From positions 1 through 35,260 of the forward strand of contig JAQYBZ010000033.1 in the NCBI GenBank assembly GCA_029003235.1: 35,260 nt of DNA. The letters run 5' to 3'. The notes below the pieces were generated by a model. The model did not search any database and was not told the DNA's origin. It worked only from the letters and a program-made list of their open reading frames with translations. Shown here one piece after another: positions 1-35,260 of this stretch; position 1 is the first letter of the stretch; every line of letters begins with the position of its first letter. The translations under genes were made by a program, and so were the position numbers. The DNA comes from Bacillota bacterium (GTDB taxonomy: Bacteria > Bacillota > Clostridia > Oscillospirales > Oscillospiraceae).

Positions 1-68
1 TCCTTGGTCATTTCTTTTCGCAGCTGTTTTGCCAAAGGAACCAACTGCTTATTGTGCTTTGGCTGCAT
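1..68 (-). CDS. N-terminal fragment of a DUF559-type (endonuclease-like) protein, truncated by window edge
   Basis: Reverse strand reads MQPKHNKQLVPLAKQLRKEMTKE, which resembles the N-terminus of DUF559 proteins (LAKxLRxxMTxEE). Confidence 0.6.
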   Translation of the reverse strand, partial: MQPKHNKQLVPLAKQLRKEMTK

Positions 69-74
69 GACAAT

Positions 75-131
75 CCCTCCGTCACGGCTTACGCCGTGCC
101 ACCTCCCTTTACACAAGGGAGGCTTTGGTGC
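75..131. repeat. Intergenic palindromic repeat (two adjacent hairpins)
   Basis: CACGGC-ttac-GCCGTG (83-98) followed by CCTCCCTT-tacac-AAGGGAGG (102-122). I recall this string recurring in intergenic regions of gut Clostridia. Confidence 0.6.
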
Positions 132-197
132 TGCGCAAAATTGCAGACCGTACAGTACACCGAAAGGTGTATAGAAGTGCGCCCTTTATCAGTTCGA

Positions 198-740
198 CTA
201 AGCGGAATTTGTAGATAAAGTGAATGACTTCTTGTTTTTTATTACAAAGTTATAGTTGAGTTCGTTAAGATTGTCTTCATAATCACAGAAAGCACTATCA
301 CACTCTTCAAGAATTTTATCAATTTCTTCGCTTTCAAGCTCGTCTAACATTTCCACACGCTTATCTCTATCAACAGGGATATTACGACCAAACGCTGAAA
401 TCGCTTTCTGACAAATAGCCGCTGTTACTTTTGCTCCGATTGCGGTAAATGCACTCACCAATTCATTTGAGAAATTGCCGCTGGAATTATAGAAAAACTG
501 AGAAAAGCCTCCGTTGTTTACTTCCATTTCGACTGTTTGAGTAATGTAGAAAATACGTTCTGCTTCGCTCAAAACAGACATATCATCACCATATTGAGTT
601 TTATTGTCAAGATACTCGGTCATAGCAACAATAAAATCATTTGGATCAGTTAAGTTCCAAATGTGCTGGATATTGGAACTTTCTTGCTTGGCCTTGTCTT
701 TCTTCTTGAACATATCAAAAAATCCCTCCGCCAAATTCAA
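198..740 (-). CDS. DUF4375 domain-containing protein
   Basis: ORF 180 aa with 'FYITQTVEMEVNNGGFSQFFYNSSG', typical of the DUF4375 family. Confidence 0.7.
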   Translation of the reverse strand: MNLAEGFFDMFKKKDKAKQESSNIQHIWNLTDPNDFIVAMTEYLDNKTQYGDDMSVLSEAERIFYITQTVEMEVNNGGFSQFFYNSSGNFSNELVSAFTAIGAKVTAAICQKAISAFGRNIPVDRDKRVEMLDELESEEIDKILEECDSAFCDYEDNLNELNYNFVIKNKKSFTLSTNSA

Positions 741-790
741 GTTTATCGGTCTGTTTCATCATATCATACGGCTTCAATCTATGCAAGAAC

Positions 791-818
791 AGTCCCGGCA
801 GACATCGCTGCCGGGACT
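791..818 (-). terminator. Hairpin, probable terminator of the fchA-folD-DUF1576 operon
   Basis: AGTCCCGGCAG-acatcg-CTGCCGGGACT, 11-bp perfect stem downstream of the minus-strand operon; weak T-tract. Confidence 0.55.
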
Positions 819-875
819 GAAACTGTTTAACGAACACCTGTCATTTTGCCGGGAGGGAATTTGCACAAAGACCGT

Positions 876-2201
876 TTATTTTCCGGCCTTGGTCTGAAGC
901 TGCTGCTTCCGGGCGGGAAGGAAGTGCTCCAGCACGGGAACCAGCAGAACGCACACAAAGGCCGCCGTAAATCCGCCGTTATACAGGCAGAAGCCGCCGT
1001 GGAGATTGGGCACGCTGGTGACCAGACAGAAGTGGAGCATTCCGGCCAGAATCCCGAAAGGCCAGCCGTATTTGCCGGAGATGGGGGACAGGCCGTTGGC
1101 GAAGCAAAGACCCACCACAATGGGCTGGGCGTTGATCATCTGGGCATAGTCGCCCACGGCCAGCCATTTGCACAGGAAGGAGGCGGCCACATAGCCCACC
1201 ATGATGGGCCAGACATTGCCGGGGTGGCTGCCCGAGCAGCAGGTACTGAGCATACAGAAGATACAGCCGAAGGTAACGGCGTTAAAGGTCGCGCCAATCA
1301 GGTTGTAGTACAGTACAATGAACAGGCCGAACACGCCCACGTTCATCAGTGCCGCTGCGGAGCCGTACTGCTGGGGAAAATCTGTGCCGTAGCCCGCATC
1401 CTTCAGAAGCGCCCAATAGTCTCTGGGCTTGCAGCCCATGAGCAGGGCGGCGGCGATGCACAGACCGAAGACCACAAAGCAGAACACGTTGCACACGTTC
1501 CAGGAGGCCACCTCCAGATCAGTGGTGGCGCCGCCGGGGAGGGTGCCGCCCAACACCTTATATAAAAAGGCGTTGAGGAAAAATGCGGTCAGGCCGATGG
1601 GTACGGCGGCGGAGTAGATGGAGTAGCCCTGATGAAAGTTTTTGGCGTTGGCCAACCCGGCGGGCAGGAAGAAGCCGATGACCAGCCCCACGCCCACGGC
1701 CAGCGCCAGCCCTGTCCAGGAGAAGCCTACCGCATCGGCGTTGGGGTAGCGCAGCAGCAGATCGGAGATCAGGGGCGCAAGGCCGCTGGTGAAGAGCATG
1801 GCATTGACCTGAGAGCCGGGGCGGACGCCCTTGACCAGACAGTACAGAAGCACCCCGAGAAAACCGAACCAGATGTTCAGAACATTGATGCCCCAGAAAG
1901 TGAAGCCCGCCGTGAGCAGAAAGGCGATGACCGATGTGCCCGTGGCCTTCGCGCCCGGCAGAAAGTACAGCGCCGTGCAGATCAGGCACACCAGCGCGGC
2001 GTTCAAAAACGCCCCGGCATAGCCGCCGTAGTCAAAATAGTTGGTGGAGACCTTGGCTGTCTGGGAGATGATTCGCCACAGGCCGTCAAACATCTGCCCC
2101 CGGTCGGGCAGGATTACCGCCGTGACCAGAAAGGCCAGGGTAAAGAATCCGAACAGCAGTTTCAGAAAACCGCTGGTGGACAGATCGTTGCGTTTTTTCA
2201 T
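876..2201 (-). CDS. DUF1576 family multi-pass membrane protein
   Basis: ORF; start chosen at MKKRNDLSTSGF with RBS ggaacggag upstream; many hydrophobic segments; DUF1576-like sequence. Confidence 0.7.
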   Translation of the reverse strand: MKKRNDLSTSGFLKLLFGFFTLAFLVTAVILPDRGQMFDGLWRIISQTAKVSTNYFDYGGYAGAFLNAALVCLICTALYFLPGAKATGTSVIAFLLTAGFTFWGINVLNIWFGFLGVLLYCLVKGVRPGSQVNAMLFTSGLAPLISDLLLRYPNADAVGFSWTGLALAVGVGLVIGFFLPAGLANAKNFHQGYSIYSAAVPIGLTAFFLNAFLYKVLGGTLPGGATTDLEVASWNVCNVFCFVVFGLCIAAALLMGCKPRDYWALLKDAGYGTDFPQQYGSAAALMNVGVFGLFIVLYYNLIGATFNAVTFGCIFCMLSTCCSGSHPGNVWPIMVGYVAASFLCKWLAVGDYAQMINAQPIVVGLCFANGLSPISGKYGWPFGILAGMLHFCLVTSVPNLHGGFCLYNGGFTAAFVCVLLVPVLEHFLPARKQQLQTKAGK

Positions 2202-2217
2202 CTCCGTTCCTCCGGCG

Positions 2218-3096
2218 TCAGGCGCGCTCGGCGGCCTCAATGACGTGCTTCATCAGAACGGAGGTGGTGACGCTGCCCACGCCGCCGGGAACCGGGGTGA
2301 TGGCGTCTACGATGGGCTCCACCTCAGAGTACACGGCGTCGCCCGCAATGGCGCCCATGCCGCCCTTGGCGTTGGGCTTGTTGGCGTCCCAGTTGATGGA
2401 CACGTCAATAACCACCTGACCGGGGCGTACATAATCTTTCGTCAGGGAATTGAGCACGCCGGCGGCGGAGACCAGAATATCCGCACGGCGGCAGATTTCC
2501 GCCGTGTTCACGGTCTTGGTGTGGCAGACCGTCACCGTGGCGTTTTTGCCCATGAGCATCATGGCGGCGGGCTTGCCGACCACCAGACTTCTGCCGATCA
2601 CCACGGCGTTCTTGCCCTTGCAGTCGATGCCGTAGTAGTCCAGAATCTCCATGCAGGCTGCGGGCGTGCAGGGGGCAAAGCCCAGATCGCTTCTGCCCTC
2701 AAATACGCCGGCGTTGGACAGCTCGGTCATGCAGTCCACGTCCTTCTTGGGGTCGAGCCGATTGCAGATCTCGTTGGTGTCCGCCTTCAGATGGGCAGGC
2801 AGCGGCCGGAACATGAGTACGCCGTGGATGTTCTTGTTTTCGTTGAGCCGGTCGATGGCGGCAAGCACCTGCTCTTTGGAGGCATCCTCGGGCAGAACCA
2901 GCTTCTGCACGGCGATGCCAATCAGCTCCGCCCGCTTGGTGGCGCCCCGTTCATAGCTCAGATCGGAGGGTGCTTCGCCAATGCGCAGGATACCCAGCGT
3001 GGGGGTAACGCCCTTGGCTTTCAGCGCGTCCGCGCGCTGGGTCAGCTTCGCGTTGAGCGCATCCGTAACTTCTTTGCCCAGTAATAATTTTGCCAT
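2218..3096 (-). CDS. folD: Bifunctional methylenetetrahydrofolate dehydrogenase/methenyltetrahydrofolate cyclohydrolase
   Basis: MAKLLLGKEVTDAL...; conserved 'GVLMFRPLP', 'FAPCTPAACMEIL', 'VVIGRSLVVGKPAAMMLM', 'ITPVPGGVGSVTTSVLMKHV'. Confidence 0.95.
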   Translation of the reverse strand: MAKLLLGKEVTDALNAKLTQRADALKAKGVTPTLGILRIGEAPSDLSYERGATKRAELIGIAVQKLVLPEDASKEQVLAAIDRLNENKNIHGVLMFRPLPAHLKADTNEICNRLDPKKDVDCMTELSNAGVFEGRSDLGFAPCTPAACMEILDYYGIDCKGKNAVVIGRSLVVGKPAAMMLMGKNATVTVCHTKTVNTAEICRRADILVSAAGVLNSLTKDYVRPGQVVIDVSINWDANKPNAKGGMGAIAGDAVYSEVEPIVDAITPVPGGVGSVTTSVLMKHVIEAAERA

Positions 3097-3201
3097 AGTG
3101 TGACCATTCCTTTCCGCTGCGTTTCGTGGAAAAGCGCAGCCTGTCAATATTTGGGAGCCACCGGCTGCCGGGAGGTTCCCCCGGCGTCCGTGGCGGCTTG
3201 T

Positions 3202-3822
3202 TTACTGAAAAAATCCGTTTTTCACCGTCTCAAAGATCTCGTCGGCCAGCTTGCCGTATTTGTCCAGCATATTCAGGCATCTTTCGTTGAGCTTCCGGGC
3301 ATAGTCGCGGTCTTTCAGAGACTTGGTGTTGATAAAGACGTTCAAAGAGGCGGCCTGCAGGGCGGATTTCACCATGACTGCGCCGCAGCCTGCGTCGGAT
3401 ACCGCCAGACGGCTGCCCTTTTTGGCAAAGACGGCGATGGCGTCCAACGCCTGACAGCACAGCTCCATAATATGTACCGGCACCTGACAGGCGGTGACGG
3501 TGGCCTGCTCCAGCACGGTCTCCCGGGTGGGGTCGTCCTTGGGGATGCCATAGGCCTTGGCCAGAGGCACAAAGCCCTCGGCGTCGGCGGGCACCTGATC
3601 GAGCAGTTCCTGTTGCAGCTTGTCGCACTCGGCCATGAGCGCGCGGATCTCAGCCTCTACGTCGGCATATTTTTTCTTGCCCACGGTGAGAGAGCCCACC
3701 ATGTTTCCCAGCGCCGTGCCGACAGCGCCTACCAGCGCCGCCGCGCCGCCGCCGCCGGGAGCGGGTTCGCTGGAGGCCAGAACCTTGACAAATTCGCGGC
3801 AGGATGCAGTGGTCATATCCAT
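3202..3822 (-). CDS. fchA: Cyclodeaminase/cyclohydrolase family protein (methenyltetrahydrofolate cyclohydrolase-like)
   Basis: MDMTTASCREFVKVLASSEPAPGGGGAAALVGAVGTALGNMVGSLT..., the signature N-terminus of the FTCD-C/FchA family; RBS gaaaggag. Confidence 0.85.
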   Translation of the reverse strand: MDMTTASCREFVKVLASSEPAPGGGGAAALVGAVGTALGNMVGSLTVGKKKYADVEAEIRALMAECDKLQQELLDQVPADAEGFVPLAKAYGIPKDDPTRETVLEQATVTACQVPVHIMELCCQALDAIAVFAKKGSRLAVSDAGCGAVMVKSALQAASLNVFINTKSLKDRDYARKLNERCLNMLDKYGKLADEIFETVKNGFFQ

Positions 3823-3886
3823 TTGTTTGTTTCTCCTTTCAACTCCGAACCAAATCGGGTACTTGCAATCCGGCAGCCCTTTCCGC

Positions 3887-3914
3887 AAAAAACTCCGGCG
3901 GGGTGCCGCCGGAG
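3887..3914 (-). terminator. Intrinsic terminator inside the fchA leader (candidate attenuator)
   Basis: Reverse strand CTCCGGCGG-cacc-CCGCCGGAG followed directly by TTTTTT; lies between the promoter and the fchA start. Confidence 0.75.
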
Positions 3915-3972
3915 GTGATTTTTTGTGTCGGTGCGCTGTCAGCGCCGGAAAAAGCCGCCATTTCGTAACTAT

Positions 3973-4001
3973 ATTATACCAACGCGCTGCGAAGAAGTCA
4001 A
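3973..4001 (-). promoter_or_regulatory. Sigma-A-type promoter for fchA-folD-DUF1576
   Basis: Reverse strand TTGACT-17 bp-TATAAT. Confidence 0.8.
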
Positions 4002-4089
4002 CAGGCGGAGGGACAAAGGCGACAGAAAAGTACAGCATTTTCGGCAGACTTCCGGCCTGAACGGGCGCTGTTTCGTCCGGTGGGGTCGG

Positions 4090-4118
4090 TTGACATCTCC
4101 TGCCCGGCATGTTATATT
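4090..4118 (+). promoter_or_regulatory. Sigma-A-type promoter for dlt-like operon
   Basis: TTGACA-17 bp-TATATT. Confidence 0.75.
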
Positions 4119-4194
4119 TTAGATATTCTTGCAGGCAAACGCTCTTTGCGCGCCACAACCGCGAAAAAGGGCGCTTGGCCATAGGAGTGCGCCT

Positions 4195-5694
4195 ATGAAC
4201 CATGTACTGGATTACCTCAAGCGGCTGGAACGGCTGTGCCCGGACAAGACCGCCGTTGAGGATCGCCGGACGGCCTATACCTTCCGGCAGATGGGGGAGC
4301 TGGCCAGAATGCTGGCCGGGCATCCTGCGCTGGAGAACAAAAGAAGCTGTGCGGTGGGCGTCATGGCCGACCGCAGCGCCTCTACCGCCGTCTATTTTCT
4401 GGCGGCGCTGTTCAGCGGCAATTTTTATGTACCTGTAGATCCCCAGCTTCCGGAGAAGAAGCTGCAAACCATTGTGGCCGACGCGGGGATCGATTTGTTT
4501 TATACCGACGAGGAGAACAAGCAGCGTCTGCGGGACGTGGGATTTACGGGAACCTGCCTTTCCCTGACGGACAAGCCCTGCTGGCAGAGCGCTGACCGCA
4601 GCGGGGAACTGACGCCCCGCAGCCCGGCCTATATGGTCTACACCTCCGGCTCTACCGGTGTGCCCAAGGGGGTGCTGAAAAGCCACGGCGCCATTGTCAG
4701 CTTCATTGAGGCCTACACCGAGACCTTCCCCTTTGACGCCGACGATGTCATCGGCAACCAGACGCCCTTTTTCTTTGACGCCTCAGCCAAGGACTTCTAT
4801 CTCATGCTCAAGACCGGCGCTGCCATGGAGGTACTGCCCAAAGAGCTGTTTGCCATGCCGCCTATGCTCATTGACTATCTCAACAAGAAAAAGGTGACAT
4901 TCATCAGTTGGGTGCCCACGGCGCTGTCCATTGTGGCGCAGCTCAACACCTTTACGGAGATCCTGCCCACGACCCTGAAGCGGGTGTTTTTCGTGGGCGA
5001 GGTGATGCCGGTAAAGTACCTCAACAAGTGGATGGATGCCCTGCCCGGGCTGGAGTATGTGAATCTCTACGGCTCGTCGGAGATCGCGGGCGTCTGCTGC
5101 TATTATCCCGTCAAACAAAAGCTGGACGCCGCCCGGTCGCTGCCCATGGGCAAGCCTCTGCGCAACTGCCGGCTCTATCTCATGGACGGCGAGCGCGTCA
5201 TTACCCAGCCTCATATGCCGGGAGAGATTTATCTGGTCAGTCCGGCACTGGCGGAGGGCTATTACCACGATCCGGAAAAGACGGCGGCGAGCTTTATTCA
5301 GAAGGACTTCGGCGACGGCGTGGTGCGCCGGGCGTTCCGCTCCGGCGACATTGCACAGTATGACGAGGCGGGCAATCTGGTCTTTTCCGCCCGCCGGGAC
5401 GCCCAGATCAAGCATCTGGGCAACCGCATCGAGCTGGGGGAGATCGAGGCCGTGGCCAATTCTCTGGAGCAGCTTCAGCGCTGCTGCTGCCTGTACGACC
5501 AGAAAAAGCAGAAGATTGTCCTGTTTGCCCAGAGCGCTCCGGCGGCTTCCCCGGCGGACGCCAAAGCCATCCGCAGTCTGCTGCGGCCGCGTCTGTCGTC
5601 CTATATGCTGCCCAATAAAGTGGTGCTGCTGGAGCAGTGGCCGCTCAACGCCAACGGCAAAACCGACCGGCAGGCTTTGAAAGCCCTGCTGTGA
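4195..5694 (+). CDS. AMP-binding adenylation enzyme, DltA-like amino acid/acyl-carrier-protein ligase
   Basis: MNHVLDYLKRLERL start with RBS taggag; core motifs YTSGSTGVPKGV, GEVMP, GDIAQYDEAGNLVFSARRDAQIKHLGNRIELGEIE, NANGKTDRQAL. Confidence 0.88.
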   Translation: MNHVLDYLKRLERLCPDKTAVEDRRTAYTFRQMGELARMLAGHPALENKRSCAVGVMADRSASTAVYFLAALFSGNFYVPVDPQLPEKKLQTIVADAGIDLFYTDEENKQRLRDVGFTGTCLSLTDKPCWQSADRSGELTPRSPAYMVYTSGSTGVPKGVLKSHGAIVSFIEAYTETFPFDADDVIGNQTPFFFDASAKDFYLMLKTGAAMEVLPKELFAMPPMLIDYLNKKKVTFISWVPTALSIVAQLNTFTEILPTTLKRVFFVGEVMPVKYLNKWMDALPGLEYVNLYGSSEIAGVCCYYPVKQKLDAARSLPMGKPLRNCRLYLMDGERVITQPHMPGEIYLVSPALAEGYYHDPEKTAASFIQKDFGDGVVRRAFRSGDIAQYDEAGNLVFSARRDAQIKHLGNRIELGEIEAVANSLEQLQRCCCLYDQKKQKIVLFAQSAPAASPADAKAIRSLLRPRLSSYMLPNKVVLLEQWPLNANGKTDRQALKALL

Positions 5695-5744
5695 CCCCTT
5701 TGAGGCGGCGATTTACCGCAAAAACCTGTCAGGAGGAAAAGAAC

Positions 5745-5975
5745 TTGGAACAGTTGCTGGAAATTTTGGAAGAAATCAACCCCGATGTGGACTACGCCAC
5801 GGAGAAAAATCTCATCGACGGAAAGGTGCTGGACTCTTTCAGCATCGTCAACCTCATCATGGAAATCTCCGACACCTTTGACATTGAGATCAGCCCCAAG
5901 TGGATGAAAAACGAGAACTTCAACAGCGTGGAAGCCATGTGGAAGATGATCCAGACCATTCAGGAAGAAGAATAA
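5745..5975 (+). CDS. Acyl/aminoacyl carrier protein (DltC-like), TTG start
   Basis: RBS aggagg upstream of TTG; 'DGKVLDSFSIVNLIMEISDTFDIEI' with the DS(F) phosphopantetheine-site motif. Confidence 0.85.
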   Translation: MEQLLEILEEINPDVDYATEKNLIDGKVLDSFSIVNLIMEISDTFDIEISPKWMKNENFNSVEAMWKMIQTIQEEE

Positions 5976-5996
5976 TTCACCCAAAGGGGCGTATTT

Positions 5997-7607
5997 ATGT
6001 CCATTACATCATTCTCATTTTTGCTGTTTTTGGCGGTGCTGCTGGCAGTGTACTACCTGACGCCGAAAAAATGGCAGTGGGTGGTGCTTCTGTGCGCCAG
6101 CGCGGCGTTCTATCTGCTGAGCGGCGTCGAGGGCTTTGTGTTCGTCCTGCTGACCGCCGCCACGTCCTACGGCGCGGTGCGGTGGATGCAGGCGCTGGCC
6201 GACCGGCAGAAGGCCTATTTTGCCGCCAACCGGGGCGAACTGACCAGAGAAGAAAAGTCCGCCTTTAAGGCCGCCACCAAGAAGAAGCGCCGGACGATTC
6301 TGATTGTGACGCTGGTGCTGAACTTCGGTGTGCTGTGCTTTTTCAAGTATTTCCACTTCCTGTTCGCCCAGGTCAACGGCCTGCTGGGGCTGCTGGGACT
6401 GCCCCAGGGGGAGGATACCCTGCGGTTTCTGGTACCGCTGGGCATCTCCTTTTATACGTTTCAGACCATGGGCTATGTGGTGGATGTGTACTGGGGCAAT
6501 TGCCGGGCGGAGGGGAATTTTCTCAAGACCCTGCTGTTCGTCTCTTTCTTCCCCCAGATTACCCAGGGGCCCATCAGCGACTTCGAGCAGTTGTCCGCGG
6601 AACTGTTCACCGGCCACAGCTTCTGTTATGAAAACTACTCTCTGGGCGGCCAGCGCATGCTCTGGGGCTTTTTCAAAAAGATCGTCATTGCCGATCTGCT
6701 GGCGCCCTATGTGGGGGATATTTTTCAGAACTACGCCGCCTATTCCGGCGCTACGGTGATGGTGGGCGGGCTCATGTACTCCGTGCAGATCTACGCCGAT
6801 TTTTCCGGTTATATGGACATTATGTGCGGCCTGTGCCAGATGCTGGGCATCCGTCTGCGGGAGAACTTTGACCGTCCCTATTTTTCCAAATCCATTGCCG
6901 AATACTGGCGCAGATGGCACATCAGTTTGGGCGACTGGTTCAAAAAGTACATCTATTATCCCATTGCCATGGCCAAATGGAATCTGCGCATCGGGCAGAA
7001 GGCCAGAACCCATTTTGGCAAGACCCTGCCAGCTTCCATCGCTCTGGTGGCCGTGTGGCTCACCACCGGCCTTTGGCACGGGGCGAGCTGGGCGTACATC
7101 GCGTGGGGCGGCGTCAACGGCCTGTTCATCATCCTGTCTCTTTGGCTGGAGCCGGTGTACCAGCGCTGCAAGCACGCCCTGCATATCCGGGAGGCCTCCT
7201 TCTGGTGGCGGGCGTTTCAGACTGTGCGTACCTTTTTGCTGGTCACTTTCATCAAAGTCCTGCCGGAGGTGGGCACTCTGCGCGACGGGCTGGGCTTCTG
7301 GAAGCGCGCCTTTACCGCTTTCACGCTGCCGTCGTCCCTGCAGGAGCTTCTGCCCATGCAGAACAACCCCACCAGCGTGCTTTCGGGCTTTTGCAGCGAC
7401 CTGACCGGCAATCTGCTCATCATTGCCTTCGGTGTGTGCCTGATGTTTGCCGCAAGCCTGATCCAGCGCAAGACCCCCTGCCGTCAGGCCATGCAAAAAT
7501 GGCCTCGGCTGCTGCGATGGGCGTTCTTTGTGGCGCTGGCTGTGCTCACCGTCTGGGTAAAGGCCTATTCCGGCCTTTCGGGAGGGTTTATGTATGCACA
7601 ATTTTAG
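5997..7607 (+). CDS. MBOAT family O-acyltransferase (DltB/AlgI-like)
   Basis: 536 aa membrane protein with 'PLGISFYTFQTMGYVVDVY', 'FFPQITQGPISDFEQL', 'FSGYMDIMCGLCQMLGIRLRENFDRPYFSKSIAEYWRRWHISL', 'TGLWHGASWAYIAWGGVNG'. Confidence 0.93.
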   Translation: MSITSFSFLLFLAVLLAVYYLTPKKWQWVVLLCASAAFYLLSGVEGFVFVLLTAATSYGAVRWMQALADRQKAYFAANRGELTREEKSAFKAATKKKRRTILIVTLVLNFGVLCFFKYFHFLFAQVNGLLGLLGLPQGEDTLRFLVPLGISFYTFQTMGYVVDVYWGNCRAEGNFLKTLLFVSFFPQITQGPISDFEQLSAELFTGHSFCYENYSLGGQRMLWGFFKKIVIADLLAPYVGDIFQNYAAYSGATVMVGGLMYSVQIYADFSGYMDIMCGLCQMLGIRLRENFDRPYFSKSIAEYWRRWHISLGDWFKKYIYYPIAMAKWNLRIGQKARTHFGKTLPASIALVAVWLTTGLWHGASWAYIAWGGVNGLFIILSLWLEPVYQRCKHALHIREASFWWRAFQTVRTFLLVTFIKVLPEVGTLRDGLGFWKRAFTAFTLPSSLQELLPMQNNPTSVLSGFCSDLTGNLLIIAFGVCLMFAASLIQRKTPCRQAMQKWPRLLRWAFFVALAVLTVWVKAYSGLSGGFMYAQF

Positions 7608-8640
7608 AAGATGTATCATAAACACCGCCATTTTTCTGGTGCTGGTGCTGGTGCTGTGCCTGTTTGTACCTGTGTTTTACTTTGAAGGGGGCATTGCCGC
7701 CAACGCGGGGAAGAATTTTGACGTCAAAGAGCGCCAGAGCTATGCCGGAAGCGTGGACACGATCTTCAGCGGCGCGTCCCATGGCCTTTGCGGTTTCCGC
7801 CCGTCGGTCTATGACGAAGCCATGGACACCAGCTCCTATAATCTCTCCGGAAGCCTGCTGACCATGCAGGGGCGTTACACGCTGATACAGCAGGAGCTTT
7901 CCAGGAACCCGGTGGAAACGGTAATTCTGGAGGTCTCCTATAACGCCCTGTCCCGCACGGATACCACCCATTTTGAGGGCGACTACTATATGATCGGCCG
8001 CATTGACCGGCTGAGCGACCGCTTGAAATGGATCGGCAGCAGCTTTTCCTATGACGAATACTTTGACCTCTATGCCACGGCGCTGAAGGATGGCCGACCC
8101 TATCTGATTCACCGGATGAAAGGCCTGCTTGTGGGCGCCGGGGAGCAGGAGGACTGGAATCCGGACAGGGGCTTTCTGCCCTCAGACCCGAAAGACCTGA
8201 CGCTGAGTCAGGAAGCATACCGGCAGGAATATCATACCGTGCCCATGTCCACGGAGATCAACCAGGAAAATCTGGAGTATCTCAACAGGATTCTGAAGCT
8301 GTGCCAACAGAAGGGGGCGCGGGTGATCCTTGTGACCCTGCCTCTGTCCCAGCTTGCCCTCAACCGCTATGATAATCTGGAGACCGTGCGCCTGCAGTAC
8401 GCCCAATTGGCGCAGGAAAACGGCTGCCTGTTCTGGGACTTCAACTTGTATAAGGAACGGACGGCGCTGTTGAGCGATACCGACTGTTTTCGGGACATCA
8501 ACCATATGTCCACCAAGGGCGCGGGGGCGTTTACCCGGCTTCTTGCCGATACTCTGTCGGCCTATGACGGGGGACAGGACGTGAGCGGCTGGTTTTACGG
8601 CTCCTATGACGAGCTGCCCCGGGTAGGCGCGGACGGCTGA
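7594..8640 (+). CDS. Membrane-anchored SGNH/DltD-like protein
   Basis: N-terminal TM segment, 'FSGASHGLCGFRPSVYDEA' (Ser motif) and 'FRDINHMSTKGAGAFTRLL' (DxxH motif); overlaps the MBOAT ORF by 14 nt. Confidence 0.8.
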   Translation: MHNFRRCIINTAIFLVLVLVLCLFVPVFYFEGGIAANAGKNFDVKERQSYAGSVDTIFSGASHGLCGFRPSVYDEAMDTSSYNLSGSLLTMQGRYTLIQQELSRNPVETVILEVSYNALSRTDTTHFEGDYYMIGRIDRLSDRLKWIGSSFSYDEYFDLYATALKDGRPYLIHRMKGLLVGAGEQEDWNPDRGFLPSDPKDLTLSQEAYRQEYHTVPMSTEINQENLEYLNRILKLCQQKGARVILVTLPLSQLALNRYDNLETVRLQYAQLAQENGCLFWDFNLYKERTALLSDTDCFRDINHMSTKGAGAFTRLLADTLSAYDGGQDVSGWFYGSYDELPRVGADG

Positions 8641-8694
8641 AACCCTTAGCCCGGCGAAAAAGCAGTCCTTTCGTCAAAAAATCGCCCCGGCCGC

Positions 8695-8723
8695 TTGACA
8701 AACGTTTTTTCCGGTGCTATGAT
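8695..8723 (+). promoter_or_regulatory. Sigma-A-type promoter for the aro operon leader
   Basis: TTGACA-17 bp-TATGAT. Confidence 0.85.
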
Positions 8724-8751
8724 GAGAAAAATTGACAAAGGAGAACACAAA

Positions 8752-8811
8752 ATGTCCATGGTTCTGTCTTTTGCATACGATTACTACTTTTACTTTTATC
8801 ACAAAAAGTAA
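8752..8811 (+). CDS. Tyr/Phe-rich attenuator leader peptide MSMVLSFAYDYYFYFYHKK
   Basis: ATG with RBS AAAGGAG 8 nt upstream; 5 Tyr and 3 Phe in 19 codons; immediately upstream of an antiterminator/terminator pair and the aro operon. Confidence 0.85.
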   Translation: MSMVLSFAYDYYFYFYHKK

Positions 8812-8900
8812 AAGCGTTTTTGCTGCAAAAAGACATGACCGACGACCCGGATATGTGTGTTATGAGCTGCGCAGTAAAAACTGCGCGGCTCTTCTTTTTT
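8787..8900 (+). promoter_or_regulatory. Transcription attenuator of the aromatic operon (1:2 hairpin, antiterminator, terminator)
   Basis: CTTTTACTTTT (8787-8797)/AAAAGTAAAAG (8804-8814) hairpin; antiterminator 8816-8826 pairs with 8871-8881; terminator GAGCTGCGCAG-taaaaa-CTGCGCGGCTC (8864-8891) followed by ttcTTTTTT. Confidence 0.85.
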
Positions 8901-8997
8901 AAGGATTACCGCAGCGACCCTTTGCCCGGTGCAAGCCGCGGCGCGTGGAACGGCAAAAGAAAGAAATCAAATGCTTCAGAAAGCGGAGGAATTGACC

Positions 8998-10005
8998 ATG
9001 ATCGCAGTATTAAAGCCCAGTGCAACCCAGCAGCAGATGGAGCACATCTGCCAGTGGATCCGCGCCCAAGGCGTGGAGGTTCACGTCTCCAAAGGACAGT
9101 ATCAGACAATTTTGGGACTCATCGGCGACACGTCGCGTATTGACATGGAGCTGCTGGAGAGTCTGGAGATCGTGGAGTCCGTCAAACGGATCTCCGAGCC
9201 TTTCAAGAGCGCCAACCGCAAGTTCCACCCCGACGACACGGTGGTGGAGATCACCCCGGACATCAAGCTGGGCGGCGGCCATTTCCAGATCATTGCAGGC
9301 CCCTGCAGCGTGGAGAGCCACGATCAGATCATCGGCATCGCTAAGAGCGTCAGTGCCTCCGGCGCGACCATGCTCCGCGGCGGCGCTTTCAAGCCCAGAA
9401 CCTCCCCCTATGATTTTCAGGGATTGAAAGCCGAGGGGCTGGAGCTGCTGCTGGAAGCAAAAAAAATCACGGGTATGCCCATCGTGACGGAGATCATGTC
9501 CGTAGAGGATCTGCCCCTGTTTGAAAACGTGGACGTTTTGCAGGTGGGCGCGCGGAATATGCAGAATTTTGACCTGCTCAAGCATCTGGGAGAGACCCGC
9601 AAGCCCATTCTGCTCAAGCGCGGACTGGCCAACACCCTGAAAGAGCTGCTCATGAGCGCTGAGTACATTATGGCCGGGGGCAACGAGAACGTGATTCTGT
9701 GCGAGCGGGGCATCCGCACCTTTGAGACCTACACCCGCAATACCCTGGATCTGTCCGCTGTTCCCATGCTGCGGGAGCTGACCCATCTGCCTATCGTCGT
9801 CGATCCCAGCCATGCCACAGGGACGGCGCGGCTGGTGGAGCCCATGGCACTGGCAGCGGCGGCAGCCGGCGCCGACGGCATTATGGTGGAGGTGCACAAC
9901 GACCCCATCCACGCCCTCTGCGACGGCGCCCAGTCCCTGACTCCGGCGCAGTTTGACAGCCTGGCGCAGAAGATTTTCAAGGTACGGAGGGCGGTGACGG
10001 AATGA
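8998..10005 (+). CDS. aroF: 3-deoxy-7-phosphoheptulonate (DAHP) synthase with N-terminal ferredoxin-like domain
   Basis: MIAVLKPSATQQQMEHICQWIRAQG...; 'IAGPCSVES', 'LRGGAFKPRTSPYDFQG', 'ILLKRGLANTLKELLMSAEYIMAGGNENVILCERGIRTFE', 'VDPSHATG'. Confidence 0.95.
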   Translation: MIAVLKPSATQQQMEHICQWIRAQGVEVHVSKGQYQTILGLIGDTSRIDMELLESLEIVESVKRISEPFKSANRKFHPDDTVVEITPDIKLGGGHFQIIAGPCSVESHDQIIGIAKSVSASGATMLRGGAFKPRTSPYDFQGLKAEGLELLLEAKKITGMPIVTEIMSVEDLPLFENVDVLQVGARNMQNFDLLKHLGETRKPILLKRGLANTLKELLMSAEYIMAGGNENVILCERGIRTFETYTRNTLDLSAVPMLRELTHLPIVVDPSHATGTARLVEPMALAAAAAGADGIMVEVHNDPIHALCDGAQSLTPAQFDSLAQKIFKVRRAVTE

Positions 10006-10832
10006 CAGTAGGAATCGTAGGACTGGGACTGATCGGCGGCTCTCTGGCCAAGGCCTACACGGAAGCCGGGCACCGGGTGCTGGGCGAAGACCGGGACGAG
10101 AAAATTCTGGGCTTTGCCATGCTCTCCGGGGCGGTGGAGGCGGCGCTGACGCCGCAGAATCTGGAACAGTGCCAGTTGATCCTCATTGCTCTTTACCCCA
10201 GGGCGGCCATTGAATGGCTGGAGCAGCACAAAGACCGCATCGCCAAACAGACGCTGGTCATGGACTGCTGCGGTACCAAGCGGCAGGTCTGCGCGGCCTG
10301 CTTCCCCATGGCGGAGGCGTCCGGCTTTACCTTTGTGGGCGGCCACCCCATGGCGGGCAAGCACCAGTCCGGCTTCAAGTACAGCCGGGCAAGCCTGTTC
10401 CGGGATGCATCCATGGTTATTGTGCCGCCGGCGGACGATATTGATCTGCTGGATCGGGTCAAGCAGGCCCTTGCCCCTCTGGGACTGGGACGGCTCACCG
10501 TGACCACGGCGGAGATTCACGACCGCATGATCGCCTTTACCTCCCAGATGGCTCATGTGGTGTCCAACGCCTTTATCAAAAGTCCCACGGCCAAAGCCCA
10601 TAAGGGCTTTTCCGCAGGCAGCTATAAGGATTTCACCCGTGTGGCGCAGCTCAACGCCGAAATGTGGACGGAGCTGTTTCTGGAGAACCGGGACAATCTG
10701 ACCCGGGAGCTGGATACGCTCATCGACGCCCTTTCGGCCTACCGCGGCGCTCTGCAGGCCAACGACGCGTCGGCACTGCAGGCGCTGCTGGAAGAGGGCA
10801 GCCAATGTAAGCTGGAGGTGGACGGCAGATGA
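10002..10832 (+). CDS. tyrA: Prephenate dehydrogenase
   Basis: 'VGIVGLGLIGGSLAKAY' NAD-binding motif; 'GGHPMAGKHQSGF'; ATGA overlap with aroF. Confidence 0.92.
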   Translation: MTVGIVGLGLIGGSLAKAYTEAGHRVLGEDRDEKILGFAMLSGAVEAALTPQNLEQCQLILIALYPRAAIEWLEQHKDRIAKQTLVMDCCGTKRQVCAACFPMAEASGFTFVGGHPMAGKHQSGFKYSRASLFRDASMVIVPPADDIDLLDRVKQALAPLGLGRLTVTTAEIHDRMIAFTSQMAHVVSNAFIKSPTAKAHKGFSAGSYKDFTRVAQLNAEMWTELFLENRDNLTRELDTLIDALSAYRGALQANDASALQALLEEGSQCKLEVDGR

Positions 10833-11881
10833 AAACCATCCATGTCAACGCCTCCCGGCAGTACGATGTGTGCATCCGGCGGGGCAGCCTTGCCCGGTGC
10901 GGCGGGGACATCCGCGCCGTTAACGGCGGCACGGCCGCCGCGCTGGTTACGGATCGCACGGTGGACGGTCTCTACGGGCAGACCGTGGAGCAATCCCTTC
11001 AGGCGGCCGGATACCGGACGGTGAAATTTATCATCGAGCCGGGAGAGCAGTCGAAGAACGGTGAAAATTTTCTTAAATTACTCAATTTTCTGGCGGAAAA
11101 CCAACTGACCCGCAGCGACCTTGTGGTGGCGCTGGGGGGCGGCGTAGTGGGTGATCTGGCGGGCTTTGCCGCCGCCAGCTATCTGCGGGGGGTGGCGCTG
11201 GTACAGCTCCCCACCACCCTGCTTGCCATGGTGGATTCTTCCGTGGGAGGCAAGACGGCCATTGATCTGCCCGCCGGCAAAAATCTGGCCGGCGCCTTTT
11301 ACCAGCCGTCGCTGGTGCTTTGCGACCCGGACGCGCTGGATTCTCTGCCGGAGGAGATCTTCTCCGACGGCTGCGCCGAGGTCATCAAATACGGCATGAT
11401 CGCCGACGGCGACCTGCTCACCGCCCTGAAAACGCCCCTGCGCCGGCAGGCGGAAGCGGTCATTGCCCGCTGCGTGGAGATCAAGCGCGACGTGGTGGCG
11501 CAGGACGAGTTTGACACGGGAATGCGGCAGCTTCTGAATTTTGGCCATACCATCGGCCACGGGGTAGAGCTGTGCAGTGGCTACACCATATCCCACGGGA
11601 AAGCGGTGGCCATGGGCATGGCTGCCGTGACCGTTGCCGCCGAGCGCAGCGAGCTGTGCCCAGACGGCCTGTACTGGGAGCTGCACGACCTGCTGGTGCA
11701 GTACGGCCTGCCCACCCAACTGCCCTACGGGGCACAGCAGCTTCTGCAGGCGGCCTACCGTGACAAAAAACGCAGCGGCGATGAGATCCATCTGGTTGTC
11801 CCTGCCCTGCGGGGGCGCTGCGTGATCCGGAATCTGACCATGGAGGAGTTCGCGGTGCTGCTGCAGCTCTGCGACAGATAA
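10829..11881 (+). CDS. aroB: 3-dehydroquinate synthase
   Basis: 'EPGEQSKN', 'ALGGGVVGDLAGFAAASYLRGVALVQLPTTLLAMVDSSVGGKTAIDLPAGKN', 'FGHTIGHGVE'; ATGA overlap. Confidence 0.96.
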   Translation: MKTIHVNASRQYDVCIRRGSLARCGGDIRAVNGGTAAALVTDRTVDGLYGQTVEQSLQAAGYRTVKFIIEPGEQSKNGENFLKLLNFLAENQLTRSDLVVALGGGVVGDLAGFAAASYLRGVALVQLPTTLLAMVDSSVGGKTAIDLPAGKNLAGAFYQPSLVLCDPDALDSLPEEIFSDGCAEVIKYGMIADGDLLTALKTPLRRQAEAVIARCVEIKRDVVAQDEFDTGMRQLLNFGHTIGHGVELCSGYTISHGKAVAMGMAAVTVAAERSELCPDGLYWELHDLLVQYGLPTQLPYGAQQLLQAAYRDKKRSGDEIHLVVPALRGRCVIRNLTMEEFAVLLQLCDR

Positions 11882-11882
11882 T

Positions 11883-13142
11883 ATGAGAGCGATCATTGGC
11901 AATACGCCCCTGCACGGGCAGGTGGAGGCCATTTCCTCCAAGTCCTGGCTCCATCGGGCGCTGATCTGCGCGGCCATGGGGGAGCAGCCTACCCGCCTGC
12001 GCTGGCGAAGCTGCGGCGAGGACGTGGCGGCCACCATTCGGTGCCTGGAGGCGCTGGGGGCGCGGCTTACGCCCCAAACAGACGGCCTGTCCGTCTGCGG
12101 GGGGAAGACCGTTTCCCCGGCGGTGCTGGACTGCGGCGAAAGCGGCAGCACCTTGCGCTTTCTGCTGCCTTTGGCAGGGGCTTTGGGTGTGCAGGCGGCG
12201 TTTTACGCCTCCGGGCGGCTGCCCCAGCGTCCTTTGAGTCCCCTGTATGAGCAGCTCGGGAGCCACGGCTATGCCCTGTCAGAGCAGGGCGTCGTGCCCC
12301 TGCGGGGAGAGGGACGGCTCAGGGGAGGGGTCTATCGTCTGCCGGGCAACGTGTCGTCCCAGTATGTGTCGGGGCTTTTGATGGCGCTGCCCCTGCTGGT
12401 TGACGATAGCGAAATTATGTTAACTTCTAAATTGGAATCCCGCCCCTATGTAGATCTGACACTGGATCTTCTGCGGCGTTTCGGCGTGGAGATCCGGGAA
12501 ACGGGCGACGGCTTCTTCGTGCCCGGCGGTCAGCGCCCCCGGACGCCGGGGGAGCTGACGGCGGAGGGAGACTGGTCCAATGCGGCATTCTGGCTTTGCG
12601 CCGGGGCTTTGTCTGCCGGGGGCGTCACGGTCAGCGGTCTGGATCCGGCGTCCCGTCAGGGCGACCGGGCGGTGTGCGATATTCTGTCCCGCTTCGGGGC
12701 GGTGCTCACCGTGGACGGCTGCCGGATAAGCGTCCGCCGGGGCAATCTGCGGGGCATCGACGTGGACTGCGCCCAGATTCCCGATCTGCTGCCGGTGCTG
12801 GCGGCGGTGGCGGCCGGGGCGGAGGGAACCACCCGGTTTTATCACGCCCAGCGCCTGCGCTTAACGGAACGCGACCGCCTGAAAACCGTGGTGCAGACCT
12901 TGTCGGCGCTGGGAGCGCGGGTGCAGGAGCAGCCCGACGGCCTGACGGTGGAGGGATGCTCCTGTCTGGAGGGCGGCTGCGTTTCGGGACATAACGACCA
13001 CCGCATCGTCATGATGGCGGCAGTGGCGGCGGCGCTTTGCAAGCGGCCGGTATGTATCGAGCAGGCGCAGGCGGTGGACAAGTCCTATCCCGACTTTTTC
13101 CGGGATGCCGCCCTGCTTTCGGCCAATGTGGAGCTGCAATAG
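11883..13142 (+). CDS. aroA: 3-phosphoshikimate 1-carboxyvinyltransferase (EPSP synthase)
   Basis: 'SSKSWLHRALICAAMG', 'DCGESGSTLRFLLPLAGALG', 'PGNVSSQYVSGLLMALPLL', 'GHNDHRIVMMAAVAA'. Confidence 0.95.
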   Translation: MRAIIGNTPLHGQVEAISSKSWLHRALICAAMGEQPTRLRWRSCGEDVAATIRCLEALGARLTPQTDGLSVCGGKTVSPAVLDCGESGSTLRFLLPLAGALGVQAAFYASGRLPQRPLSPLYEQLGSHGYALSEQGVVPLRGEGRLRGGVYRLPGNVSSQYVSGLLMALPLLVDDSEIMLTSKLESRPYVDLTLDLLRRFGVEIRETGDGFFVPGGQRPRTPGELTAEGDWSNAAFWLCAGALSAGGVTVSGLDPASRQGDRAVCDILSRFGAVLTVDGCRISVRRGNLRGIDVDCAQIPDLLPVLAAVAAGAEGTTRFYHAQRLRLTERDRLKTVVQTLSALGARVQEQPDGLTVEGCSCLEGGCVSGHNDHRIVMMAAVAAALCKRPVCIEQAQAVDKSYPDFFRDAALLSANVELQ

Positions 13143-13151
13143 GAGGCGCTT

Positions 13152-14225
13152 ATGGCAAACAGCTACGGTACCCATCTTCGATTGAAAATTTACGGCGAGT
13201 CCCACGCTCCGGCCATCGGCATGACGCTGGAAAATTTCCCGGCGGGCTTTGCAGTGGACATGGACGCTCTGGCTGCATTTTTAGCCCGGCGGGCGCCGGG
13301 CAACGCCCCCTGGGCGACACCCCGCAAGGAGGCGGACGCGCCCCGTTTTCTCTCCGGCCTGACCGGGGGCGTAACGGACGGCGGCTGCCTGCGGGCGGAG
13401 ATCTATAACACCAACGTGCGGCCCGGCGACTATGAGACCTCCATTCCCAGGCCGGGGCACGCCGACTACCCGGCCTATGTAAAATACGGGCATATCGCCA
13501 GCGGCGGCGGCCGCTTCTCCGGCAGAATGACCGCGCCTTTGTGCATTGCAGGAGGCATCTGCCTGCAATATCTGCGCAGCCGGGGCATCGCCGTGGGCGC
13601 CCATGCCCTGGCCATCGGCGGCGTCTGCGACGAGGTGTTCGACCCCATGGCGCCCAGGCTTTCCGCCCTTGAGGGAAAGGCTTTCCCCGTGCTGGATGAC
13701 GCCGCAGGGGAGAAAATGCAGCAAGCCATTGCGGCTGCCCGGGCGGAGGGCGACTCCGTGGGCGGTATCATCGAGTGCGCCGTCACCGGCCTGCCTGTGG
13801 GGCTGGGGGAGCATATGTTCGACGGCATGGAAAACCGGATCGCCGCCATTGTCTTCGCCATTCCGGCGGTGAAAGGCGTGGACTTCGGCGCGGGGTTTTC
13901 CAGCGCTTATCTGCGCGGCTCGGAAAACAACGATCCCTATGCCTTTGATGGCGGCGCGGTGCGGCTCCTGCGCAACCGCAGCGGCGGTGTGCTGGGCGGG
14001 ATGACCACGGGTATGCCCCTGATCTTTCAGGCGGCGGTAAAGCCCACCCCGTCCATTGCCAAAGCCCAGCAAAGCGTCGATCTGAAGACCGGCCAAAGCG
14101 TTGAATTGAAGATTCGCGGCAGACATGACCCGTGCATTGTGCCCCGCGCAGTCCCCGTGGTGGAGGCTGCCGCCGCCCTTGCCGTGTGCGACGCGCTGCT
14201 GCAGGAGGAGGAAGAGAAAGAATGA
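13152..14225 (+). CDS. aroC: Chorismate synthase
   Basis: 'MANSYGTHLRLKIYGESHAPAIG', 'GRFSGRMTAPLCIAGGICLQYL', 'GRHDPCIVPRAVPVVEAAAALAVCDALL'. Confidence 0.95.
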   Translation: MANSYGTHLRLKIYGESHAPAIGMTLENFPAGFAVDMDALAAFLARRAPGNAPWATPRKEADAPRFLSGLTGGVTDGGCLRAEIYNTNVRPGDYETSIPRPGHADYPAYVKYGHIASGGGRFSGRMTAPLCIAGGICLQYLRSRGIAVGAHALAIGGVCDEVFDPMAPRLSALEGKAFPVLDDAAGEKMQQAIAAARAEGDSVGGIIECAVTGLPVGLGEHMFDGMENRIAAIVFAIPAVKGVDFGAGFSSAYLRGSENNDPYAFDGGAVRLLRNRSGGVLGGMTTGMPLIFQAAVKPTPSIAKAQQSVDLKTGQSVELKIRGRHDPCIVPRAVPVVEAAAALAVCDALLQEEEEKE

Positions 14226-15364
14226 ATCTGGAAGAACTGCGAAAACAAATGGACAGCGCCGACGCGGAGCTGCTGAAGCAATTTGAGCGGCGCATGGACG
14301 TGGCGGCGCAGATCGCCGAATACAAGCGGGACAACGGCCTGCCTGTACTGGACGCCGGGAGGGAGCGCCAGAAGTTGGCGGAATTGACCGGTATGGCGCA
14401 GGAGGACAAAAAGCAGTATGTGAGCGTGCTGTATGCGCTGCTGTTTGAGCTGAGCCGTTCGGCACAGCAGCGGCTGCTGAATCATGGCACCGCCCTCACG
14501 GCGCAGATCGCCGCCGCCATTGAAAACACCCCCAAGCTGTTTCCCACCTATCCCGCCGTGGCCTGTCAGGGGGTGGAGGGCGCCTATTCCCAGCAGGCCT
14601 GCGACAAGCTGTTCCGCACCCCGTCCATCCTCTATTTCCACAATTTCCAGGGAGTTTTTGCCGCCATTGACAGCGGCATGTGCCAATACGGCGTCCTGCC
14701 CGTGGAAAACAGCACGGCAGGCTCTGTCAATGAGATCTATGATCTGATGATGGAGTACCGCTTCCATATTGTACGCAGCACCCGCCTGAAGGTGGATCAC
14801 AATTTACTGGCCAAGGCCGGCGTCAAGGTGGAAAACATCCGCCGCATCTATTCCCATGCCCAGGCCATCAGCCAGTGCGCCGGATTCCTCAAGGGCTTGA
14901 AAAATGTAGAGATTATCCCCTGTGAGAACACGGCTGCCGCCGCCAAAATGGTGGCGGAGTCCGACCGCACGGATATTGCGGCGCTGTCCTCCCGGAACTG
15001 CTGCGGCCTGTACGGGCTGGAGTGCATTGCCGAGTCCGTGCAGGACAAGGGCAACAATTACACCCGCTTTATCTGTATCGCCAAGGATCTGCAGATCTAT
15101 CCCGGTGCGGACAAGACCAGTATCATGATGGAGATCCCCAACAAGCCCGGCGCGCTGTATCAGGTGCTTTCCCGGTTCTATGCGCTGGACATCAACCTGA
15201 CCAAGCTGGAGAGCCGCCCCATTCCCGACCGGGATTTCGAGTTTATGTTCTACTTTGATCTGGAAACGCCGGTCTATTCCCCACAGCTATTGCAGCTTCT
15301 GTCCGAGCTGGAGCAGGCCGGCACCAGATTCCGTTATCTGGGCAGCTACAGCGAGATCGTTTAG
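14222..15364 (+). CDS. pheA: Bifunctional chorismate mutase/prephenate dehydratase with ACT domain
   Basis: MNLEELRKQMDSADAELLKQFERRMDVAAQIAEYK (CM), 'VACQGVEGAYSQQACDKLF' and 'VLPVENSTAGSVNEIYDLM' (PDT), 'KTSIMMEIPNKPGALYQVL...ESRP' (ACT). Confidence 0.95.
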   Translation: MNLEELRKQMDSADAELLKQFERRMDVAAQIAEYKRDNGLPVLDAGRERQKLAELTGMAQEDKKQYVSVLYALLFELSRSAQQRLLNHGTALTAQIAAAIENTPKLFPTYPAVACQGVEGAYSQQACDKLFRTPSILYFHNFQGVFAAIDSGMCQYGVLPVENSTAGSVNEIYDLMMEYRFHIVRSTRLKVDHNLLAKAGVKVENIRRIYSHAQAISQCAGFLKGLKNVEIIPCENTAAAAKMVAESDRTDIAALSSRNCCGLYGLECIAESVQDKGNNYTRFICIAKDLQIYPGADKTSIMMEIPNKPGALYQVLSRFYALDINLTKLESRPIPDRDFEFMFYFDLETPVYSPQLLQLLSELEQAGTRFRYLGSYSEIV

Positions 15365-15376
15365 GAGGGATGGAGG

Positions 15377-16594
15377 ATGCTCCGTTGCGGTTTGCTGGGT
15401 CGGCGGCTGGGTCACAGCTATTCTCCCGCCATTCACGCCATGCTGGGCGACTATGAATACGGTCTGTACGAAAAAGAGCCGGAGGCGCTGGAGGAATTTC
15501 TGCGCCATGGCGGGCTGGACGGCCTGAACGTTACCATTCCCTATAAGAAAACGGTGATGCAGTGGTGCGACGCGCTCTCTGACGAAGCGCTGCGCATCGG
15601 CAGCGTCAATACCCTTACGGTGAAGGACGGGAAAATCACCGGATATAATACCGACTGCGACGGTTTTGCGTGGCTTTTGCAGGCAAGCGGCTTTGACCCG
15701 GCGGGGAAGAAGGCACTGGTGCTGGGCAGCGGCGGCGCGTCTCTGGCGGTACAGGATGTGCTGAGGAATCGCGGCGCGCAGGTGGTGGTTGTCTCCCGCA
15801 CCGGGGAGGACAACTACGGCAATCTGGCGCGGCATCGGGATGCGGCGCTCCTTGTCAATGCCACGCCTGTGGGTATGTATCCCCATACGGGCGTCAGTCC
15901 GGTGGCGGTGGAGGACTTTCCTCAGTGCCGGGCGGTGTTGGATCTGATCTATAACCCGGCCAAAACCCGGCTTCTGCTGGATGCGGAGAAGCTGGGCATC
16001 CCAGCCTTCAACGGCCTGTCCATGCTGGTGGCACAGGCGGCGCGGGCTTCGGCGCTGTTTACGGGCGCGCCTGTCCCGGCGCAGAGAATCGGACAGATCA
16101 CGGAAGCCATCGCCCGACGGGAGAGAAATATCATTCTCATCGGCATGCCGGGCTGCGGCAAGACCTCTGTGGCAAAGGCGCTTGCAGCTCAGACCGGCCG
16201 GGAATTTCTGGACTGCGACGCCTGCCTGGAGCAGGCCGCTGGCAAGTCCATCCCGGAAATTTTTGCCCGGGACGGGGAAGCGGCCTTTCGCCGGCTGGAG
16301 ACTCAAACCCTGCAAAGCCTGTGCTGCCAGTCGGGCAAGGTAATCGCCACCGGGGGCGGCGTCGTGACCCGGCCGGAAAACCGGGACGTCCTGCGCCAGA
16401 ACGGAGTGCTGGTCTTTTTGCAGCGCCCTCTGGAAGAGCTGCAGGTCAGCGGACGCCCCCTGTCGGAGCAAAAGGGCGTGGCCGCGCTGGCGGAGCAGCG
16501 CCTGCCTCTGTACCGGGCGTGGAGCGACTGCGTCGTAGATGTATGCGGCGCCCAGGCCACGGCAAATCTGATTCGGAAGGAGCTGGAGCGATGA
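15377..16594 (+). CDS. aroE/aroK: Shikimate dehydrogenase-shikimate kinase fusion
   Basis: N-terminal AroE ('LGHSYSPAIHAMLG', 'GLNVTIPYKKTV', 'VLGSGGASLAV', 'VNATPVGMYP') continuous with C-terminal AroK ('IILIGMPGCGKTSVAKALA', 'FLDCDA', 'VIATGGGVVTRPENR'). Confidence 0.95.
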   Translation: MLRCGLLGRRLGHSYSPAIHAMLGDYEYGLYEKEPEALEEFLRHGGLDGLNVTIPYKKTVMQWCDALSDEALRIGSVNTLTVKDGKITGYNTDCDGFAWLLQASGFDPAGKKALVLGSGGASLAVQDVLRNRGAQVVVVSRTGEDNYGNLARHRDAALLVNATPVGMYPHTGVSPVAVEDFPQCRAVLDLIYNPAKTRLLLDAEKLGIPAFNGLSMLVAQAARASALFTGAPVPAQRIGQITEAIARRERNIILIGMPGCGKTSVAKALAAQTGREFLDCDACLEQAAGKSIPEIFARDGEAAFRRLETQTLQSLCCQSGKVIATGGGVVTRPENRDVLRQNGVLVFLQRPLEELQVSGRPLSEQKGVAALAEQRLPLYRAWSDCVVDVCGAQATANLIRKELER

Positions 16595-17028
16595 ACATCC
16601 TGGTGATCAACGGACCGAATCTGAATCTTCTGGGTGTCCGGGAGCCGGACATTTACGGCAAAAACACCTATGAAGAGCTGGTGGAGCTGATCCGCCGCCA
16701 CTGTCAGGCGCGGGGGATCGGGGTCACCTTTTTCCAGTCCAACCATGAGGGCGCCATTGTAGACGAGATTCAGAGCGCCTACGGAAAGCAGGACGGATTG
16801 GTCATCAACCCCGCAGCCTACACCCACACCAGCATTGCCATCCCCGACGCCATTAAGGCCGTGGGGCTTCCGGCGGTGGAGGTGCATATTTCCGACATCC
16901 AAGCCCGGGAAGCCTACCGCAGCCATTCCTTTGCCTCCGAGGCCTGTATCGCCACCATCTGCGGCAGAGGCTTTCAGGGGTATCTGGATGCCGTCGACCT
17001 GCTGGAAGAACGGCTCAAAACGCAGTGA
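16591..17028 (+). CDS. aroQ: Type II 3-dehydroquinate dehydratase
   Basis: [23 protein letters not shown]..., '[15 protein letters not shown]', '[17 protein letters not shown]', 'VEVHISD'; ATGA overlap. Confidence 0.96.
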   Translation: [145 protein letters not shown]

Positions 17029-17039
17029 TCTGCCTGACG

Positions 17040-17084
17040 GATCCCCGCCGGAGCCCCTGCAAAAGGGAGGTTTCGGCGGGGATC
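17040..17084 (+). terminator. Hairpin at the end of the aro operon (no adjacent U-tract)
   Basis: GATCCCCGCCG/CGGCGGGGATC 11-bp perfect inverted repeat; U-tract absent on + strand. Confidence 0.4.
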
Positions 17085-17136
17085 GCCGCGCCCTGACGAA
17101 AAACAGAAAAAATATGAAAAAAAGAAGAAAAAATTC

Positions 17137-17165
17137 TTGACATTCACGGCTGCGTGGATTATTAT
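17137..17165 (+). promoter_or_regulatory. Sigma-A-type promoter of the S10 ribosomal protein operon
   Basis: TTGACA-17 bp-TATTAT. Confidence 0.8.
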
Positions 17166-17210
17166 ATACGAGCGCGCGAAATGGATTCCCTGCGCGCAAA
17201 TTGCGATGAA

Positions 17211-17338
17211 GCAGGAGATTGCGCCGAAAGGCGGTAACTTCTGCGGAGTATGTCCGGTCATCGGGCGGCTGAGAGTATCTGATCCCAGCGTATATCGCTG
17301 AGGCAGGATTCGGCCGGCAAACGTCGGCCATTTTTCTT
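17211..17338 (+). promoter_or_regulatory. Structured S10 operon leader with internal terminator-like hairpin
   Basis: GAAA-capped hairpin 17211-17244; CAGCG-tatat-CGCTG 17286-17300; GGCCGGC-aaac-GTCGGCC 17312-17329 followed by aTTTTTCTT. Confidence 0.65.
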
Positions 17339-17438
17339 GCAGCGGAGTGATACGCACGGCAAAGCGGACGGAAAACTCTCGACCGTACCCAGCAAGACAG
17401 AAACACTGAGTACGAATTTTTAGGAGGAAACAGTTACT

Positions 17439-17750
17439 ATGGCAAACCAGGAAATGATCAGAATACGCCTGAAGGCTTATGATCATCAGCTCATCGACTC
17501 CAGCGCAGAAAAGATCGTGGAAACGGCAAAGCGCAACGGCGCCAGCGTTTCCGGCCCCATCCCTCTTCCCACCAAGAAAGAGGTCGTTACCATTCTCCGT
17601 GCTGTTCACAAGTACAAGGATTCCCGTGAGCAGTTCGAGCGCAGAACCCATAAGAGACTGATCGATATTCTCAACCCCAACCAGAAGACCGTGGAGGCGC
17701 TCATGTCTCTGGATCTTCCCGCAGGCGTTGAGATTGAGATAAAGCTGTAA
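17439..17750 (+). CDS. rpsJ: 30S ribosomal protein S10
   Basis: [45 protein letters not shown]. Confidence 0.98.
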
Positions 17751-17876
17751 TACATTATTAAATATTGCAGCGTACCCGCCGCAGTCCGTCATCAGGATGG
17801 ACGGGTCAAGTTGACAGACCTCCGGTTGCCCAATGACCGCGTATGTCAACCAATAACCTAAAAAGGAGTAAAAAAC

Positions 17877-18599
17877 ATGCAGAAAGCAATCATCGGCAAG
17901 AAAGTGGGCATGACCCAGATCTTCGATGAAGCTGGCCACGCGATCCCTGTTACGGTCATCGAAGCAGGACCCTGCGTCGTCACGCAGAAGAAGACAATGG
18001 AAAACGACGGCTATGTTTCCGTGCAGTTGGGCTATGAGGACGTCAAAGAGTCCAAGCTGTCCAAGCCGGAGGCCGGCCATCTGAAGAAGGCAGGCACTGC
18101 CTTCAAAAGACACCTGAAAGAATTCAAGCTGGAAAAAGCGGCCGACATGAACGTAGGCGACGAGATCAAGGCGGATGTGTTCGCCAGCGGCGACCATGTG
18201 GACGTCACCGGCATCTCCAAAGGCCATGGCTATCAGGGCGTTATCAAGAGATGGGGCGCACAGCGCACGCCCACCAGCCACGGCGGCGGCCCGGTTCATC
18301 GCCATGCCGGCTCCATGGGCTCCTGCTCCGATCCCTCCCGTATCTTCAAGGGCAAGATCGGCGCCGGCCAGATGGGCGTTGAGCAGTGCACCGTTCAGAA
18401 TCTCGACGTGGTTAAGGTCGACGCTGACCTGAACATGATCGTGGTTCGCGGCGCCATCCCCGGCCCCAAGGGCGGTATCGTCTACATCAAGAACACGGTC
18501 AAGACGATCCATGTCGCCAAGGGCGAGGCTGGCATCAGCAACAACCCGCAGAAGGCTTCCGCCCGTGTCAACCCGCAGAAGGCTTCCGCAAGAGGCTAA
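17877..18599 (+). CDS. rplC: 50S ribosomal protein L3
   Basis: [16 protein letters not shown]...; [12 protein letters not shown]. Confidence 0.98.
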
Positions 18600-18618
18600 G
18601 GAAAGGAGAGCTTGAATC

Positions 18619-19239
18619 ATGAAAACCAATGTTTATGATATGACCGGCAAGCAGGTCGGCGAGGTTGAGCTTTCCGAATCCATTTTCGGCATCGAGCCCA
18701 ACGTTTCCGTCATGCACGACGTAGTCAAGAATCACCTGGCCAACTGCCGTCAGGGCACCCAGAGCGCACTGACCAGAGCCGAGGTCTCCGGCGGCGGCAG
18801 AAAGCCCTGGAGACAGAAGGGCACCGGCCACGCCCGTCAGGGCAGCACCCGGGCTCCCCAGTGGACCCACGGCGGCATCGTCTTCGCTCCCAAGCCCAGA
18901 GATTACAGCTACACCCTCAACAAGAAGGTGCGCAGACTGGCGCTCAAGAGCGCGCTGAGCGCGAAGGCAGCCGACGAAAACATCATCGTCATCGACTCCA
19001 TCAAGATGGACGAGATCAAGACCAAGACCTTTAAGGCTTTCCTTGACGCTGTCAAGGTTGACCGCAAGGCGCTGGTCGTCACTGCAGAAGCTGACGAGCT
19101 GGTTGTCAAGAGCGCCCGGAACATTCCCGGCGTCAAGACCACCTTTGCAAACCTCATCAACGTTTACGACATCCTCAATGCGGACAAGTTTGTGGTTGAT
19201 AAGGCAGCTCTTGCAAAGATCGAGGAGGTATTCGCATAA
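18619..19239 (+). CDS. rplD: 50S ribosomal protein L4
   Basis: 'PWRQKGTGHARQGSTRAPQWTHGGIVFAPKPRDYSY'. Confidence 0.98.
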   Translation: MKTNVYDMTGKQVGEVELSESIFGIEPNVSVMHDVVKNHLANCRQGTQSALTRAEVSGGGRKPWRQKGTGHARQGSTRAPQWTHGGIVFAPKPRDYSYTLNKKVRRLALKSALSAKAADENIIVIDSIKMDEIKTKTFKAFLDAVKVDRKALVVTAEADELVVKSARNIPGVKTTFANLINVYDILNADKFVVDKAALAKIEEVFA

Positions 19240-19535
19240 TGAAGAGTGCATACGATATCATCCTGAAGCCTGTCATCACCGAACAGTCCATGGAAGCGGC
19301 GGACGCCAAGAAGTACGTCTTCTTTGTGGACGTCAACGCCAAGAAGCCTGAAATCAAGGCTGCTGTGGAGGAAATCTTCGGCGTGCAGGTCGAGAAGGTC
19401 AACACCCTTCGCATGGAAGGCAAGAAGAAGCGCCAGGGCGCATATCCCCAGGGCCGCAGAGCCTCCTACAAGAAGGCAATGGTCAAGCTGACCGCAGATT
19501 CCAAGGCCATCGAGTTCTTCGAAGGTATGGTCTAA
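19239..19535 (+). CDS. rplW: 50S ribosomal protein L23
   Basis: 'DIILKPVITEQSMEA...KYVFFVDVNAKKPEIKAAVEEIFGVQVEKVNT'. Confidence 0.98.
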   Translation: MKSAYDIILKPVITEQSMEAADAKKYVFFVDVNAKKPEIKAAVEEIFGVQVEKVNTLRMEGKKKRQGAYPQGRRASYKKAMVKLTADSKAIEFFEGMV

Positions 19536-19565
19536 TTCAAATCTCAAAAAGGAGCGTAACGCGAA

Positions 19566-20402
19566 ATGGCAATTAAGACTTTTAAGCCTTATACCCCCGC
19601 CAGAAGAAACATGACTGTTTCCGCTTTCGAGGGTGTGGATAAGAAGGCAAAACCCGAACGCGGCCTGGTTGAGACTCTGAAGAAGAACTCCGGCCGCAAC
19701 AGCTACGGCAGAATCACCGTCCGTCATCGCGGCGGCGGCAACAAGCGCAAGTTCAGAATCATCGACTTCAGACGCGACAAGCTGGATATGCCGGCCACCG
19801 TCCTGCGTCTTGAGTATGATCCCATGCGCAGCGCTTATATCGCGCTGGTGGAATACGAAGACGGCGAGCACAGATACATTCTGGCGCCTGTCGGCCTGAA
19901 GGCCGGCGACAAGGTCGTCTCCTCCGCCACTGCGGATATCAAGCCGGGCAACTGCCTGCCCATCGCCAACATCCCCGTTGGTACCATCATTCACAACATC
20001 GAGCTTCAGCCCGGCCGCGGCGCACAGCTTGTCCGTTCCGCCGGTGCCGCTGCACAGCTCATGGCCAAGGAGACGGAGCTGGCTCAGGTCAGAATGCCCT
20101 CTGGCGAGTTCCGCTATGTGCGTCTGAACTGCAAGGCCAGCATTGGTCAGGTCGGCAACGTGGACCACTCCAACATCCATCTGGGCAAGGCCGGTCGTGT
20201 CCGCCACATGGGCATCCGTCCCACGGTTCGCGGCTCTGTCATGAACCCCAATGACCACCCCCACGGCGGCGGCGAAGGCCGCGCACCCGTTGGCCGTCCC
20301 GGCCCCGTCACTCCCTGGGGCAAGCCTGCTATGGGTTATAAGACGCGCAAGAAGAAGAACCCCACCAACAAGTTCATCATCAAGCGCAGAAACGGCAAGT
20401 AA
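19566..20402 (+). CDS. rplB: 50S ribosomal protein L2
   Basis: '[21 protein letters not shown]...[34 protein letters not shown]'. Confidence 0.98.
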
Positions 20403-20416
20403 GGAGGAAATGAAAT

Positions 20417-20692
20417 ATGAGCAGAAGCATTAAGAAAGGCCCCTTTGTTGCTCCCGAGCTGATGAAGCGCGTTGAAGAGCTGAACAAGACCGGCGAAAAG
20501 AAGGTTCTTAAGACCTGGTCCAGAGCCTCCACCATTTTCCCCTCCTTCGTTGGCCACACGTTCGCAGTGCATGACGGCCGCAAGCATGTTCCCGTCTATG
20601 TGACTGAGGATATGGTTGGTCATAAGCTGGGCGAGTTCGTCCCCACCAGAACCTTCCGGGGTCACTCCGGCAGCAAGACCGCTAACGCGTAA
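20417..20692 (+). CDS. rpsS: 30S ribosomal protein S19
   Basis: '[23 protein letters not shown]...[18 protein letters not shown]'. Confidence 0.98.
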
Positions 20693-20709
20693 TAGGAGGA
20701 GAGATAACA

Positions 20710-21045
20710 ATGGAAGCAAGAGCATATTTGAAGTATCTGCGTATCTCCCCCCGCAAGGTGAAGATCCTTTGCGATCTGATTCGCGGCAAGGATGCAGAAA
20801 CCGCATGTGCATATATTGAGCAGACCCCCAAGGCAGCCTCCGAGCCCGTGCTCAAGCTCCTCAAGAGCGCCATGGCAAATGCGGAAACGAACCATCATAT
20901 GGACAGAGACAAGCTGTACGTTTCCACCGCAGTTGCCGATCCGGGCCCCACGCTGAAGCGCGGCATGCCCAGAGCACGGGGCAGATACAATCGCATTCTT
21001 AAGAGAACCACGCACCTCACCATCGGCGTGAGCGAGCGGGACTAA
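20710..21045 (+). CDS. rplV: 50S ribosomal protein L22
   Basis: '[26 protein letters not shown]...[27 protein letters not shown]'. Confidence 0.98.
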
Positions 21046-21058
21046 GCAGGAGGTTACT

Positions 21059-21886
21059 ATGGGACAGAAAGTTAATCCCCATGGATTGCGCGTTGGCGTG
21101 ATCAAGGATTGGGACTCTCGTTGGTATGCCCGTGAGGATAAGGTTGGCGATCTGGTCGTCGAGGATTACAACATCAGAAAGTACCTCAAGTCCAGCCTGT
21201 ATTCCGCCGGCATCGCCAAGATCGAGATTGAAAGAGACAACGCAAAGGTCAAGATCAACATCCACTGCTCCCGTCCCGGTGTTGTCATCGGCAAGGGCGG
21301 CACGGAGATCGAAAAGCTGCGCCAGAAGGTGCAGCAGATGATTGGCAAGAACGTGGTGCTCAACATCGTTGAGATCCGCAGCCCGGACCTCAATGCACAG
21401 CTTGTGGCTGAGAACATTGCCGCCCAGTTGGAGAAGAGAATCTCCTTCCGCCGCGCAATGAAGCAGGCCATGCAGAGAGCCACCAGACTGGGCGCAAAGG
21501 GCATCAAGTGCTCCTGCGGCGGCCGTCTGGGCGGCGCGGAAATCGCAAGAAGCGAGTCCTATCATGAGGGCACCATCCCCCTGCAGACCCTCCGCGCAGA
21601 CATCGACTACGGCTTTGCCGAGGCCAATACCACCTACGGCAAGATCGGCTGCAAGGTCTGGATCTATAAGGGCGAAGTTCTCAACACCACCCTGCGCGCG
21701 GCAAATCCGGAGCCCGTCAAGCGTGAGCGCAGAGACGGCGACCGCAGAGGCCGCAGACCCTACGGCGACCGCAGAGACGGCGGCAGACCGTACAACGGCG
21801 AGCGCAGATCTTACAACAACGGCGAACGCAGACCCTATAACGGTGAACGCAAGCCGTTCAACCGTCAGGAAGGAGGCAACCGCTGA
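21059..21886 (+). CDS. rpsC: 30S ribosomal protein S3 with Arg/Gly/Tyr-rich C-terminal extension
   Basis: '[24 protein letters not shown]...' plus KH domain '[16 protein letters not shown]'. Confidence 0.98.
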
Positions 21887-22320
21887 TGTTAATGCCGAAA
21901 AGAACCAAGTACCGCAAGGTGCAGCGCGGCCGTATGCGCGGCGCAGCCACCCGCGGCAATAAGGTCTCCTATGGTGAATGGGGCATCCAGGCGCAGGAGC
22001 CTGGCTGGATCACCGGCAACCAGATCGAGGCTGCCCGTGTCGCCATGACCCGTTATACCAAGCGTGGCGGCAAAGTTTGGATCAAGATCTTCCCCGACAA
22101 GCCTGTTTCCAAGAAGGCGCTTGGCGTTCGTATGGGTTCCGGCAAGGGCGCGCCCGAATACTGGGTCGCTGTTGTGAAGAACCAGAAGGTCATGTTTGAG
22201 ATCGGCGGCGTTTCCGACGAGGATGCCCGTGAGGCACTCCGTCTGGCACAGCACAAGCTGCCCATCCGGACCAAGATCGTCAAGAAGGAAGACGCAGAAA
22301 CTGAGATTGGTGGTGAATAA
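21886..22320 (+). CDS. rplP: 50S ribosomal protein L16
   Basis: '[19 protein letters not shown]...[37 protein letters not shown]'. Confidence 0.98.
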
Positions 22321-22321
22321 G

Positions 22322-22516
22322 ATGAAGGCAAAAGAGTTAAGAGATATGACCACCGCTGAGCTGGAAGCTAAGCTCGCCGATCTGAAGAAGGATCTGTTCT
22401 TCCTGCGGATGCAGCATGCAACCAATCAGCTTGACAACCCCAACAAGATCAACGTTGTCAAAAAGGATATTGCCCGCATCAAAACAATTATTCGTGAGAA
22501 AGAGACCGCAATCTGA
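22322..22516 (+). CDS. rpmC: 50S ribosomal protein L29
   Basis: 'MKAKELRDMTTAELEAKLADLKKDLFFLRMQHATNQLDNPNKI'. Confidence 0.97.
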   Translation: MKAKELRDMTTAELEAKLADLKKDLFFLRMQHATNQLDNPNKINVVKKDIARIKTIIREKETAI

Positions 22517-22530
22517 GGAGGTAAAGCAAA

Positions 22531-22794
22531 ATGAGTGAAAATACAAGAGCTTTCCGCAAAACCAGGGTTGGCCGGGTCGTCTCCGATAAGATGGACAAGA
22601 CCATCGTGGTTGCTGTGGAAGATAGCGTCCAGCATCCGCTGTACAATAAGATCATCAAGAGAACTTACAAGCTCAAGGCTCATGACGAGAAGAACGAGTG
22701 CGGCGTAGGCGACACCGTCAAGGTCATGGAGACCCGCCCCCTGTCCAAGGACAAGAGATGGAGACTTGTAGAGATCATCGAAAAGGCTAAGTAA
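22531..22794 (+). CDS. rpsQ: 30S ribosomal protein S17
   Basis: '[45 protein letters not shown]'. Confidence 0.98.
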
Positions 22795-22808
22795 GGAGGT
22801 CGACAACA

Positions 22809-23177
22809 TTGATTCAGGCTGAAACTTATCTGAAGGTTGCCGACAATACCGGCGCCAAGGAAATCAAGACCATTCGTGTCCTGGGCGGCTCCAAGCGCAA
22901 GTTCGGCAACATCGGCGACGTGGTCGTCGCGTCCGTGCGCAAGGCTGCTCCCGGCGGCACAGTGAAGAAGGGCGACGTCGTCCGCGCGGTGATCGTCCGC
23001 ACGGCCAAGGGCACCCGTCGTGCAGACGGCACCTACGTCCGTTTCGACGAGAACGCTGCCGTCATTATCAAGGATGACAAGAGCCCCAGCGGTACCCGTA
23101 TTTTTGGGCCGGTTGCCAGAGAGCTTCGTGACAAGGGCTTCATGAAGATCTGCAGCCTGGCTCCCGAAACTGTTTAA
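22809..23177 (+). CDS. rplN: 50S ribosomal protein L14 (TTG start)
   Basis: '[46 protein letters not shown]'. Confidence 0.98.
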
Positions 23178-23190
23178 TAGGGGGACCAAA

Positions 23191-23499
23191 ATGAACATTA
23201 AGAAAAACGATACTGTGGTTGTCCTGTCCGGCAAGGATAAGGGCAAGAAGGGCAAGGTCAAAACTGCCATGCCCAAGGAAAACAAGCTCATCGTGGAAGG
23301 CGTCAACATGGCTACCTGCCATGTCAAGCCCCGCAAGCAGGGTGAAGAAGGCGGCATCATCCGCAAGGAGATCCCCATTCGTGCAGACAAGGTCATGCTG
23401 GTCTGCCCCAAGTGCGGCAAGCCCACCCGTGTTGGCCACAAGCTTCTTGAAAACGGCGACAAGGTTCGCGCCTGCAAGAAGTGCGGCGAAATCATGTAA
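23191..23499 (+). CDS. rplX: 50S ribosomal protein L24
   Basis: '[37 protein letters not shown]'. Confidence 0.98.
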
Positions 23500-23513
23500 G
23501 GAGGAGACGAAAG

Positions 23514-24053
23514 ATGCCTAGACTGAAAACCAAGTATAATGACGAAATCGCTCCTGCTCTCATGAAGAAGTTCCAGTACAAGAGCGTCATGCAGATCCCC
23601 AGACTGGACAAGGTCATTGTCAACGTGGGCTGCGGCGAGTCCAAGGGCAACGCCAAGGAGATCGAGGCCATCTGTTCCCAGATCGCCCAGATCACCGGCC
23701 AGAAGCCCGTTGTCACCAAGGCACGCAAGTCTGTTGCAAACTTCCATGTGCGTGAAGGCGAGGACGTGGGCGTGAAGGTCACCCTGCGCGGCGACAAGAT
23801 GTGGGAGTTCCTGGACAAGTTCTTCAGCGTTGCGCTGCCCCGTGTCCGCGACTTCCGCGGCATCAACCCCAACTCCTTCGACGGCCGCGGCAACTATGCC
23901 CTGGGCCTGAAGGAACAGCTCATCTTCCCTGAGATCGAGTACGACAAGGTGGACAAGATCCGCGGCATGAACATCTGCATCTGCACCACCGCCAACACCG
24001 ACGAAGAAGCGAAAGAGCTGCTGACCCTCATTGGCGCTCCGTTCTACGCTTAA
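23514..24053 (+). CDS. rplE: 50S ribosomal protein L5
   Basis: '[39 protein letters not shown]'. Confidence 0.98.
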
Positions 24054-24069
24054 GCAGGAGGAAGATACT

Positions 24070-24255
24070 ATGGCAAGAAAAGCTATGATTCTCAAGCAGC
24101 AGAAGGAAGCAAAGTATTCCTCCCGCCGTTATAACCGCTGCAAGATCTGCGGCAGACCCCACGCCTACCTGCGCGACTACGGCATCTGCCGTATCTGCTT
24201 CCGCGAGCTGGCCTACAAGGGCGAGATCCCCGGCGTGCGCAAGGCAAGCTGGTAA
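24070..24255 (+). CDS. rpsN: 30S ribosomal protein S14, zinc-binding type (61 aa)
   Basis: '[61 protein letters not shown]', CxxC...CxxC. Confidence 0.97.
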
Positions 24256-24283
24256 AAATTGACCCAGCGATTCTAATGTAATC

Positions 24284-24352
24284 CGGACATCAGAAGTCAG
24301 AGGAACATGGAGCCGCCTGGCGGCTTGCATTCCTCTGATACTCCGGTGTCTG
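24284..24352 (+). promoter_or_regulatory. Candidate S8 autoregulatory element mimicking 16S rRNA helix 21
   Basis: AAGTCAGA (24294-24301) and TCTGATACT (24334-24342) match E. coli 16S 595-602 and 636-644, embedded in a long near-continuous stem with GCCGC-ctg-GCGGC tip; directly upstream of rpsH. Confidence 0.75.
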
Positions 24353-24391
24353 AACGGGTATAGCCCGTAACTTCAAAATGGAGGTAACAAC

Positions 24392-24790
24392 ATGCATATC
24401 ACTGATCCGGTTGCAGACATGCTGACCAGAATCCGGAACGCAAACTCTGCAAAGCACGACACCGTGGACGTCCCTGCTTCCAACCTGAAGAAGTCCATCG
24501 CTCAGATCCTTCTGGACGAAGGCTACATCAAGTCCTACACGGTTGAGGACAACGGGAACCAGGGCGTGATCCACATCACTCTGAAGTATCTCGGCAACAA
24601 AGAGAAGGCCATCTGCGGTCTTCGCCGCGTGTCCAAGCCCGGCCTGCGCGTCTACGCAGGCGCCGATGAGCTGCCCAAGGTGCTCAAGGGTCTTGGCATC
24701 GCAATCATTTCCACATCCCGGGGCGTTATGACCGACAAGGCCGCAAGAGCGGCACATATCGGCGGCGAAGTCCTGGCGTTTGTCTGGTAA
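24392..24790 (+). CDS. rpsH: 30S ribosomal protein S8
   Basis: '[40 protein letters not shown]...[27 protein letters not shown]'. Confidence 0.98.
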
Positions 24791-24803
24791 GGGAGGTAAC
24801 ACT

Positions 24804-25352
24804 ATGTCTAGAATCGGCAAAATGCCTATTACCGTACCGGCAGGCGTGGACGTCGACATTGCAGAAAACAATGTCGTGACTGTCAAGAGCTCCAAGGGAA
24901 CTTTGACCCGCACATTCCATTCCGGTATGATCATCAAGCAGGACGGCAACACCATCACGGTGGAGCGTCCCAACGACGAGCATCTGTATAAGAGTCTGCA
25001 TGGCCTGACCCGCTCTCTGCTCAGCAACATGATCGTCGGCCTTGACAAGGGCTTCGCCAAGGAGCTGGAAGTCAACGGTGTCGGCTACAGAGCAGCCATG
25101 GAGGGCAAGCAGCTCGTGATGAACCTGGGCTTCTCCCATCAGGTCAAGATGGAAGCCCCCGAGGGCATCGAGATTGAAGTCCCGTCCCCCAACAAGATCG
25201 TCATCAAGGGCTATGACAAGCAGGCTGTCGGCCAGTTCGCGGCCGAAGTAAGAGGCAAGAGACCGCCCGAACCCTATAAGGGCAAGGGTATCAAGTACGC
25301 CAACGAAGTCATCCGTCATAAGGAAGGCAAGACTGGCGCTGCGAAGAAATAA
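24804..25352 (+). CDS. rplF: 50S ribosomal protein L6
   Basis: '[19 protein letters not shown]...[25 protein letters not shown]'. Confidence 0.98.
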
Positions 25353-25366
25353 GGAGGTGTGCCATT

Positions 25367-25726
25367 ATGGTTAAAAAGATCGATAAGAAAGCTCAGCGCG
25401 TGAGACGTCATACCAGAGTGCGCGGCAAGATCTCCGGCACGCCCGAAAGACCTCGCCTGAATGTTTTCAGAAGCAATGCAAACATTTATGCACAGATCAT
25501 CGACGATGTAAACGGAGTCACTTTGGCTTCCGCTTCCACACTGGAAAAAGAGTTCGAAGGTGCAACCGGCAACGCAGAGGCTGCCAAGAAGGTTGGCCTG
25601 AAGCTGGCCGAGCGCGCCAAGGACAAGGGCATCAGCGCGGTCGTATTCGACCGCGGCGGCTATATCTATCACGGCCGTGTTGCTGCTCTGGCCGAGGGCG
25701 CCCGTGAAGGCGGACTCGAGTTTTAA
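25367..25726 (+). CDS. rplR: 50S ribosomal protein L18
   Basis: '[37 protein letters not shown]'. Confidence 0.98.
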
Positions 25727-25740
25727 GAGGAGGAAGAAAA

Positions 25741-26253
25741 ATGGCTTATAGAAAAGATGCAGCAGAATCTACTGCTCCTGAAATGATCGAAAAGGTTGTC
25801 TACCTGAACCGTGTTTCCAAGACGGTCAAGGGCGGCCGTGTCATGAAGTTCTCCGCGCTGGTCGTGGTGGGCGACGGCAAGGGTCTTGTGGGCTACGGCC
25901 TGGGCAAGGCTGCCGAAGTCTCCGAGGCCATCCTCAAGGGCATTGCCAATGCCAAGAAAAACATGGTCACCATCAGCCTTTCCGGCACCACCATTCCCCA
26001 CGAAGTCATCGGTGTTTACGGCGCTGGCTCCGTTCTCATGAAGCCCGCTGCCGTTGGTACCGGCGTCATCGCCGGCGGCGCTGTCCGTGCGGTCATGGAA
26101 GCTGCCGGTATCACCAATATCCGTACCAAGTGCCTGCGTTCCAACAACCCGCAGAACGTAGTCAAGGCAACCATGCAGGGTCTGATGAGCCTGCGCAGCC
26201 CCGAGCAGGTGGCTGCTACCCGCGGCAAGACCGTGGAAGAAATTGTAGGTTAA
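25741..26253 (+). CDS. rpsE: 30S ribosomal protein S5
   Basis: '[44 protein letters not shown]'. Confidence 0.98.
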
Positions 26254-26266
26254 GGAGGGCTATAAA

Positions 26267-26449
26267 ATGGCAAAGCTGAAAATCACACTGGTAAAAAGCC
26301 TGAATGGCCGTCTCCAGAAGCACATCGCAACGGCGGAATCTCTTGGCCTGCGCAAGATCGGCCAGCAGACCATCCAGCCGGACAACACCCAGACCCGCGG
26401 CAAGATTGCCAAGATCGGCTATCTGCTGCAGGTTACCGAAGTAGAATAA
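26267..26449 (+). CDS. rpmD: 50S ribosomal protein L30
   Basis: '[40 protein letters not shown]'. Confidence 0.97.
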
Positions 26450-26461
26450 GGAGGAGACAAG

Positions 26462-26902
26462 ATGGAACTTCATGAACTTGCTCCCGTTATGGGTTCTACC
26501 CAGGTTGGTAAGCGCAAGGGCCGCGGCTGCGGCACCGGCAACGGCAAAACCGCCGGCCGTGGACACAAGGGTCAGAAGGCTCGCTCCGGCGGCAAGGTCC
26601 GTGTGGGCTTTGAAGGCGGCCAGATGCCTCTGGCACGCCGTATCCCCAAGCGCGGTTTCAACAACATCTTTGCAAAGCCTCTGACTGCTGTCAATGTGTC
26701 GGCTCTGAATGTATTCGATGACGGCGCCGTAGTCGACGCTGCCGCCCTCATCGAAAAGGGCGTGATCGCAAACTGCAAGTACGGCCTGAAGGTCATCGCC
26801 AATGGCGATCTGACCAAAAAACTTACCGTAAAGGCGGCTGCGTTCTCCGAATCTGCTAAAGCGAAGATTGAACAAGCAGGTGGAAAGGCAGAGGTGGTGT
26901 AA
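26462..26902 (+). CDS. rplO: 50S ribosomal protein L15
   Basis: '[44 protein letters not shown]'. Confidence 0.98.
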
Positions 26903-28177
26903 GTGTTTACTACCATCCGGAATGCATGGAAGATCAAGGAACTTAGAAATAAGATCCTCTTCACTCTGTTAATCGTTCTGCTGTACCGAATCGGCAACGT
27001 GATTTATGTCCCGTTTGCCAATGTGGAAGCGTTCACGGCGATTTTCCAGCAGTCTCTGTCCAATACGGTGCTGGGACTTTACAATGCAATGTCCGGCTCT
27101 GCTTTCTCAAGAGCGACCATTTTTGCTCTGAGCATTCAGCCCTATATCAACGCATCCATCATCATTCAGCTTCTCACCATCGCCATTCCGCCTCTGGAAC
27201 GGCTGTCCAAAGAGGGCGAGGAAGGCCGCAAGAAGCTGGCCTCCATCACCCGCTACACCACCGTGGGTCTGGGCATCCTGATGGGTGTTGCCTACTGGGT
27301 CATGCTCAACAGCTATGGTGCGCTGTACCGTGCTGACTTCTTCTCCGCTGTTGTGGTCGTGCTGTCCTTCGCAGCCGGCTCTGCAATGGTGATGTGGTTG
27401 GGTGAGCAGATTACCGAACGCGGTATCGGCAACGGCATTTCCATCATCCTGTTTGCAAACATCATTTCCAGAATCCCGTCCATGGTCAACACCCTGTACA
27501 CCAACATCGCCGGCGATCTTTCCCAGTGGTGGACGGCAGTGGTCGTGCTGGTAGGCATGCTGGCGCTCATCGGCTTCATCGTCTTCATTACCCAGGCCGA
27601 GCGTCGTATCCCCGTGTCCTACGCCAAGCGTGTGGTCGGACGGAAGGTCTATGGCGGACAGAACACGCACCTGCCCATTAAGGTCAACATGAGCGGCGTT
27701 CTGCCTGTCATCTTCGCCCAGTCCGTGGCCACCCTGCCCGCCACCTTCGCCACCTTCTTCGGCAAGACCAGCGGCTGGTGGTACAACAACGTCTTCAGCA
27801 CGACTTCCGCAGTTTACATCGTTTGCTACGTCCTGCTGATCATCGCTTTCAGCTACTTCTACGCCACGGTGCAGTACAATCCTGTGGAGATTGCCAACAA
27901 TCTGCGCAAAAACGGCGGCTTCATTCCGGGCTATCGTCCCGGCAAGCCCACTTCGGACTTTATTGCCCGCGTGATTAACAAGATCACCCTCTTTGGCGCC
28001 ATCTATCTGGGCATTGTGGCTGTCCTGCCCATCCTGGCTGGCATCCTGATCCCCTCCGTCGAATCTCTGGCCATCGGCGGTACTTCCGTCATCATCGTGG
28101 TCGGCGTTGCGCTGGAGACGGTGCAGGCCATCGAGGCGCAGATGCTTATGCGTCATTACAAGGGCTTTTTGGAGTAA
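26903..28177 (+). CDS. secY: Preprotein translocase subunit SecY (GTG start)
   Basis: 'MFTTIRNAWKIKELRNKILFTLLIVLLYRIGNVIYVP...RRIPVSYAKRVVGRKVYGGQNTHLPIKVN'. Confidence 0.98.
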   Translation: MFTTIRNAWKIKELRNKILFTLLIVLLYRIGNVIYVPFANVEAFTAIFQQSLSNTVLGLYNAMSGSAFSRATIFALSIQPYINASIIIQLLTIAIPPLERLSKEGEEGRKKLASITRYTTVGLGILMGVAYWVMLNSYGALYRADFFSAVVVVLSFAAGSAMVMWLGEQITERGIGNGISIILFANIISRIPSMVNTLYTNIAGDLSQWWTAVVVLVGMLALIGFIVFITQAERRIPVSYAKRVVGRKVYGGQNTHLPIKVNMSGVLPVIFAQSVATLPATFATFFGKTSGWWYNNVFSTTSAVYIVCYVLLIIAFSYFYATVQYNPVEIANNLRKNGGFIPGYRPGKPTSDFIARVINKITLFGAIYLGIVAVLPILAGILIPSVESLAIGGTSVIIVVGVALETVQAIEAQMLMRHYKGFLE

Positions 28178-28192
28178 TCGGAGGAACAGTTT

Positions 28193-28831
28193 ATGAAGCT
28201 GATTCTTTTGGGTGCTCCGGGCGCCGGCAAGGGAACCCAGGCCGAGATCATTGCTGCAAAGCTCCGGATCCCGACCATCTCCACCGGCAACATTCTCCGC
28301 GAAGCCATTCGCAACGAAACACAGACCGGCCTGGAGGCCAAACGGTACATGGACGGCGGTATGCTCGTTCCCGACGATGTCATTCTTGGCATCGTCGCGG
28401 AACGGGTCGCCCGGGAAGACTGCAAAAACGGTTTTATTCTGGACGGCGTGCCCCGCACCATTGCCCAGGCGCAGGCGCTGGAGGACAAAGGCGTCTGCAT
28501 GGACTGTGTTTTATCCATTGAGATTGACGATGCAGTGATTGAGCGCCGGATGACCGGCCGCAGAGTCTGCGCAAGCTGCGGCGCCAGCTATCATGTCACT
28601 GCACACCCGCCCAGAGCGGGGGGCGTCTGCGACGCCTGTGGCGGCGAGCTGATCATCCGGAAGGATGATGCGCCCGACACCGTGCGTCAGCGGCTGAAGG
28701 TCTTCCATGAGCAGACCGAGGCTTTGAAAGGCTTTTATGAAAAGCTGGGAAAGCTGAAGCTCATCAACGGAGACCAGCCCATTGAAGCAGTCACCCGGGA
28801 CGTTCTGGCGGCATTGGAGATTGCACAATGA
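28193..28831 (+). CDS. adk: Adenylate kinase with Zn-type LID
   Basis: 'MKLILLGAPGAGKGTQAEIIA', 'GFILDGVPRTIAQAQAL', LID with CASCGASYH...CDACGG. Confidence 0.97.
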   Translation: MKLILLGAPGAGKGTQAEIIAAKLRIPTISTGNILREAIRNETQTGLEAKRYMDGGMLVPDDVILGIVAERVAREDCKNGFILDGVPRTIAQAQALEDKGVCMDCVLSIEIDDAVIERRMTGRRVCASCGASYHVTAHPPRAGGVCDACGGELIIRKDDAPDTVRQRLKVFHEQTEALKGFYEKLGKLKLINGDQPIEAVTRDVLAALEIAQ

Positions 28832-29589
28832 TCTCTATCAAAACAAAAAGCGAACTGGAGATAATGCGTAAGGCCTGTAAAATTACCGCGGCAGCCCGTG
28901 CCTTGGCAGGGGAAATGGTAAGACCCGGCATTACCACCAGAGAAATCGATAAAGCCGTACACGACTTTATTCTTTCGCAGGGCGCAACCCCCTCCTTTCT
29001 GCATTACCAGGGCTACCCTGCCAGCGCCTGCATTTCCGTCAACGATACGATCATCCACGGGATTCCCGGCGGACGCGTCCTGAAAGAGGGCGACATTGTT
29101 TCTGTTGACGTAGGCGCCTATTGGGGCGGCTTCCATGGAGACTGCGCCGCAACCTTCGCCTGCGGGGAGATTTCACCTGCGGCACAGAAGCTCATCGACG
29201 TCACGAGACAGAGCTTTTTCGAGGGCATACAATTCGCGCGTCAGGGAAACAGAATTTCCGACATCTCCCGGGGAGTACAATCCTATGTGGAGGCCAACGG
29301 CTTTTCTGTGGTGCGTGCCTTTGTGGGACACGGTGTTGGAACCCACATGCACGAAGAGCCCGAGGTGCCGAATTACGTTGACCCCCGTAGAGGGCCGGGC
29401 CCCCGGCTGTTCCGTAACATGACCATTGCGGTGGAACCCATGGTCAACGCCGGAACCTGTGATTGCAGGATCCTCGGTGATGGCTGGACCACTGTTACAG
29501 CCGACGGAAAGCTGTCCGCCCACTACGAAAATACTGTGCTCATTACAGACGGCGAGCCGGAAATCCTCACCGTCACCGAGGGGCTCTAG
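28828..29589 (+). CDS. map: Type I methionine aminopeptidase
   Basis: 'MISIKTKSELEIMRKACKI...SVNDTIIHGIPGGRVLKEGDIVSVDVGAYWGGFHGDCAATFACGE'. Confidence 0.97.
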   Translation: MISIKTKSELEIMRKACKITAAARALAGEMVRPGITTREIDKAVHDFILSQGATPSFLHYQGYPASACISVNDTIIHGIPGGRVLKEGDIVSVDVGAYWGGFHGDCAATFACGEISPAAQKLIDVTRQSFFEGIQFARQGNRISDISRGVQSYVEANGFSVVRAFVGHGVGTHMHEEPEVPNYVDPRRGPGPRLFRNMTIAVEPMVNAGTCDCRILGDGWTTVTADGKLSAHYENTVLITDGEPEILTVTEGL

Positions 29590-29590
29590 T

Positions 29591-29881
29591 ATGGAACTAT
29601 CCAAATCGGACATTATTCTTTCCATAGCCGGACGGGATAAGGGAAAACTGTTCTATGTGATCGGAACGGAAGGTGCGTACGTCCTTATCGCCAACGGCAA
29701 GGAAAGAAAGCTGGAACATCCAAAACGCAAAAAGCTGAAACATGTTCGCAGAGTCGCTCGGATTGATTCCCGAGTCGCCGAGAAGATCGCAAACGGCGAC
29801 AAAGTACTCAATAGCGAATTACGAAGGGATCTGGCCGCATTCAGCCAGAGTTACCAGTGTCAAAACCAAGGAGGGAAGTAA
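29591..29881 (+). CDS. KOW (L14e-like) domain RNA-binding protein
   Basis: '[52 protein letters not shown]'; position between map and infA as in many Clostridia. Confidence 0.85.
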
Positions 29882-29883
29882 AC

Positions 29884-30102
29884 TTGGCCAAAGACGATGT
29901 AATCGAACTTGAGGGCATCGTAACCGATGCATTGCCGAATGCAACGTTCTCCGTGGACATCGGCGGAGGGCACACCATTCTGGCACACATTTCCGGCAAG
30001 CTCAGAATGAACTATATCAAGATCTTGCCCGGTGACAAGGTGACAGTCCAGATGTCACCGTATGACCTGACGTTGGGTCGTATCACATGGAGAAGTAAAT
30101 AG
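29884..30102 (+). CDS. infA: Translation initiation factor IF-1 (TTG start)
   Basis: '[72 protein letters not shown]'. Confidence 0.97.
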
Positions 30103-30132
30103 AGACACAGTCTCAAATGGAGGTTAAACAGT

Positions 30133-30246
30133 ATGAAGGTAAGACCGTCCGTAAAGCCCATGTGCGAAAAATGCAAAGTCATCAAGCGCAAGGGCCGCGT
30201 AATGGTAATTTGTGAAAATCCCAAGCACAAGCAGAGACAAGGTTAA
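30133..30246 (+). CDS. rpmJ: 50S ribosomal protein L36 (37 aa; absent from the ORF track)
   Basis: Own translation: [40 protein letters not shown] ggaggt upstream. Confidence 0.97.
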
Positions 30247-30266
30247 TAGGAGGTGCTGAATAAAGA

Positions 30267-30635
30267 ATGGCACGTATTGCTGGTATTGACCTGCCCCGTG
30301 AAAAGAGAGTCGAAATTGGTTTGACTTATATCTACGGCATTGGCAGAAAGAGCGCAAATGACATCCTTGCAGCAGCCGGGATCGATCCCGACACCCGCGT
30401 GAAGGACCTGACCGAGAGCCAGGAAGCCGCGCTGCGTGAAGTCATCGACAAGAACTACACCATCGAAGGTGATCTCCGCCGCGAGGTCGCTATGAACATC
30501 AAGCGGCTGACTGAGATCGGCTGCTACCGTGGCGTCCGCCACAGAAGAGGTCTTCCCGTCCGCGGTCAGAGAACCAAGACCAACGCCCGTACCCGCAAGG
30601 GTCCGAAGAAGACCATCGCCAATAAGAAGAAGTAA
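30267..30635 (+). CDS. rpsM: 30S ribosomal protein S13
   Basis: '[34 protein letters not shown]'. Confidence 0.98.
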
Positions 30636-30648
30636 GGAGGGATATTGA

Positions 30649-31050
30649 ATGGCTAAGGCAAATGCAAAAAAGGTTGTTAAGCGCCGTCGTGAGCGCAAGA
30701 ACATTGAAAAGGGCGCCGCTCATATCCGCTCCTCTTTCAACAACACCATGGTCACCATTACAGACCTCAACGGCAACGCACTGTCCTGGGCGTCCTCCGG
30801 CGGTCTGGGCTTCCGCGGAAGCAGAAAGTCCACCCCCTATGCCGCGCAGATGTGCGCTGAGACTGCCGCCAAGGCAGCCATCGAGAGCTGCGGGCTGAAG
30901 ACCGTCGAAGTTTACGTCAAGGGCCCCGGCCAGGGACGTGAAGCGGCAATCCGGGCACTGCAGTCCGCAGGTCTGGAAGTCGTATCCATCAAGGACGTCA
31001 CCCCCATTCCCCACAATGGCTGCCGTCCCCCCAAGAGACGCCGCGTCTAA
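30649..31050 (+). CDS. rpsK: 30S ribosomal protein S11
   Basis: '[46 protein letters not shown]'. Confidence 0.98.
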
Positions 31051-31071
31051 TCAGTAAGGAGGAATTATCAA

Positions 31072-31668
31072 ATGGCAAAGAATACACAGCCTGTCCTCAA
31101 GCGCTGCAGAACGCTGGGCGTTTCCCCTGCAGTGATGGGTTATTCCAAGACTTCCAAGAAGAACCCCGGCGGACAGAGAAGAGCGAAAAAGTCCGAATAT
31201 GCCACCCAGTTGACCGAGAAGCAGAAGGTCAAGTTCGTCTATGGCATTCTGGAAAAGCAGTTCCGCGCATATTACGAGAAGGCTTCCCGGGCAGAAGGCA
31301 ACACCGGCGAAGTCCTGCTGAGTCTCATTGAGCGCAGACTTGACAACGTGGTTTACCGCCTTGGTTTTGCTGCCACCCGCCGCGAGGCAAGACAGCTTGT
31401 GAACCATGGCCACTACACGGTCAACGGCAAGCGCGTCAACATCCCCTCCTATATGGTCAAGGTGGATGATGTGATCGCCGTCTGCGAGAAGAGCTGCCAG
31501 AACAACCGTTTCAAGAAGCTGAAAGAGGACGACGCCTTTGTCGCCACCCCCAAGTGGCTGGATCGTGACAAGAATACCCTTCAGGGCAAGGTCGTTGCAC
31601 TGCCGGCAAGAGAAGACATCGACTTCGAGATCGCCGAACACCTGATCGTCGAGTTGTACTCCAAGTAA
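31072..31668 (+). CDS. rpsD: 30S ribosomal protein S4
   Basis: '[35 protein letters not shown]...[39 protein letters not shown]'. Confidence 0.98.
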
Positions 31669-31748
31669 TACGCTTCCCTCGTCTATTGGTAAGCTGAAAC
31701 TGACCGCAATGCGAATGGTTCGCAGAATATTAAGGAGGGTAACTATTA

Positions 31749-32711
31749 ATGGTAGAAATTGAAAAGCCGCGTATTGAGTGTATCGACTCTCCTGAGGATA
31801 GCTCCTATGGCAAATATATCGTTGAGCCGTTGGAAAGAGGTTACGGTACTACCCTTGGCAACTCTCTGAGACGGATCCTTCTGTCCTCTCTGCCCGGCAC
31901 CGCCGCCACATCCATCAAGATTGCCGGCGTCCAGCACGAATTTTCCACCATCCCCGGTGTGAAAGAAGACGTGACAGAGATCGTTCTGAACATCAAGAGG
32001 ATCATTGCCAGACTGCACTGTGACGAAATCAAGACGGTTTACATTGATGCTGCTGGAGAATGTGAGGTAACAGCCGGTGACATCAAGGCCGACGCCGATG
32101 TGGAGATCCTGAATCCGGAGCTGCACATCTGCACCCTTGGTCCCGATGCTTCCTTGAATATGGAGATCACACTGAGCCATGGCAGAGGCTACGTCCCGGC
32201 GGATCGGAACAAGACGCCCAATATGCCCATCGGCGTGATAGCCATCGATTCCATCTATACACCGGTCTATAAAGTCAATTATACGGTGGAAAACACCCGT
32301 GTAGGCAATATGACCGACTACGACAAACTGACCCTTGAGGTCTGGACTGACCGCACCATCTCCGCGAGAGACGCGGTTTCTCTGGGCGCAAAGATCCTGA
32401 CGGATCATCTGGCGCTGTTCACCGATCTGAGTGAAGCCGTTGCCAGCAAATCCACCGTTGTGGAGCACGCAAGCGACTCCCGCAACAAGATGCTGGATTT
32501 GACCATCGAGGAGTTGGATCTGTCTGTCAGAAGCTTTAACTGCCTGAAACGTGCAAACATCAACACCGTGGCCGATCTGATCGCCAAGACAGAAGAGGAC
32601 ATGATGCGTGTGCGCAACATGGGCAGAAAGTCTCTGGAAGAAGTGCAGAATAAGCTGGCGATGATGAATCTGTCTTTGGCCAGTGAGGACTCCTCAAACA
32701 ACAACAACTAA
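31749..32711 (+). CDS. rpoA: DNA-directed RNA polymerase subunit alpha
   Basis: '[13 protein letters not shown]...[31 protein letters not shown]'; C-terminal alpha-CTD '[22 protein letters not shown]'. Confidence 0.98.
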
Positions 32712-32741
32712 GATAGAACCTTTTAAGAAGGAGGAAATCGA

Positions 32742-33083
32742 ATGTTCGGAACTCGGAAACTCGGCAGAACCAGTGCGCAGAGAAAGGCGATGCTTCGTCA
32801 GCTCACCACCGACCTGCTGGAGAAGGGAAAGCTGGAGACAACTTTCACGAGAGCAAAGGAAGTACAGCCTGTGGCAGAAAAGATGATCACCCTCGGCAAG
32901 AAGGGCGATCTGGCTGCCTACCGCAGAGCCTTGGCCTTCATTACCAAGGAAGATGTCGCCCATAAGCTGTTCAAGGAGATTGCTCCCAAGTACGCAGAGC
33001 GCAACGGCGGCTACACGAGAGTGACCCGCACCGGCGCACGCCGCGGCGATGCAGCAGAGATGGCTGTCATCGAGCTGGTGTAA
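32742..33083 (+). CDS. rplQ: 50S ribosomal protein L17
   Basis: '[56 protein letters not shown]'. Confidence 0.98.
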
Positions 33084-33106
33084 TCCACCCTGTTACAGAA
33101 AACAGT

Positions 33107-33147
33107 CCGTGCTGAAAAAATGATTTTTCAGCACGGGCTTTATTTTT
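33107..33147 (+). terminator. Intrinsic terminator of the ribosomal protein supercluster
   Basis: CCGTGCTGAAAAA-atga-TTTTTCAGCACGG followed by gctttaTTTTT. Confidence 0.93.
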
Positions 33148-33217
33148 ACACCCTCTGTATGCCGCAGTTGGAATATTTGTATCCGTTGAGGAAACACTAG
33201 CACTGAGAGGTGATCGT

Positions 33218-33664
33218 GTGTTTCTTACAAACGAACAGTATGGCAAGCTGGTGGATAAGATGTCGCCCAAATCTCCCATGCTGAAAAACTGCTTCAATGC
33301 TTTTTGGATCGGCGGCCTGATCTGCACACTGGGACAGGCAATTCAAAACGGCCTGTGCGCGCTGGGGATGGGAAAGCCCGACGCAGGCACACTGACTTCC
33401 GTGTGTCTGGTCTTTTTGTCGGCGCTGCTCACCGGACTTTCCATCTATGACGATATTGCCAAGGTAGCCGGCGCCGGTACGCTGGTACCCATCACAGGCT
33501 TCGCCAACAGCATTGCAGCTCCGGCGGTAGAGTTTAAGGCCGAGGGCTTTGTCACGGGTCTGGCCGTAAAAATGTTCACCATTGCCGGTCCGGTGCTGGT
33601 GTACGGCACCGCTGCCAGCGTGGTGTACGGCGTACTGTATTATCTGTGGCAGCTCATCTTCTGA
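33218..33664 (+). CDS. spoVAC: Stage V sporulation protein AC
   Basis: 'KSPMLKNCFNAFWIGGLICTLGQAI...LLTGLSIYDDIAKVAGAGTLVPITGFANSIAAPAVEFKAEGFVTGLAVKMFTIAGPVLVYG'; GTG start. Confidence 0.9.
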   Translation: MFLTNEQYGKLVDKMSPKSPMLKNCFNAFWIGGLICTLGQAIQNGLCALGMGKPDAGTLTSVCLVFLSALLTGLSIYDDIAKVAGAGTLVPITGFANSIAAPAVEFKAEGFVTGLAVKMFTIAGPVLVYGTAASVVYGVLYYLWQLIF

Positions 33665-33866
33665 TTCCCGGATTCCCTTCAGCGGGCAGAAAGGCTCCAC
33701 GAGCGCATGGAAACTGCTGTAGATATTTGTTATGTCTCCACGCCGTAACAGGCTGATATGCCCGCCTGACGCCCCGTCTGGGGCGTCAGACGTCAAGGAG
33801 GAACGGGAAAGCATTCTTCCGCGGCAACGCCGTAGTTTGCAGATATATCAAATTATTGTATGATGC

Positions 33867-33947
33867 ATGATGGAGAGTTACATCCACTGCTACAACACCC
33901 GCCGGGTGCAGCGGAGCCTTGTCGCCTGCCTGCCCTTGACCGCGTAA
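33867..33947 (+). pseudogene. Remnant of IS3-family transposase (OrfB C-terminus)
   Basis: Translation MMESYIHCYNTRRVQRSLVACLPLTA* resembles the 'YIHYYNxxRxQxxL' C-terminal motif of IS3-type transposases; nothing in frame upstream. Confidence 0.55.
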
Positions 33948-34168
33948 ATAGCGGATAGCGGCCGCAGCGCAGACGCCGTCCATGAAAACGTTTTTCCACC
34001 GTCCCCTTGACGGAGTGCGGGCAATCCCACCTCGCCGGCGTCATGTTATAGATAAGGCGGCAGCGGACTATGCTGCTGCCACCTGAAAATTATTATACCT
34101 GTTTTATGCCGAATGTGGATTTTTCATAAAATCCGGTATATACCCAAACTCATTTCCAGTATCACTGA

Positions 34169-34215
34169 AAAGCTGCCGGAGTTATCACTTTTGTGAAACT
34201 CCAGCAGCTTTTTAT
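34169..34215. terminator. Bidirectional intrinsic terminator
   Basis: AGCTGC-c-GGAGTT-a-TCAC-tttt-GTGA-AACTCC-a-GCAGCT with T-runs on both strands. Confidence 0.85.
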
Positions 34216-34221
34216 AGATTC

Positions 34222-34788
34222 TCATTGCATATCAACAATATACCATTTTCCACGGATGCACATAACTGAAGCCCAATGTTCAGTTGAACTATTGCCATCA
34301 TAGCCGGATCTTTGCCAGGTAATATAAACCCGAACATGCCACAGCTCTGTTCCGGGAATCTCCTCATCGTAATAATATTCCAACTTTGCAAGTTCATCTT
34401 TCAGTTCTTTCTTGGATTCTTTCGAAGCGCTTAGAACCTCAACATCTGTAACCACATTGGTACTGGATTCGCCATCGACATAGTACAACATAAGGATTCG
34501 CATTGCAGGGTATACATACTCAGAAAGGATCTCCCTGTCATTTTCAATCCAAGCCGTTATGGCCTTGCAAGCTGCGTGCTCTGCGCACTTCTGACTATAG
34601 ACGGATAATACAAGGCCTACGCATATTACTGTCAGAATCGTCCCAAGAATGATTGGAAAAAGCAGCCTTTTCCTTTTTGGTTTTGACGTTTTTACGTTCT
34701 CGCCGACAGTTCTTTCTGTTGGAAGCATTACCCCACAATTCGGGCAAAACAAGCCTTCACTCTTTTGACCACAATTTGGGCAAAACAT
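34222..34788 (-). CDS. Zinc-ribbon domain membrane protein of unknown function
   Basis: N-terminal 'MFCPNCGQKSEGLFCPNCGVMLP' double CxxC zinc ribbon, one TM segment 'LLFPIILGTILTVICVGLVLSVY', extracytoplasmic domain. Confidence 0.75.
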   Translation of the reverse strand: MFCPNCGQKSEGLFCPNCGVMLPTERTVGENVKTSKPKRKRLLFPIILGTILTVICVGLVLSVYSQKCAEHAACKAITAWIENDREILSEYVYPAMRILMLYYVDGESSTNVVTDVEVLSASKESKKELKDELAKLEYYYDEEIPGTELWHVRVYITWQRSGYDGNSSTEHWASVMCIRGKWYIVDMQ

Positions 34789-35126
34789 AATTTTCCTCCT
34801 GTTTTTTGAACTGGTGAACTTGGCTTTGAAATCCGTTGGGATTCTACTACAAAGAGCTCACCGCTTTACTGCTCAATAAATCCACCGACATTGGGCCAAA
34901 ATTTCTTTTTATTCCGATCTTGACTTCATATCATTCGACTTTGTTGCGCATTTGCCGGCGGATAGGCCGCCCGCCCGCTCGCTGAAAAATGGGAGAAGTG
35001 TTACCGCTACAGGGCAACTGCAACCTACAAAATTCTAGCATGTTATGGGCAAAATGTAAATCATTGGCGATTCAATTTGTGAAAAATATTTTTTGCTGCA
35101 AATGTCGCAGATTTTTGAAAAAAGGG

Positions 35127-35154
35127 TTGACATCCGGCGGAAATTTGGTATAAT
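35127..35154 (+). promoter_or_regulatory. Sigma-A-type promoter of tRNA-Thr
   Basis: TTGACA-16 bp-TATAAT upstream of the tRNA. Confidence 0.8.
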
Positions 35155-35172
35155 AAACAAGCTGTTCGTGAT

Positions 35173-35248
<76 letters not shown>

Positions 35249-35260
35249 TAAAACCCTGTA

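Follow-up and report, generated by a model that had tools for sequence, protein, structure and literature searches.

A probable leader-peptide attenuator with tyrosine and phenylalanine codons upstream of an aroF operon in Clostridia

In the pheA and pheST attenuators of enterobacteria, a leader peptide with Phe codons is combined with mutually exclusive antiterminator and terminator structures. The control of aromatic amino acid biosynthesis in Firmicutes is usually attributed to T-boxes, TRAP and protein regulators. Leader peptides reported from this phylum include the His leader peptides of hisZ and hisS in bacilli (PMC2965389), the authors of which stated that no earlier leader-peptide systems were known beyond Proteobacteria and Actinobacteria, and a Leu-rich attenuator peptide of ilv in Staphylococcus aureus (PMC5794164). 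Among published motifs, uORFC-13-1 comes closest; probably an attenuator with a Phe uORF, it is located 5' of aroF in Acholeplasma and in environmental sequences and was described from 24 sequences of Acholeplasma and unknown organisms (PMC8632094). A search of the openly accessible literature returned nothing about Tyr/Phe leaders of Clostridia.

We have analysed a stretch of 35,260 nucleotides (the window; contig JAQYBZ010000033.1 of assembly GCA_029003235.1) from a gut bacterium of the Oscillospiraceae, for which a first-pass annotation had proposed a ribosome-stalling attenuator at positions 8695-8900. On the computed anatomy of this leader, its conservation and covariation, its folding logic and the match between codons and pathway, it is very probably a classical translation-coupled transcription attenuator in which a Tyr/Phe leader peptide controls the aroF operon. 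The mechanism as such is classical; new are its clade-wide distribution in Clostridia, the joint reading of Tyr and Phe codons and the re-coding to Trp.

The leader and its operon in the window

Inspection of the sequence confirmed that all elements assigned to 8695-8900 are present at those coordinates, including the promoter, the ribosome binding site and the 19-codon ORF with its 5 Tyr and 3 Phe codons. Positions below are those of the window, and all features of the leader and the operon are on the + strand. The promoter is of the sigma-70 type (8695-8723; TTGACA-17-TATGAT with an extended -10 TG, 11 of 12 consensus bases) and is the sole promoter-like site in the segment 8600-9100. The leader ORF (8752-8811; ATG at 8752, TAA at 8809-8811) encodes MSMVLSFAYDYYFYFYHKK and is preceded by the Shine-Dalgarno sequence AAAGGAG (8738-8744), 7 nt 5' of the ATG. 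Its sensor codons, Y-D-Y-Y-F-Y-F-Y, are located at 8776-8799. An ORF with an ATG, a Shine-Dalgarno sequence and 8 aromatic residues per 12 codons was found in none of 5000 dinucleotide shuffles, for which the maximum was 6, and the comparison of the leader RNA folding with shuffles yielded a z of -8.2.

The leader hairpin (helix 1:2; 8787-8814) has its arms at 8787-8797 and 8804-8814, as had been claimed; its P in the free RNA is 0.99. Antiterminator segment 2, GTTTTTGCTGC (8816-8826), pairs with segment 3, GCAGTAAAAAC (8871-8881), which consists of the end of the terminator 5' arm, the loop and the first base of the 3' arm. The 11 bp given for this antiterminator are present as 10 Watson-Crick pairs and one G-U. 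The intrinsic terminator (helix 3:4; 8864-8900, dG -21.9) has its stem at 8864-8891 with a T tract, TTCTTTTTT, directly after; the annotation was right about its position and its T tract, while the 11 bp of the stem can also be counted as 12. In the window alone, the 2:3 duplex was no better than in shuffles (p about 0.2), and its support comes from the relatives.

We also identified an outer stem that is absent from the first-pass annotation and conserved among relatives. Its 5' arm (8744-8775) covers the leader start codon and its 3' arm (8824-8861) is located in the spacer before the terminator, with folding, permutation and shuffles as evidence: the duplex was estimated to -27.8 kcal/mol, the permutation z was -13.8 for 66 leaders and the Stouffer score against shuffles was -13. 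We infer that the outer stem stabilizes the off state of the free RNA and restricts re-initiation, possibly as a lock at the leader start codon; it could also re-form around a stalled ribosome.

The operon downstream consists of aroF (8998-10005; DAHP synthase with a ferredoxin-like domain, PF00793 and PF18152), tyrA (10002-10832; prephenate dehydrogenase, PF02153 and PF20463), aroB (10829-11881; PF01761), aroA (11883-13142; EPSP synthase, PF00275), aroC (13152-14225; chorismate synthase, PF01264), pheA (14222-15364; chorismate mutase-prephenate dehydratase-ACT, PF01817, PF00800 and PF01842), an aroE-aroK fusion (15377-16594; shikimate dehydrogenase-kinase, PF08501 and PF01202) and aroQ (16591-17028; type II dehydroquinase, PF01220). 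These eight genes are tightly packed, with 4-nt overlaps or gaps of at most 12 nt, and their Pfam domains cover every step between DAHP and the Phe/Tyr precursors, in agreement with the eight-gene pathway of the annotation. The trpA gene was not found in the organism's own assembly (95% complete), consistent with the presence of Tyr and Phe codons and the absence of Trp codons in the leader.

The aroF gene was absent from all 23 genomes of the same genus that were searched. The possibility of a misbinned contig, raised by these congeners, was rejected because rplB is single-copy and 87-90% identical to rplB in the nine same-genus genomes carrying it. In the segment 4129-17128, nucleotide synteny with the sister species starts only at 17104-17128, just past aroQ, which together with the lack of aroF in the congeners indicates that either this genome acquired the operon and its attenuator or the sisters lost them. 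Directly 3' of the operon is an S10-Clostridia ribosomal protein leader (17198-17271; RF03136). The region 4129-8640 looks like a D-alanylation (dlt)-type cassette: besides an AMP-binding/adenylation-type gene, it encodes an MBOAT acyltransferase, a DUF1574-like protein and what is probably a carrier protein.

Conservation and covariation among relatives

AroF relatives were collected from whole genomes and GTDB species genomes, which yielded 107 distinct loci. Homologous leaders, strictly defined as an ORF with an ATG and a Shine-Dalgarno sequence and at least 6 aromatic residues per 12 codons within 330 nt 5' of aroF, were present at 70 of these, whereas such an ORF was present in only 3 of the 3102 control windows taken at these loci, one of the 3 being a true leader before a pheA-aroF operon (L042). 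Eleven of 13 minus-strand loci were included in the strict set; additional loci had leaders that failed just the strict start or Shine-Dalgarno rule, for example the minus-strand locus L016, which passed loosely only. Among the named carriers are Angelakisella massiliensis, Papillibacter cinnamivorans, Bittarella massiliensis and Clostridium ganghwense. As in the window, where the terminator at 8864-8900 separates the ORF from the first gene, a terminator was located 3' of the aromatic run in 69 of the 70 loci, with a median gap of 66 nt, and terminators of -15 kcal/mol or lower were found in 64 of the 70 as compared to 28 of 300 controls.

The aromatic runs consist of 35% Phe and 28% Tyr. In the set of 67 distinct leaders, 64 contained both Phe and Tyr and 9 contained any Trp, so that, as in the window, the short ORF is rich in codons for the products of the pathway. 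Per 12 codons, the leader frame had a mean of 7.5 F+Y; the two alternative frames had 1.9 and 2.1, and nucleotide-shuffled sequences 3.1. The runs made use of the synonymous codons TTT/TTC and TAT/TAC. The frame-specific enrichment and the synonymous codon usage show that selection acts on the codons and that the runs do not merely follow from U-rich RNA. The first-pass proposal had been staked on conservation of the aromatic codon run and of the alternative pairing in relatives, and with respect to the run it survived.

The same 67 leaders bear on the nature of the signal. A short peptide followed by a terminator is compatible with sensing of tRNA charging as well as of free Tyr/Phe, the latter through a nascent peptide that arrests in the ribosome tunnel in a TnaC-like manner. 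TnaC-type sensors induce upon amino acid excess, which is the reverse of what a biosynthetic operon requires, and the leaders share no fixed arrest motif: Phe and Tyr replace each other freely, and the runs differ in length. We consider sensing by nascent-peptide arrest to be very unlikely.

The alternative pairings were examined with a permutation test in which each species' own pairing was compared with pairings permuted among species (20,000 permutations). For the 67 leaders, the native 2:3 pairing had an energy of -14.5 kcal/mol versus -10.3 kcal/mol for permuted pairings (z -12.8), and the native 1:2 pairing had -12.2 kcal/mol versus -8.2 kcal/mol (z -12.5); neither was matched in any of the permutations. 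Three control pairings yielded z values of -3.4, -1.5 and +1.1, the first of which represents a slight excess for the pre-terminator control. Shuffles that preserve composition agreed, with Stouffer scores of -16.1 for 1:2 and -15.9 for 2:3. On the MAFFT alignment A3, 90% of the cells in the terminator and the leader hairpin (helix 1) were paired, with 70 double changes versus 23 in shuffled data, and both sides had changed in 10 of the 12 pairs of the terminator helix. A column count of the antiterminator in fixed register was weak on the same alignment because the register shifts among species, which is why the per-species duplex permutation was used. Judged from these sequence comparisons, covariation has preserved both helix 1:2 and helix 2:3 across species, and the conserved antiterminator shares bases with the terminator; the first-pass proposal thus held for the pairing too.

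We trained a covariance model, R1, on 21 aroF leaders. It detected loci outside the training set just 5' of aroF, with E-values down to 6e-18, and 48 of 199 genomes from the order contained a match, so that the covariance search suggested in the annotation did recover the leader in relatives. The best 30 hits included 26 before aroF and 3 before trpB, the tryptophan synthase beta gene. The three trpB leaders (L134, L136 and L138) have the same RNA architecture and encode MKNANCIAKYWYFYFTQVAR, MNASNHVAFIWWRFTVSNGKVDL and MRNVSAKYWRYFNFTFYGFAVGK, with Trp codons in all three, indicating that the sensor codons track the pathway. Locus L161 may represent a further case. One R1 hit (L141) contained no convincing leader and was taken as a chance match.

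A translated ORF with a good ribosome binding site may co-occur with a terminator by chance. In that case there would be no ribosome-coupled switch: the ORF would encode a small protein with a function of its own, and read-through control at the terminator would be of the ordinary kind. However, the peptide is not conserved outside the F/Y run, whereas the three pairings covary, and the three leaders before trpB that were found with the same RNA model carry Trp. We consider this explanation very unlikely as well.

Ribosome position and the proposed switch

We folded the leader in stages, assuming that the ribosome footprint reaches 14 nt from the A site. For transcripts ending at 8881-8884, an A site placed anywhere within Y11-H17 gave the antiterminator of the window a P of 0.99. 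Placing the ribosome at the stop codon gave an antiterminator P of 0.21 that dropped to 0.00, and without a ribosome hairpin 1:2 had a P of 0.99 and the antiterminator 0.00. The terminator won in every state once the full-length RNA was folded at equilibrium, even with a stalled ribosome, and the switch must therefore be kinetic. For 57 leaders, each read on its correct strand, the median upstream pairing of the terminator 5' arm was 0.74 with a stalled ribosome versus 0.29 with the ribosome at the stop codon (Wilcoxon p=2e-10), and the difference was at least 0.2 in the expected direction for 84% of them. In staged folding, the position of the ribosome thus decides between antiterminator and terminator, and the stalling geometry that had been outlined for the window works there and in most relatives.

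Under the attenuator model, RNA polymerase would start near 8730 and a ribosome would translate the 19-codon leader. If tRNA-Tyr or tRNA-Phe were poorly charged, the ribosome would stall on YDYYFYFY and mask hairpin 1:2, leaving 8816-8826 free to capture 8871-8881 before 8882-8891 is synthesized. Formation of the antiterminator would block the terminator and allow transcription of aroF-tyrA-aroB-aroA-aroC-pheA-aroEK-aroQ. At normal charging, the ribosome would reach the stop codon and cover 8816-8826, leading to termination; alternatively, it would depart, and hairpin 1:2 and the outer stem would form, also with termination as the outcome. The model presumes coupling of polymerase and ribosome in the aro leader and a change of termination efficiency in vivo. 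The signal is probably charged tRNA rather than free amino acid acting through nascent-chain arrest, and shortage of either Tyr or Phe alone would be expected to be enough to trigger the switch.

T-boxes and comparison with known systems

The least probable explanation is that a T-box or another known RNA (a TRAP site or a riboswitch) controls the operon and that the ORF is incidental: although T-boxes were found at valS, ileS, pheS, alaS and cysE/cysS in the same genome and before trpB in 7 of 20 other relatives scanned, a T-box was located before aroF at just one of 20 scanned loci (L094), and no Rfam family, T-box RF00230 included, matched the aro leader in the window at the gathering threshold or any of nine leader loci at E<=1. 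Likewise, Phe_leader and the other amino acid leaders in Rfam had no covariance-model match in the window or in the nine loci. Three of the six T-box matches in the genome were below the gathering score, pheS included; finding T-boxes elsewhere in the genome indicates that the search works there. The element before pheS (L148, C43) is T-box-like, with 75.7 bits. The contrast that the annotation had drawn with T-box usage in Firmicutes is fair, but the organism itself also carries T-boxes, with pheS among the genes concerned. Leader-peptide and T-box control thus coexist in this genome, and the organism appears to use both for the sensing of Phe.

The data indicate that many Clostridia, gut lineages included, rely on ribosome stalling for aroF operons and on T-boxes for aminoacyl-tRNA synthetases. 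It seems rather likely that the leaders represent a widespread, uncatalogued family of Clostridia attenuators, characterized by joint Tyr/Phe reading for a whole pathway, coexistence with T-boxes, a conserved outer stem over the start codon that perhaps permits only one round of translation, and Trp re-coding at trpB. The more than 60 distinct leaders are ready for use in annotation as a new RNA family. A leader's codons also report the amino acids that limit the species in question, as when Tyr/Phe occur but not Trp in a genome that yielded no trpA, and this aids the prediction of auxotrophy and cross-feeding in gut communities.

Compared to known systems, the aro leader shares with the hisZ/hisS leaders (PMC2965389) and the S. 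aureus ilv leader (PMC5794164) the use of leader-peptide attenuation in Firmicutes, but differs in amino acid, gene and taxon. T-boxes of Firmicutes likewise act on a terminator in response to tRNA charging, but bind the tRNA directly, without translation. The enterobacterial pheA and pheST attenuators (Rfam Phe_leader) also have Phe codons in a leader peptide and exclusive antiterminator and terminator structures, whereas the aro leader, with no sequence or covariance match to them, has mixed Tyr and Phe codons and controls the entire operon from shikimate to Phe/Tyr. The likeness to uORFC-13-1, compared by its text description only, extends to the location 5' of aroF, the promoter, the ribosome binding site, a uORF with a Phe-coding U run and an adjacent terminator, for which attenuation has been proposed; that text mentions Phe alone and no antiterminator (PMC8632094), whereas the aro leader is found in Clostridia, reads Tyr and Phe together and combines helices 1:2, 2:3 and 3:4 with an outer stem.

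Follow-up and report, generated by a model that had tools for sequence, protein, structure and literature searches.

The spacer between rpsN and rpsH in the spc operon of an Oscillospiraceae genome contains a hairpin that reproduces the S8 binding site of 16S rRNA helix 21. Judging from sequence, position and conservation, we think it highly probable that this spacer is a translational autoregulatory leader, in which we infer that S8 binds its own mRNA by rRNA mimicry and represses initiation at rpsH. The window, that is, the whole stretch of 35,260 nucleotides that was analysed, spans the S10-spc-alpha cluster of ribosomal protein genes in a genome whose fragmented assembly has 1.72 Mb in 149 contigs, and its closest named relatives, as determined by protein similarity, are uncultured Oscillospiraceae. 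The rpsN-rpsH spacer, with 136 nt, is conspicuous because the neighbouring spc genes are only 13-16 nt apart (rplX-rplE, rplE-rpsN, rpsH-rplF and rplF-rplR). The features of the spacer and of the flanking genes are listed in Table 1.

Table 1. Coordinates of the S8 element and of the genes around it (positions in the window)
Feature	Position	Strand	Basis and remarks
rpsN (uS14)	24070..24255	+	ORF with C..C/C..C zinc motif; stop at 24255; gene 5' of the element
Hairpin H1, whole 16S helix-21 mimic	24284..24352	+	Fold; covariation
H1 lower stem, 5' strand	24284..24293	+	Partner 24343-24352; double changes in all 8 modelled pairs (78 distinct sequences)
S8 core, 5' strand, AAGUC = 16S 595-599	24294..24298	+	Conserved core pairs; identical to same-genus 16S
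H1 upper stem, 5' strand	24299..24305	+	Partner 24330-24336; compensatory changes
H1 apical part, GCCGCC...GGCGGC	24306..24329	+	Variable hairpin; from a few nt to ~180 nt in relatives
S8 core, 3' strand, GAUACU = 16S 639-644	24337..24342	+	A642 = 24340; GAUAC in every element-bearing spacer
Hairpin P3 (ACGGG/CCCGU)	24354..24368	+	99% of cells paired over 5 pairs, 4 of them showing double changes
Anti-Shine-Dalgarno, AACUUC	24369..24374	+	In relatives AACUCU, AACCUU, AAUCUU and others
Hairpin P4	24370..24385	+	-3.8 kcal/mol; ACUUC (24370-24374) against GAGGU (24381-24385), masking the Shine-Dalgarno sequence
rpsH Shine-Dalgarno, GGAGGU	24380..24385	+	Sequence
rpsH (uS8)	24392..24790	+	E 1.6e-49 in phmmer against solved S8 proteins; putative repressor and its first target
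rplF, rplR, rpsE, rpmD, rplO	24804..26902	+	ORF list; downstream spc genes, tight spacing

An earlier note on this DNA had described two strings in the spacer, AAGTCAGA (24294-24301) and TCTGATACT (24334-24342), as identical to E. coli 16S rRNA and as part of a long hairpin. The letters and coordinates are correct, and both strings lie within AAGTCAGATG...GCATCTGATACT, a stretch verified in 5410 of 5426 E. coli genomes. The hairpin (H1) is present in the minimum-energy fold of the spacer, with a z-score of -4.3 against shuffled sequences. The pairing proposed within the core needs one correction, at the U24297.U24339 pair. In helix 21, U598 pairs with A640. In solved S8 sites the G597-C643 pair forms a triple with U641, and the bulged base contacted by the protein is A642 (PMC4176348). 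U24297 is therefore paired with A24338. The S8 loop that contacts A642 (STS) is kept in the rpsH product of the window, as IISTSRGV. The element as a whole is larger than the hairpin of the note, as it spans 24284 to the Shine-Dalgarno sequence at 24385 and adds a hairpin P3 and an anti-Shine-Dalgarno hairpin P4; H1, P3 and P4 are consecutive, with only a few nucleotides between them.

A 16S gene was not found in the window's own assembly (1.72 Mb, 149 contigs). Hence, a genome of the same genus (G021) was used for the comparison with helix 21 of the lineage itself, which the earlier note had proposed as a check. Helix 21 of G021 reads AAGTCAGA...TTTTGAAACT. The 5' core strand is thus identical to that of the lineage's own helix 21, but the 3' core differs at position 641, which is U in the mRNA core and A in the 16S rRNA of G021. 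Overall, the mRNA element and helix 21, the primary S8 site, have the 5' core strand AAGUCAGA (as read in the same-genus 16S) and the GA.ACU 3' strand in common, whereas the apical part, the lower stem and the neighbouring sequences are unrelated. Among the relatives, position 641 is always U in the mRNA mimics (L001-L080) and A in the 16S sequences (L081, L082, L087, L089). This difference counts against the proposed S8 leader; it may also set the affinity of the mRNA for S8 relative to that of the rRNA.

Conservation was analysed in 80 S8 loci retrieved through protein similarity, so that the spacer played no part in their selection; one contig (L043) begins at rpsH, leaving 79 testable loci. 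A GUC...GAUAC core lies 5' of rpsH in 78 of them, the sole exception being L060, and the core is situated 50-98 nt upstream of the rpsH start codon. Four sequence types can be distinguished: A (AAGUC/GAUACU), B (AAAGGUC/GAUACC), C (for example GAGAGUC/GAUACC) and D (CAGGUC/GAUACC). In all sequences with letters at the respective positions the three core pairs are kept, namely 597-643 as G-C (76/76), 598-640 as U-A (75/75) and 599-639 as C-G (75/75), and UA is found between 640 and 643 throughout, so that the unpaired 641 and the A642 of a helix-21-type S8 site are present. As in such a site, stems flank the core on both sides. The core pairs never vary, whereas the lower stem, the upper stem and P3 do, with every lower-stem pair and most upper-stem pairs covarying. 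Across 78 distinct sequences, in an alignment that was fitted to the model and somewhat favours it, and in which one of 79 rows (L070) is a minus-strand false match, 92.5% of positions were paired compared to 38-44% with the partner slid; double-change cells numbered 405 versus 142 in shuffles, and the covariation score was 0.55 versus 0.20. MAFFT alignments of types A and C, and of type B alone, gave the same picture of covariation. Within the subgroup of the window, 88% of H1 cells are paired and 12 of 19 pairs show compensatory changes. Furthermore, a model built from types A and C only (R1) finds the unseen types B and D 5' of rpsH with E-values of 3e-11 to 1e-4.

The 595.(596-644) triple would be A.A-U in type A and A.G-C in types B and D. 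In type B the 596-644 pair shifts jointly from A-U to G-C and 595 remains unpaired, a change comparable to the alternative G595-(C596-G644) of the Thermus thermophilus S8 site (PMC4176348). Type C sequences have either a 595-644 pair instead or a mismatch; 596-644 is non-standard in 23 of 77 sequences. Some relatives carry inserts of ~140-190 nt containing many inverted or tandem repeats, either in the apical loop of H1 (L032, L037, L038) or in the loop of P3 (L055). Core and flanking stems are intact in all four, and the hairpin tips seem to tolerate insertions. The earlier note had staked its reading, an S8 feedback element between rpsN and rpsH outside coding sequence, on core conservation and covariation in homologous spacers and on S8 binding in vitro. 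Since the core is kept and the stems covary, the computational half of this test turned out in its favour, and both findings support the proposed element.

The part of the element next to rpsH hides the Shine-Dalgarno sequence. Pairing between Shine-Dalgarno and anti-Shine-Dalgarno has a mean probability of 0.74 across the family, and it is kept among relatives while the letters of the anti-Shine-Dalgarno change. The mean energy of P4 was -2.84 kcal/mol, compared to -0.65 kcal/mol with the 5' side shuffled (z -12.3; 35 distinct segments, including L019, which was excised at the wrong place). At the other ribosomal protein starts in the window a local hairpin of this stability was seen only at rplQ, and most have none. 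The rplQ Shine-Dalgarno hairpin, CCUUUUAAGAAGG, lies at 32712-32741 and has -3.8 kcal/mol. No terminator-like site was detected in the region, hence terminator-based attenuation is not supported and translation is the likelier level of control.

The spacer thus holds, in most genomes as a single copy, a conserved structured RNA next to the gene of the very ribosomal protein whose binding site in rRNA it imitates. In the mechanism that we propose, S8 in excess over newly made 16S rRNA would bind H1, where the core offers the G597-C643, U598-A640 and C599-G639 pairs, the unpaired 641 and the A642 of the helix-21 site, together with a putative 595/596/644 triple. Bound S8 would lock the stack of H1, P3 and P4 and keep the weak P4 shut over the Shine-Dalgarno sequence, and a closed P4 would leave no single-stranded landing site for the 30S subunit. 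Initiation at rpsH would drop, followed by that of the tightly spaced genes rplF to rplO, which are presumed to be co-regulated with rpsH through coupling. When free S8 is lacking, P4 (about -2 to -4 kcal/mol) would open easily and permit translation. P4 is weak and is predicted to form also without S8. A distance of 50-98 nt from the start codon is beyond the usual 30S footprint; the link between S8 and P4 is therefore a model, and S8 is unlikely to block the start codon directly in the way it does in E. coli. Whether the element is in fact a distant S8 sensor that closes over the Shine-Dalgarno sequence through H1, P3 and P4, a mode other than that of E. coli and independently evolved in Oscillospiraceae, we consider evenly balanced.

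S8 might also bind H1 and act through mRNA processing or decay, or through retro-regulation of rplE and rpsN, rather than by hiding the Shine-Dalgarno sequence. There is precedent in E. coli, where the first two spc genes are retro-regulated via mRNA destabilisation (PMC10931766), and the long hairpin H1, its S8 core far from the start codon, could be a substrate for a double-strand nuclease. However, in all four sequence types the pairing of anti-Shine-Dalgarno and Shine-Dalgarno is maintained with changing letters, which decay alone would not need, and we regard such a route as rather unlikely. Less probable still is a riboswitch-like exchange, in which the anti-Shine-Dalgarno would pair with the 5' strand of the core in the absence of S8, leaving the Shine-Dalgarno sequence free, and would turn to the latter once S8 holds the core. 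GAAGU (24293-24297) is indeed fully complementary to ACUUC (24370-24374), in the window and in other members of the AAGUC type, and the duplex would have -5 to -6 kcal/mol. In types B and D, however, the two strands are no longer complementary (mostly -0.6 to -3 kcal/mol), although the rest of the element is kept, and folding gives almost no pairing between core and anti-Shine-Dalgarno. As types B and D lack the complementarity, the exchange was rejected as a general switch.

The length of the spacer relative to its neighbours, and the fact that P4 alone would damp initiation, could also suit a structured spacer without any ligand, in which H1, P3 and P4 would only determine how often rpsH is initiated, independently of rpsN. 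This we consider very improbable, because such a spacer would not keep the exact S8 core invariant in every one of the 75-76 sequences with letters at these positions while the flanking pairs drift, nor would it tolerate apical inserts ranging from a few nucleotides to ~180 nt. Chance likeness of the H1 core to helix 21 can be dismissed: the bare AAGTC...GATACT pattern does occur five times in the 1.72-Mb genome, and read backwards it is even commoner, but once the stems are required it becomes exceedingly rare, and covariation and family-wide conservation have already refuted this explanation. The descriptor used here followed the published rules for S8 sites, with one extra mismatch allowed since H1 of the window has one mismatch in its lower stem. 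When the spacer was shuffled with its dinucleotides preserved, it fired in 2 of 20,000 cases. On both strands of the whole window it gave a single match, the one preceding rpsH; neither rplE nor any other place in the window has an S8-like site by this descriptor. It matched the 300 nt 5' of rpsH in 54 of the 80 related loci, with no other match in the 857 kb (both strands) of these loci. The resemblance to helix 21 is therefore far beyond chance.

The element is near-universal in one family, taken from the locus names to be the GTDB Oscillospiraceae, and is not a general feature of Clostridia. Within this family, which is that of the window, a second model (R2) matched 304 of 400 genomes, covering 74 of 82 genera; nearly all of them gave a single match, and the element was directly 5' of rpsH in all family members in which the position was checked. 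Apart from G260, the family members without a match may reflect gaps in draft assemblies. In an order-wide sample 32 of 34 family members matched the model, and one of the two that were missed, G284 (L124), shows the element by eye. The 200 nt 5' of rpsH in G260 (L125) are strongly altered and have lost the order of the motifs, GATAC now standing before GGTC (GGAGATACAGTCCAACCCGGTCGAAACTCC); the element may have decayed here, or the S8 site may be circularly permuted. Samples of the class and phylum gave no credible core outside the family with the strict filters applied, which can lose weak matches. In other families of the order and class, the rpsH upstream regions that were read directly (58 genomes) are mostly spacers of 13-70 nt and coreless. 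Seven weak matches in other families of the order were discarded: five lie away from rpsH, and in the two directly 5' of it, G055 and G169 (L142, L143), only the P3 and anti-Shine-Dalgarno part is convincing, the cores being degenerate. These two genomes, which belong to one other family of the order, have a P3-like hairpin and an anti-Shine-Dalgarno-like stretch AACTGC...AGGAGG. Their degenerate cores are perhaps a relic or a precursor of the element.

A complex of S8 with spc mRNA was reportedly described by Merianos et al. in 2004. In E. coli, S8 represses the spc operon via a mimic of helix 21 at the rplE start (PMC10931766). The E. coli operator and the element described here have the helix-21 copy in mRNA, the core pairs, the unpaired 641 and A642 and the operon in common; a triple of the 595-596-644 type is putative in the element. 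In contrast, the E. coli operator overlaps the start of rplE, the third spc gene, whereas the element of the window is placed in the non-coding rpsN-rpsH spacer, well 5' of the rpsH Shine-Dalgarno sequence, has P3 and P4 in addition and belongs to a different phylum. The E. coli-type location at rplE does not occur in the window, where the rplX-rplE spacer is 14 nt long. A comparison with E. coli genomes gave no DNA similarity. Homology by descent with the E. coli operator is not indicated; rather, it looks as if the same rRNA mimic evolved independently at another site within this operon.

The logic of the element and the type of evidence, covariation and an rRNA-like core, are the same as for the rRNA-mimicking leaders of L20, eL15, S15 and S4 reported by Eckert and Weinberg in 2020 (PMC7247131). 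An S8 leader was not found in the text of that paper (20 leaders) or of a 50-genome survey (PMC11109978), nor in the main text of a human microbiome survey (PMC8040213). Rfam gave no match at 24200-24450 at the gathering cut-off, and with the threshold relaxed to E = 10 its matches were no better than chance. A known Rfam family, the S10-Clostridia ribosomal protein leader (RF03136), was matched elsewhere in the window with 41.8 bits (17198-17271), where it heads the S10 operon. It is likewise a leader of the Rfam type, but differs in protein, structure and place and has no sequence relation to the S8 element. The proposed S8 leader thus combines a known protein, operon and mimicry logic with a position, architecture and lineage that are probably new.

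According to a 2024 review, how the spc operon is regulated is known only for E. coli and Vibrio, and B. subtilis is without an E. coli-like S8 structure (PMC10931766). In the bacteria studied here S8 very probably shuts off its own synthesis by a route apparently undescribed outside E. coli and its relatives. The smallest members of the element, of ~90-100 nt (for example L061 2117-2215), would suit studies of S8 binding and RNA structure, and some hosts are in culture, with Oscillibacter and Pseudoflavonifractor records among L048-L075. The element hence provides a testable answer to how the spc operon is regulated in a large gut family.
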